IMG/VR virus record: IMGVR_UViG_3300036893_000006
Location: 1 to 44,598 of that record
Source of the DNA: a virus
Reading direction: 5' to 3' (one strand)
Length of the DNA: 44,598 nt
Shown: positions 1-44,598 of the stretch, in pieces
Numbering within the stretch: position 1 is the first letter of the stretch
Layout of the letters: every line of letters begins with the position of its first letter
Translations under genes and position numbers: made by a program
The notes under the pieces: generated by a model
Databases searched by the model: none
Seen by the model: the letters and a program-made list of their open reading frames with translations, nothing else
Told to the model about the DNA's origin: nothing

Positions 1-2
1 TA

Positions 3-86
3 AATAAATTAGCATTCCCACTATTAGAATCTAAAGCCTTTACCAGACCTGAGGTAGACGAGCTATTCGAAGACCGAGAAGTGTAA
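3..86 (+). CDS. 3' end of a hypothetical protein (truncated by window edge)
   Basis: An open frame runs from the window edge to a TAA at 84-86 and encodes the last 27 residues of a protein. The next gene starts 2 bases after the stop, so the two are probably in one operon. No domain can be recognised. The final residues FEDREV resemble the C-termini of two other proteins in this window (SDEDREI ending at 726 and LYEDREI ending at 15316), which is the only informative feature here. Confidence 0.6.
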   Translation, partial: NKLAFPLLESKAFTRPEVDELFEDREV

Positions 87-87
87 G

Positions 88-726
88 ATGCCTAACTCTC
101 CCAATCCATATGATTATGAATCATATGAGCAATACGAATATTATAACCCAACTCCACCAGAACCTATTGATGAATCATCTGGTGGTGAATATCCTACTTT
201 CTTATGTGCTAATTGTAATACATACTACGAATATAATGATTTAATGCTAACCGAAGTAGGCCGCTTATGTAAATCCTGCTTTAACAAAAAAATATTAGCT
301 CCAGCTCCCAACTGGAAGCCTGCTTCTATAACCGGTTATAACTGGAAACCCAACCATAAATATATGATGGGCGATCTTTTGACTGATCACTATGGAAAAA
401 AATGGGTAGTGTGTGATATAGGAGTATCAAGTGATAAAGAACCTGCGTGGCATACGAATGAACATATACTCTTTGATGGTGGGATTAGATGGAGAAGATG
501 GAATTATACTGGCAACATCTCTGATCCAATAGCTGAGCCTATAAAACAAGTAGTATTATCTAATGGCACTCAGGTAAGAATAGTTGATAATAAAGTGCTA
601 CAAGTATCGCATGACGCTGGACTATCGTGGTATACTATAGACCCTACTACTCTGGTAGCGCCATTGAATAGTCCAGCTACTCAGATACTAATAGGGGAAT
701 CCAGTGATGAGGACAGAGAGATCTAA
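88..726 (+). CDS. Hypothetical phage protein with CxxC...CxxC zinc-finger-like motif
   Basis: A 212-aa protein that I do not recognise. The first 35 residues are rich in Tyr, Pro and acidic residues and look disordered. Next comes a possible treble-clef or zinc-ribbon motif, CANC followed about 25 residues later by CKSC. The middle has several Trp-Lys-Pro stretches, and a C-terminal part of about 60 residues contains VRIVDNKVLQVS, suggesting a small beta domain. It ends in EDREI, like two other proteins in the window. Its stop codon overlaps the next start (TAATG), indicating translational coupling. Zinc binding is inferred from cysteine spacing only. Confidence 0.75.
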   Translation: MPNSPNPYDYESYEQYEYYNPTPPEPIDESSGGEYPTFLCANCNTYYEYNDLMLTEVGRLCKSCFNKKILAPAPNWKPASITGYNWKPNHKYMMGDLLTDHYGKKWVVCDIGVSSDKEPAWHTNEHILFDGGIRWRRWNYTGNISDPIAEPIKQVVLSNGTQVRIVDNKVLQVSHDAGLSWYTIDPTTLVAPLNSPATQILIGESSDEDREI

Positions 727-947
727 TGACGATACCAATCAAACAAGAAACTGTTTTTGAAGTAGATTATGCCGCTGACCGAAAGATATTAGAGACTTTA
801 AAAGCAAGTGATGATTTAGAAGATCTAATTACAGCCTGCCTAATGGACGAGGAAGTAGGTGACTTCGGTTACTGGGCCGGGCCGGCAAGGGAGAAAGCAA
901 AGGATGTCATCAAACTCATTAACAACCGTGGTAAACAAAAGAAATGA
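726..947 (+). CDS. Small hypothetical protein, 73 aa
   Basis: A 73-aa acidic, helix-rich protein starting at the ATG that overlaps the previous stop. Its 3' end overlaps the start region of the following DUF4326 gene by about 44 bases, an overlap length common in this genome. No conserved domain or catalytic motif is recognised. It is called a gene because of the tight coupling on both sides and codon use like its neighbours. Confidence 0.6.
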   Translation: MTIPIKQETVFEVDYAADRKILETLKASDDLEDLITACLMDEEVGDFGYWAGPAREKAKDVIKLINNRGKQKK

Positions 948-1731
948 AAGATATGATGTCTATATAGGTAGAGGTAGTAAGTGGGGTAATCCTTTTTCCC
1001 ACAAGCCAAGTAAATTTGCAGATATAATTACTGTAGCAACAAGAGAAGAAGCTGTATACGAGTATTATAAGTATATTATTAAAAGACCTGATTTGATTGC
1101 TGCATTACATCAGTTAAAAGGAAAGAAGTTAGGTTGTTATTGTGCTCCAGCTTTGTGTCATGGTCATATATTAGCCCATATGATTAATCCTTATGTAGGA
1201 CAAAAACCTTTTAGTGCTGCAGCAGCAGCTATTGCTGACCCGTTAGTTAATAGAGCTATGAATAGATTGCTTAATTCAACTGGAGCTAAAAAGAGACACG
1301 GCCCACCAAAAATAGCAGCCCAGTTTAAAACTGTGCCTGACTATGGTATTGAATTACAAGGAATGAATAGAGAGATAGAGGGTGAAGTAAGAGATACAGA
1401 TCCCAAAAGAAAATATAATTTCTGGAAGTATGACAGAATTCATTTTAAAACAGTTAGAGTCCAATACAGAAAATACCAGGTGTTGGTAAACTCTGATTAT
1501 TATATGATTACCAACCCTGAAGTAACGGTAATAGCTATATGTCCTACCAATATAATCTTAAATTCTCCTTTGGTAGAGAGGACAGCGGAGAACTATGGAG
1601 AACCAGAATTAGCATATGAACCTCCGAGAGAGGCATGGACTTATTTTGATATAAGATACTGCAACGATGGTATTAAACGCTGGGGTTTACCAACTGAATT
1701 GAGAGATTATCTATTGAAAGGAAAAAAATGA
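904..1731 (+). CDS. DUF4326-domain protein with uncharacterised C-terminal extension
   Basis: The first ~95 residues match DUF4326: a YIGRGSKWGNPF segment near the N-terminus and GCYCAPALCHGHILA about 60 residues later. This Cys/His pattern is typical of a family found in many phages whose biochemical role is not established. I chose ATG 904 because the open frame also reaches upstream to 859 but the DUF4326 signature begins only about 10 residues after 904; the start remains uncertain. The remaining ~175 residues are not recognised and make this protein much longer than a stand-alone DUF4326. They may be a fused second domain. The stop overlaps the dCMP deaminase start. Confidence 0.75.
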   Translation: MSSNSLTTVVNKRNERYDVYIGRGSKWGNPFSHKPSKFADIITVATREEAVYEYYKYIIKRPDLIAALHQLKGKKLGCYCAPALCHGHILAHMINPYVGQKPFSAAAAAIADPLVNRAMNRLLNSTGAKKRHGPPKIAAQFKTVPDYGIELQGMNREIEGEVRDTDPKRKYNFWKYDRIHFKTVRVQYRKYQVLVNSDYYMITNPEVTVIAICPTNIILNSPLVERTAENYGEPELAYEPPREAWTYFDIRYCNDGIKRWGLPTELRDYLLKGKK

Positions 1732-2174
1732 AACTAAGCAAGTGGCATAGTAGGTATATGGCGATGGCTAAGCTTGTTTCTACTTGGTCAAAAGACCCGT
1801 CTACCAAAGTAGGAGCTGTAATAGTAGATGCAGATAACAGATTGGTCTCTGTAGGCTATAATGGCCTTCCTCAAGGTATAGAAGACACAGATGAGAGGCT
1901 AAATAATAGGGAGCTAAAGTATAAGATGGTGGTTCACGCAGAGAAGAATGCTATTCTCTTTGCTCACCGGTCAGTTGTAGCGTGTACGCTATATACTTAT
2001 CCCTTTTTGCCTTGTGGGCCTTGTTCTTCTTTTGTTATTCAGGCTGGGATTCAGCAAGTCATTTCAATTGAGAACGATAACCCTCGTTGGCAGGATGATT
2101 TTGAGATAACATTAGACAACTTTAATGAAGCGTGTATAGATACTATTTTAGCCGAACAAAAGGATTGGGTGTAA
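1728..2174 (+). CDS. Deoxycytidylate (dCMP) deaminase
   Basis: Catalyses zinc-dependent dCMP to dUMP deamination, supplying the substrate for thymidylate synthase. The zinc/catalytic signature is complete: H70-A-E72 within VVHAEKNA, and P95-C-G-P-C99. The N-terminal STKVGAVIVD and GYNGLP segments are typical of phage and bacterial dCMP deaminases. Length (148 aa) is normal. ATG 1728 overlaps the preceding stop, and ThyX lies 1.6 kb downstream in the same operon, so the two enzymes probably act in sequence. A ComEB-like cytidine deaminase label is the only real alternative. Confidence 0.93.
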   Translation: MKLSKWHSRYMAMAKLVSTWSKDPSTKVGAVIVDADNRLVSVGYNGLPQGIEDTDERLNNRELKYKMVVHAEKNAILFAHRSVVACTLYTYPFLPCGPCSSFVIQAGIQQVISIENDNPRWQDDFEITLDNFNEACIDTILAEQKDWV

Positions 2175-2202
2175 ATGCTTATACTACCCACAGGAGAAGT
2201 AA

Positions 2203-3126
2203 ATGATATATGGTAGTGTATGTTCTGGTATAGAAGCTGCCACTGTTGCTTGGCACTCTTTAGGTTGGAAACCAGCGTGGTTCTCAGAGATAGAGAAGTT
2301 TCCATCTGAAGTATTGAAATACCATTATCCCTTAATACCTAATTTAGGAGATATGACAAAGATATATGAAACAAAACCATTCAAAGAAAATAAAATTGAT
2401 TTACTTGTCGGAGGTACTCCCTGCCAGTCCTTCTCTATGTCAGGTCTCAGAAAAGGACTTAAGGACCCTCGTGGTAACCTGGCCCTCAAATTCTGCCAAC
2501 TTGCTAAAGCACTTCAACCCAGATGGATATTATGGGAAAATGTTACAGGGGTCTTGTCAGCACAAAAAGGGAAAGCCTTTGGTTCCCTCCTCGGGGCATT
2601 GGCTAAATGCGGGTATGGGTTCTCCTACAGAGTTCTTGACGCTCAGAACTTCGGAGTTCCACAAAGAAGGCGTCGTGTCTTCGTTGTCGGATATCTTGGA
2701 GACTGGAGACCTTCCGCAGCAGTTCTATTTGAGCAAGAAAGCCTGTGCTGGAGTTCTAAGAAGAGCAAAGAAAGCCAACAAGAAAGTACCACAAGTATTG
2801 AAAATAGCATTAGGGAAATAAAACTACCTATCTTTGCAGATGTTAAGAACTATACTATTTCAGAACAAGCCCCTACATTAACTGCATCCTGTGGGATTAG
2901 CAATGCTACTGGTCCAAAGATTTTAGATGATAAAGGAGTCAGAAGGTTGACATTATTAGAGTGTGAAAGACTACAAGGTTTCCCAGATAATTATACGAAT
3001 ATCCCTGGTGCCAAAGATGGTTATAGGTATAAAGCTTTAGGGAACTCAATGGCTATACCTGTAATGCATTGGATTGGAAAGCGTATAAAATATGTAGATA
3101 GTATAATAAAGGAGAATAATGAGTAG
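2203..3126 (+). CDS. DNA (cytosine-5-)-methyltransferase
   Basis: A C5-cytosine methyltransferase of the Dcm/HhaI type, 307 aa. SAM motif I is GSVCSGIE at the extreme N-terminus. The catalytic motif IV is G-T-P-C74-Q-S, motif VI is E-N-V near 113, motif VIII is QRRRR at 154-158, and motif X has ALGNS near 280. The target-recognition region between motifs VIII and IX is short. A clear ribosome-binding site (ggagaa) precedes ATG 2203. The gene overlaps the following HNH nuclease gene by 8 bases, an arrangement typical of type II restriction-modification pairs, though orphan phage methyltransferases for anti-restriction also exist. The target sequence cannot be predicted from this reading. Confidence 0.93.
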   Translation: MIYGSVCSGIEAATVAWHSLGWKPAWFSEIEKFPSEVLKYHYPLIPNLGDMTKIYETKPFKENKIDLLVGGTPCQSFSMSGLRKGLKDPRGNLALKFCQLAKALQPRWILWENVTGVLSAQKGKAFGSLLGALAKCGYGFSYRVLDAQNFGVPQRRRRVFVVGYLGDWRPSAAVLFEQESLCWSSKKSKESQQESTTSIENSIREIKLPIFADVKNYTISEQAPTLTASCGISNATGPKILDDKGVRRLTLLECERLQGFPDNYTNIPGAKDGYRYKALGNSMAIPVMHWIGKRIKYVDSIIKENNE

Positions 3127-3787
3127 CCTCACGATGAACACATCTGTAATAAATATAAGTATAAGTCCAGAGGAATATGAAAAATTGTGGGCAGGAATAA
3201 AACAGTCTTATGAAAAATATCTTAAGAACCATAGTATTAAATTACCGGGTGACAAGTCTATTAAATCTTATCAATTAGTTGCGTTGTTTAAGCATAAAGG
3301 AAGCTTAGTTAGTAAGAATGCGATTACTGCTTATATTCAACTATTAAACACTCAAGTTTCAGGAGATCAACAAGTACGCCATTTAAAAGGAGATGGTTAT
3401 TATCTTCTCATTAAAGGTGATATAATTCCAGGAACTGAGAATAGAGTTCCTAAAGGTTATTATTTATTGGTAACTTTAGACAAGCCTAGTCCAGCGTGGG
3501 CGCCTATGAAAAGAAAAGGTAATCTCGACCCTAAAGATTGGAATGATTTAAAGAAGAAGTATGTAAATTGTTGTGCTACATGTGGAACTGAAGATGGAAA
3601 ACCTCACAGACATTTTCCCACTACTATTGTAGCATTACAACAAGGGCATAAAAACCCCAATCTTCCTATAAGTATCAATAATATTATTCCCCAATGTGCA
3701 AATTGTAATAATTATTACAAGGATTGTTCATTCGATAACTTTGGCCGACCAAAGCTTATCCCAAATCCTATAGGTAAAGTAGCATGA
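3119..3787 (+). CDS. HNH endonuclease, candidate restriction enzyme partner
   Basis: A 222-aa protein with a C-terminal zinc-coordinating HNH domain: C152-x2-C155, then Q-x-GH (H177)-K-NP, NNIIPQ, C193-x2-C196 and N197. The catalytic His is expected at 177. This cysteine-bracketed layout is seen in HNH type II restriction enzymes and some homing endonucleases. The N-terminal ~125 residues have no recognised domain and could be a DNA-recognition or wing region. The start overlaps the stop of the cytosine methyltransferase and has its own Shine-Dalgarno (aaaggag), which favours a restriction-modification pair. A free-standing homing endonuclease is the main alternative. Confidence 0.8.
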   Translation: MSSLTMNTSVINISISPEEYEKLWAGIKQSYEKYLKNHSIKLPGDKSIKSYQLVALFKHKGSLVSKNAITAYIQLLNTQVSGDQQVRHLKGDGYYLLIKGDIIPGTENRVPKGYYLLVTLDKPSPAWAPMKRKGNLDPKDWNDLKKKYVNCCATCGTEDGKPHRHFPTTIVALQQGHKNPNLPISINNIIPQCANCNNYYKDCSFDNFGRPKLIPNPIGKVA

Positions 3788-4440
3788 AGCTAATAGAACC
3801 ATCTACAGTCATATTACGGCCTAAGGATTTATCAAAAGGAATAGATGATCTAAAGTTCATTGAAACTATGGCTCGTATCTCTCATAGGTCGGAAGATTTG
3901 CAGACTGAAGATAGCTGGAAGAGATTTATTAACTTCGTAGTTATGCAAAAAGGAGACTGGTCAGTCGTAGAACACGTATCAGCTACTGTTCTCTTTAGGA
4001 TTGACCGGGGAATTACTCACGAATTGGTAAGGCATCGTCTATTCAGCTTCACCCAGGAGTCTACTCGCTTTGTCAACTATAAGAAAAAGGGAGGTATGGA
4101 TTTTATCAAACCAGTCCAACTCCCTCCTGCGCTCAATGCTGATCTCCAAATGGATATTTCGTATGCGGAAGCGTCCTACATACGCCTGTTGGAAAATGGG
4201 TGTTCACCACAAGTAGCAAGGGCTATTCTTCCCACTTGTTTGGCAGCTACAATAGCTACAACAGGCAATCTAAGGAACTGGAGACACTTCCTTATTATGA
4301 GGACGACACAAGAGACTCATCCTGATTTCAAGGCAGTTACTATTCCTTTACTATATAAGTTCCAGAAGACTTGGCCTCTTCTCTTTGATGACATTGAACC
4401 TAACTTGAAGCAAGCGGAGGCCTTATCCAAGCCACGATAA
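3784..4440 (+). CDS. thyX: Flavin-dependent thymidylate synthase
   Basis: Converts dUMP to dTMP using methylene-tetrahydrofolate and FAD/NADPH. The ThyX signature is present as R83-H-R85-L-F-S88-F-T-Q-E-S93-T-R95, slightly variant at the NE position (QE here). Length of 218 aa is typical. The start overlaps the HNH stop (ATGA). It completes a dCMP deaminase to ThyX route. A small zinc-knuckle frame opens across its stop codon in the -1 frame, but no slippery heptamer is visible. Confidence 0.95.
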   Translation: MKLIEPSTVILRPKDLSKGIDDLKFIETMARISHRSEDLQTEDSWKRFINFVVMQKGDWSVVEHVSATVLFRIDRGITHELVRHRLFSFTQESTRFVNYKKKGGMDFIKPVQLPPALNADLQMDISYAEASYIRLLENGCSPQVARAILPTCLAATIATTGNLRNWRHFLIMRTTQETHPDFKAVTIPLLYKFQKTWPLLFDDIEPNLKQAEALSKPR

Positions 4441-4607
4441 TTTGCCCAACCTGTAAAGGTAAAGGTCATGTAATGGACGTAGGCGCTGTCTTATGTTTGA
4501 CTATATTAGGGCCATTTTTTGCCATCATAGGTAGAAATGATAGTAATAGTATTACAAGGGAAAGATGTTCTCAATGTAAGGGTAAAGGAGTAGTTGTATG
4601 GAGTTAA
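4437..4607 (+). CDS. Small CxxCxGxG zinc-knuckle protein, start uncertain
   Basis: An open frame of 56 codons carries two DnaJ-type knuckles, CPTCKGKG at the N-terminus and CSQCKGKG near the C-terminus, separated by a hydrophobic stretch. It begins inside the ThyX stop region and ends 10 bases inside the next gene, so it fits the operon. The oddity is the start. No ATG, GTG or TTG lies upstream of the first knuckle in this frame; the frame is closed at 4401-4403, so only codons such as AUC 4425, ACG 4434 or AUA 4437 are available, near a strong ggagg at 4416. The first ATG (4473, with aaagg upstream) would lose the first CxxC. The coordinates given include both knuckles. Confidence 0.5.
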   Translation: MICPTCKGKGHVMDVGAVLCLTILGPFFAIIGRNDSNSITRERCSQCKGKGVVVWS

Positions 4608-5284
4608 CACTCCAAAGTGCAAAGACGATCAAGGGAGAAAAGAAAGGATATCTGACAGGTATCCTTTATCTCTCTGCTGCGGATTCTTCTGGGCTAATGA
4701 ATGTATGTGCTTATGCTACACCAGAATGTAAGTTCACTTGCTTGGGACATACATCAGGTAGGTTAGTTATGCCTGGCCCTCAAGCAGCCCAGCTAAGAAG
4801 GACTACTCTATTACATAATGATAGACCAAAGTTCTTAGAAACAATAGCTAAGGATATTAATTCTGTTATTAGTCGGGCTAAAAAGAATGAAATGATACCT
4901 TGTATTAGATTAAATGGTTGTAGTGATCTACCTTGGTTAGCTCAGCATTTTGCTAAAGCTTATCCTTACATACAGTTCTATGACTATACAAAGATTCCCA
5001 ATCCGTGGGAAAGAACATTACCTAATTATCATATAACCTTTTCCCGTGGTGAAACAAATATGATACAATGTATGGAAGCTCTCAAAAACAATATAAATGT
5101 CGCTGTAGTTTTCTCCACCAAAAGAGGACAAGACCTTCCTAAAGAATGGAATGGTTTTGAAGTAATAGATGGTGATGAAAATGACCTACGATTCCTTGAT
5201 AAGAAAGGAGTTGTGGTAGGTTTAAGAGCTAAAGGTAAAGCAAGGAAGCTACCTGTAGGTGGCTTTGTTCAAAAAGGAAGTTAA
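4598..5284 (+). CDS. GP88-like conserved phage protein
   Basis: A 228-aa protein matching, from memory, a widespread phage family related to mycobacteriophage gene-88 proteins. It has a conserved cysteine cluster (C37, C44, C48, followed by a TSGR segment), a QAAQLRRT segment, RLNGCSD at 104-110 and QFYDYTK at 126-132. The clustered cysteines suggest a metal or Fe-S site. The biochemical function is unknown, and the cysteine pattern alone does not prove a cluster. Start ATG 4598 has aaaggag about 9 bases upstream. It overlaps the zinc-knuckle frame upstream and lies just before the ribonucleotide reductase. Confidence 0.65.
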   Translation: MELTLQSAKTIKGEKKGYLTGILYLSAADSSGLMNVCAYATPECKFTCLGHTSGRLVMPGPQAAQLRRTTLLHNDRPKFLETIAKDINSVISRAKKNEMIPCIRLNGCSDLPWLAQHFAKAYPYIQFYDYTKIPNPWERTLPNYHITFSRGETNMIQCMEALKNNINVAVVFSTKRGQDLPKEWNGFEVIDGDENDLRFLDKKGVVVGLRAKGKARKLPVGGFVQKGS

Positions 5285-5300
5285 CTCGGAGGCAATACAG

Positions 5301-7190
5301 ATGGCTGTTGACGTGAATCAACTCTATTCTACCTTTGTTTATAAGTCTAGGTATTCAAGGTGGTTGTATGATCAGGAACGCAGAGAAGACTGGGGTGAGA
5401 CTGTAGACCGTTATATTAAGTTCTTCTCTAAGCGTGTTCCAGTCAAGTACCGTAAGTCAACGATGGAAGAATTGCGGAAGAGCATTTACAATATGGACAT
5501 TATGCCATCAATGCGAGCGTTGATGACAGCAGGAGAGGCACTTGAAAAAGATAATTGCGCTGGCTATAATTGTTCTTATGTTGCCGTTGATGACCCTCGG
5601 GCATTCGACGAAGCTATGTATATCAGTATGTGTGGAACAGGGGTTGGATTCTCAGTTGAGAGACAATATGTTAACTGTCTCCCAACTATTGCAGAAAACT
5701 TCTTCGCTACATCCACTGTTCTTAAAGTCAGAGATTCAAAAATCGGGTGGGCAACGGCCTTTAAAGAGCTCATTGCCCTCCTCTATAGTGGGATGGTTCC
5801 GACGTGGGATTTATCGGAGCTTAGGGCTGCAGGAGCACCACTCAAAACCTTCGGTGGAAGATCTTCAGGGCCTGGGCCTTTGGATGATCTTTTTAAATTC
5901 ACGGTAGCTACATTTAAGAAGGCTGCTGGTCGTAAACTGACATCATTAGAGTGTCACGATATTATGTGTAAGGTAGGTGATATTGTAGTAGTCGGTGGAG
6001 TTCGCCGTTCTGCTATGATTAGCCTGTCAAATTTATCAGACGACAGAATGCGGGCAGCTAAGACCGGTCAATGGTGGGAGGAATTCCCTCATCGTAGGCT
6101 GGCTAATAATTCTGCTGTTTATACAGAGAAGCCAGACATAGGCATCTTTATGAAGGAGTGGTTAAGTCTATATGATTCAAAGTCAGGAGAACGTGGGATA
6201 TTTAATAGGCAAGCGGCAAGCCTTAAGGCTAAGGAATCGCTTCGACGAAAAGTGGAGAAGATCGAATTTGGAACTAACCCCTGTGGTGAAATCATCTTGC
6301 GTAATATGGGGTTTTGCAACCTTACTGAAGTTGTCATCCGTCCTGAGGATACGCCGAAAACCCTCAGACGGAAAATTCGTCTTGCTACCATACTTGGAAC
6401 TCTACAAAGCACGCTTACAAACTTTAGATACTTAAGAGCAGGATGGAAAAAGAATGCGGAAGAAGAACATCTATTGGGTGTTTCGCTCACAGGTATCATG
6501 GACAACAAGAATACGGCAAATCCTAAGCCCGAGCTATTACAGGCGCTACGAAAGCTGGCCATTGAGACGAATAAGGAATGGGCCAAGCGGTTGGGCATTG
6601 GTGCCTCCGCAGCGATAACTTGTATTAAACCATCTGGAACCGTAAGTCAATTAGTTAATTCAGCTTCAGGTATACATACCAGGTATGATATATACTATAC
6701 CAGGGCTATTAGACAGGATAAGAGAGACCCTATCTCTACCTTATTAAAGCATTGTCGGGTTCCTAATGAGCCTGATATTACCAAGCCTAATGATGTAGAT
6801 GTCTTTTACTTCCCTGTTAAAGCTCCAGCTACCAGTGTAACGAGAGATAAGCTGACAGCCATTCAGCAGCTCGAAGTTTATCTTACTTATAGGAAGCATT
6901 GGTGTGAACACAATCCGTCTTGTACGGTTTATATCAAAGAATCAGAGTGGTTAGAAGTAGGCACTTGGGTATATAAGAACTTCAATGAGATAGGTGGAGT
7001 ATCTTTTCTACCCCATACGGATCATATCTATAAACAAGCACCATATACATCAATAACGGAAGAAGAATACAAGAAAGCAATAGCTGAGTTCCCCTCTGTT
7101 AATTGGGCGGAGCTTACCAAGTACGAGAAGGATGATAGAACCCTTGGAGCCCAGGAATTAGCCTGTGCTGCTGGAGTCTGTGAGTTATAG
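5301..7190 (+). CDS. nrdJ: Class II (adenosylcobalamin-dependent) ribonucleotide reductase
   Basis: Reduces ribonucleotides to deoxyribonucleotides using B12. It resembles the monomeric ribonucleoside-triphosphate reductase type. Key residues numbered from ATG 5301 are: C86 in DNCAGYN and the thiyl-radical C328 in NPCGE (with E330), both needed for chemistry; C339-N-L-T-E-V as the second active-site cysteine; and the C-terminal shuttle pair C622-AAGV-C627. At 629 aa it is shorter than the ~740-aa Lactobacillus enzyme. I start at 5301 because cggagg sits at 5287-5292; the frame also opens at 5259, inside the upstream gene, without such a site. No separate small (radical) subunit gene is visible, consistent with class II. 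Confidence 0.92.
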   Translation: MAVDVNQLYSTFVYKSRYSRWLYDQERREDWGETVDRYIKFFSKRVPVKYRKSTMEELRKSIYNMDIMPSMRALMTAGEALEKDNCAGYNCSYVAVDDPRAFDEAMYISMCGTGVGFSVERQYVNCLPTIAENFFATSTVLKVRDSKIGWATAFKELIALLYSGMVPTWDLSELRAAGAPLKTFGGRSSGPGPLDDLFKFTVATFKKAAGRKLTSLECHDIMCKVGDIVVVGGVRRSAMISLSNLSDDRMRAAKTGQWWEEFPHRRLANNSAVYTEKPDIGIFMKEWLSLYDSKSGERGIFNRQAASLKAKESLRRKVEKIEFGTNPCGEIILRNMGFCNLTEVVIRPEDTPKTLRRKIRLATILGTLQSTLTNFRYLRAGWKKNAEEEHLLGVSLTGIMDNKNTANPKPELLQALRKLAIETNKEWAKRLGIGASAAITCIKPSGTVSQLVNSASGIHTRYDIYYTRAIRQDKRDPISTLLKHCRVPNEPDITKPNDVDVFYFPVKAPATSVTRDKLTAIQQLEVYLTYRKHWCEHNPSCTVYIKESEWLEVGTWVYKNFNEIGGVSFLPHTDHIYKQAPYTSITEEEYKKAIAEFPSVNWAELTKYEKDDRTLGAQELACAAGVCEL

Positions 7191-7193
7191 ACT

Positions 7194-7205
7194 TATACTA
7201 ACCAG
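7194..7205 (+). promoter_or_regulatory. Repeated 12-mer TATACTAACCAG before primase-helicase
   Basis: Exact copy of the genome-repeated 12-mer, 17 bases upstream of the primase-helicase ATG and in the same direction. TATACT resembles a sigma-70 -10 box. No convincing -35 is seen at this copy. Confidence 0.55.
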
Positions 7206-7221
7206 GAGAAAACGTCATTTT

Positions 7222-9903
7222 ATGTCTACTATTCTACATACCTACGACACTATTAAAGAACAGCTCAGAGATAAGTTAACTTATTACCTACAATCACAAG
7301 GGATTCATATTACAGAAGGTAAACCTTTTAGTTGTATTAATCCTGAGCACGATGATTCCAGCCCAAGTTGTGGAATTGTGCCTGAATCACACGGCCATAT
7401 CTTCCATTGCTTTGGCTGCGGTGCCACTGGTGATATCTTCACAGCAACTTCATTCCTTGAAGGTAAGCCACTTACTGGTATCTCGTTCATTCACGACAAC
7501 TTAAAGTATTTAGCTGACATTTATGGTATTGAACTACCTATTGAGGAGCCCAACCCAGAAGAACAATATGAGATGGATACATATCGTGCTTATAGGGATG
7601 CTGCTCAGATTATTATAGGCCCGAAGAACAATACTTATAGTCCTATTGTTGAGGCAGCTCTTAAGAAGTATGGGTGGGAGAAGAACATCCGTATCTCTCT
7701 TGGGGTTGGTTCAGTTACTTCACACGAAGACTTTATGAACCGTATGAAGAAGCAGCACGGGTGGTCGGAATCTTTCCTTACCCAGGTTGACCTTCATCGT
7801 AAGAGTATGTTCAGTGAGAATAATTTAATCTTTACGGTAAAGGATGAGAATGGGAATCCTGTCGGGTTTGCGTGCAGAAACTTATTGTTTGAACAACAAA
7901 CAAAAGACTATACGGATTCAAAAGCAAAGATATTGGAGAAGTATGCCGAAGATAATCCAAAGCGTAAGGAAGCTTTGGATAAACTTAAGAAGCCAACTAA
8001 GTATATTAACTCAATGGAACACAGTTCAGGTGAAACTTCCCTTAGAAATCACATCTATCAGAAGTCAAAAAGACTCTTTGGTTTACATCGTGCGAAGAAG
8101 TTTGCTACGTCGTTGTATGTTTTCGAAGGTTACAGCGATTGTGTTACCGCTGTCAATGCAGGGCTACAAAACTCGTGCGCTATTGGAAGCACCTCATTTA
8201 CGAAAGATCACTTGGAGCTCATCCTCGGTTTGGGTATCAAGCATATCATATTCGTACTGGATGCTGACGACGCAGGTGAAGCTGGCACAGACAGGTTTGT
8301 TAAGCTCCTTGGTGAATCGCTCGGGGGCCGTCCTGGTCTCCGTGTAGAGATAGTAGCTATGCCTGATGGAACTGATGATCCAGATGCTTATATCCGTACT
8401 ATGGGCGGCTTAAAAGCATTCCAAGCCCTTCCTAAGACGGATATCTTTGGATGGTCATTACATAAGGCAATGGCTGCTGGTCAAGATCCAATCCTATTGG
8501 CTAATGATATGGTTGGATACATTGTTAATGAGACTAATAACTTTATTAGGCTGCAGAAATCTCGTCAGTTGGCCAAAGAAACTGGCATTCCAGAAGATGT
8601 TATCTGGAGAGAGGTTACTGCTCTTGTAGATAGTGATGTAGCTAAGATGGAAGAGGAGAAGGCTATTGTAGCTGCTACGGTTGCTAAGAAGCTACAGCTA
8701 AATCCTAAGGCTATTCATTCTATTCTGCAGGAGGCCCAGGATCGTATAGATAAGATCCAGTCCAGCAAGGAAACTTATAGTGTAGTTAACACAAAGAAGA
8801 CTATTGAATCAATCAAGACTACACAAGTAGCAAATATTGAGTTGGTTGAACTAAAGACAGGTTGGGAGTTGTTTGATACCTTAGTAGGTGGTATACCAAA
8901 GGAAGATTCTTTTGTTACTATCCCTGGTAAGATGAACCAAGGTAAGTCTTCTTTCCTTGCTAACTTAGCCTGGAGAATCATAGATAACAATCCAGATACT
9001 ATGGTTCTATATCATACAATTGATGACTCTTTATCTGTCTTTTTGCCAAGACTTTGGGCTTCAAAGTTTGGTGAAGAAGGCCACTTAAAGAGAAAAGATG
9101 GTACGATATGGGATACATTTGATCCTATCGCTGATGGTAACAATGGTCACAAGACAGGATGGTATTCAAATGATTTTAAGAAGGCTGGTTATTCGTTAGC
9201 AAACTATTCCAACTTTCATAAAGCCTATAAACTAATAAGTGATTGGACTGATAATGTCATTGAGAAAGAACTACTTGTACCAGAGGACATTTCTTCACTC
9301 CCTCCTACGTTTCCGTCTTTGGAAAGTCGCATTAAGACGCTCAGACACAAATACCCAGATAGAGGCCTAGTGGTCATCGGTGATAATTTTCACCTCTATG
9401 ATCTGCCGGGTGAGAAAGAGGGAGAAAGCAAGACTAGGGCTATGAGTGTGTATGCAAAGCACTTAGCCAATAAGTATCACGCTACACTTATTATGACTAT
9501 GGAACTAACCAAGGCTGTATTACGGCCAGGTGTTAGACCAAAGGTAAGAAATCTAAAGGGCAGTGCTGGTATGTCATACGACTCCTCACTCAATATAGGA
9601 GTATATAATGACCTTAAGGACAGAGAAGGTAATGCTAATATCATAGCAGTAAAGGATGGTATAGTAGATCCTAATACTACCAAAATACCGTATCGTAAAC
9701 CTGTAATTGAATTAGTTCTTGACAAATCAAAGGTTGGTTCATTTGATAGCAGATTATATTATGAGTTGGAACCAAGGTCTGGTCGTGTTGAAGAATGTAG
9801 TATAATGGAACAGAATGAACTTCGTATCAAAGCTGATGAATACACAAATAAGTGGTCAGACAATGGAGATGATATGGGTAAAGCAATGTCTCCGTTAGGA
9901 TAA
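7222..9903 (+). CDS. Bifunctional DNA primase-helicase (CHC2, TOPRIM and DnaB-type domains)
   Basis: An 893-aa replication protein with three domains in order. The first is a CHC2 zinc finger (C38-x4-H43, C63-x2-C66). The second is a TOPRIM primase core with E302 in FEGYSD and D347-A-D349 in VLDADD. The third is a RecA/DnaB-type helicase with Walker A at 569-576 (GKMNQGKS) and a Walker B-like VVIGDN near 717-722. T7 gp4 has the same layout. It would prime and unwind DNA at the phage fork. The frame opens at 7165, but ATG 7222 fits the downstream ribosome-binding site (aggag). The motif TATACTAACCAG at 7194-7205 lies just upstream. Confidence 0.92.
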   Translation: MSTILHTYDTIKEQLRDKLTYYLQSQGIHITEGKPFSCINPEHDDSSPSCGIVPESHGHIFHCFGCGATGDIFTATSFLEGKPLTGISFIHDNLKYLADIYGIELPIEEPNPEEQYEMDTYRAYRDAAQIIIGPKNNTYSPIVEAALKKYGWEKNIRISLGVGSVTSHEDFMNRMKKQHGWSESFLTQVDLHRKSMFSENNLIFTVKDENGNPVGFACRNLLFEQQTKDYTDSKAKILEKYAEDNPKRKEALDKLKKPTKYINSMEHSSGETSLRNHIYQKSKRLFGLHRAKKFATSLYVFEGYSDCVTAVNAGLQNSCAIGSTSFTKDHLELILGLGIKHIIFVLDADDAGEAGTDRFVKLLGESLGGRPGLRVEIVAMPDGTDDPDAYIRTMGGLKAFQALPKTDIFGWSLHKAMAAGQDPILLANDMVGYIVNETNNFIRLQKSRQLAKETGIPEDVIWREVTALVDSDVAKMEEEKAIVAATVAKKLQLNPKAIHSILQEAQDRIDKIQSSKETYSVVNTKKTIESIKTTQVANIELVELKTGWELFDTLVGGIPKEDSFVTIPGKMNQGKSSFLANLAWRIIDNNPDTMVLYHTIDDSLSVFLPRLWASKFGEEGHLKRKDGTIWDTFDPIADGNNGHKTGWYSNDFKKAGYSLANYSNFHKAYKLISDWTDNVIEKELLVPEDISSLPPTFPSLESRIKTLRHKYPDRGLVVIGDNFHLYDLPGEKEGESKTRAMSVYAKHLANKYHATLIMTMELTKAVLRPGVRPKVRNLKGSAGMSYDSSLNIGVYNDLKDREGNANIIAVKDGIVDPNTTKIPYRKPVIELVLDKSKVGSFDSRLYYELEPRSGRVEECSIMEQNELRIKADEYTNKWSDNGDDMGKAMSPLG

Positions 9904-9905
9904 AT

Positions 9906-10169
9906 ATGACAGGCGATGAGATGGAAGTAATAGATCCCAAAACAACGGGTAAAAAGTTCATAGTTGGATCCGATAACAAAGTTATCGACCAGCATGATTG
10001 TCAATTTGCAGGCGACCATTCCGATGGTCTAAATGTGGATGACAAATGTACGATATGTGGAAAGAGCTTAGGCGATTTTATCGCAGAGGACTATGATCCC
10101 TCTAATCCTCGTGTACCCATAATTATAAGTCCCAAGGAGGACAGTAATGAGTATGACAAACAGCGCTGA
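9906..10169 (+). CDS. Small hypothetical protein with C...CxxC motif
   Basis: An 87-aa protein directly after the primase-helicase stop, separated by only 2 bases. It has a C-x-F-A-G-D-H segment followed by CTICGKSL, a possible half zinc ribbon. Its 3' end overlaps the next gene by 23 bases. No function can be assigned; proximity to the primase-helicase suggests co-expression with replication genes. Confidence 0.65.
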   Translation: MTGDEMEVIDPKTTGKKFIVGSDNKVIDQHDCQFAGDHSDGLNVDDKCTICGKSLGDFIAEDYDPSNPRVPIIISPKEDSNEYDKQR

Positions 10170-10677
10170 AGCAAGGATACTTGCCCAGCAAAGACAGATG
10201 CAAGGTAAATTACTTGAATGTGGATGTGGTAGTCATCATTTTTATGAAGTCAAGGCCACTAAATATTTAGGTGGTGGCCAGGGCTCAGTAGAAATTATGG
10301 CAGATACTACAGACCAAGAGTTTCCACTCTTAGTTTGTATCTGTGGTAGGCCACAATCTCCCAAGGCTCCAGTTGGTCGGAGAGCTTACGGAGTCTTTGA
10401 GAATGCCCACAAGGACTTTAGGGAATCAGTTGCCAGAGCTATTGAAAGTATTGATAGCAAAGATCCACAGGAAGTAAAAGATGAAGTGTTACAGGCTGCT
10501 GCCAGTAAGACGGTAGAGGCACAGGTTGAAACATTAATGGAACGAGTCTATACTCTTGAACAGGTTGTAATAGCACCTACTCACGATGAACCAACTACAC
10601 CAGTAGAAGGTTCTCCAACTGAACCTGAAGTTAATAAGGTTCATAAAGGTAAGAAGCATGGATCCGAAACCAAGTAA
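10147..10677 (+). CDS. Hypothetical phage protein with zinc-ribbon-like N-terminus
   Basis: A 176-aa protein starting at ATG 10147 with a strong ribosome-binding site (aaggagg). The N-terminal ~75 residues contain ECGCGSHHF and, about 45 residues later, LVCICG. This CxC...CxC arrangement is consistent with a small zinc ribbon. The C-terminal half is acidic and probably helical/coiled-coil followed by a Thr/Pro-rich linker and a basic tail. The role is unknown. It overlaps the next gene by 20 bases. Confidence 0.7.
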   Translation: MSMTNSAEARILAQQRQMQGKLLECGCGSHHFYEVKATKYLGGGQGSVEIMADTTDQEFPLLVCICGRPQSPKAPVGRRAYGVFENAHKDFRESVARAIESIDSKDPQEVKDEVLQAAASKTVEAQVETLMERVYTLEQVVIAPTHDEPTTPVEGSPTEPEVNKVHKGKKHGSETK

Positions 10678-11128
10678 CCTAAATGAACTCCTGGTTGGTC
10701 GAAAGATCAATCAGGAGTTTCTTGCTGGGCTGGAGATTACTGATGAAAGACGTTATCCTATGCCAGGATCAGTCGTCAAAAATCCAGGCGACCCACGCAT
10801 CAATTTATCTTCCACTATTGCGAAGCCGTCGGACACGCTCATTATGGCGGAACATATTGCATCGATCCGCCATAAGCTTCAAGCTAGAATATTTATTGTG
10901 TACAGGGACACCGTCGATGCGCTTTTCATGGAGAGTCAAGATCTAATTAAATATCCAAAGTGGCTGATGGATGACCCTCGTAAACAAAACGAGAGGTCTA
11001 TTCGTATCAATGAAATGCTAAGGAAACCTAAAGATGAATATGATCGTGGATGGTTATCGGATGAATTAGATGATGAGTTGTATGATACATTAGTATTCTT
11101 TCTTTATAATCACAGAGTAGGTAAATAA
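10658..11128 (+). CDS. Hypothetical protein, 156 aa
   Basis: I do not recognise this protein. It has no clear cysteine motif or membrane segment; the sequence is mixed alpha/beta, with acidic and basic clusters toward the C-terminus (YDRGWLSDELDDELYDTLVFF). The start overlaps the previous gene's end, and the next gene follows after 10 bases with a TTG start, so it belongs to the same operon between the primase-helicase and a phosphoesterase. Confidence 0.65.
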   Translation: MDPKPSNLNELLVGRKINQEFLAGLEITDERRYPMPGSVVKNPGDPRINLSSTIAKPSDTLIMAEHIASIRHKLQARIFIVYRDTVDALFMESQDLIKYPKWLMDDPRKQNERSIRINEMLRKPKDEYDRGWLSDELDDELYDTLVFFLYNHRVGK

Positions 11129-11138
11129 GGAGCCTGTC

Positions 11139-12323
11139 TTGTCTAAACTAACCAAAGAACAATATATTATAGAACTAAAAAAGAATTGGGATATACTATC
11201 TAATTCTACTAAACAGAATTTTATTTCGTCTTTATTAGGCCATCGGATGTCTTTCAAGACTATCGGAGAACTAATTAGTAGGACTCCAGAATCTATAAGA
11301 GAGGCTTATAATGTGGTTGATCTCGGGGGGAGCCCTATGGTGGTTGAGCCTAATGAGACAGAGGTCAAGAATGAGGCTCAAGTATTGGTCACGCCGTCTA
11401 TTGCAAAGATAATGGCTGTAGCTCCAGAGAAGATGATTTATCAGCAGTCCTTCGATGAAATTCTTGTATACTACCGAGAGCTACTGGGCTGGCAGAATGA
11501 AGTAGTCATTGCTGCCGAACCAAGAGACGATGATGGTTATCATCGTGGCTGTATTATCAGTGACTTACACGCTCCATTCCATAATGAGACAGCCTTTCTT
11601 AGTTTCATTAAAGATGCTAAGAAGCACAAGCATACTGATATATGCGTATTAGCTGGGGACGGAGTTGACTTCCATAACTTTAGTAAGTATATGAAGTATG
11701 GACAATACTTCACGGTTAGAGAAGAGCATAAAGCTTTTATGAATATATTAGCTATACTATCTGAGACTTTTACCAAGGTAGTAGTAATGCCTGGTAATCA
11801 CGATGATAGAGCTCGTAAGATGTATGCTAAGGAATTACATCCCGAACTGTATCAGAATATCTTAGATCATCACGGCCCTGATGCCTTTGATTTTTCTTTA
11901 CTGATGTGCAAAAACTTCACCAATGTTGAAGTTCCTAAGTTCCCGCAGTATGAATGGGCAGACTTTAGGTTCGTATATCAGCTTAATGATATAATCATAG
12001 GGCACCCTGAGATGTATTCAAAGATTCCTAATAAGTCAGTGGGAACTTTCATTGAGTTCTTATATAAGAAGGCTTTGATGTATGGAGTAATCAAACCATT
12101 TAGATATGCCGTAATGGGTCATACTCATATGTCTGGTAAAACCTGGAATGACTATGGAGTTATTGGTATTGAAAATGGTTGTCTATGTATGACACCAGAT
12201 TATGATGGTAATCCCCAGTGTGCTGGTGCTTTTCGTCCAGCTACATTAGGATATACTCGGTTTGCTACAGACTTAGAAACAGGTATGACTAATCCTAACG
12301 ATATTAATTTCATTCAGTTATAA
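11139..12323 (+). CDS. Calcineurin-like metallophosphoesterase with N-terminal extension (TTG start)
   Basis: A 394-aa protein with a full binuclear-metal phosphoesterase core starting near residue 135: SD142LH144, GD174 in LAGDGVDFH, GN220HDDR and GHTH near 325. The first ~120 residues are extra and contain a short predicted HTH-like stretch (FKTIGELISRTPESIREAY), so a DNA-binding extension is possible but unproven. The start is TTG 11139, supported by taaggag at 11126-11132. Phage enzymes of this superfamily include nucleases (SbcD/Mre11-like), nucleotide or protein phosphatases and RNA-repair enzymes; nothing here decides between them. Confidence 0.8.
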   Translation: MSKLTKEQYIIELKKNWDILSNSTKQNFISSLLGHRMSFKTIGELISRTPESIREAYNVVDLGGSPMVVEPNETEVKNEAQVLVTPSIAKIMAVAPEKMIYQQSFDEILVYYRELLGWQNEVVIAAEPRDDDGYHRGCIISDLHAPFHNETAFLSFIKDAKKHKHTDICVLAGDGVDFHNFSKYMKYGQYFTVREEHKAFMNILAILSETFTKVVVMPGNHDDRARKMYAKELHPELYQNILDHHGPDAFDFSLLMCKNFTNVEVPKFPQYEWADFRFVYQLNDIIIGHPEMYSKIPNKSVGTFIEFLYKKALMYGVIKPFRYAVMGHTHMSGKTWNDYGVIGIENGCLCMTPDYDGNPQCAGAFRPATLGYTRFATDLETGMTNPNDINFIQL

Positions 12324-12331
12324 GGAGTAAT

Positions 12332-12910
12332 ATGTCTAATATAATTATGCCAGGAGATCCTGAGTTCTCTCAGGCTCCAGAGGTAGGTAAACTTCAGGAG
12401 CCTCCAGCATTGCCTAATCAGCTGTTGGAGGCCGCATTTACCGAAGTAGTTCAGGATGCACAAGCTGCTGTACAGGTTGCTGAAGAGGGTAGTGAGGTTC
12501 ACGGGCCCACTACTCCTTCAGAACCTCCATTCCAATCTAAATCCTGGTATAGAAAGAATGCTGTGCCTGGTTATAAAATGCATGGGCCAGCAAGACAAAG
12601 AAGTTTCACGCATAACTTTCCTGAGGCTCGTAAAGCTACACTTAAAGAAGACCTTCCTCGTAGTTGGGAGAAAACCTGCTATAGAAAATTCAAAGCTGGT
12701 GATGAAATTACAATAACTGGAACTACTTTCTATCCAGGTATAGGAGCCTTATATGCTTTTACAGAGGGGATGCGAGGCTCATATGGCCTACGTGAAGACC
12801 AGATATTGTTTCTCGAAGAGGTGGTGGCTCTGGAGGAAAGCAGTGAGCCGGTCGTCGATATTTTATCCAGTCCAATTGTGGAAGTCGACACCTCTAATAC
12901 AGGAGAATAG
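12332..12910 (+). CDS. Hypothetical protein, 192 aa
   Basis: An unrecognised protein with a strong ribosome-binding site (aaggag) before ATG 12332. The N-terminal half is Glu/Pro/Ala-rich and probably disordered or coiled-coil (TEVVQDAQAAVQVAEE). The middle is basic and aromatic, and the segment FKAGDEITITGTTFYPGIGALYAF looks like a small beta-barrel (SH3/KOW-like). The C-terminus is acidic. The organisation resembles small phage accessory proteins but no function can be given. Confidence 0.65.
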   Translation: MSNIIMPGDPEFSQAPEVGKLQEPPALPNQLLEAAFTEVVQDAQAAVQVAEEGSEVHGPTTPSEPPFQSKSWYRKNAVPGYKMHGPARQRSFTHNFPEARKATLKEDLPRSWEKTCYRKFKAGDEITITGTTFYPGIGALYAFTEGMRGSYGLREDQILFLEEVVALEESSEPVVDILSSPIVEVDTSNTGE

Positions 12911-12912
12911 TG

Positions 12913-13599
12913 ATGGAGGACAAGACAGTAAAGTTTAATAGTCACGGTAGACCTGTTAGTGATAACCCAGAGAACAAGTTATATATTATTAGCTCGGATA
13001 CTGATGGTGTATTGGCCAACTGGAGCAAAGCTATCTTAGACTTCATAAATGCCAAAGATAATGGACATAGAGAATGGGAAGAATGGAAGAGTTGGAAACC
13101 CTGGGAGCTAAAACCTCCCCTAATGACCAAGAAGGAGTTTGAGGATGCCTTTGTTCAATCATTATACACCCCGGAGTTTTACCTTAACCTCGAAAGTTTT
13201 CCGAATAATGGCTTGGATGAATGCCAATCATATCTGGAAGAGGGAGCATTTAATATGTATGTCGTTACCCATAGGGCAAACCTATTGGCAGCCGACGGGA
13301 TACAAGATAGCACTCAGTTACTTAGAAGATGGGTGGAAAAGCAAGGGGTTAAGGCTATTACGGGAGTGGTGGCAGGCCATCAAGACAGGCCCGAACTGCT
13401 AAAGCAGTTGAATGTAGACTTTCATATAGACGACTATACAGAAGAATTCGAACGATGTAATGAAGCAGGTATTAAGACTTACTTAATAGACCGGCCTTGG
13501 AATCAGGATTGTGATGCTGGTGAATATAGAGTCTATACCTTCAAAGAGTTCCTTGATAAGACCGTATTGAGTAAAGAACTAAAACTACAGAGGGTATAA
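12913..13599 (+). CDS. HAD-family 5'(3')-deoxyribonucleotidase-like protein
   Basis: A 228-aa protein with the HAD nucleophile motif D29-x-D31-G-V-L-A near the N-terminus, a YVVTHRA segment (motif II-like) near 115 and FHIDDYTEEF (motif IV-like acidic pair) near 172. This pattern fits the NT5C-type nucleotidase-like proteins common in phages, which dephosphorylate (deoxy)nucleoside monophosphates and may adjust the dNTP pool next to the deaminase, ThyX and RNR encoded upstream. The frame opens with GTG at 12910, immediately followed by ATG 12913; aggag at 12901-12905 suits the ATG better. Confidence 0.8.
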   Translation: MEDKTVKFNSHGRPVSDNPENKLYIISSDTDGVLANWSKAILDFINAKDNGHREWEEWKSWKPWELKPPLMTKKEFEDAFVQSLYTPEFYLNLESFPNNGLDECQSYLEEGAFNMYVVTHRANLLAADGIQDSTQLLRRWVEKQGVKAITGVVAGHQDRPELLKQLNVDFHIDDYTEEFERCNEAGIKTYLIDRPWNQDCDAGEYRVYTFKEFLDKTVLSKELKLQRV

Positions 13600-13724
13600 T
13601 GCCTTATAACTCAATCACTATGCAGAACTTAGGTTGTTTCTGTAGTATGTTACAACTTAAACACTGGCTTAAGGAAACACGTAGACTATCAAAAGCAATA
13701 CTAAAGGTCACAAAACGCTTCTAA
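13599..13724 (+). CDS. Small basic hypothetical protein, 41 aa
   Basis: A 41-codon frame starting at an ATG that overlaps the previous stop (TAATG) and ending at TAA 13722. It has two closely spaced cysteines (CFCS) and a basic, amphipathic C-terminal half (LKHWLKETRRLSKAILKVTKRF). No family is recognised. The translational-coupling overlap and lack of other use for this 146-base interval support it being a gene. Confidence 0.5.
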   Translation: MPYNSITMQNLGCFCSMLQLKHWLKETRRLSKAILKVTKRF

Positions 13725-13745
13725 TAGCGTTTAAAGGCATATATA

Positions 13746-14003
13746 ATGAGCACTTGTAATTGTATAGATTGGCAACCCTGTCCTTGTGGTAATCAAGGGC
13801 CTGAATGGCATTGTATGTATTGCTGCCTGGATCTTTCCGAAGATCAAATGAGAGCGTTTGACTTTGATCAGTGGGAACATATACCTTATAGGCCAAAAAG
13901 CCTGCCTTTATCAATTGCTTGCGGCTGCGGCTTAGAGTATACTAATCCTACACAAGAGGAGTTTGATAATTGGTCAAACCATAAATGCCTGGAGGTAAGA
14001 TGA
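13746..14003 (+). CDS. Small cysteine-rich (zinc-finger-like) protein, 85 aa
   Basis: An 85-aa protein with many cysteines: CNC, CPC, HCMYCC in the first 30 residues, then CGCG and a final C near the end. This spacing suggests two small zinc ribbons; metal binding is inferred, not shown. Its stop overlaps the next start (ATGA). Several neighbouring small phage proteins are similarly Cys-rich, suggesting a set of small DNA/RNA- or protein-binding adaptors. Confidence 0.65.
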   Translation: MSTCNCIDWQPCPCGNQGPEWHCMYCCLDLSEDQMRAFDFDQWEHIPYRPKSLPLSIACGCGLEYTNPTQEEFDNWSNHKCLEVR

Positions 14004-14509
14004 TAATTGGAATTACAGGTCATAGGCCAAACAAACTGGGAGGCTACGATGATAAACACAATCGGGCAGAATCTATAAAGCAAATCTTAAAAGAGATCTT
14101 TATGGAAAAGAAACCGAGCTGTGTTGTATCAGGTATGGCTCTTGGAGTAGATCAGTGGGCAGTTGAAGTAGCTCTTGATCTTAATATTAAAGTGTTAGCT
14201 TTAATACCTTGTAAAGGTCAGGAGATAAAGTGGCCTTATCCTGCCCAAGTTAAGTATAAAGAACTACTTAACTTCATAGCAGATAATGGAGGTTCAGTAG
14301 AATATATTAGTAATGAATTCTATAACCTCGCTCTTCATCAAATGGCTGCTCGCAATCAAAAGATCGTGGATTATTCCACTGATATCATTGCTGTGTGGGA
14401 TAGGAGTTGGGGCGGCACTGGAAGCTGTGTGCGCCTTGCTCGATTAGCTCATAGACCTATTACTATAATACATCCTCAGACACTGGAGATAGTAAATGAA
14501 ACTGTTTAG
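14000..14509 (+). CDS. SLOG/YpsA-like (DUF1273-type) nucleotide-binding protein
   Basis: A 169-aa Rossmann-like protein of the SLOG/DprA superfamily: ITGHRP at the N-terminus, SGMALGVDQWA (the glycine-rich nucleotide-binding loop) around residue 45, ALIPCKGQE, and D...WGGTGSCVRLA in the C-terminal third. Such proteins bind nucleotides or ADP-ribose derivatives and occur in phages, but the reaction is unknown. I use ATG 14000 rather than the in-frame start at 13985 because of the ATGA overlap with the upstream stop and ggagg at 13990-13994. Confidence 0.8.
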   Translation: MIIGITGHRPNKLGGYDDKHNRAESIKQILKEIFMEKKPSCVVSGMALGVDQWAVEVALDLNIKVLALIPCKGQEIKWPYPAQVKYKELLNFIADNGGSVEYISNEFYNLALHQMAARNQKIVDYSTDIIAVWDRSWGGTGSCVRLARLAHRPITIIHPQTLEIVNETV

Positions 14510-14885
14510 TTGGGCTAAAGATGGTGGAAAAGAATCACACGTAGATGGTTTCTTTATAGTAGAAATAAAGTCATTGTTCTCAATAGTATTACTACATTTT
14601 GGGAATGGAACAAGAGAAGCTTTTCATAGTCACGCATTTAATGCTTTAACTTGGATAGTAAAGGGTAAGTTTGAAGAGCATAATTTGGATGGTAGGGTTA
14701 TTACTTTCAAACCCAGTCTAAAACCGAAGTATACTCCAAGGAAGACATTTCATAAGGTAATGAGTATAAGAGAGACTTGGGCTTTATCTTTCCGTGGGCC
14801 TTGGGTAGACAAGTGGAGAGAATATATCCCAGCTACCAAGAAGTTTGTCACATTGACTAATGGTAGAAAGGTAGTAATTGAATGA
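14496..14885 (+). CDS. Cupin-like phage protein
   Basis: A 129-aa protein with a single-domain beta-barrel pattern. AFHSHAFNALTWIVKGKFEEH resembles cupin motif 1 (two His and a Glu), and a TFHKV segment about 40 residues later could supply the motif 2 His. Small cupins of this type are common in phages, with unknown substrates. Start ATG 14496 has ggaga upstream and overlaps the SLOG gene by 14 bases; the stop overlaps the next small gene (ATGA). Confidence 0.65.
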   Translation: MKLFSWAKDGGKESHVDGFFIVEIKSLFSIVLLHFGNGTREAFHSHAFNALTWIVKGKFEEHNLDGRVITFKPSLKPKYTPRKTFHKVMSIRETWALSFRGPWVDKWREYIPATKKFVTLTNGRKVVIE

Positions 14886-14968
14886 TTGATATTATTATAG
14901 GTGGTATTCTTATGTTGGTAGCTGGTTTTGTCTTGGGATTGATAGTTGGTATTACTGCTTATAGGTGA
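14882..14968 (+). CDS. Very small membrane protein, 28 aa
   Basis: A 28-codon frame starting at ATG 14882 (ATGA overlap with the cupin gene) and ending at TGA 14966. The product is almost entirely one hydrophobic, Gly-rich transmembrane helix with an acidic N-terminus and Tyr-Arg C-terminus. It continues the chain of overlapping starts and stops in this operon. The function is unknown. Confidence 0.5.
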   Translation: MIDIIIGGILMLVAGFVLGLIVGITAYR

Positions 14969-14972
14969 TCGA

Positions 14973-15062
14973 ATGAAAATACTATGCTTAGTTCTATTAG
15001 CCGTTATGGTATGGGATAAAATCCGACGAGTAAAGTCGGGTGAAAGTTCTTGGTTTAAATGA
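14973..15062 (+). CDS. Small protein with N-terminal hydrophobic segment, 29 aa
   Basis: A 29-codon frame from ATG 14973 to TGA 15060. A hydrophobic segment of about 13 residues (ILCLVLLAVMVW) is followed by a basic tail (KIRRVKSG). It could be a membrane-anchored microprotein. The stop overlaps the next ATG, consistent with translational coupling. Confidence 0.5.
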   Translation: MKILCLVLLAVMVWDKIRRVKSGESSWFK

Positions 15063-15316
15063 GAAACATAACTATCTGTGATGATAAAGGATCTACATAC
15101 ACTTTCTGTATGGCAGATGGTAATGGACAGATGTGGCATAGTATAAATGGTAATGAAATTGTGATGGTAGCTGTTATGAATAATTATGGGCCTCTAACTA
15201 TGCCTACTTGTCATTGTAGTAAAATTACTGATATACCAGCAGCCAATCCTCCAGCTAAGGAAGAGTTTTTATTACCACCAGTTTCTGGTGATCTATATGA
15301 GGATAGAGAAATATGA
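15059..15316 (+). CDS. Hypothetical protein, 85 aa, EDREI C-terminus
   Basis: An 85-aa protein starting at ATG 15059 (ATGA overlap) and ending in an ATGA overlap with the next gene. The N-terminal ~60 residues look like a small beta domain with three cysteines (ICDD, FCMAD, CHC). The C-terminal tail is Pro/Ala-rich then acidic and ends LYEDREI, matching the termini of the proteins ending at 86 and 726. No function is assigned. Confidence 0.65.
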   Translation: MRNITICDDKGSTYTFCMADGNGQMWHSINGNEIVMVAVMNNYGPLTMPTCHCSKITDIPAANPPAKEEFLLPPVSGDLYEDREI

Positions 15317-15792
15317 GCGACCCAATGTGGATTAATGGCACCTGTGATAGGATTATGACTACCCTTGAATACTGGATCCGTAATTATGATAAGGGAACTA
15401 TCTCAGCTGAAGGAGAGTATCTGACCAAGCCAGGTCAGGATGGGCCTGCTCCACACCTTATTACAGTTCCTACAAGGAGAGCTTGTAAGATAGCTTGGAA
15501 GCAGGATGATCTTGATTACTTTATTAAGATATTAGAAGCTAAGTTACCTAAGAATGATCCTACTTATGCCTTAGCTCGGGATATGAGAGCTAACTTTCCT
15601 AAGTGGAGATATGGTATCATTTGCCCAGGTGGCGCTCGTATGATAGTATTAGATTGGTACTTAGATCATATAGCACAGATATACAGACTCTTAGGAGATA
15701 TGAAAAGTGGCAAAACAAAAGAAGCAAGAGAAGATCTCAGCTCCTTTGATCTTTCCAAAGTCTTTGAAAAGAGTCCTGGGGTTGGATCTTAG
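15313..15792 (+). CDS. Hypothetical protein, 159 aa
   Basis: An unrecognised, mostly helical 159-aa protein with a conserved-looking core (RRACKIAWKQDDLDYFIKIL and MRANFPKWRYGI). No cysteine cluster or membrane segment. The gene overlaps the following RuvC-like resolvase by 86 bases, one of the longest same-strand overlaps here, so its true C-terminus or the resolvase start deserves checking. Confidence 0.6.
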   Translation: MSDPMWINGTCDRIMTTLEYWIRNYDKGTISAEGEYLTKPGQDGPAPHLITVPTRRACKIAWKQDDLDYFIKILEAKLPKNDPTYALARDMRANFPKWRYGIICPGGARMIVLDWYLDHIAQIYRLLGDMKSGKTKEAREDLSSFDLSKVFEKSPGVGS

Positions 15793-16291
15793 CCTAACAG
15801 GGACTGGCTGGTGTCTCTGGGGAAGTGAATACAATTATGACTCTGGCCTTATTGAACCGAGTAAACTGGAAGGTATGGCAAGACTTGGATTTATACTATC
15901 CGAAATACAAAAAGTTCTTGATATCGGGGGAGAGAATCAGAATCCAACCGAAAGCCTTGTGGTTATTGAAGACTTCAGCTTTGCGAGCAAGGGCTCTTCG
16001 TTATTTCAAATCGCAGGACTTGGGTATCTCGTAAGATACAATCTATATACTGCTGGTATTCAGTTTGTATTAGTCCCACCTACAGTATTAAAGAAGTTCG
16101 TGGCTGGTAAAGGTGGAGTAGAGAAGAGTGTGATGATTAAGGAAGTATTTAAGCACTGGGGTTTTGACACCAATGATGATAACGTTGCTGATGCTTATGG
16201 CCTTGCTCGGATTGGTCGCAGTCTTTTGGGGTGGGACACGGAGCAGTTAGTAAGTTATCAGAAAGAAGCTCTTAAACAATTAGAAAAATAG
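15707..16291 (+). CDS. RuvC-like Holliday junction resolvase (GTG start)
   Basis: A 194-aa RNase H-fold nuclease. The acidic catalytic residues are visible: D27 in GLDLSLTGTG, E88 in VVIEDFSF, and D157/D158 with D162 in DDNVADAYGLA. K130 and the VPPTVLKKF segment match the phage RuvC-like group. It would resolve branched replication and recombination intermediates before packaging. I take the GTG at 15707 as start because taggaga at 15692-15698 is well spaced. The N-terminal ~20 basic residues overlap the upstream gene. Confidence 0.85.
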   Translation: MAKQKKQEKISAPLIFPKSLKRVLGLDLSLTGTGWCLWGSEYNYDSGLIEPSKLEGMARLGFILSEIQKVLDIGGENQNPTESLVVIEDFSFASKGSSLFQIAGLGYLVRYNLYTAGIQFVLVPPTVLKKFVAGKGGVEKSVMIKEVFKHWGFDTNDDNVADAYGLARIGRSLLGWDTEQLVSYQKEALKQLEK

Positions 16292-16300
16292 GAGATTATT

Positions 16301-16459
16301 ATGGCACTATGGAGTGGTAGTAAAGTAACAGATGAACTAAAACAAATAGAAGCAGATACATTAGCCCGAGCTGAAGACAATAAACATATTAGGGCTGTAT
16401 CTATGTTGATTCTATTAGAAGGAATTCTCAAGGCTATTGTTAAGCTGGGAGAAAAGTAA
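16301..16459 (+). CDS. Small hypothetical protein, 52 aa
   Basis: A 52-codon frame with a clear ribosome-binding site (aggag at about 16290) 6-8 bases before ATG 16301. The product is a predicted long amphipathic helix (KQIEADTLARAEDNKHIRAVSMLILLEGIL) and could oligomerise. It directly follows the resolvase gene. No family is recognised. Confidence 0.55.
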   Translation: MALWSGSKVTDELKQIEADTLARAEDNKHIRAVSMLILLEGILKAIVKLGEK

Positions 16460-16509
16460 ATAAGGGAATCATATCGTTAACTTTCCTGACATCGAAAAGT
16501 GAGGATAAT

Positions 16510-16764
16510 ATGCGGGACTTACGCTTACATCTTTTGAACGGGAAAATTGTTGACATTACACTAATTGAGTATGCTCATTGCTCTTCTGGCAGTAACTATT
16601 TTGGTTCGCCAGATCATGCAATTGAAAACGCAGCAAGCAAAGGCTTTATCTCTACAAATGAACGAGGTGAAATTTGTGGGCAGGATGGCGGGTGTGGTTC
16701 GGTCGTGTACCCGTGGCCGTCGATTGAGAAAGTGGAAATTGTGGAGCGCAAGCAAGGAAGTTAA
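16510..16764 (+). CDS. Small hypothetical protein of different base composition, 84 aa
   Basis: An 84-aa protein with scattered cysteines (AHCSSG, EICGQDGGCGSV). The gene has noticeably more G and C, especially at third codon positions, than its AT-rich neighbours, suggesting recent acquisition. The start at ATG 16510 is preceded by gtgaggata. No family is recognised. Confidence 0.55.
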   Translation: MRDLRLHLLNGKIVDITLIEYAHCSSGSNYFGSPDHAIENAASKGFISTNERGEICGQDGGCGSVVYPWPSIEKVEIVERKQGS

Positions 16765-16821
16765 GTATATAAATTCATAAATAAGGTATAGTTAATCCTT
16801 GGTGGGGACTGAGGATAGCGT

Positions 16822-17919
16822 GTGGCGAATATAACATTATTAGATTCAAATCATTATGCCAGCAAATGGCCATTACCAAAAGAAAGCGAGTTCAACAACT
16901 TACAAGTTGTCAATCAGCTGGGGATAACCTATGCCCAATCACCTGATGGACTTGAAAAGGAAGAACTTCTATTAGAAATAGTTAAGTGCTTCCACGGTTA
17001 TGTATTTAAATATACAGATTTAATAGTCCGAGGTCATCTTCCTACCCACCAATACAATGGTGATACCCGCAGGTTCTTAAGATACTTCCTACCAAAAGAT
17101 AGCATTCCATCTAAGGCTGCCTTTTCTAAGGCTGCTCATCATTTACACTTAGCCTTCCCACAACAGACAACCTCGGACATCTATGACACTTTAAATATAT
17201 TACTATTAAGGTGTGTAAAGAAGTATGATCCTGATTATGTAATAAAAGTCCAGGATGTAGTAAAGGTAATAAATAAATTATTAAAGAAGAAATATATTAC
17301 TATTGAAGAGGTGAAGTCGAAGCTTAAGTTTGAGGCACTCGGAGCTATAAGGCTATTAGCCCGTAAGGGTTATATAAAAGCTATCAGAGGGAATGGTAAG
17401 AAGCTATTAGGTTATAAGGTAACCAAAGAATGGCCGCCGTCTAAAGAGTTCCTTTCTTCAGGCCCTGTAGGTTTTGTATACTTCGTACAGACTTGGTTTA
17501 GATACTACCTACAAGAACATATAGATGAACAGACCAATACAATAGAAGCTAAAGCGTGGGATAAGATGCTACAGCTTGAGCATAGAACTGTAGATAATGA
17601 TGCTGGTTTAGGTCATACCACTCCCCATACAGAGGGCGATATGATAGACTCTGATGGAAGTAGATGGGCTGCTGATATGGTATTAGTAAACAAGTCCTTT
17701 GATATCTCACATATGAATGGTGCGTGGGTAGAGTCTACTAATGATAAGTTCTTTACTAATATGACTAAGAGAGAAAGACATCTTTTATATCTATATTATG
17801 TCCAGGAATTACCCTGGAAGCAAATAGCTACACATTTAGAAATGTCCATCAATCAAGTCCAGAAAATCCACGCTGAAATAATTACCTACCTGCAAGGCAA
17901 ATTCAACGTCCAGAAATAA
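16822..17919 (+). CDS. Putative sigma-factor-like / HTH transcription regulator (GTG start)
   Basis: A 365-aa protein whose last ~50 residues match a sigma-70 region-4-type helix-turn-helix (TKRERHLLYLYYVQELPWKQIATHL, then S-I-N-Q-V-Q-K). A middle segment (ITIEEVKSKLKFEALGAIRLLARKGYI) looks like a winged helix. N-terminal helices (GYVFKYTDLIVRGHLP) could be a divergent region 2, but this is weak. It lies last in the + operon, before the terminator, where a regulator that switches on the - strand genes would be expected. The start is GTG 16822, with gaggat upstream. Alternatively it is a generic HTH protein. Confidence 0.6.
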   Translation: MANITLLDSNHYASKWPLPKESEFNNLQVVNQLGITYAQSPDGLEKEELLLEIVKCFHGYVFKYTDLIVRGHLPTHQYNGDTRRFLRYFLPKDSIPSKAAFSKAAHHLHLAFPQQTTSDIYDTLNILLLRCVKKYDPDYVIKVQDVVKVINKLLKKKYITIEEVKSKLKFEALGAIRLLARKGYIKAIRGNGKKLLGYKVTKEWPPSKEFLSSGPVGFVYFVQTWFRYYLQEHIDEQTNTIEAKAWDKMLQLEHRTVDNDAGLGHTTPHTEGDMIDSDGSRWAADMVLVNKSFDISHMNGAWVESTNDKFFTNMTKRERHLLYLYYVQELPWKQIATHLEMSINQVQKIHAEIITYLQGKFNVQK

Positions 17920-17920
17920 T

Positions 17921-17965
17921 AAAGGCCTTAACTCCTTTTATGTGGGTTAAGGCCTTTTAGTTTTA
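17921..17965. terminator. Bidirectional rho-independent terminator between convergent operons
   Basis: A 12-bp perfect inverted repeat, AAAGGCCTTAAC at 17921-17932 and its complement at 17946-17957, with a 13-base loop. T-rich sequence follows on the + side and A-rich sequence precedes it, giving U-tracts in both directions. It begins 2 bases after the last + gene stop and faces the - strand genes from the other side. Confidence 0.85.
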
Positions 17966-17984
17966 TATTTTAATTTTAATTCTT

Positions 17985-18116
17985 CTATGTTTTTGCTTGC
18001 CTCACAAATCCAGTCAGGCTAATTACTCTCCTGTAGGATTGCCACGGCTCCTGCCCTATGTTGGATGCTTGAGGATCGCTGGGCTGTTCATATAGGTTTA
18101 TAGGAGTCCCAGCCAC
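17985..18116 (-). CDS. Possible 43-aa protein downstream of the phosphoesterase
   Basis: The ~190-base interval between the terminator and the phosphoesterase gene holds one sizeable - strand frame. It runs from GTG at 18116 to TAG at 17985 and would give a 43-aa protein (starting VAGTPINLYEQPSDPQASNI). No good ribosome-binding site precedes the GTG, and the frame is only moderately convincing. Base composition is richer in G and C than the surroundings. Otherwise I see nothing else in this interval. Confidence 0.3.
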   Translation of the reverse strand: MAGTPINLYEQPSDPQASNIGQEPWQSYRRVISLTGFVRQAKT

Positions 18117-18154
18117 CCCAACTTCGGCAACCAGGATCTACTAGAATTTAACTG

Positions 18155-18913
18155 CTATCGTTCAAAGTCCACAATTTCTGTAGCTTCATTCGGATTATAA
18201 TCAAAGGTATTTAAACAAATAACCTTTGACCCTCCTATCTCTCGGTAATCTCGGACGTGGAAATGTCCAAAGAAGTAAAACTGAGGGTGGAACTTCTCTA
18301 ACAATTCGGTAAACCCAGGACAGCCTTGGCTACCTCTTTCATCAGGATCTAGCCCTAATAAAGGTGCTATCTCCTTTGGAACTTCTCTATTACCAAATCG
18401 TCCAGGAACAAATACCGTTGGACAATCGTGTGTAATAAGTATATCTATCTTACCTTCATAATTTAACAGAGTATCTACAGAACTCTTTAGAATGTGCATT
18501 TTTTTCATACTGCCAGGAACGTTATTTAGTCTGGCATTATATATTCTCTGAGGGTTCTTGTAACTCTTGGAGCTATAGTTGCCCCATACACAACCTACGG
18601 CCATTCCGCATATTTCCGTGACCTGGCCGTCCGGCAACAAAAACAAATTCTTAATAGAAGAAGGGTTCTTCTGCCATCTACATATAGACGCCCAGTCTTC
18701 ATGGTTCCCCATACATACATAAGTAGGGATTGGAACTGATTTATCTTTAAGAATACCTCTCCAATCCCCTGCTGTTTCATCTATACCAAAATCGCCAACA
18801 TGAACTATGGCGTCTAAAGTAAGTCCACTTCTCTTCTGCCACTCCAGCATAATACTATACATATTCTTAATTCTGTAGTGACAATCTCCTAAGAACGCAA
18901 TCAGCGGACCCAT
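18155..18913 (-). CDS. Calcineurin-like metallophosphoesterase
   Basis: A 252-aa enzyme with all binuclear-metal motifs: GD10-C-H12, VGD41FG, GN70HEDW, ITHDCP near 157 and GHFHVRD near 222. Without extra domains it is shorter and different from the second phosphoesterase at 11139, so the two are not simple duplicates. A ribosome-binding site (aaagga) precedes the ATG. It is the last recognisable gene of the - strand unit before the convergent terminator. Substrate unknown; nucleotide or phosphoprotein phosphatases are family possibilities. Confidence 0.85.
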   Translation of the reverse strand: MGPLIAFLGDCHYRIKNMYSIMLEWQKRSGLTLDAIVHVGDFGIDETAGDWRGILKDKSVPIPTYVCMGNHEDWASICRWQKNPSSIKNLFLLPDGQVTEICGMAVGCVWGNYSSKSYKNPQRIYNARLNNVPGSMKKMHILKSSVDTLLNYEGKIDILITHDCPTVFVPGRFGNREVPKEIAPLLGLDPDERGSQGCPGFTELLEKFHPQFYFFGHFHVRDYREIGGSKVICLNTFDYNPNEATEIVDFER

Positions 18914-18926
18914 TTGTATTTCCTTT

Positions 18927-19043
18927 CTACTTCGTATAACACATCAGATGCTTACCGTGCCATTCTTGTCTCCACCAACCAAACCATCTTGCCCGGCTCA
19001 GCTTGAGAAACAATCCTGATGTTTCTATATTTCTTACTATCAT
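18927..19043 (-). CDS. Possible 38-aa Trp-rich protein between tmRNA and phosphoesterase
   Basis: A 38-codon frame starts at ATG 19043, five bases after the tmRNA CCA end, and stops at TAG 18927 just before the phosphoesterase ribosome-binding site. The product is basic and tryptophan-rich (WFGWWRQEWHGKH). No Shine-Dalgarno is visible because the upstream bases belong to tmRNA, so translation is doubtful. Confidence 0.35.
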   Translation of the reverse strand: MIVRNIETSGLFLKLSRARWFGWWRQEWHGKHLMCYTK

Positions 19044-19047
19044 AAAT

Positions 19048-19384
19048 TGGTGGATCTGAGGGGAGTCGAACCCCTGTATGAATACTTCTACTACCCAGAT
19101 ACTACACGCTTAGTCTGTATTATACTGACATCTACTGGTACAGACATCCTATAGAGTCAGTGTCTCTCATTGTCTTAAGCCAGCCACCTTTGAGACGGTA
19201 GATAACTGGCAGCAACCCACTTGTTTATGCCCTAGCCTATTAGTGGATGTCATAGGTAGGACAGCTGTTAAGCAGCTAGTGCTAGAGATTCGGCACTTAT
19301 TAAGTTTCCATTCTCTTAAGGTGGTATGGGCACCTGCGTGCATCCAAGTCCTCAAAGGTATTCAGCGATACCCGTTACAGACCC
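19048..19384 (-). ncRNA. ssrA: Transfer-messenger RNA (tmRNA), one-piece
   Basis: A 337-nt RNA that rescues stalled ribosomes by trans-translation. The 5' end GGGTCTG pairs fully with the 3' strand CAGATCC (one G-U), followed by discriminator A and an encoded CCA. The T-arm is AGGGG-TTCGACT-CCCCT. The tag frame is at 19268-19294: GCC GAA TCT CTA GCA CTA GCT GCT TAA, giving AESLALAA after the alanine carried by tmRNA. The sequence just before it (AATAAGT) matches the usual upstream context of the resume codon. The ALAA end is a canonical ClpXP-type degron. Several inverted repeats after the tag suit pseudoknots. No SmpB gene is visible in the window. Confidence 0.93.
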
Positions 19385-19401
19385 AAAGTCATTATAACAT
19401 A

Positions 19402-20481
19402 CTATGGGACATATATACCAGTGTTTTCATCCTCGTGACGCTGACGATTATAAACTCTGATTCCATCTCTAAGTCTAACATTGGTATTAGATAGCTGCCA
19501 TAGACCTTGATGATCTCTCTTTATATCTGTAATAGGATCAAACTTAGCATTGATTAAGAAAGACCAACGATCACCATAAGCTCTCTTAGCTTTGCTACCG
19601 TGGAACATATGTGTAATTAAACCAGGCATATAACCAACATTCCTCTTGATATACATTTCAGCCCTGTTCTGCCATTCCATTGTTAGATTCTTATAGTTCT
19701 CTGACAATGCTGGATTCATTTGGTATTGAGCTCGACCTATAAGAGCCCAAGCCATATGCCAATCGGCGGAACCTAGAATAGGCCAATCCATCAACATACC
19801 TACTTTATTAAGGGCTTCTTTCTTAGCAGCCCAGGCAAAACCAGGATGCCAATAACCCTTACCATATGGTTTATAACCAGAACCGCCACCAGAACCACTC
19901 TGTCCTTTTGTATCTGGATAAAGCTTAATAGGATCTGTGTTTAGTGGATCTGACTGAGAATTACTATACTCAAACATAAACCCTGTATGCTGTTGTGTAG
20001 GTTCATTATTAACATCTAAGTCCATTGCTTGGCTAAACATCTGAAGGACATCATAATGCTGTAATAGATGAAGTGTTTCTTGTGCCCAATCGCCCCGAGT
20101 AAACATTACATCAGCATCAATCCAAGCTACATACTTAGCATCAGTAGGAAGTCGTTGTATTAAAAGATTAAGAGCATTTTCTTTGTGCCAAAGTTCGTGC
20201 GAAGTTCTTAACTGTAAGTGCTTTGGATTGTTAGGTTCTGTTATTTCAAAATGTCTTTCACCAAAAGCCAGCTCAACCGTATAGAGTTCTGCTCCAGCAG
20301 CATTAACCTGATTCTCAAATCTCCAATAGTTACTATACCTATTTCTATATCTTAATGGATTAGACAGCATAGTTACTACATAAAGCTTACCAGGAAAAAC
20401 ATGTATACCACTCTGTGCTTGCGACGGGTGGTTAATGTTTCCAGTGCAAGAACAATCTGGAAAGTGTTGTAATTTATCCAC
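19402..20481 (-). CDS. Glycosyltransferase-like protein (GT-A fold, GTG start)
   Basis: A 359-aa protein with a DAD motif (D122-A-D124 in AWIDADVMF), the expected metal/sugar-nucleotide site of GT-A enzymes. It also has HPGFAWAAKKEAL and HMFHGSKAKRAYGDRW in the C-terminal half, typical of a phage glycosyltransferase-like group. It may transfer sugars to modified DNA bases, virion proteins or host surface glycans; nothing decides which, and no base-hydroxylating enzyme is visible in the window. The start is GTG 20481 with aggggag just upstream. It lies between tmRNA and a tRNA-Pro gene. Confidence 0.7.
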   Translation of the reverse strand: MDKLQHFPDCSCTGNINHPSQAQSGIHVFPGKLYVVTMLSNPLRYRNRYSNYWRFENQVNAAGAELYTVELAFGERHFEITEPNNPKHLQLRTSHELWHKENALNLLIQRLPTDAKYVAWIDADVMFTRGDWAQETLHLLQHYDVLQMFSQAMDLDVNNEPTQQHTGFMFEYSNSQSDPLNTDPIKLYPDTKGQSGSGGGSGYKPYGKGYWHPGFAWAAKKEALNKVGMLMDWPILGSADWHMAWALIGRAQYQMNPALSENYKNLTMEWQNRAEMYIKRNVGYMPGLITHMFHGSKAKRAYGDRWSFLINAKFDPITDIKRDHQGLWQLSNTNVRLRDGIRVYNRQRHEDENTGIYVP

Positions 20482-20522
20482 GGCTCCCCTTTACCCTTCA
20501 ACCTAAATTTACTGCATAAACT

Positions 20523-20599
20523 TGGTAGGGAATGTCAGATTTGAACTGACGGCCCCAAGTTCCCAAAACTTGTGCGCTACCAGGCTGCGCTAATTCCCT
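20523..20599 (-). tRNA. tRNA-Pro(UGG)
   Basis: A 77-nt cloverleaf. Acceptor AGGGAAT pairs with ATTCCCT, followed by A and an encoded CCA. The anticodon arm is CAAGT-TTTGGGA-ACTTG with anticodon TGG. The T-arm is GTCAG-TTCAAAT-CTGAC and the D-loop has GG. All arms are canonical. Confidence 0.92.
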
Positions 20600-20601
20600 A
20601 T

Positions 20602-20775
20602 CTATGGATTAATACTAAATTTTAATGTAAGAACCCGTACAGGACCAGACCTGAGGATATTACCATCTGCATCTAATTGGGCCGAACTCTTACCACACTT
20701 ACATTTCCTAAGCACACGCCTACGCATTTTTAAGATGTCATGGCAACTCAGGCAGTTAAATAACTTTACAGCCAT
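20602..20775 (-). CDS. Small zinc-ribbon-like protein, 57 aa
   Basis: A 57-codon frame within the tRNA cluster, from ATG 20775 (agagg upstream) to TAG 20602, ending two bases before tRNA-Pro. The product starts MAVKLFNCLSCHDIL and continues with a basic stretch and KCKCGK, giving a CxxC...CxC zinc-ribbon pattern. No specific family is recognised. A small RNA- or DNA-binding role is plausible but unproven. Confidence 0.6.
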   Translation of the reverse strand: MAVKLFNCLSCHDILKMRRRVLRKCKCGKSSAQLDADGNILRSGPVRVLTLKFSINP

Positions 20776-20899
20776 ATACTTAACCTCTAAGAATTTTCCT
20801 CAATAAAAACTGCTCTCGGGTTCTGAATACCCACGTTAAAGCTCGGCACTTATAGTAATATCTATATTTAATTTTTACCATTAATCCTACTTGAAATTG

Positions 20900-20975
20900 T
20901 GGTCCTGGAGGTAGGAATCGAACCCACATCTCTCGCTCTTCAGGCAGGCGCTAAGACCACATCAGCTACTCCAGG
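20900..20975 (-). tRNA. tRNA-Phe(GAA)
   Basis: A 76-nt cloverleaf. Acceptor CCTGGAG pairs with CTCCAGG, then A and CCA. The T-arm is GTGGG-TTCGATT-CCTAC and the D-loop contains GG. The anticodon loop is CTGAAGA (anticodon GAA). The anticodon stem CCTGC/GCGAG has one C-A mismatch, so identity is a little less certain than for its neighbours. Confidence 0.8.
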
Positions 20976-20976
20976 A

Positions 20977-21052
20977 TGGCTGGGTCGATAGGACTTGAAC
21001 CTATATCCTCCTGGTTAACAGCCAGGTGCCTTCCCAATTAGACCACGACCCA
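20977..21052 (-). tRNA. tRNA-Asn(GUU)
   Basis: A 76-nt canonical cloverleaf. Acceptor TGGGTCG/CGACCCA, discriminator G, CCA encoded. The anticodon arm is CCTGG-CTGTTAA-CCAGG (anticodon GTT) and the T-loop is TTCAAGT. Confidence 0.93.
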
Positions 21053-21061
21053 ATATAAACT

Positions 21062-21136
21062 TGGCGGGCTGGGAAGGAATCGAACCTCCATCTCAGGATT
21101 TGGAGTTCTGCGGGTTACCATTACCACCACCAGCCC
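21062..21136 (-). tRNA. tRNA-Trp(CCA)
   Basis: A 75-nt tRNA. Acceptor GGGCTGG/CCAGCCC, discriminator G, CCA encoded. The anticodon loop is CTCCAAA (anticodon CCA) in a stem with one A-C mismatch. The T-arm has TTCGATT and the D-loop has GG. Confidence 0.88.
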
Positions 21137-21242
21137 AATTGAATACACGTTTACCAACGATTAAAGTTTGTAAACGAGTTGGTTGGTGATAGTAACATTT
21201 TATATCTTACTCAATGCACTTGCTTCTAAAGCTATCAAGAGC

Positions 21243-21500
21243 TTACGTCTTTGTTTTGTATTCATAAACTTGGCGGAAGATAACAGAATCGAACTGACCG
21301 GCCGAAATCGTTCCCGCTGAGGTACTCTGCTCACCACCGATAGACTTAAAGGCTTCGAGAACCTTTTCCTCCATTGGCCTCGTTCGATTCCGCTGTTGCT
21401 CTTCAATTTTTTCCCGCTGGTATTCGGCCTTGGCTTGATAACCACGCCGAATCATCCAAGCCACCGCAACAACAAACGCAATCAGGGGTATGAACGTCAT
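21243..21500 (-). CDS. Small membrane-anchored coiled-coil protein, 85 aa
   Basis: An 85-aa protein with an N-terminal transmembrane helix (about residues 3-17) followed by a basic, Gln/Glu-rich helix (EYQREKIEEQQRNR) and a polar tail. This is a membrane anchor plus coiled coil. The start overlaps the stop of the upstream 44-aa gene (ATGA), an arrangement seen in lysis gene pairs, but nothing specific proves a spanin or holin role. Base composition is more GC-rich than the flanking tRNAs, suggesting a separate origin. Confidence 0.55.
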   Translation of the reverse strand: MTFIPLIAFVVAVAWMIRRGYQAKAEYQREKIEEQQRNRTRPMEEKVLEAFKSIGGEQSTSAGTISAGQFDSVIFRQVYEYKTKT

Positions 21501-21631
21501 GGTTTACGCTCCGTTCCTATTCTCACCCCTATTTCGATGAGCAGCAATCCTCCGGCGGCAAACCCTCCAGACAGACTACTAGAGTCTTCTGATGAATTGG
21601 AGCTACTCGAGATGTAATTAGTATGATGCAT
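21497..21631 (-). CDS. Small Ser-rich protein with hydrophobic C-terminal segment, 44 aa
   Basis: A 44-codon frame from ATG 21631 to TGA 21497, overlapping the next gene's start by ATGA. The N-terminal half is Ser/Asn-rich; the C-terminal half is a Gly-Ala-Leu hydrophobic stretch ending in a basic tail. It shares the higher GC of the downstream membrane-protein gene, so the two probably arrived together. Function unknown. Confidence 0.45.
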   Translation of the reverse strand: MHHTNYISSSSNSSEDSSSLSGGFAAGGLLLIEIGVRIGTERKP

Positions 21632-21642
21632 AGCTTTCACAT

Positions 21643-21716
21643 TGGGGTGACCGCCGAGAATCGAACTCGGGTGATAGGGGCCACAACCCTATGCTTTACC
21701 ACTAAGCTACAGCCAC
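21643..21716 (-). tRNA. tRNA-His(GUG)
   Basis: A 74-nt tRNA. Acceptor GTGGCTG pairs with CGGTCAC (with G-U pairs), discriminator C, CCA encoded. The anticodon arm is TAGGG-TTGTGGC-CCCTA (anticodon GTG) and the T-arm is CCGAG-TTCGATT-CTCGG. The base before the 5' end is T, so the usual G-1 would have to be added after transcription. Confidence 0.9.
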
Positions 21717-21746
21717 AGCTTGCCTAAGTATCTAGGACTTAATCTT

Positions 21747-21783
21747 TGGTGGATCCGACAGGAGTTGAACCTGCTGTCAAATC
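21747..21783 (-). tRNA. 3' half of a split tRNA-Ala(UGC)
   Basis: This segment supplies positions 40-76 of a tRNA: GATT (3' strand of the anticodon stem), a TGACA variable loop, T-arm GCAGG-TTCAACT-CCTGT, acceptor strand CGGATCC, A73 and CCA. No matching 5' half lies next to it. The matching 5' half is at 22620-22658, where GGGTTCG pairs with CGGATCC at all seven positions, including the G3-U70 pair diagnostic of tRNA-Ala. Joined, the halves give a canonical 76-nt cloverleaf. Confidence 0.8.
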
Positions 21784-21788
21784 ATCCC

Positions 21789-21822
21789 AGCTCCACTTGG
21801 TATACTAACCAGAAGTGGAGCT
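21789..21822 (+). repeat. 10-bp perfect inverted repeat with promoter-like loop
   Basis: AGCTCCACTT at 21789-21798 and its exact complement at 21813-21822 enclose a 14-base loop that contains TATACTAACCAG (21801-21812), the 12-mer repeated through this genome. It sits at one end of the insertion in tRNA-Ala, between the spare tRNA-Ala and the 3' tRNA half. On the + strand the motif points toward the HNH gene. Confidence 0.7.
21801..21812 (+). promoter_or_regulatory. Repeated 12-mer TATACTAACCAG facing the HNH gene
   Basis: Exact copy inside the hairpin loop at one end of the tRNA-Ala insertion. It is the only copy in a - strand region that points +, and it points at the + strand HNH gene 95 bases downstream. 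Confidence 0.5.
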
Positions 21823-21828
21823 AAATCT

Positions 21829-21906
21829 TGGTGGAAGATGTGAGATTTGAACTCACCTGTGTTCACATTGCAAATGTGACGACCACCCCAAGCAGTCCCA
21901 TCCCCC
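21829..21906 (-). tRNA. tRNA-Ala(UGC), intact second copy
   Basis: A 78-nt tRNA. Acceptor GGGGGAT pairs with ATCTTCC, including G3-U70; A73; CCA encoded. The D-stem is GACT/GGTC with GG in the loop. The anticodon arm is TCACA-TTTGCAA-TGTGA (anticodon TGC) and the T-arm is GTGAG-TTCAAAT-CTCAC. Outside the anticodon it differs clearly from the split tRNA-Ala, so it is not a recent duplicate. Confidence 0.85.
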
Positions 21907-22386
21907 ATGAAAACTATAACACGAACTTGTCTAAATCCAAAGTGCCAGAAACAGTTTGAAGCTAAGCCACGAGAAGTTAATAGAGGTGGTGGCAAGTATT
22001 GTTCTATCTCTTGCTCCACTCGGCATACAGCTTCTCTCAGGATACTTGAGATGACTTATCTTGAGTGTGCTCATTGCCACAATCAATTCTCAAGGCAAGC
22101 CAGCCGACATAGGAAAGCCCCAAGCAAAACTGGTTTATATTATTGCTCTCGTAAATGTAAAGACTTGGCACATAGAGAAGACTGTCATCACGCAAGAACA
22201 TTAGCTTTTAGAAACTATGAACATAAATGCAATCGTTGTGGCTGGGATAAAGTATCAGCTGTATTAGAAGTCCATCACAAAGATCGTAATAGAAAGCATA
22301 ACGAACTAACTAATCTTGAGCTATTATGTCCTACCGACCACTCTCTTGAGCATTTCCTTGCTCAGGACGGGAAGTGGAGTAAGTAA
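21907..22386 (+). CDS. HNH homing-type endonuclease, antisense within the tRNA cluster
   Basis: A 159-aa protein with two N-terminal zinc-finger-like modules (CLNPKC...YCSISC and CAHCHNQF...YCSRKC) and a C-terminal HNH domain: CNRCGW, VHHKDRNRKHN, NLELLCPTDHSLEH. This architecture is typical of phage HNH homing endonucleases that bind and nick specific sites. It is the only + strand gene in a - strand region. Its ATG abuts the 5' end of the antisense tRNA-Ala, leaving no Shine-Dalgarno, so it may be translated from a leaderless or weakly initiated mRNA. The promoter-like 12-mer at 21801 faces it. Confidence 0.82.
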   Translation: MKTITRTCLNPKCQKQFEAKPREVNRGGGKYCSISCSTRHTASLRILEMTYLECAHCHNQFSRQASRHRKAPSKTGLYYCSRKCKDLAHREDCHHARTLAFRNYEHKCNRCGWDKVSAVLEVHHKDRNRKHNELTNLELLCPTDHSLEHFLAQDGKWSK

Positions 22387-22612
22387 AAGGAGCACCATAG
22401 TTAAGTCTTTCAAAAGTATATATGATTTCATACACATAAGAGGTAACATCTTCAACTACTTTTGTGTCAGTATAATCCAGATGAGAGAGTTTTTCATATA
22501 GCTCACATTGCATCCGAGCTACCTCTAAAGGAATTGGATAATCAACCCTATCAATAGCAATCTTTAGTGTATGCACAGCTATTTGTAAATCTATTCCCGC
22601 TTTGAAACTCAT
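22331..22612 (-). CDS. Hypothetical helical protein, 93 aa
   Basis: A 93-aa, mostly helical protein of unknown function (LQIAVHTLKIAIDRVDYP, YTDTKVVEDVTSYVYEIIYTFERL). It overlaps the convergent HNH gene by 56 bases at the 3' end. Its Shine-Dalgarno (aaggag, 22617-22622) is made of bases 37-41 of the interrupted tRNA-Ala 5' half, an unusual way of gaining a start signal. Confidence 0.55.
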   Translation of the reverse strand: MSFKAGIDLQIAVHTLKIAIDRVDYPIPLEVARMQCELYEKLSHLDYTDTKVVEDVTSYVYEIIYTFERLNYGAPFTYSTSRPEQGNAQESGR

Positions 22613-22619
22613 ATATCTC

Positions 22620-22658
22620 CTTGCAAAGGATTTGCTCCCCCAATTGAGCTACGAACCC
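22620..22658 (-). tRNA. 5' half of a split tRNA-Ala(UGC)
   Basis: This segment gives positions 1-39: acceptor GGGTTCG, TA, D-arm GCTC-AATTGGGG-GAGC, A26, anticodon stem AATCC and loop TTTGCAA (anticodon TGC), then G39. It then runs into unrelated sequence (GAGATAT and an ORF start) instead of a variable loop and T-arm. The missing GATT-TGACA-T-arm lies at 21747-21783. The anticodon stem AATCC/GGATT forms perfectly only when the two halves are joined. Confidence 0.8.
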
Positions 22659-22662
22659 ACAG

Positions 22663-22977
22663 TTAGTGCTGACCAGGCATGCCATTGTTGGCATTAGGAG
22701 GCTGCTGGAGCCCCTGTATAGCATCTGGAGGGGTATTGCCCTTCCAGGCAGCTACGACGTCGTCTACACGGTTTATAGCATATGGTAAACCAGAGCCTAC
22801 TCCTATCAAAGCACTGATACCTGTCAGGTCAGGAATAGCTCCTGTGTGCCATACCACGTGAAAAACCCACCACATACAACTAACAATAATAATAAAAGCA
22901 CCTACTTTTCCTATGTCGGGTTTATCGTTATCGCAAAAGAAACCTTTTAGATAACTCCATAAGCCTGGATAAGCCAT
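22663..22977 (-). CDS. Membrane protein, possible holin
   Basis: A 104-aa protein with an N-terminal amphipathic region, a strong transmembrane helix at about residues 25-45 (VGAFIIIVSCMWWVFHVVWH), a second weaker hydrophobic stretch (ISALIGVGSGLPYAI) and a hydrophilic Pro/Asn-rich tail. Size and topology fit small phage holins, and similar short cell-wall/holin proteins are found near tRNA and structural genes. No endolysin is visible nearby, so a holin role is only suggested. Confidence 0.5.
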   Translation of the reverse strand: MAYPGLWSYLKGFFCDNDKPDIGKVGAFIIIVSCMWWVFHVVWHTGAIPDLTGISALIGVGSGLPYAINRVDDVVAAWKGNTPPDAIQGLQQPPNANNGMPGQH

Positions 22978-22979
22978 AC

Positions 22980-23387
22980 TTACTCCGATTTAACACTGCA
23001 CCTCCAGGGAGTCAGGTTATAAAATAAACTCTTACCTTGCTTCTTGGTTAGGAACATAGCTAACCCAGTTAGATACTTAAACTTATCCCCATAGAAATCT
23101 TCCCCATCATCAAAGAAAGATTCATAAGTAAACTGATTACGATTCTTACCGTATTCTATTAGCTTATCTTCTATCCAACCTAACTCAATATCATCTTCTA
23201 CAGCTAATACTACCGTAGTAAAAGACTCATCAGGATTACATTTTAACCTGAGCTTGAGTTTAGACACTACGTGGCAGACTTGTGCCATAATACGGCCACA
23301 AGACATCTCTAACTTAGTATTGTCATTGGTCTTAACAAATCGGGGAACAATGACATAGATTCGCTTTTCAGGGCTCATAGTCTTCAC
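22980..23387 (-). CDS. Peptidyl-tRNA hydrolase 2-like (Pth2) protein
   Basis: A 135-aa protein resembling the PTH2 family: a beta strand (RIYVIVPRF), then CGRIMAQVCHVVSKL, matching the family G-K/R-x-A-A-Q-C-x-H-A helix, then TTVVLAVEDDIELGWIEDKL, matching the K-V-V-L-x-V-x-D-E-E-L region. Pth2 enzymes release peptides from stalled peptidyl-tRNA, which fits its place among tRNA and tmRNA genes. Similarity is partial, and the C-terminal region is divergent. The start is GTG 23387 or ATG 23378; the choice is not resolved. Confidence 0.6.
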   Translation of the reverse strand: MKTMSPEKRIYVIVPRFVKTNDNTKLEMSCGRIMAQVCHVVSKLKLRLKCNPDESFTTVVLAVEDDIELGWIEDKLIEYGKNRNQFTYESFFDDGEDFYGDKFKYLTGLAMFLTKKQGKSLFYNLTPWRCSVKSE

Positions 23388-23419
23388 AGAGACTCTATAG
23401 ACAGAAGCTATGCCATTGT

Positions 23420-23539
23420 TTATTTGGACTTGGGCTGGGGCAATGGCTTCTGCTTGGCATACATATTAACCGAGTTTGCCAAACCTTTGAAAGCGGCTGT
23501 GTTAATCCACTTCGCTGCTTTCTTTTTCTTGGCGGCCAT
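23420..23539 (-). CDS. Small lysine-rich protein, 39 aa
   Basis: A 39-codon frame from ATG 23539 to TAA 23420. The product starts with a Lys/Ala cluster (AAKKKKAAKW) and ends Pro/Gln/Lys-rich. Small basic proteins of this type recur nearby (23566, 24351, 39366 and 39569) and could be nucleic-acid- or virion-associated. No family is recognised. Confidence 0.5.
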   Translation of the reverse strand: MAAKKKKAAKWINTAAFKGLANSVNMYAKQKPLPQPKSK

Positions 23540-23565
23540 TGTTTAACTCTATTGTGCTGGGCCGC

Positions 23566-23697
23566 TTACTTCTTGCCAGTCTTCTTCATTGGACCACGCT
23601 TCGGTCCACCACAGGTAGCTGCGGGACCAGTGGACTTACGTGGTAATACAAATGTTGGATCTCCAACATATGGTGTTCCTGATAGTTTCTTAGCCAT
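23566..23697 (-). CDS. Small basic protein, 43 aa
   Basis: A 43-codon frame with a strong ribosome-binding site (aaggag) before ATG 23697 and TAA at 23566. The product is Lys/Gly/Pro-rich and basic at both ends (MAKKLSGTPYVGDP, MKKTGKK). It resembles in character the 44-aa protein at 39569 (MAKSTYVKGSK...NPTGKK), suggesting a small family of basic proteins. Confidence 0.6.
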   Translation of the reverse strand: MAKKLSGTPYVGDPTFVLPRKSTGPAATCGGPKRGPMKKTGKK

Positions 23698-23715
23698 CTT
23701 TATTCTCCTTAATCT

Positions 23716-23787
23716 TGGCACCGAGGGAAGGTGTTTCACCTACATTTGAGCCCGATAGGACTCCGTCCTAACTTAGACGACCTCAGT
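23716..23787 (-). tRNA. tRNA-like gene with noncanonical elbow, anticodon unclear
   Basis: A 72-nt tRNA-like RNA. Acceptor ACTGAGG pairs with CCTCGGT (one T-G), G73 and CCA encoded. The D-arm is GTC-TAAGTTAG-GAC, without GG. The anticodon stem GAGTC/GGCTC encloses only six bases (CTATCG), so the anticodon cannot be assigned safely. The T-loop is TGAAACA instead of TTCRANY. It could be a divergent functional tRNA, a decoy or a pseudogene. Confidence 0.6.
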
Positions 23788-23798
23788 ATTGAAAATGT

Positions 23799-23895
23799 AT
23801 TCGAGGGCAGGAATCGAACCTGCGACCTCCAGCCTAAGGCTGGTGCTCTCTTTGGCGGCTTACGCTATTTTACCATTCCACTGAGCTACCCCGAA
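23799..23895 (-). tRNA. tRNA-like gene with D-loop insertion (possible Leu UAG)
   Basis: A 97-nt tRNA-like RNA. Acceptor TTCGGGG/CCTCGAA; canonical T-arm GCAGG-TTCGATT-CCTGC; D-stem GCTC/GAGC. The D-loop has an insertion of about 20 bases containing AATAGCGTAAGCCG. The anticodon stem CCAGC/GCTGG encloses only CTTAG (5 bases), suggesting anticodon TAG with two bases missing. CCA is not encoded, unlike its neighbours. It looks degenerate, or it needs unusual processing. Confidence 0.5.
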
Positions 23896-23898
23896 AAT

Positions 23899-23974
23899 TG
23901 GAGCTCCCGGTAGGAATTTCACCTACGACCCCCAGGTTAAATACCTGGTGCTCTAATAACTGAGCTACGGAAGC
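23899..23974 (-). tRNA. tRNA-Lys-like(UUU) with A33 and noncanonical elbow
   Basis: A 76-nt tRNA. Acceptor GCTTCCG/CGGGAGC, discriminator T, CCA encoded. The anticodon arm is CCAGG-TATTTAA-CCTGG: anticodon TTT, but position 33 is A instead of the near-universal U. The D-loop AGTTATTA lacks GG and the T-loop is TGAAATT, lacking T55-C56. Stems are perfect. Confidence 0.65.
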
Positions 23975-23985
23975 AAATCTAATCT

Positions 23986-24034
23986 TGGCGCCCGAGTTGG
24001 GTTTAACCCAATTGTCTTACGACAACCCTCGGAC
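23986..24034 (-). tRNA. 49-nt mini tRNA-like gene
   Basis: A 7-bp acceptor GTCCGAG/CTCGGGC (one T-G), G73 and encoded CCA enclose only two hairpins, TTGTC-GTAA-GACAA and TTGGG-TTAAA-CCCAA. There is no D-arm and no 7-base anticodon loop. It sits with normal spacing between two tRNA-like genes. It may be a truncated tRNA, a CCA-tailed tRNA mimic or a remnant. Confidence 0.5.
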
Positions 24035-24036
24035 AT

Positions 24037-24111
24037 TGGTTACCCAGGAAGGTGTTGCACCTTCATTCCCACCTTATTAAAGGGTGGAGTTCTAACTTAA
24101 ACTACCGGGTA
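24037..24111 (-). tRNA. tRNA-like gene with noncanonical elbow and 9-base anticodon loop
   Basis: A 75-nt tRNA-like RNA. Acceptor TACCCGG/CTGGGTA, A73, CCA encoded. The D-arm is GTT-TAAGTTAG-AAC (same loop as the gene at 23716, no GG). The anticodon stem CCACC/GGTGG encloses CTTTAATAA (9 bases), so the anticodon is ambiguous (possibly TTA or TTT). The T-loop is TGCAACA, lacking TTC; the T-arm GAAGG/CCTTC is perfect. Confidence 0.6.
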
Positions 24112-24350
24112 TCTGGTACCACTTACAAATCGGTGAGAGCTTGAGTATTCCTCTAAAGCTCTCTACGTTTTACGTATACATCGTACTACAGAATCTCTAT
24201 TACTGGTTAGTATAGTCATTACAAAGCCTTAACCCAACAGTATTTAGAGTGAGTAAGTTTATAATTTATTCTTCTCCACCAACCATTATTAGAGAACCTT
24301 CTATGTAATAGAATCTTTGTTAGAAGCATCTTCATTACAAAACCAGTATA
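24112..24350 (-). promoter_or_regulatory. Leader/promoter region of the aberrant tRNA block
   Basis: No gene is visible in these ~240 bases. They hold a promoter-like TTGGGT - 17 bases - TATACT, with TATACTAACCAG at 24203-24214 on the - strand, and further downstream an 8-bp hairpin (24135-24142 with 24156-24163). This layout suggests transcription of the tRNA-like genes at 23716-24111 starts here. Confidence 0.55.
24203..24214 (-). promoter_or_regulatory. Repeated 12-mer TATACTAACCAG upstream of the tRNA block
   Basis: Exact copy with TTGGGT 17 bases upstream of TATACT, pointing toward the tRNA-like genes at 23716-24111. Confidence 0.6.
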
Positions 24351-24548
24351 TCACACAAGTTTAGAAGGGCCAAATCTGAACTTCTTTGCTCCATTTGTCC
24401 CCGAAGTTATTGATGGCCTTGACATTACCTCTACTTGCTTAGTCGTCGGATTATAATAACTCATAGTTCTTATTCCAATCATTAAGGTACGAGCACCTGC
24501 TTGACCATAAGGGCCAGCTGGTATAGGGCACTTCTTTATGTTGGGCAT
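24351..24548 (-). CDS. Small basic protein, 65 aa
   Basis: A 65-aa basic protein (MPNIKKCPIPAGPYGQ at the N-terminus, AKKFRFGPSKLV at the C-terminus), following the large beta-helix gene on the - strand with gagat upstream of the ATG. Similar in character to the other small basic proteins of this arm, possibly a minor virion or accessory protein. No family recognised. Confidence 0.6.
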   Translation of the reverse strand: MPNIKKCPIPAGPYGQAGARTLMIGIRTMSYYNPTTKQVEVMSRPSITSGTNGAKKFRFGPSKLV

Positions 24549-24556
24549 TATATCTC

Positions 24557-27500
24557 CTACTGCACTACTGCTCTAAGATTAGTCGGCGGTAATGGAACTC
24601 CTGGTGAAAGTAAAGTATAACTTGTTACACCTATTGCACTTGTTGCATACCCTGCAGCTGTGCAGATAGCTTTAATTGTAGATGGAATAACATTAGAAAA
24701 TCCAGAGCTATAAAGAGTAGAACTGGTTGTTGGAGTAGATCCATCTATAGTGTAATAGATAGAACTACTTCCAGTGCTGCAAGACATTGTAATAGTCTGT
24801 GGACTCGTAAACTGCCCACTAACGGGAAGTATAACAGGTGTAGCAGCCAATGCTTGTGTATAAACATTAGAAGCAATCGCACTATTTGTATAACCTGAAG
24901 CCACACACAAAGCTTTTATAGTAATAGGAACTGCGTATGAAAACGACGTGCTATAAACAGTTGAGCTGGTTGTTGGAGTGCTTCCATCCAATGTGTAATA
25001 GATAGTAGAACTACCAGTAGAACAGCTCATTGCTATAGTCTGTGGTGTTGGTAAAGCTCCTTGAGATGGAGTAATTACTGGTGTAGCTGCTATAGATTGT
25101 AATGTATAAGCATTACTCGCAACAGCACTATTACTATATCCAGAAGCTATACATATTGCTTTAACAGTTCCAGGCATTGGCCCTAAGAAAGACCCAGTAT
25201 AAAGAGTAGAACTGGTAGTAGGGGTGCTATTATTAATTGTATAGTATATACTTGAACTTGGAGTACTACAACTAATATTGATAGTCTGGGCGGCTGTATA
25301 AGCTCCACCAGCTGGAGTAATAGATGGTGTAGCTGCAGCAGTTAGCAAAGTATAAGAAGCTGACGCTACAGAACTATTTACATAACCTGTACCAGCACAT
25401 ATAGCCTTTACCGTTGCAGGAATACCTAGAGAAAACTGCCCCGTATATAAAGTAGAACTTGTAGTAGGTGTACTACTATCAGTAGTGTAATAAATATTCC
25501 CACCAGGAGTAGAACAGTTCAATTGTATAAGCTGAGGAGTTGAAGTAAGAGCTCCCGCAGCTGGAGAAATAGTAGGTGTAGCTGCTACAGTTTCTGAATA
25601 TAGAGAAGTGTTAATAAGTCCCTGAGCATATCCAGTAGCTAAACAAATAGATTTAATGGTAGCTGGGCTGGCTAAAGAAAAAGACCCAGTATACAAAGTA
25701 GAACCACTGGTTGGATTTACCCCATTAGTCGTATAGTAGATCGAACTTCCTGGTGTAGCACAACTCATATTTATAGTAATAGGAAGAACATAAGTAGCTG
25801 GTGTTGGTGTAACTACAGGTGTAGCAGTAAGAGACTCATTGTAAACATTAGAAGCCACAGCGCTATTTGTATAGCCTCCTGCCACACACATAGCATTAAG
25901 GGTTACAGATACAGTTCCCAAAGTCAAAGAAAATGTCCCGCTATAAGCAGGTGAACTTGTAGTAGGAGTAGATCCATCAATTGTATAGTAGATAGTACTA
26001 CTTGGTGTAGTACAACCTAATGTAATAGTCTGTGGACTTGTATAAGTTCCTGCTGGCAAAGATATAGTAGGTGTAGCTGCCTGACTACTGCTACTACTAG
26101 CCAACCATCGAGCTCCAACATACCAAGGACCTGTAGCTGGTCTTGGAGTTCCAATTGTATCCCCACCCTTTCCTACAACGGCTGGATGATCATAGCAAAG
26201 GAAAGCCCACGCTCCTCCCCTAGTACACAGATCGGAACGATTATCTCCATACAATAAAGTTGAATCAGTTGGTTGATAGTTTGAATTCAAATTAAGATTA
26301 GGTGCTGTAATGACTTGTGAATTGGCATCACAATTACACCAAGTTTGCCAAGCAGAAAGAGAAGGTTGAGGACCAGAAGCTCCCCAATCCCAATATGTTC
26401 CTGGTGTTGGGTAAGCATTACCTGTGATAGGGCCATAAGCATTAGAATCCATTCGGGCTATAGAAGTAGCTAAAGCTATATAATAATCATCTAAGTAATA
26501 CCACTGCTGAGCTTGGGAAGATCCTCCATAATCGTACCAAGTAGCATTTCCTTCCATAGTATAGATTCCTATTCCAGAACCTAACTGGCCGAAAATCCCA
26601 TCGTGAAAATCATTGTAGTATAACTGTGCAGCACCAACTTGTTCCCATCCTTTACCTGTATCAGCTATTGATCCGTGATTAGCTTGACCAGGCACATTAA
26701 TAGTTATAGTATTGCTGACAGAGAAAACATTATTAGTACAAGGTGCACAAGTTTGAATTTGATAGTAGTTGCCATTCAAAAAAGTGGCATTAGTCAGGCC
26801 ACTAAAAAGTAAGTACTGACCTACAGCGATATTTCCATAACCACTAAGAGTCATTACCCCACCAGTAATTGAAGTAGAAGTAATATCAAATTCACTATTA
26901 CCTCCTAAAACATATGCTGGCATAGTTCCAGCTGCATTTTCTATTATTATATTATTAAAGATAACAGAATTTGACCCTTCTAAAGTAGCTCCAAAGTTTG
27001 GCCCTCCACTAACAGGGAACAGAAAAGCTGTGTCATTACCTCCAACAGGAACCGCCGCATCCATTGTATTATTATATATAAAAGGATAAGTTACAACTGG
27101 TACATCATTGGATAAGTAACCAAAGGTAATGAATCCATCTTGGTGATAACTAACACCTTCATTAGGATTATCAGCTGGTTGTAGCCAATTAGCATGCGAA
27201 CCAGTGACATAGTTAGCGTAATAATAAGCTGGAGCACCTCCATTTACAAGTAGATCCCATGCATGATTCTCTACATTATTCAAGTAAAAGTTGAACCCAG
27301 GAACAATAGTTGTATTAGATTGACATATGTTTTGTGTCCCATATCCTCCAACTCCAGGATCGTTAGCACTAGATTGAAGTCCAATTCTGGAATCTGCAAG
27401 GATATTATTACAGAAACTGACGCTGGTAGCAAAACTATCTACTATCATATCAGCCCCGTTTCCACCATCATCATTGATATTACCTGAGATATGGTCATAA

Positions 27501-30079
27501 ATATCATGAATATTTACATTACGAACTTTGTTTCCTGTACCAGTAACAAATACACCAGACGTTCCGTTACCAACAGCGGTACCAGTAGCTCCGTGAGTAG
27601 GACCGCTAACTGTACCAAGAGCCATATCATTATATGCCTTGTTAGTACCAGCTTGGGTATTCATAATCTGACCATTCGTACCACCGTCTACTATAATGTA
27701 GTTAGTGTGAATGGATATCCCACCACAATCTGTAATAAAACTTGTAAACCCATAACCACACCCGTCGTATGGGCCGCCTTTGAAGAATGGAGACTCTAGA
27801 ATAGCACCAGGTTCAAATAGTATAATAATAGGATTAGTTGCTGTACCACTACCTTGTGGTATTAATCCAACAGTATTAACGGGAATCATTATAGTCCCGC
27901 ATAGATGTACCGTTTTACCTGGGCCTATTTGACTGGCTGTTGGGGTTGTGCTAACCCAGTTAGCCGCATTATTAAAGAAAGTATAAGGTAATGTATCGGC
28001 GCAATCTGAACCATCAGCTCTGCCTAATGCAGATTGTCCTATATACATATTAGTGCTATTAGCGGCATTATAAGCACCTTCAGACCAAGGACCTGTAGGC
28101 ACACCACCAGTTCCTGGTCGTGGTTGACCTATAGTATCTCCACCAATACCTACTACTGGTGGTTTATCATAGCATAAAGCAGGATAAGTTACGCAGTTAG
28201 CAGACAGATTTTCTCCTGCTGTGGCAACTGGAGAACTACCAGTTATATGTCCTGTATTGTTTATAATAGGATCAGCAAGTAATGAATGAGCATCACAATT
28301 ACAATCGGCCTGCCAAGTTGCAAATGTCTGTCCTCCAATCTGAGTAATAACATTGACATTTCCCCAGTTCCATCCAATATAAGCTCCTCCTGGAGGAGGT
28401 TCAGTGATTCCATTCAAGAAATAAATATTGTAATCAGAGTTGAAAACTACTCCACCTGTAGTAGGAGCAAATCCTGTATCATCAACAAATGGATATGCAT
28501 TATAATTAACCCCACTTGGGGTTATATAGTAAATATTGTTAATGTGTTGTTCAATAGAACTGGGCATCGGAGAAGAATTTCCAAACTCAGCAGAAGTCAC
28601 ATTGTAAAAAGTATTGTTCCAAAAGTAATCTGGACCAGAAGGACTATACAAAGCCTGACAGGTATCTGATGTTGGTCCATAATTTGCGTGGGTAAAGCTG
28701 GCTGTCATTCCAGTCCATTCTGGTCCTGCGCCTGCTGCACTTGCAACTGTTATAGTCTGTCCATTTAGGAATGTAGCATTTGTGCAACCACTCACAGCAA
28801 GTTGCTTACCTGTTGGATTATCACTTTCAGTCGTCCAACCACCAGGACCTGTTAGTGTCAATACATTGCTGGTAATCTGGATCGTGCTACCATAAAAACC
28901 CTGCTGTCCATTGGTATTTATAGGCTCCGCTCCATACCCATTAGTTATGAATAAATTATTGAATACAGTGCAAGCATCACCTGAACCAAAAACAAATGCT
29001 CCAACTGCACAGAACACTTCCCCTGTTCCATTGGCAGCAGGTCCAAAGTTGATATTGAAAAGATTGTTGAAAATCACTGGCTTATTTAATGAAGGAACAT
29101 CATACTGATACCCGAAAGCAATGATCCCATCTTGGTGGTAACTATAAGACTCTCCATTGTCGTGTGGATTATCCCACTGAGTATGATCAGATGAAAGGTC
29201 ATTAGCATAAATCCAAGGACCTAATCCAGAACCACCTACACTCATATCCCAGTGATGATGATTAAAGGTATTCAAATAAATATTCGTGCCAGGAATAAAA
29301 TTGTTCGCTTGGCAGGTTGCTTGTGTGCCTGTACCTCCTGGTGCATCTATTGTATTAACTTGTATTCCTATAGAGGCTTCACCTAAATAATTATTGCAAA
29401 CTGAAACTGTAGAAGACCCCTGACCCATTACCAATCCATCATTAATATCAATATCTATTGATGCTGCTCCGTGAGTATCACAATTGGGTGACACTTCATC
29501 GGTGCAAGTAACTTGTGCTGAACCCAGATTTAGATACATATTCTGGATTTTCCAGTTACGAACAATAACATTCTGACCTAGAGAGTATATTCCTGAAGTG
29601 CCTCCGTTAGTTTGATAAGTAAGACCAGTACCCATTGCTGTATTCTGGATAATACCTTGCGGAAGTCCCCCGCTCAGTCCACCATCTAATATAATATAAT
29701 TGTGTTGATTATTGTAAAACGCATTAGCAAACTGTCCTGATTGAATAACCGTACCTGTATCAGCAAGAATCCAGATAGGATGGCCTGCTGTTCCACTACC
29801 TTGAATAGTGAACGCTGTAGTATTTGGTGTAAAAGAGAAGGGAGTTACTGAATTACTACAAAGCAAAACCTTAGTTCCTGGACCTATCTGTGTAGACCCA
29901 GTACCCCAATAGGAAGAGTTACTGAATTGTGTAGGGGTTAGGTTTGGAGCTTGGGAACTACCAGCAGGGCAATTACCAAGAGCAGTGCCGGAGGGAGTTA
30001 CATAAACATTAGTGGCTTGGGCGTGAGCAGGTATAGAAAGACCTGCTAGCAATAGAAGTAATAGAAATATCTTTTTCAT
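24557..30079 (-). CDS. Secreted double beta-helix protein with six chitobiase-like repeats
   Basis: An 1840-aa protein with a Sec signal peptide (MKKIFLLLLLLAGLSIPAHAQA, cleavage near AHA-QA). Two long, homologous right-handed parallel beta-helix (pectate-lyase-like) domains follow (about residues 22-660 and 665-1390). Both contain an IGPG..V.LC segment near the start and a GGDTIG.PRP..GPW segment near the end, so the protein arose by internal duplication. Then come six ~70-residue chitobiase/Big-like repeats with YYT-DGSTPTTSS cores, and a PPTNLRA tail. Beta-helix proteins on phages are usually glycan-binding or -cleaving tailspikes, but a Sec signal argues for export from the infected cell. 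A ribosome-binding site (aggataac) precedes the ATG. Confidence 0.85.
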   Translation of the reverse strand: MKKIFLLLLLLAGLSIPAHAQATNVYVTPSGTALGNCPAGSSQAPNLTPTQFSNSSYWGTGSTQIGPGTKVLLCSNSVTPFSFTPNTTAFTIQGSGTAGHPIWILADTGTVIQSGQFANAFYNNQHNYIILDGGLSGGLPQGIIQNTAMGTGLTYQTNGGTSGIYSLGQNVIVRNWKIQNMYLNLGSAQVTCTDEVSPNCDTHGAASIDIDINDGLVMGQGSSTVSVCNNYLGEASIGIQVNTIDAPGGTGTQATCQANNFIPGTNIYLNTFNHHHWDMSVGGSGLGPWIYANDLSSDHTQWDNPHDNGESYSYHQDGIIAFGYQYDVPSLNKPVIFNNLFNINFGPAANGTGEVFCAVGAFVFGSGDACTVFNNLFITNGYGAEPINTNGQQGFYGSTIQITSNVLTLTGPGGWTTESDNPTGKQLAVSGCTNATFLNGQTITVASAAGAGPEWTGMTASFTHANYGPTSDTCQALYSPSGPDYFWNNTFYNVTSAEFGNSSPMPSSIEQHINNIYYITPSGVNYNAYPFVDDTGFAPTTGGVVFNSDYNIYFLNGITEPPPGGAYIGWNWGNVNVITQIGGQTFATWQADCNCDAHSLLADPIINNTGHITGSSPVATAGENLSANCVTYPALCYDKPPVVGIGGDTIGQPRPGTGGVPTGPWSEGAYNAANSTNMYIGQSALGRADGSDCADTLPYTFFNNAANWVSTTPTASQIGPGKTVHLCGTIMIPVNTVGLIPQGSGTATNPIIILFEPGAILESPFFKGGPYDGCGYGFTSFITDCGGISIHTNYIIVDGGTNGQIMNTQAGTNKAYNDMALGTVSGPTHGATGTAVGNGTSGVFVTGTGNKVRNVNIHDIYDHISGNINDDGGNGADMIVDSFATSVSFCNNILADSRIGLQSSANDPGVGGYGTQNICQSNTTIVPGFNFYLNNVENHAWDLLVNGGAPAYYYANYVTGSHANWLQPADNPNEGVSYHQDGFITFGYLSNDVPVVTYPFIYNNTMDAAVPVGGNDTAFLFPVSGGPNFGATLEGSNSVIFNNIIIENAAGTMPAYVLGGNSEFDITSTSITGGVMTLSGYGNIAVGQYLLFSGLTNATFLNGNYYQIQTCAPCTNNVFSVSNTITINVPGQANHGSIADTGKGWEQVGAAQLYYNDFHDGIFGQLGSGIGIYTMEGNATWYDYGGSSQAQQWYYLDDYYIALATSIARMDSNAYGPITGNAYPTPGTYWDWGASGPQPSLSAWQTWCNCDANSQVITAPNLNLNSNYQPTDSTLLYGDNRSDLCTRGGAWAFLCYDHPAVVGKGGDTIGTPRPATGPWYVGARWLASSSSSQAATPTISLPAGTYTSPQTITLGCTTPSSTIYYTIDGSTPTTSSPAYSGTFSLTLGTVSVTLNAMCVAGGYTNSAVASNVYNESLTATPVVTPTPATYVLPITINMSCATPGSSIYYTTNGVNPTSGSTLYTGSFSLASPATIKSICLATGYAQGLINTSLYSETVAATPTISPAAGALTSTPQLIQLNCSTPGGNIYYTTDSSTPTTSSTLYTGQFSLGIPATVKAICAGTGYVNSSVASASYTLLTAAATPSITPAGGAYTAAQTINISCSTPSSSIYYTINNSTPTTSSTLYTGSFLGPMPGTVKAICIASGYSNSAVASNAYTLQSIAATPVITPSQGALPTPQTIAMSCSTGSSTIYYTLDGSTPTTSSTVYSTSFSYAVPITIKALCVASGYTNSAIASNVYTQALAATPVILPVSGQFTSPQTITMSCSTGSSSIYYTIDGSTPTTSSTLYSSGFSNVIPSTIKAICTAAGYATSAIGVTSYTLLSPGVPLPPTNLRAVVQ

Positions 30080-30095
30080 TGTTATCCTTCGAAGA

Positions 30096-30171
30096 TGGCT
30101 GCCAGACTAGGACTCAAACCTAGACTTTCTCGGGTCAGAGCCGAGCGTGTTATCAATTACACCATCTGGCA
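30096..30171 (-). tRNA. tRNA-Gln(CUG)
   Basis: A 76-nt canonical tRNA. Acceptor TGCCAGA/TCTGGCA, G73, CCA encoded. The anticodon arm is CTCGG-CTCTGAC-CCGAG (anticodon CTG) and the T-loop is TTTGAGT. It lies just upstream of the beta-helix gene in the same transcription direction. Confidence 0.88.
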
Positions 30172-30174
30172 ATT

Positions 30175-30275
30175 GTAATACAAAAGAAGTGAGGTATCTT
30201 GACCATTAGACGACTGCTACGGCTTACGCTATTTGTAGCATTGCCTGGACTCGAACCAGGGTCTCCCCGTTTTAT
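30175..30275 (-). tRNA. tRNA halves in reversed order (possible permuted tRNA or remnants)
   Basis: Read on the - strand, a canonical T-arm (CCTGG-TTCGAGT-CCAGG) and acceptor-like strand come first, ending TGCTAC. Next is AAATAGCGTAAGCC, and then GTAGCA, followed by a D-arm-like GTCT-AATGGTCA-AGAT and an anticodon-arm-like 5' strand. TGCTAC and GTAGCA are perfectly complementary, as expected if a 3' half is followed by its 5' half (circular permutation). The anticodon stem cannot be closed convincingly, so juxtaposed fragments remain possible. Confidence 0.4.
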
Positions 30276-30279
30276 CGTT

Positions 30280-30774
30280 CTACTTATAAGCTGGCTGGTT
30301 AGCTGGTAGCTCAGTAGTAGGAGCAGCAATCTGCTCAGCAAGTGTGCCTGGTTTGTCTTTTAGACGACCCAGGAGTTCAGCTTTGGACTCGGGTTTAGCA
30401 TTAAAATGCTCTCGCATATCAGTATATGCTTCAAGTCCTTTAGCTGCGATCATTTCATCTGGATGAAAGTAACCTATAATAGCTAATGCTTCAGTCATAT
30501 GAACATACCAATGCAAAGATATACCATCCCATAGATAAGAGTTCTGCTCCATAGCCGACTTGAGGTTAACGAATTCTACATCCCTCATAAAATGGCCAGC
30601 TGGATTAGTATCTTTTAATACCTGCTTCCTAACCCAACGAGTAACTCTCTTCAAGGTATCATCTGCATTGCTATCAGGTCCTCGTATTGCAGCTATAACA
30701 ACTACCTGCATACGACCAGGCATTTCAAGAACCCAGTCTTTGAGAACGCATTCACCTTTAGCTAATATGGTCAT
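30280..30774 (-). CDS. Hypothetical protein, 164 aa
   Basis: An unrecognised 164-aa protein (MTILAKGECVLKDWVLEMPGR at the N-terminus; helical middle with FHPDEMIAAKGLEAYTDMREH; Ala/Pro-rich end). It lies between tRNA genes and the FN3 protein, on the same strand. No cysteine motif, signal peptide or membrane helix. It ends five bases before the tRNA-fragment region. Confidence 0.6.
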   Translation of the reverse strand: MTILAKGECVLKDWVLEMPGRMQVVVIAAIRGPDSNADDTLKRVTRWVRKQVLKDTNPAGHFMRDVEFVNLKSAMEQNSYLWDGISLHWYVHMTEALAIIGYFHPDEMIAAKGLEAYTDMREHFNAKPESKAELLGRLKDKPGTLAEQIAAPTTELPANQPAYK

Positions 30775-30843
30775 CTAACTTCCTTATAAAGCTATACCTG
30801 AGACGGCCTGCTTTATTTGTCGCAGTATAGTAACTCATAATAT

Positions 30844-30930
30844 TGGTGGCGGGAGTGGGAATCGAACCCACCGTACCCATAGGGCGGGAGCTTATGAGAC
30901 TCCCTAGCTGCGCCAGTGCTCGTTCCCGCT
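30844..30930 (-). tRNA. tRNA with CAU anticodon and long variable arm (class II-like)
   Basis: An 87-nt tRNA. Acceptor GCGGGA/TCCCGC plus a terminal A-C mismatch, A73, CCA encoded. The anticodon arm is GGAGT-CTCATAA-GCTCC (anticodon CAT), extended by one more G-C pair. A variable arm with CCC-TAT-GGG makes it class II in size, and the T-arm is GTGGG-TTCGATT-CCCAC. Elongator tRNA-Met is normally class I, so this combination is unusual. Its 5' end overlaps the stop codon of the upstream gene. Confidence 0.65.
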
Positions 30931-31345
30931 ATTGTGGTACTCCTTGTAAATTAGTAGGTGCTACTGGAGGTACGGCTGGGTTTGGAGGAACCTGAACGGC
31001 TATAGTATTAGAAGGCCCACTCTCACCAGCGCACGGAGTTCCAGTTGCACAATAAGCTGTTACATAATAAAACTTAGAATCATTTGCATTTACAGAAGTA
31101 TCAGAATAAGCTAATGTAGATGCATTTACGGTGCCTATTTTTCCATATGCTCCCGCAGCGCCACTACAAACACCAGCAGTAACCGTACCAAAGCAAGCAG
31201 CTCTATAAATATTATAGCCTGCTATATTAGCTGTTGGACTTGGCGACCAAGTTAGATTAACAGAGTGTGCAGTCTGAGCTTTCGCCGCTGGACTTATAGC
31301 TGTCATCAGTAATAGAGTCGCTAACCACAAAAGATATTTATTCAT
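30929..31345 (-). CDS. Secreted fibronectin type III-like protein, 138 aa
   Basis: A signal peptide (hydrophobic run to AAKAQT, cleavage about residue 24) is followed by a single FN3-like domain: VNLTWSPSPTANIAGYNIYRA, then a Tyr strand (KFYYVTAYCATG), and a Pro-rich tail with PPVAPTNLQGV. It contains several cysteines, suggesting disulphides after export. Such FN3 proteins are frequent in secreted bacterial enzymes and in phage surface proteins. It resembles the smaller protein at 39714. A U-rich terminator lies just upstream. Confidence 0.7.
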   Translation of the reverse strand: MNKYLLWLATLLLMTAISPAAKAQTAHSVNLTWSPSPTANIAGYNIYRAACFGTVTAGVCSGAAGAYGKIGTVNASTLAYSDTSVNANDSKFYYVTAYCATGTPCAGESGPSNTIAVQVPPNPAVPPVAPTNLQGVPQ

Positions 31346-31370
31346 ATTAGCCTCAGTAATACTATATCAC

Positions 31371-31407
31371 AAAACAAAAGCCCTTGCAACTATTGTCACA
31401 AGGGCTT
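31371..31407 (-). terminator. Rho-independent terminator on - strand
   Basis: A 9-bp perfect stem, AAGCCCTTG at 31378-31386 and its complement at 31399-31407, with a 12-base loop. On the - strand it is followed by TTTTGTTTTG. It would end transcripts of the 31429 gene and upstream genes before the FN3 gene. Confidence 0.75.
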
Positions 31408-31428
31408 ATTAGCGGCACGCCTGGGAGC

Positions 31429-31641
31429 TTATAGCTTTGCTAATAGAGCTGTGACCTTTGCCTTTAGGGTTGCCAAGTCTGGAGAAGCCTTAGCAATCTC
31501 TGCTAGGACATCAGACTTAAGAGTAGCAATCTCTGCTGAGGCTGCGGCTTCTGCCTTAGCTTTGAAAGCTGCCCAACCACCTGCACCAAATGTCCCACCT
31601 ACAACTGCTGAAACTATCATCATTGCTAATGTAAATACCAT
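31429..31641 (-). CDS. Small Ala-rich membrane/coiled-coil protein, 70 aa
   Basis: A 70-aa protein with an N-terminal hydrophobic helix (about residues 3-25, Gly/Ala-rich) and an Ala/Lys-rich amphipathic helix to the end (AEIATLKSDVLAEIAKASPDLATLKAKVTALLAKL). A ribosome-binding site (aaggag) lies just before the ATG. It could be a small membrane or virion protein; no family is recognised. Confidence 0.6.
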   Translation of the reverse strand: MVFTLAMMIVSAVVGGTFGAGGWAAFKAKAEAAASAEIATLKSDVLAEIAKASPDLATLKAKVTALLAKL

Positions 31642-31651
31642 TTTATTCTCC

Positions 31652-32140
31652 TTAATATTGAAGATGATATCTTCTAGTTCTTATTTCCATCCAATCTACA
31701 GAAGTAGTCAATATATCAGATGGATTGCTACCCCAATAAACCACTCGGCTTTTATATAAAGCAACAGGTTCTACTAATGTATAACAAGTAGAAGCTTGGA
31801 ACATCTTTTTAATACCTGACATAAACTGATCCAACGGTGGTTTAGTATAATCTACACTAAAAAGCATATTCTTCATTCTACAGCTGGCGAAATAAAGAAT
31901 ATCCCGAGCAAGCTCTATACCTTCTTTTGCGTCTTCCCTGGTACCAAGAGCATCAACCAAGTTATGCCAGGAATCTAACCAGATTCCAAGGTCAGCTAAT
32001 GGAGGTTCCTGAGCAAAAGATTTATCCAAATCAACAATAATAATATCAGCCTCTAGATTTAACAGGCGCTTCGAGAATTCTATGAACGCCTCCCTATCAC
32101 TAGGAGCCTTTGCCAGACCGTTACTGTAGGTCGAAGACAT
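31652..32140 (-). CDS. Hypothetical protein, 162 aa
   Basis: An unrecognised 162-aa soluble protein with a helical N-terminal part (REAFIEFSKRLLNLEADIIIVDLDKSFAQ) and a segment NPSDILTTSVDWMEIRTRRY at the C-terminus. It follows the promoter-like 12-mer at 32259 after a ~130-base leader containing a strong hairpin. No known motif. Confidence 0.6.
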   Translation of the reverse strand: MSSTYSNGLAKAPSDREAFIEFSKRLLNLEADIIIVDLDKSFAQEPPLADLGIWLDSWHNLVDALGTREDAKEGIELARDILYFASCRMKNMLFSVDYTKPPLDQFMSGIKKMFQASTCYTLVEPVALYKSRVVYWGSNPSDILTTSVDWMEIRTRRYHLQY

Positions 32141-32277
32141 TAACTAGATAACTATACCATACTTATATCTATTAAACAAGTTACAGGGAGAGGTGCGTAG
32201 TTCCTCTCCCCATATCGGCTAGCGCCAGGGGTTTAGCCTACTGCAGCTCTATTCTACACTGGTTAGTATACCAGAAT
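32141..32277 (-). promoter_or_regulatory. Promoter-like motif and hairpin leader upstream of the 31652-32140 gene
   Basis: On the - strand, TTGGTT, 17 bases, then TATACT form a sigma-70-like pair, with the repeated 12-mer TATACTAACCAG at 32259-32270. Downstream, GGGAGAGG at 32186-32193 and CCTCTCCC at 32203-32210 form an 8-bp hairpin, either a terminator/attenuator (poor U-tract) or a leader structure. Confidence 0.55.
32259..32270 (-). promoter_or_regulatory. Repeated 12-mer TATACTAACCAG upstream of the 162-aa gene
   Basis: Exact copy with TTGGTT 17 bases upstream of TATACT. Here it extends to a partial palindrome CTGGTATACTAACCAG. Confidence 0.6.
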
Positions 32278-32655
32278 TTAGAATCCAAACCAAGCAGGGT
32301 TAAGGTGTATTAAATGAAGTAGTTGTGGTAAATACTTCACGACTGGGTGTGTAGCTAATGTGACTCCGATAGAAACTACACAAGATATAACGAAGTGATC
32401 TATATGACTTTTCAGCCAACCTATAATCCTGGGTTTTAAAGAAGGTTCAATAACCTTCTGAATTAGCTTAGTATCTGGTATAGAAATTTCAGACCCAGCT
32501 CTAAGTAGGTCTTGTAAATATCTAAGCTTATGAGCTGGAGTTTTTGAGGTATTGAAACGGGAAGTAAAGCCGTGGCCTTGCACAGTTTTCCCATCTACTA
32601 TACCTGTTACATATAGGTCATCGCCATTAACTTCCCAGTTGGATATAGTAATCAT
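32278..32655 (-). CDS. Hypothetical protein with C-terminal membrane segment, 125 aa
   Basis: A 125-aa protein. The N-terminal half looks like a small beta domain (WEVNGDDLYVTGIVDGKTVQGHGF). The C-terminal third has a hydrophobic segment (HFVISCVVSIGVTLATHPVVKYL) that could span the membrane or pack in a virion. The start overlaps the preceding gene's stop. Function unknown. Confidence 0.6.
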   Translation of the reverse strand: MITISNWEVNGDDLYVTGIVDGKTVQGHGFTSRFNTSKTPAHKLRYLQDLLRAGSEISIPDTKLIQKVIEPSLKPRIIGWLKSHIDHFVISCVVSIGVTLATHPVVKYLPQLLHLIHLNPAWFGF

Positions 32656-32951
32656 TATTCTGATTTATGTTTGGACTTAACTACTTTTAATCGCTTTGGT
32701 TCTGGTGGTTCAGGAGCAACTGGTTCAGTAGGAACACTTAAAGATTGAATCTTAATATTAAGCATATCCATCTCTTGTTTCATAGCTAACTTCTCAATTT
32801 CTACAACTCCTATATCTTTCTTAGCCTGCTCTAATTTCTCTTCTAGAGATAGGACTTTCATTACTAACATACCTATATGATTAGTAATAACATCAATAGA
32901 TAGTTTAATTGGTTCTACTGGTTGAACTTCTTTTACTGTTTCATCCGACAT
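32655..32951 (-). CDS. Coiled-coil protein, 98 aa
   Basis: A 98-aa protein dominated by heptad-like coiled coil (about residues 25-72, LSLEEKLEQAKKDIGVVEIEKLAMKQ), followed by a Pro/Glu-rich linker and a strongly basic C-terminus (KRLKVVKSKHKSE). Possibly a structural adaptor. The stop overlaps the start of the next gene. Confidence 0.6.
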   Translation of the reverse strand: MSDETVKEVQPVEPIKLSIDVITNHIGMLVMKVLSLEEKLEQAKKDIGVVEIEKLAMKQEMDMLNIKIQSLSVPTEPVAPEPPEPKRLKVVKSKHKSE

Positions 32952-32993
32952 TGAGACTCTCCTTTAAGGTCTACTATATTATATACTAATTTG

Positions 32994-33671
32994 TTATGTT
33001 CCACAACCCATCATCATTAACTGATTGTGATTTGCAGGTCCACTAGCCGCCTTGAATGTATATGCAAGTAGTCCTGAGTTAGTTCCTGAGGTCTGACTTG
33101 CTGATACCGTTCCACTGAATGTCCCACTGAAAACCTGATACATTGAGAAGGCAGCACATCCATTTGACCCTGGAGCTGCCTGAGCAGTTGTGTATCCACT
33201 TCCTGGAGTCCACGCTCCACTTGTAGTTTCGCTACTACCAATGGCATAACAAAGGTCGCCAGAGCCTGAAGGAGAAATGCTGTTAGTGGTTGTCACTCCT
33301 GATAGAGTGCCACTTGATGTAGACTGAACATCAAATGCAGATGTAGTTGCAATACCACTGAACACATCTGCCCATAGAATGACATAGCTTGGAGACCCTG
33401 AATAAGAAATAGTAATAACATCAGAGCTATTACTATTTGAGTTGTAGCACCAGCCTGACTGAATGTTAGAAGTACCGAAAGTCAATGACGAGCCCCAGTT
33501 CCAGAAATTTGAGGCTGTGTCAGATATACCTGTGAACGCTAAATATCCAGCTCCTCGCATATTGATAATGCAAAGGTCTCCCGAAGCAAGGTTCAGAGTA
33601 AGAGTTATAGGAGAAGGTGGGGATACAATAATAGCCCCAGTATTTGCTCCATTTACATAAGCAATAGACAT
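32994..33671 (-). CDS. Beta-rich probable fibre or virion surface protein, 225 aa
   Basis: A 225-aa Ser/Gly/Thr-rich, beta-strand-rich protein (TLTLNLASGDLCIINMRGAGYLAF, DVQSTSSGTLSGVTTTNSISPSGSGDLCYAIG). The composition is typical of phage tail or capsid decoration proteins. It is the last of a run of structural-type genes on this strand. The exact role cannot be inferred. Confidence 0.6.
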   Translation of the reverse strand: MSIAYVNGANTGAIIVSPPSPITLTLNLASGDLCIINMRGAGYLAFTGISDTASNFWNWGSSLTFGTSNIQSGWCYNSNSNSSDVITISYSGSPSYVILWADVFSGIATTSAFDVQSTSSGTLSGVTTTNSISPSGSGDLCYAIGSSETTSGAWTPGSGYTTAQAAPGSNGCAAFSMYQVFSGTFSGTVSASQTSGTNSGLLAYTFKAASGPANHNQLMMMGCGT

Positions 33672-35219
33672 TTACTTGTTCTTTGCAAACACAGCTACAT
33701 AATCAAGTGCTACAGCTGCAGAATTTAAAACATCCCACGCTGCGTTTGAAGTTCCTTGTGGAAGTGGAGTTGCAAAAGTCTTTGTCATACCGCCGTTAGC
33801 TGCGATGGCAAATTTATAAACTGTTCCACCGCTACCATTATCTGAAAGGGAAACTACAGTAGCCGTAGAAGATTCATTAGTTATTACTAATTCACATATA
33901 TCATTGAATACACCACTACCTCCAGCTGATATAAAAGAAGTAGCTGAAGAGGATGAACTGGATAATGCTGCTGTGCCTACTAAGTCTCTGACGGTATTTA
34001 ATACAACTGCTTGTCGTCCTGCCTTGTCTGCCATTGCTCCGACAAGATTTCCACTACTTGCTGCTGTTGGATAAGAAGTTTGAGCTTGTAGTCCAGCAAA
34101 GAAAGCATTGGCTGGAACGGCTGACCCTGTGGCTGTGGATGATCCAACATTCCAAGTTCCTGATTCAGTTACAGCCACTGTTCCTGTAATTGTAGTAGAT
34201 GTAAGAGTAACTGCTGGGGTGTTAGTAATATAAGCATTAACAGATGGAACCTTTACTGCACCTGGACTTGTACCATAGTTGGCAAGAGCACCCAATGCTG
34301 TCCCTGCTACATAGTTTAGGTCAACTAACAGCTGACCTGCTGAGTCAAGCTGTATGGCTACAGTTTGTCCGTTTGATGGTGAAGGTAGGCTTGAGTTATA
34401 AACTCCAGCTACAGCAAGAGCCTTAGATGGTGCTGTTCCTGCCCCTATTGAAGCATCAGCATTAGTACCAACTGCTGTCCAAGTGCCTGATTGGGTAACA
34501 GCGACGGTACCTGATATTGCAACAGTTCCAGCACTTATAGTTATACCATTTCCAATTAAAACTAGAGGAACTGTAGAGGCAGCAGAAGCAGTCATACCTA
34601 TATTAAGAGTTGAAGTTGCTGTTGATGTATTTGTATTTAGATAGACTCTAAACTGATTCCAACCAGCCACATCGAAAGAAACAGCGTATGTTGAGGTTCC
34701 ACTGATTATAAGACTAGAATTAACACCTAATACAGTTGTTGCCCCATATATTCCATACCAGTTAGTTCCTCCAGCGGTATCCGATACTTGAAAAAATAAC
34801 TGCATAGTACCGCTATTAAAAACAGAAGAAAGGGTTAGAACAAGAGTAGAATAACCCACGACAGATATAGAAGCAGCAGCTGTACTTGAAGTAGAGTTAG
34901 TCCAAGTTGCTGTAGTCTGAGAGGACTGCCCTACATTAGTCAGATAAGAATTAACCCCAATTACTTCCACAGCTCCAGGACTTGTGCCGTAGTTAGAAGG
35001 GGATCCTAAAGCAGTTCCAGCTACATAATTAAGGTCAATAAGAACTTGACCTTTAGTATCTAACTGAATAGCAGACTGCTGAGTATTACTTAGAGAAGGC
35101 AGAGAAGAATTATAAGTTCCGCCAATAGAAATAGAATTAGCAGGCGCAGTTGCACCCTGTGCTGCGTCTATAGCAACACTTGAATTACCGTATATCGCAA
35201 TACCTTCAAATTGAGGCAT
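33672..35219 (-). CDS. Fibre-like structural protein with shared GTSPGAV modules, 515 aa
   Basis: A 515-aa beta-rich, Ser/Thr/Ala-rich protein. It begins MPQFEGIAIYGNSS, like the next structural gene (MPTFQGISLYDSGG). It contains two copies of a module with NYGTSPGAV near residues 80 and 310; the same module occurs once in the 455-aa gene upstream. The C-terminal third has a small beta sandwich-like region. Most likely a tail-fibre or baseplate-associated fibre subunit. Adjacent homologous modules suggest duplication and shuffling. Confidence 0.65.
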   Translation of the reverse strand: MPQFEGIAIYGNSSVAIDAAQGATAPANSISIGGTYNSSLPSLSNTQQSAIQLDTKGQVLIDLNYVAGTALGSPSNYGTSPGAVEVIGVNSYLTNVGQSSQTTATWTNSTSSTAAASISVVGYSTLVLTLSSVFNSGTMQLFFQVSDTAGGTNWYGIYGATTVLGVNSSLIISGTSTYAVSFDVAGWNQFRVYLNTNTSTATSTLNIGMTASAASTVPLVLIGNGITISAGTVAISGTVAVTQSGTWTAVGTNADASIGAGTAPSKALAVAGVYNSSLPSPSNGQTVAIQLDSAGQLLVDLNYVAGTALGALANYGTSPGAVKVPSVNAYITNTPAVTLTSTTITGTVAVTESGTWNVGSSTATGSAVPANAFFAGLQAQTSYPTAASSGNLVGAMADKAGRQAVVLNTVRDLVGTAALSSSSSSATSFISAGGSGVFNDICELVITNESSTATVVSLSDNGSGGTVYKFAIAANGGMTKTFATPLPQGTSNAAWDVLNSAAVALDYVAVFAKNK

Positions 35220-35239
35220 TAGGTTTACCTGAGGAGAAA

Positions 35240-35263
35240 GGGGATGTTATTTCTAACATCCCC
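35240..35263 (-). terminator. Hairpin terminator-like element between fibre genes
   Basis: GGGGATGTT at 35240-35248 and its exact complement at 35255-35263 form a 9-bp stem with a 6-base loop. On the - strand it is followed by TTTCTCC, a weak U-tract. It lies between the 455-aa and 515-aa fibre genes and may set their relative levels. Confidence 0.55.
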
Positions 35264-35269
35264 ATTAGA

Positions 35270-36637
35270 TTATAGAGCAGTTGTAGTTTCAGTCCAAGTT
35301 AGAGCACCATAGCATCCTACTGTGCCGCTGACTGGATTTGCAATTAAAGCGTAGGTGCCCCCCGGAGTTCCCTGATTAGCCATTATATCTAGAGGTATGG
35401 TAACACCATCACCATAAACATAACCTGAGGCTATAATAACACCAGCAGCACCTATGGCATAAGATGTAACAGCAGCATTAACTTTTGATGTGCTAGCTCC
35501 AGCTGAACCACCAATTACAGCAAAAGTGCCCCCGCTTAAAGTGCTAGCGTTATAAACAAGAGCCCAATAAGTAAGAGCACCGTTAGTAGCTATAGTAACT
35601 GTTCTAATAGTAGCAACTTTTGAAGATGAGTTCGTTTCAAAAGCAACTAAACAAGCTGGAGTTCCTGAAGCAACTGACACAGCTGTAGTAGAGTTATCAA
35701 CAGAGAAGTAACCCATACCAGTATTATGAACAGCTACTTCATCAGCTGAGACTGTAATTAATGTACCAGCAACGCTTGTTCTTAGAGCTCGTAAGTCAGT
35801 ACCATCAGAACCGCCAACCTGAATAGCATTAGCTGGAACGGCAGCTCCAGTAGCAGCATCAAGGATACCACCAGCATTACCTTCAATCTTAACTGGGTTA
35901 GTAACAGTAGTTACTGTTGAAACAGTAGTAATAGTACCACTATCTACAACCGTATGTAGATTTGAACCAGTTGTCTGACGTACGAACACATTACCATCAG
36001 CACCCTTGACATCTACAAAACCAGCTGTGGTAAAAGCAGTTCCTAATGTACCAAGTATATTAATATCTAATCCATACTTAGAAGTATAAGTAGTTGAGTT
36101 AGTACTTACACCGTGAGTACCATCTGTTATCTGAACAAAGAATTGATTGCTAAGAGTATTAGCTGAAGTAGTTGGAGAAACTTCTACGATGTTAGTAACA
36201 TAAGAGTTTACACCCATTACCTCTACAGCACCTGGGGATGTTCCATAGTTTGATGGAGCACCGAGAGAAGTACCACCAACGCTATGGATATCAGCATACA
36301 TAGCACGGCCAGCAGTCATAGCTACTGCGCCGCCCTGACCAGTACTTAGAGAAGTAATTGAAGTCTTGTAATAACCTCCAATAGGTTGGAAGGTAGTTGT
36401 ACCTTCTGTAAAGGTTGCTTCGTCGGCTATACCACCAGCAGAAGCTCCACCTGTAATATTGACATTTAAAGAGCTACCAGTGGCTGTAAGAGCAGTACTA
36501 CTCGCTTCTATATTAACTGGGAATACGGCTTGGTTTGAAGCAATTACAACAGGAACTGAAGCAGACATAGTTGTCTGTCCAACGGCAATTCCAGTACCGC
36601 CAGAGTCATATAAACTTATACCTTGAAATGTAGGCAT
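35270..36637 (-). CDS. Fibre-like structural protein, 455 aa
   Basis: A 455-aa Ser/Thr/Gly-rich protein. It shares the NYGTSPGAVEVMGVNSY module with the 515-aa neighbour and a DAATG...P.NAIQVGGSDG module with the 429-aa neighbour, placing all three in one modular family. The C-terminal ~150 residues look like a compact beta domain (VATIRTVTIATNGALTYWALVYNAS). Probably a fibre, baseplate or capsid-decorating protein. Confidence 0.65.
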   Translation of the reverse strand: MPTFQGISLYDSGGTGIAVGQTTMSASVPVVIASNQAVFPVNIEASSTALTATGSSLNVNITGGASAGGIADEATFTEGTTTFQPIGGYYKTSITSLSTGQGGAVAMTAGRAMYADIHSVGGTSLGAPSNYGTSPGAVEVMGVNSYVTNIVEVSPTTSANTLSNQFFVQITDGTHGVSTNSTTYTSKYGLDINILGTLGTAFTTAGFVDVKGADGNVFVRQTTGSNLHTVVDSGTITTVSTVTTVTNPVKIEGNAGGILDAATGAAVPANAIQVGGSDGTDLRALRTSVAGTLITVSADEVAVHNTGMGYFSVDNSTTAVSVASGTPACLVAFETNSSSKVATIRTVTIATNGALTYWALVYNASTLSGGTFAVIGGSAGASTSKVNAAVTSYAIGAAGVIIASGYVYGDGVTIPLDIMANQGTPGGTYALIANPVSGTVGCYGALTWTETTTAL

Positions 36638-36646
36638 CTAATCTCC

Positions 36647-37936
36647 TTACTCCGTCCAGCTAAAAGAGCCGCCGACTGAAGCTGTATTACTATTTGCGCC
36701 AGCAAATAATAATGTAAATTTATCTCCGGTCGAGCCGGTAAAGGAAAAAGTAATCGTGGAAAATTCTTTTATGTGTGACCCTACCATTACAAACCCCGAA
36801 TCTACTACAAGACCTCCGCTTGCTGAGCTGGCAGATGTGTCATAGTTCATTAAACTTGATCCATTAACCGCAGAAAAAGAAGCACCTGTAAGGGTAGCAT
36901 TCCTTCTAATTTCGTAGTAAGCAACTGATAGACCCATTAGATCTATTGATTGTAAAGTGAAAGTATTAGCCTGTGTTCCAGACTGAGGCTGTATAGTTAA
37001 CACAGGGGCTATAGTGCTTACTGTTTTAAGAGTTGCGCCTGTGCTCACAGAATAAGTAGGGAGAGAAGGACTACCAACTGTTACTGGAATAGGATGAGTA
37101 GCACTTGCTGCTTGTAGATTACCAGAACCATCTACTGAACCTATTTGAATAGCATCACTGGGAGCCGTGTTATTTACTATACCAGTAGCAGCATCTTCAG
37201 TAGGTTGGGTAACAGAAGATCCATCTACTTTAATAGCCCCAGAAACTGTTACTACACCAGTATGCCCACCCTGGACAATGGAAACATCACTGAAGTTAGC
37301 AATCTGATTACCAGATCCATCTACTATCTCTACAGCTAAAGCCTTCGTACTACCAATAACTCCGACCGTAACAGGGCCGTGTGTTCCATCTGTAATCTCT
37401 ACTTGCCCTATTACATTTGTCCCAGCCGGTAAAGGAGTGCCAGGATATAAAGCAACCTGTAAACTATTATTGCTGTCTACATTGGCTGTATTACCATTAT
37501 CAGTTACACCAACATTCCATACACCTTGCTGAGAAGCATTGACATTAGTACTGGGGCCACTACCACCAGATACATTGATAGATCCAATCTCAGCTACTAT
37601 AGCGAATAGATCAACAGAAGTCCCACCAGTAAAACTGGTACAATTAAACCTGAATAAAGCTCTCTCAGAAATCTGTAAGACATCAATAGGTGTAGCAGTT
37701 GAGCTCCAAGTAGATACAACACCCCAAGTAACGCCTTCATTCAAAGAAGCTTCAAGGTTAAATGTTAAGGCAGAGAAAGACCCAGTCATCACCGCCTGGA
37801 CTATTAAAGCACCACCACCAAGTGGGCCTGTATCCTGGGTAAACCAGGTAGAGGCACTCACACCAGTGCCAACGCAGCCTGTGACAACCTGAGTAATCTG
37901 GGATCTTGATATTTTAATTACTGGTTCGAAGGACAT
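36647..37936 (-). CDS. Fibre-like structural protein, 429 aa
   Basis: A 429-aa beta-rich protein. It begins with a discoidin-like region (GGGALIVQAVMTGSFSALTF, LEASLNEGVTWGVVSTWSS), has a module shared with the 455-aa gene (APSDAIQIGSVDG), and ends in a compact beta domain. The repeated 12-mer at 37959-37970 is 23 bases upstream of the ATG, making it a likely transcription start for this fibre-gene block. Confidence 0.65.
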   Translation of the reverse strand: MSFEPVIKISRSQITQVVTGCVGTGVSASTWFTQDTGPLGGGALIVQAVMTGSFSALTFNLEASLNEGVTWGVVSTWSSTATPIDVLQISERALFRFNCTSFTGGTSVDLFAIVAEIGSINVSGGSGPSTNVNASQQGVWNVGVTDNGNTANVDSNNSLQVALYPGTPLPAGTNVIGQVEITDGTHGPVTVGVIGSTKALAVEIVDGSGNQIANFSDVSIVQGGHTGVVTVSGAIKVDGSSVTQPTEDAATGIVNNTAPSDAIQIGSVDGSGNLQAASATHPIPVTVGSPSLPTYSVSTGATLKTVSTIAPVLTIQPQSGTQANTFTLQSIDLMGLSVAYYEIRRNATLTGASFSAVNGSSLMNYDTSASSASGGLVVDSGFVMVGSHIKEFSTITFSFTGSTGDKFTLLFAGANSNTASVGGSFSWTE

Positions 37937-37958
37937 AGGACCTTACAGGCATCTGAGC

Positions 37959-37970
37959 CTGGTTAGTATA
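37959..37970 (-). promoter_or_regulatory. Repeated 12-mer TATACTAACCAG upstream of the fibre block
   Basis: Exact copy just upstream of the 429-aa fibre gene, with a weak TTACTT 17 bases before TATACT. Confidence 0.6.
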
Positions 37971-37972
37971 GA

Positions 37973-38476
37973 CTAAGATACATTTCCAAGTAATGTGTTA
38001 ACAGAGCTTTGTAGTTGACTTACTTGCTGTCCATAAGCATTTAACTGAGACTGCAGAGTAAGTACTAATTGATTCAATGTGCTACGCAGTCCATTCATAT
38101 CAGCTTGTAAAACTGGCACGGCGGCTGAAGAAGGGACGACAGCACCAACCCCATCTAAGGCTGTTAACCTATTAATAAAGTTCATAAAGTTATCTTGAGT
38201 TCCTGCTACTATACCTATAGCATCTATCTGGGAACTAATAGAACTTCCATTAGGGTTGTTTATAACTATTGATATACCTACACCAGTACCACTATAAGTC
38301 CAAGATGTTATTGTAGCTGGAGATAAGCCAGTAGAAGGATTAGTTAGTATTAGCTCAGGATTTTGAATAGCCACGAAATAGGTATTGTCGGGAAAGGCTG
38401 TTGGCCAAGCCATAGAAACAGTATTAGACCCTGATATCAGTGTCTCTGCTGTTCGTGCGGTCTGAATAATAGACAT
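37973..38476 (-). CDS. Structural protein with C-terminal coiled coil, 167 aa
   Basis: A 167-aa protein with a beta-rich N-terminal two thirds (PDNTYFVAIQNPELILTNPS) and a C-terminal coiled coil (LVLTLQSQLNAYGQQVSQLQSSV). This resembles phage baseplate/fibre connector proteins that trimerise through a terminal coil. It sits between fibre genes on the same strand. Specific role unknown. Confidence 0.6.
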   Translation of the reverse strand: MSIIQTARTAETLISGSNTVSMAWPTAFPDNTYFVAIQNPELILTNPSTGLSPATITSWTYSGTGVGISIVINNPNGSSISSQIDAIGIVAGTQDNFMNFINRLTALDGVGAVVPSSAAVPVLQADMNGLRSTLNQLVLTLQSQLNAYGQQVSQLQSSVNTLLGNVS

Positions 38477-38525
38477 TTATATCTCCACTTACTAAGATTT
38501 ATCAGTTTGTGATTTTTCCCCATAA

Positions 38526-38999
38526 TTACTGCGCCATAAAAGACGCCTCCTGACCTAACCATTGACGGGCATTCATCAACGACCCAGACATTTCTCTTGC
38601 CGCCGCAGACCTCATAGTATATGCTACTTGAGTATCATTATAGCGACCGCCAAACCCATGCCTTCGCATATTAGTTCCAAAATCTATTAGAGGCTGAACC
38701 GTAGCTTGTATAGCTTTATCAATAGGTTCAGCAATTAAATTCTGTAATATCATATCTGTAAGTATAGGAGGTATACCAGGAACTGCTGCGGTAATAGCAA
38801 TAGTGCCTAAAGAAGCTATACCAAAGGATAAAGCACCAGCTAAACCACCAGCTATCTTATGCCCAGTCGGAGCTTTATAAGCACCATAAGCTCCAAAGCC
38901 CACAGAGAAAGGCATAGACCCTTCTAAAGTTACATTGTAGGCGTTTATAGTTCGTGGTATTAAACCTGGTGGTTGCTTAAAGTATTGGGATATTCCCAT
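38526..38999 (-). CDS. Structural-block protein with hydrophobic centre, 157 aa
   Basis: A 157-aa protein with a Gly/Ala-rich hydrophobic centre (GALSFGIASLGTIAITAAVPGIPPILT), which could be a membrane-penetrating or virion-internal segment, and a basic C-terminal part. Its start overlaps the end of the Vsr-like endonuclease gene by 23 bases. It may be an ejection protein; this is speculative. Confidence 0.5.
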   Translation of the reverse strand: MGISQYFKQPPGLIPRTINAYNVTLEGSMPFSVGFGAYGAYKAPTGHKIAGGLAGALSFGIASLGTIAITAAVPGIPPILTDMILQNLIAEPIDKAIQATVQPLIDFGTNMRRHGFGGRYNDTQVAYTMRSAAAREMSGSLMNARQWLGQEASFMAQ

Positions 39000-39366
39000 A
39001 ACCTCTTAACTCCTCACGAGCTTCATCTGGCTTATTTAATATCTTACATTCCCAAATAACATAAACTTTATAACCACGCTTTCTTAGGAATTGATATCTA
39101 TGTATATCTTTAAACCTTTTCATTTGCATCTTTTTAGACATATTAGGAAAGCAAATATGACAGCCGTGCCAATAACATCCATTCAATTCAATTGCTATCT
39201 TATTACCTAATACTATATCTATATGACACTTACCACACTTAACTTCAGTACGAAAAGGAATACCATCTGCTACTAACCAAGCGGCTACTAACTTCTCTAT
39301 GGAAGATTTAGGACGCTTACGATTACGCTTTCTTGCTGCTCTTCTAGATATTCCCTTCCGTCTCAT
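38977..39366 (-). CDS. Vsr-like / EDxHD-type endonuclease
   Basis: A 129-aa nuclease of the very-short-patch-repair-like PD-(D/E)xK family: strongly basic N-terminus, E24 in SSIEK, a Cys/His zinc cluster (C44, C47, C64, H67, C69, C72), HID50IVLGNKIAIE60LNG as the catalytic core, and VIWECKI near 103-109. In phages this family includes homing endonucleases as well as repair enzymes. Its position among structural genes and away from any methyltransferase favours a free-standing homing endonuclease. It overlaps both neighbours. Confidence 0.75.
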   Translation of the reverse strand: MRRKGISRRAARKRNRKRPKSSIEKLVAAWLVADGIPFRTEVKCGKCHIDIVLGNKIAIELNGCYWHGCHICFPNMSKKMQMKRFKDIHRYQFLRKRGYKVYVIWECKILNKPDEAREELRGYGNIPIL

Positions 39367-39569
39367 TAGGTTCCGAATCTGAATGGCACTTTGAATGTCC
39401 CATTAAAAGGTGGGTTCCTCCAGCTGGGAGAAGCTGGCTCATTCAAACCTAAGTTAGCAACCTTACCTTTCTTGGTCTTTACTTTACCAGCTGGAGATGA
39501 AGGTTTAGCTAACACAGCACCAGGTTTAAACTTGGTGGATTTTCTATTAGAATGAGATCTCTTAGGCAT
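39366..39569 (-). CDS. Small basic protein, 67 aa
   Basis: A 67-aa Lys/Arg/Pro/Ser-rich protein (MPKRSHSNRKSTKFKPG, PPFNGTFKVPFRFGT). Starts overlap with stops on both sides (TAATG with the upstream 44-aa gene), so it belongs to a run of tightly coupled small genes. It may bind DNA or be a minor virion component. No family recognised. Confidence 0.55.
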   Translation of the reverse strand: MPKRSHSNRKSTKFKPGAVLAKPSSPAGKVKTKKGKVANLGLNEPASPSWRNPPFNGTFKVPFRFGT

Positions 39570-39703
39570 TACTTCTTTCCAGTTGGGTTTTTAAATGGTG
39601 TTACATCTACCGTATTAATATATGGAGGTAGTGGTTGTGCAGGGATAACTGTAGGTGTTGGCTTAGATCCCTTAGAACCTTTTACATATGTTGACTTTGC
39701 CAT
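39569..39703 (-). CDS. Small basic protein, 44 aa
   Basis: A 44-codon frame from ATG 39703 to TAA 39569, overlapping the next start (TAATG). ggaga lies upstream of the ATG. The product is basic and Pro-rich (MAKSTYVKGSKGSK, ending NPTGKK) and similar in character to the 43-aa protein at 23566. Confidence 0.55.
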   Translation of the reverse strand: MAKSTYVKGSKGSKPTPTVIPAQPLPPYINTVDVTPFKNPTGKK

Positions 39704-39713
39704 TGCTTTCTCC

Positions 39714-40055
39714 TTAAGGTATTGTTATTCTTTGTATTGAAGACATAGTTGACTCTGCATTTCCTACTTTTGCTGTTACATAGTAAGCATACCGCTCACC
39801 AGGAATTACATTAGGATCTGTATAAGTTAAAGTTGTTATTGGGGTAGTTGGATTTAATCTAACAAACTGAGCATTCCAAGGATGAGCTCGGTAAATATAA
39901 TAGTATACTGTGCCACCAACAGATTGGTTAGTAGTCGTCTTAGTCGTAGCATTCCAGGTTAGAATAACTCTATGCCTATTAATACCAGAAACACTACCGC
40001 TAAAAGGCACGCTTAATAAAGATAGTAATGTTAATAATCTTATCCAAGTTTTCAT
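39714..40055 (-). CDS. Secreted FN3-like protein, 113 aa
   Basis: A 113-aa protein with a signal peptide (MKTWIRLLTLLSLLSVPFSGSV, about 22 residues) followed by one FN3-like domain: RVILTWNATTKTT, VYYYIYRAHPW, RYAYYVTAKVGNA. It closely resembles in pattern the protein at 30929 (VNLTWSPS, GYNIYRA, FYYVTAY), so the two are likely paralogues. Export into the periplasm or medium is predicted. Confidence 0.65.
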   Translation of the reverse strand: MKTWIRLLTLLSLLSVPFSGSVSGINRHRVILTWNATTKTTTNQSVGGTVYYYIYRAHPWNAQFVRLNPTTPITTLTYTDPNVIPGERYAYYVTAKVGNAESTMSSIQRITIP

Positions 40056-40066
40056 TATTATTATAC

Positions 40067-41629
40067 CTACGATAAGTTAATTACAGCATAGGTTGCGTTA
40101 ATTATTACAGAACTATTACCAGATGTTAGGTTGGTAGGAGTAGTAGCCGTAATAGCTATAGTAAGACCACTACCTGACCCAGGTTGAGATCCTCCAGTTG
40201 AAGTAGGTGCTCCAGGATCAGTAACATAACCAGCTCCATTAGCAGTAACAGTGTATCCTGTTACAACACCAGTACTTACAGAAGTCACAATATATGTTGC
40301 GGCATTGTTACCACCGATTATAGTACCTGTGTCATTTACAGCATAACCTGAACCACCTACACCTAATGAAGTAGTCGCAATAGGGCCTGCTGGTTGAAAG
40401 ACAACTATAGAAGAATTACTTAGAGTAGTTTGTGGCACTACAACACCACCAGCTCCAGTAACCCAGAATACTTTGCTTACTGTTTGGTCTAATAGACCAG
40501 CTCCAGCAGCAGCTCCCAAACTATATAAGTATCCTGTATCGTTAACATAGTACGCTCCCAACTGAGCATTAGTTGGAACAGTATAGGCAACAGAGTTATA
40601 CTTATATTGAAAAGATAAACTCATCAATTGATTAAACTTACCAGTCCCTGGAGCAGAAACTATAGTTATTGGAGTACCAGCTAAAGCTAATAATTGACCT
40701 GAAGATAGAGTAACCGTATTTACTAATACATTATCAGATGTAGTAGCTGAGATAGTTTTAGTACCAGAACCATTATCAACAATAGTTATATTAGTTCCTT
40801 GCTGTAAGTTCTCTATAGTTTGGTTACCGCTTGTAACTCCATTGACTTGAAGGGTAACACCGCTACCTCCACCAGCTGGAACTTTCCACGTTCCATCACC
40901 AAACCAAGCTGTAGTTGAACTGGCACCCACACCACCATTCATATCTGTAATAGAAATATTACCTGCAAGGTTTGCAAATGTTGGTTGAGCTAAGAAAGGT
41001 TGGCCTGTATTGTCAATATAAGATACAAACTCATTCGTAACAGGTAATATTGATTTAATACCACCTAAGGTAGTAGTAGTAGGTGTAGGTAATTGAGAAG
41101 CAACAATTGTACCAGACTGTATATTAGAAATGGCTTGTGTATTAGCTGTAGTCTGCGATATTACATTCTGTAATGAAGCAGCAAAATTCTGTAAAGCTTG
41201 AGCAATATCATTCTGATTAGTAGAAGATAATTGAGTTTGTAGAGAAGTAATTTGAACTGTTATATTGGTAACAGCGGTCTGAACCGTAGTAACTATACCA
41301 TTCAATACTCTAAGAGAGTCTGCTAATGACAATGAACTTGAAGACAAAGCATCATAGAACAGTGTAGTAGTATCTGTAGTATCACCGTATATAAATCTAC
41401 CTTCTAAACCTGAGGGAGTAGCGTTTACAGTAGGCTGAATGGTGCCATCCAAACCATTCAACATAGGTAGCATAATATCATTAATAAACCCAGATAAAGA
41501 AGCAAGGTCGGCTAAAGCTTCAGTCCAAGAATCATTGTAATCTTGAGAGCTAGGAGACCCATTAGCTGGGGCAGCTCTAAGAGTTGAGACTAACTCAACT
41601 GTGCTCAAATCTAGAAAATCGTTAGACAT
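40067..41629 (-). CDS. Tail-fibre-like structural protein, 520 aa
   Basis: A 520-aa protein. The N-terminal ~170 residues are helical with a long coiled coil (VQTAVTNITVQITSLQTQLSSTNQNDIAQALQNF). A beta-rich middle has Gly-rich fibre repeats (GNISITDMNGGVGASSTTAWFGDGTWKVPAGGG), and the C-terminal part contains two GGSGYAVNDTG-like modules. This layout fits a trimeric phage tail fibre. The start overlaps the upstream gene's end by 8 bases. Confidence 0.7.
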   Translation of the reverse strand: MSNDFLDLSTVELVSTLRAAPANGSPSSQDYNDSWTEALADLASLSGFINDIMLPMLNGLDGTIQPTVNATPSGLEGRFIYGDTTDTTTLFYDALSSSSLSLADSLRVLNGIVTTVQTAVTNITVQITSLQTQLSSTNQNDIAQALQNFAASLQNVISQTTANTQAISNIQSGTIVASQLPTPTTTTLGGIKSILPVTNEFVSYIDNTGQPFLAQPTFANLAGNISITDMNGGVGASSTTAWFGDGTWKVPAGGGSGVTLQVNGVTSGNQTIENLQQGTNITIVDNGSGTKTISATTSDNVLVNTVTLSSGQLLALAGTPITIVSAPGTGKFNQLMSLSFQYKYNSVAYTVPTNAQLGAYYVNDTGYLYSLGAAAGAGLLDQTVSKVFWVTGAGGVVVPQTTLSNSSIVVFQPAGPIATTSLGVGGSGYAVNDTGTIIGGNNAATYIVTSVSTGVVTGYTVTANGAGYVTDPGAPTSTGGSQPGSGSGLTIAITATTPTNLTSGNSSVIINATYAVINLS

Positions 41630-42884
41630 TTATCAGCTCCGCTCCCTGATATATGGGCGTGTTATTTAAATTACTAGTAGTCATTTCTACCTGAAGAGAA
41701 ACAGGAACCGTAGAAGGTCCATAAGAATAAGATACATTAAATGTTCTACCAGAATCATTCATAGAGTTATAGACTATTAGATACATATTCCCCGTGCTAG
41801 GGTCTACCGTAATATATTGATTAGTTATACCAGTTGTAGTGTGGCTTAGATTAGGAGCTATATTCATACTAATCTGTGAAGCAGCATCTACTATTGTTAA
41901 GCTTGGTAAATAAACATTAGTAGGCAAAGTATGATTAAGCAAACCAGAACCATTGATAGTACTATTTTGATTAGTAATAGTAGTAACTCCTGGGATTGCT
42001 ACAATATCCCCAGGACTTACTTCTAAGGCGGGGTTAGGTCCTAAAGCCAAGAAGAAAGTTAGCCCAGGAACATTATCGGTAATGAATTGTAATGAAGCAC
42101 CCTGAGGACTTATCTGTAACTGGTTAGTATATAGATCACTGCGTAAATGATATTGAACAGCAAAAATATGTAAGTCAGTCAAACCAAAGGTATAGACATT
42201 ACCACCCAATGTATCTGGTAATACAGGAGTAATCACAAGTCTAACATATTGAACAGGTTGTGGATTAAACCAAGACGATATCCTATAACCATTCCTAGTT
42301 GTAGTAATAGCTGGGGTATATGTAATACCATCTGGGGATATAGAAACTACCAATGTAGCATTAGATGGGGTATTCATCATATCCATAATGATTAAAGATG
42401 TGCTCACTTGGCTTAGTAAGGTAATATCAAAGGTTCCTACTGGAGCTGAGCCATCAGAGGTAGCCACTCTATACAAAGCCCCCAGATTGCCTGAGGAACC
42501 CGTCTGCGGCACATTTAAAGCTTGTATTGTTCCTTCCGAGGCAGAAAATCTAACAGTTTGAACTGTAGCTTGGGTAGGAGCTGACCTTTCTTTAAGATAT
42601 ACACTATTAGTATCACATCTTAAGGTAGCTGTGGTAGTAGTCTGGTTTATATCTTGTAGGTCAGATACTACAAACTTTAGAGCTACACTTTGATTAGCTA
42701 GTCTATTAGATCTTACCCTCTTACTATTTAAAGCTGATAGAGCGTTACTAAATAAGAGTAGAGACTGTTCCCTCAGGCTAACAAGCTGAGATATAGCTGA
42801 TTGACCCTGAGTTCTAAGCTCTGTGAAAGAAGTCTCTACTTGGGAAGCTGATCCTTGAGTTCCATCTGTAAATCTAGTAGTCAT
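41622..42884 (-). CDS. Baseplate/fibre-like structural protein with discoidin-like domain, 420 aa
   Basis: A 420-aa protein with a helical N-terminal ~85 residues (QSAISQLVSLREQSLLLFSNAL) then a beta-rich discoidin-like region (TLVVSISPDGITYTPAITTTRNG, QYVRLVITPVLPDTLG) typical of phage adhesion or baseplate proteins. It overlaps the upstream gene by one base and the downstream one by 8. The repeated 12-mer TATACTAACCAG occurs inside the gene at 42120-42131. Confidence 0.65.
   Translation of the reverse strand: MTTRFTDGTQGSASQVETSFTELRTQGQSAISQLVSLREQSLLLFSNALSALNSKRVRSNRLANQSVALKFVVSDLQDINQTTTTATLRCDTNSVYLKERSAPTQATVQTVRFSASEGTIQALNVPQTGSSGNLGALYRVATSDGSAPVGTFDITLLSQVSTSLIIMDMMNTPSNATLVVSISPDGITYTPAITTTRNGYRISSWFNPQPVQYVRLVITPVLPDTLGGNVYTFGLTDLHIFAVQYHLRSDLYTNQLQISPQGASLQFITDNVPGLTFFLALGPNPALEVSPGDIVAIPGVTTITNQNSTINGSGLLNHTLPTNVYLPSLTIVDAASQISMNIAPNLSHTTTGITNQYITVDPSTGNMYLIVYNSMNDSGRTFNVSYSYGPSTVPVSLQVEMTTSNLNNTPIYQGAELINV
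42120..42131 (-). promoter_or_regulatory. Repeated 12-mer TATACTAACCAG inside a structural gene
   Basis: Exact copy within the 420-aa gene, in the sense direction. It might act as an internal start site for downstream fibre genes or be coincidental coding sequence. Confidence 0.3.
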
Positions 42885-44398
42885 TATCCTTGACCTTCAA
42901 ATGTGACTTCAAAAAGATATGGAGAAAAGTATTGCTGTAAAGCGCCTAATCCAGCTGGCCCTAAAGCAGAAGTCTGATAGCGAACCGTGACATTACTCTG
43001 AGACGAATTTAAGGTAATAGTATTATTAGAGAATGTATAAGCTGATGTAGTTTGTAATACAGAACCATAATAGATAGCTAGAGTTCCAGGTATAGGCACA
43101 TCATTTAAGATAATAGGGCCTGTAACTGTAGTAAAAACTATATTCCTAAGTAATACCCCAGCACCCAAATCTGTAGTAGTTATATTACCAAGGACATAGT
43201 TACCTGATAACGAAGGATCTCCATTAGCAGCGAACAATGGACTAGCTGCTGTATTAAATCCGCTAGGTAAAGTATTAAGCTGAGCTCTATACCAGAAGGG
43301 AATACTGGCTAAAGCAATTTCAGTATTCGGTTGAATTACTTGGAAGTGAGCACCATCATATGAAAGCTGATGGGTAATTGAAGTAAGCTGGTCATATATT
43401 CTTTGTGATGAATTAAACAGAACTGTTCCTGTAGGAACAGAAATAGGATTAGTAGTGAATAAAGCTGAGCTATTATACTGACGTTGATGGGTTGAGATTC
43501 CACGGAGAGCTATAAAACCCTGCCCTATAAGATCTTGGAATACAATCTTCAATACACTAATACTTCTTGGATTGAAGTCAATAATAGAATCACCGCTATA
43601 TTTACCAGACTGAGCTCCCAAGTTCAGATCTGAATCGAATAGCTCTGCATCTATTTCATCAAAGTAGATACCATCTGGCGAGCTAGTCAGACTACTAATC
43701 TGTAACCCTTGGTAGTTATCTTGCTGTATAATTAGTCTATTGATTGGTGTAGGAGTAGTATACATTAACTGTAACTCTAATGTAGATCCGCTCCAAGTAA
43801 CTAAATTATCAACCTGATTAGTTGGGTTTAATAAACCCATAGGGTTATAACTTGTATTAGCTGTAGAAGTAGAACTGACACTTGAAGGTCCAGTTATAAT
43901 AGAAGCTGGATTCATAACCTTGTCAGCTACTAAAGTATTGGTAGCTACTCCAGCATTAAAATCTATAGAGACCGTATATCCAGATTGTAACTGAAAGTCA
44001 TTTACAAAGTCCTCAATGAACTCTGTATTAGTAGATCTGTATATTTGCTCTCTGAGACTCTGACGGAGTGTATTCTGTATACCAGCAGATAGATTAAAGA
44101 ATTGAGCCAACTGATTTTCTATATCCAATAACTCAGCGGCTACGTCCTGAGCATCATTATTTAGGTTCTGTAAATTAGTTTCAATACCTCCTATAATAGC
44201 TGGGGTTTCTCCAGCTATAGTAAAAGCAGGTAACATATTGTTACCTAAGTTTAGAACCTGATTGACCACACTATAAACTTTAGCTTGATAATCTACTTGA
44301 GTATACGCAACATACGAACGCAATACACTTTGTAGACGAGCTAATCTATTCTGTATAATCTCACTGGTCTGCACCGTGTCGAAAACTGGATTAAACAT
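42884..44398 (-). CDS. Baseplate-like structural protein, 504 aa
   Basis: A 504-aa protein with helical N-terminal ~110 residues (IIQNRLARLQSVLRSYVAYTQ) and a discoidin-like beta domain in the middle (LIIQQDNYQGLQISSLTSSPDGIYFDEID) similar in pattern to the 420-aa neighbour. It ends with a beta-rich C-terminal domain. Together with the two downstream genes it forms a coupled block, consistent with baseplate and tail-fibre assembly. Not a close match to a named family. Confidence 0.6.
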   Translation of the reverse strand: MFNPVFDTVQTSEIIQNRLARLQSVLRSYVAYTQVDYQAKVYSVVNQVLNLGNNMLPAFTIAGETPAIIGGIETNLQNLNNDAQDVAAELLDIENQLAQFFNLSAGIQNTLRQSLREQIYRSTNTEFIEDFVNDFQLQSGYTVSIDFNAGVATNTLVADKVMNPASIITGPSSVSSTSTANTSYNPMGLLNPTNQVDNLVTWSGSTLELQLMYTTPTPINRLIIQQDNYQGLQISSLTSSPDGIYFDEIDAELFDSDLNLGAQSGKYSGDSIIDFNPRSISVLKIVFQDLIGQGFIALRGISTHQRQYNSSALFTTNPISVPTGTVLFNSSQRIYDQLTSITHQLSYDGAHFQVIQPNTEIALASIPFWYRAQLNTLPSGFNTAASPLFAANGDPSLSGNYVLGNITTTDLGAGVLLRNIVFTTVTGPIILNDVPIPGTLAIYYGSVLQTTSAYTFSNNTITLNSSQSNVTVRYQTSALGPAGLGALQQYFSPYLFEVTFEGQG

Positions 44399-44595
44399 TA
44401 GGTTATACTCACCTGTAATAAGAATTGCTGAGCTACTGATAACTCTTGTCTTAGCACAAACTTTATAAAGAAGTCCACGTGGTCAGCTGCTATAGTTCCT
44501 GGATATTTAATACAAGAGCCAGCTGTAATAGCAGTATCTACTAAGTGATCTACCACCTGATCATTTGCATTGTAGGCAAAGTAAGCATAATACAT
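44398..44595 (-). CDS. Hypothetical structural-block protein (start at or beyond window edge)
   Basis: A 65-codon frame reaches ATG 44595 only three bases from the window edge, so neither the ribosome-binding site nor an upstream extension can be seen; the true start may lie outside. The visible part is unrecognised (MYYAYFAYNANDQVVDHLVD). Its stop overlaps the 504-aa gene's start by one base, so it belongs to the same structural block. Confidence 0.5.
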   Translation of the reverse strand: MYYAYFAYNANDQVVDHLVDTAITAGSCIKYPGTIAADHVDFFIKFVLRQELSVAQQFLLQVSIT

Positions 44596-44598
44596 ACT

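Follow-up and report, generated by a model that had tools for sequence, protein, structure and literature searches.

A phage tRNA block in which the elbow contact appears to be swapped, A18-G55 for G18-U55, and not lost

The window, by which we mean the whole stretch of DNA that was analysed, is an IMG/VR virus record of 44.6 kb taken in full, and it seems to be one piece of a large phage genome. Every tRNA gene that we found in it is carried by the minus strand, and the block that an earlier note had flagged consists of five elements on that strand, in the 5'→3' order Leu-like gene, mini RNA, Lys-like gene, damaged tRNA and third gene. These elements, together with two further RNA genes of the window, are as follows:

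24111-24037 (-): Leu(UAA)-like tRNA (ARAGORN Leu(taa); Rfam tRNA)
24034-23986 (-): mini tRNA-like RNA of 49 nt with two hairpins (fold; counterpart in the related record G025)
23974-23899 (-): Lys-like tRNA with anticodon UUU (ARAGORN Lys(ttt); Rfam tRNA; ortholog at G025:66777-66853)
23895-23796 (-): damaged tRNA with a canonical loop (Rfam 23.2 bits, below gathering; sequence)
23787-23716 (-): third non-canonical tRNA-like gene, unnamed (acceptor+CCA search)
30096-30171 (-): tRNA-Gln(CUG) with the compensated elbow pair A19-U56 (ARAGORN; loop sequences)
19384-19048 (-): phage-encoded tmRNA with the tag AESLALAA

The Lys-like, Leu-like and third genes have fully paired acceptor stems (7/7 in each) and an encoded CCA; their D-loops lack GG and their T-loops (TGAAATT, TGCAACA and TGAAACA, all of the form U-GNR-A) lack TTC, so that the canonical elbow of G18-U55 and G19-C56 is absent from all three. 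The earlier note had described these loops and the encoded CCA correctly, and the genes lie on the minus strand; its further statement that acceptor and T stems stay paired is borne out for the acceptor stems but breaks down in the third gene, which has 4/5 T-stem pairs (mismatch U50xU64) together with a 6-nt anticodon loop and G73-CCA. Scoring with a covariance model, a check that the same note had proposed, gave 55.7 bits for the Lys-like and 44.1 bits for the Leu-like gene, both above the gathering threshold of the Rfam tRNA family (RF00005; 29 bits); the third gene was called by neither ARAGORN nor Rfam and was recovered by the acceptor+CCA search. The damaged tRNA combines the T-loop TTCGATT with a D-loop insertion of ~25 nt, a 5-nt anticodon loop and a TACA end. 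The other tRNAs of the window had been said to keep both elbow elements, which does not hold for the tRNA-Gln(CUG): with the D-loop AATTGATA and the T-loop TTTGAGT, it has A19-U56 in place of G19-C56.

Three further tRNA-derived pieces lie on the minus strand outside the block. At 22658-22617 is a tRNA 5' half with a D arm and an anticodon arm (loop with TGC), which stands directly 5' of the ATG of the ORF 22612-22331 and whose anticodon stem has its 3' strand (AAGGAG) where a ribosome-binding site is expected. At 21822-21747 is the 3' end of a tRNA-like element (a T arm containing TTCAACT, then CGGATCC-ACCA), in which a perfect 10-bp hairpin, AGCTCCACTT...AAGTGGAGCT, 5' of the T arm replaces the D and anticodon arms. 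Finally, a 3' tRNA half (GGTCAGTTCGATTCTGTT...CCGCCA) lies at 21314-21271, where we recognised no 5' half.

The contacts G18-psi55 and G19-C56 are taught as near-universal features of the tRNA elbow. There, residue 18 touches residue 55 and is inserted between residues 57 and 58 of the T-loop, and residue 19 forms a pair with residue 56 (PMC4810234); the T-loops of riboswitches have the sequence U-GNR-A (PMC2258182). The aligned D-loop of the Lys-like gene (AGTTATTA) places A18 (23957) and U19 (23956) opposite G55 (23920) and A56 (23919), in a gene that ends with U73 and CCA. Positions 18 and 55 thus form a purine swap, positions 19 and 56 a Watson-Crick U19-A56 pair, and the gene has all the residues of an A18-G55 tRNA (A18, U54, G55, A57 and A58). 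Its acceptor ends (GC...GC-U73-CCA) match those of phage tRNA-Thr genes, and we tentatively prefer a Thr-type body; descent from tRNA-Gly, considered for its U73 and its synteny with Gly genes, was set aside, as tRNA-Thr genes share these acceptor ends.

The Leu-like and third genes resemble each other, and the third is probably a paralogue of the Leu-like gene. The D-loops that the earlier note quoted as TAAGTTAG do lack GG; their extent has to be corrected, since a 4-bp D stem leaves the 6-nt loop AAGTTA, closed by U13-G22, in both genes. In the Leu-like gene this loop can be read as A14-A18-G19, opposite G55 and C56, which requires that residue 15 be missing and would allow both A18-G55 and G19-C56; the third gene has the same D-loop and A56, so that 19/56 would be G-A. 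Both genes are of the A18-G55 type only under this A14-A18-G19 reading, the register of the 6-nt loop being ambiguous, and the T arms of both can alternatively fold as a 7-bp stem with a triloop. The Leu-like gene has no long variable arm, keeps U33, has U37 and carries C31xA39.

True relatives of the window were obtained with a ribonucleotide reductase query, and one of them, a 215-kb record (G025), is syntenic with the window over ribonucleotide reductase and ~15 neighbouring genes. Its syntenic interval holds canonical Gly, Gly and Asn genes and, at 66777-66853, an ortholog of the Lys-like gene that neither ARAGORN nor Rfam reported; the tmRNA of this phage sits at the syntenic end of its tRNA array. 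A second record (G024) has a Lys-like sequence identical to that of G025, and a covariance model of the gene matched no third virus among 27 related records; conservation of the block therefore refers throughout to one independent relative, G025. Other queries were less productive. The 135-aa neighbour protein and a structural-region protein retrieved no relatives, and BLAST of single block genes against known phages returned just ordinary tRNAs or short chance matches. The 359-aa protein (20481-19402, minus strand), which has no Pfam or PHROG match, has counterparts of 26-49% identity on 26 further viral contigs, and these contigs were dropped as a source of tRNA orthologs after ten records compared gene by gene were found to share little else with the window. 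Matches to the combined D-loop and T-loop pattern of the block, and to the exact D arm AGCTCAGTTATTAGAGC, look like chance coding sequence.

Between the window and G025, the Lys-like gene keeps 21/21 stem pairs in both phages (5 compensatory double changes, 0 broken; 19/500 shuffles match this conservation) and the same cloverleaf (an acceptor stem of 7 bp, anticodon and T stems of 5 bp each, and CCA), with an identity of 75.3% vs. 58-68% for seven other tRNA pairs of the same phages. Invariant in both are A18, A33, U34, U36, A37, A38, G55, A56, A57, A58, U73 and CCA; residues 54 (U, or C in G025), 19 (U/G) and 35 (U/C) vary. The D and anticodon arms are fully kept, the anticodon loop is conserved as YAUYUAA, and 19-56 would be G-A in the G025 ortholog. 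The mini RNA (a 7-bp acceptor, a hairpin with the invariant end UCGUAAGA, a second hairpin and a GCCA 3' end, with neither anticodon nor T-loop) folds with z = -3.8 relative to shuffles and has a counterpart at G025:66860-66909, which aligns to it ungapped with 7 compensatory pairs and 35/36 pair cells kept; its covariance model found nothing beyond G025, and thus no third virus, among 38 related records. We do not regard the block as a product of chance, because the Lys-like RNA too folds with z = -3.8 relative to shuffles and the same type of RNA lies in synteny, with compensatory changes, in a related phage.

It could be argued that these genes are decaying pseudogenes, whose loops have drifted after disuse while their stems are still too young to have broken. 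The 6-nt anticodon loop and T-stem mismatch of the third gene, the insertion in the D-loop of 23895-23796 with its anticodon loop of just 5 nt and its terminal TACA, and the tRNA fragments at 22658-22617 and 21314-21271 all point that way. However, the Lys-like gene is the most conserved of the compared tRNA pairs, it and the mini RNA are kept in G025 with compensatory changes (no broken pair in the former, one broken pair cell in the latter), and the changes in D-loop and T-loop are matched, all of which makes decay improbable as an account of the block. Since its ortholog keeps the stems with compensatory changes and none broken, we conclude on comparative grounds that the Lys-like gene is under selection and not decaying. 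The preference of the earlier note for selection over random decay thus stands for this gene, in which the drift with broken stems that was looked for in related phages is absent from G025; of the Leu-like gene and the third gene, neither has a G025 ortholog.

We then reasoned about the loops themselves, which that note had interpreted as a joint loss of the two elbow elements. They are instead changed as a matched A18/G55 pair, residue 19 is still complementary to residue 56 in two of the genes, and numerous tRNAs of viruses and cells show the same A18/G55 match. A pure G18A and U55G exchange is seen in the tRNA-His of an independent phage (L187; D-loop AACAGTA, T-loop TGCAAAT). We scanned viral contigs for a common D arm in which any residue was allowed at 18, together with a G53-U54-G55-N-R-A T arm, then required paired T and acceptor stems, and obtained at least 51 unique intact tRNAs; among those listed, 51/51 are readable as A18, 43 with AG in the expected register and the other 8 as A18 after a D-loop shift. 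When A18-G19 and C56 were fixed instead and any residue was allowed at 55, the matches listed comprised 76 G55 vs. 8 U55 tRNAs, and some of these 8 have GG elsewhere in the loop. A loop-agnostic cloverleaf finder was also run on a collection of loci, many of which (L301 and later) were chosen because each carried one A18-G55 tRNA, and every tRNA matching the selecting D-arm pattern was excluded. Outside that pattern, the AG register is found in 65/70 G55 vs. 40/409 U55 tRNAs from 28 contigs (Fisher p = 5.5e-46); this value, like the counts of both scans, ignores shared ancestry.

In 2.88 Mb of virus loci that were not selected for this feature, GG loss is associated with U55-C56 loss (181:6 vs. 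4:6, Fisher p = 2.3e-6), and G55-A56 occurs only in the Lys-like genes of the window and of G025; a third cloverleaf with GA at 55-56 (L209) was rejected, as its appearance is not that of a tRNA. Eight U55 tRNAs of this set have U56 or A56, of which 3 are A19-U56 with GA in the D-loop, 3 are G-U with GG kept and 2 are possible U19-A56. Three loci (L180, L181 and L186, from G031, G032 and G037) contain several C55 tRNAs (T-loops TCC) that keep GG, and also tRNAs with A19-U56 or U19-A56.

The exchange can extend over whole tRNA arrays: three viral arrays are fully swapped (11/11 in L365, 9/9 in L407 and 6/6 in L325), and three on contigs in Verrucomicrobia bins are nearly so (L470, 7/8; L484, 6/7; L509, 6/7), the first of these contigs having genes with phage-family matches and being a possible phage. 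Intact A18-G55 tRNAs also turned up in a scan of bacterial genomes, in SAR11, CPR, Chloroflexi, Omnitrophota, Elusimicrobia and others. Among the 33 Rfam matches listed for a SAR11 genome (G061, L604), the sole tRNA-Phe has the D-loop AGGAGTA and the T-loop TGCGAAT, whereas the other tRNAs, as far as read, are nearly all canonical; in a second SAR11 contig an A18-G55 tRNA lies beside murA and hisD. Because no other tRNA-Phe was found in G061, and because of this neighbourhood in the second contig, the A18-G55 elbow very probably works in decoding.

These results bear on whether the elbow has truly been lost, in the manner of metazoan mitochondrial or pyrrolysine tRNAs, other contacts then maintaining the L shape. 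GG and TTC are indeed missing from both loops, as they are from tRNA-Pyl and type II mitochondrial tRNAs (PMC7609411), and both the third gene and the Lys-like ortholog of G025 would have G-A at 19-56. Against this, a large number of tRNAs that are ordinary in other respects combine A18 with G55, the SAR11 tRNA-Phe included, and U19-A56 and G19-C56 can still form in the window genes, so that we consider true loss unlikely. We find it quite probable that the elbow contact is swapped, A18-G55 for G18-U55, and not lost; the alternative elbow that the earlier note had suspected would then take a specific form, one that recurs in viral and cellular tRNAs. The block would encode folded, L-shaped RNAs of tRNA type, processed and CCA-bearing, in which the contact between D-loop and T-loop is rewired: U(C)-GNR-A takes the place of T-psi-C-R-A in the T-loop, A18 would slot between residues 57 and 58 so that A18-G55 stands in for G18-psi55, and residue 19 would stay complementary to 56 where possible, as U19-A56 in the Lys-like and G19-C56 in the Leu-like RNA.

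What the odd RNAs do is a separate matter. Residue 33 is U in 670/712 cloverleafs and C in 31; the anticodon loop of the Lys-like gene (TATTTAA) has A33 where a canonical decoding tRNA has U33, in the window as in G025. The set contains further tRNAs with a purine at this position, among them two phage genes of Lys(UUU) type: L579 (G042:26144-26225, minus strand), whose loop TATTTAA is identical to that of the window gene, and L582 (G039:99326-99400, plus strand), with the loop TGTTTAA and G33. The block genes may be ordinary decoding tRNAs, serving codon compensation, that have an alternative elbow by chance: the SAR11 tRNA-Phe shows an A18-G55 gene where no other tRNA-Phe was found, and the genes of the window use 22.5 AAA and 27.6 UUA per thousand codons. 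We give this account a minor share of the probability. Both Lys-like genes have purine 33 and differ at residue 35 (anticodon UUU in the window, UCU in G025), which disfavours ordinary decoding; G025 also carries canonical Lys(ttt), Arg(tct) and Leu(taa) genes, which would make the odd RNA superfluous as a decoder there, and the Leu-like gene lacks a long variable arm.

Alternatively, the acceptor/CCA structures could be processing signals, which would mark for RNase P and RNase Z where a long transcript is to be cut. The best-kept parts are acceptor stems and CCA, and the mini RNA has neither anticodon nor T-loop, but a signal needs neither the fully kept D and anticodon arms of the Lys-like gene nor its conserved YAUYUAA loop, and we hold this to be a rather poor prospect. 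An escape from nucleases or modification enzymes of the host, which the earlier note had offered as a possible reason, would be consistent with the purine 33 of the Lys-like gene. Since purine 33 is kept, the anticodon differs and decoding would be redundant in G025, we prefer, with low confidence, a main job other than ordinary decoding: the likeliest single role of the Lys-like RNA, itself no better than a tentative proposal, would be, by sequence analogy, that of a cleavage-resistant stand-in or decoy against a tRNA-targeting host defence. The explanation as a whole, rewired elbow in folded RNAs together with this low-confidence role, seems to us likely. A broader scheme is doubtful: phages would recode tRNA elbows to A18-G55, sometimes array-wide, keeping the L shape and no longer offering G18/psi55 to host modification enzymes or tRNA-targeting defence, with the A33 Lys-like and mini RNAs as dedicated, non-decoding counter-defence members.

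That a matched replacement recurs in natural phage tRNAs, and is seen in a tRNA-Phe of SAR11 as well, suggests an elbow open to rewriting at no cost to the L shape. For structural biologists, A18-G55 tRNAs provide a natural set of substrates without U55, and selection for the swap by psi55/Gm18 enzymes or by tRNA-cutting defences becomes testable. It also follows that tRNA finders and Rfam overlook some phage tRNAs that are likely to be real.

Doyon, Zagryadskaya, Chen and Steinberg reportedly found in 2004, in an E. coli selection of suppressor tRNAs, that U55 requires G at residue 18 and G55 requires A there (the 'specific purine trap'). If so, the A18-G55 pair is already known from selection experiments; the literature searched mentions neither 'purine trap' with tRNA nor 'A18-G55', and its natural, recurrent and sometimes array-wide use by phages may be unreported. 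The tRNAs described here follow the same 18/55 rule and keep U54-A58, but those suppressors came from randomised loops, whereas these are natural phage and cellular genes, sometimes whole arrays. The T-loop motif of FMN and AdoCbl riboswitches (PMC2258182) has the same U-GNR-A pentaloop and lies outside any tRNA elbow. Like tRNA-Pyl and type II/III mitochondrial tRNAs (PMC7609411), the window genes have no GG and no TTC; unlike them, they form a cloverleaf of standard size in which the 18/55 exchange is matched. Finally, phage tRNAs altered at anticodon-nuclease sites (PMC10264068; the T5 tRNA-Lys that counters PARIS, PMC12409363) share with the window a Lys(UUU)-type gene and changes in the anticodon loop, whereas the window gene, known here from its sequence, adds purine 33, a Thr-like body with U73 and a changed elbow.
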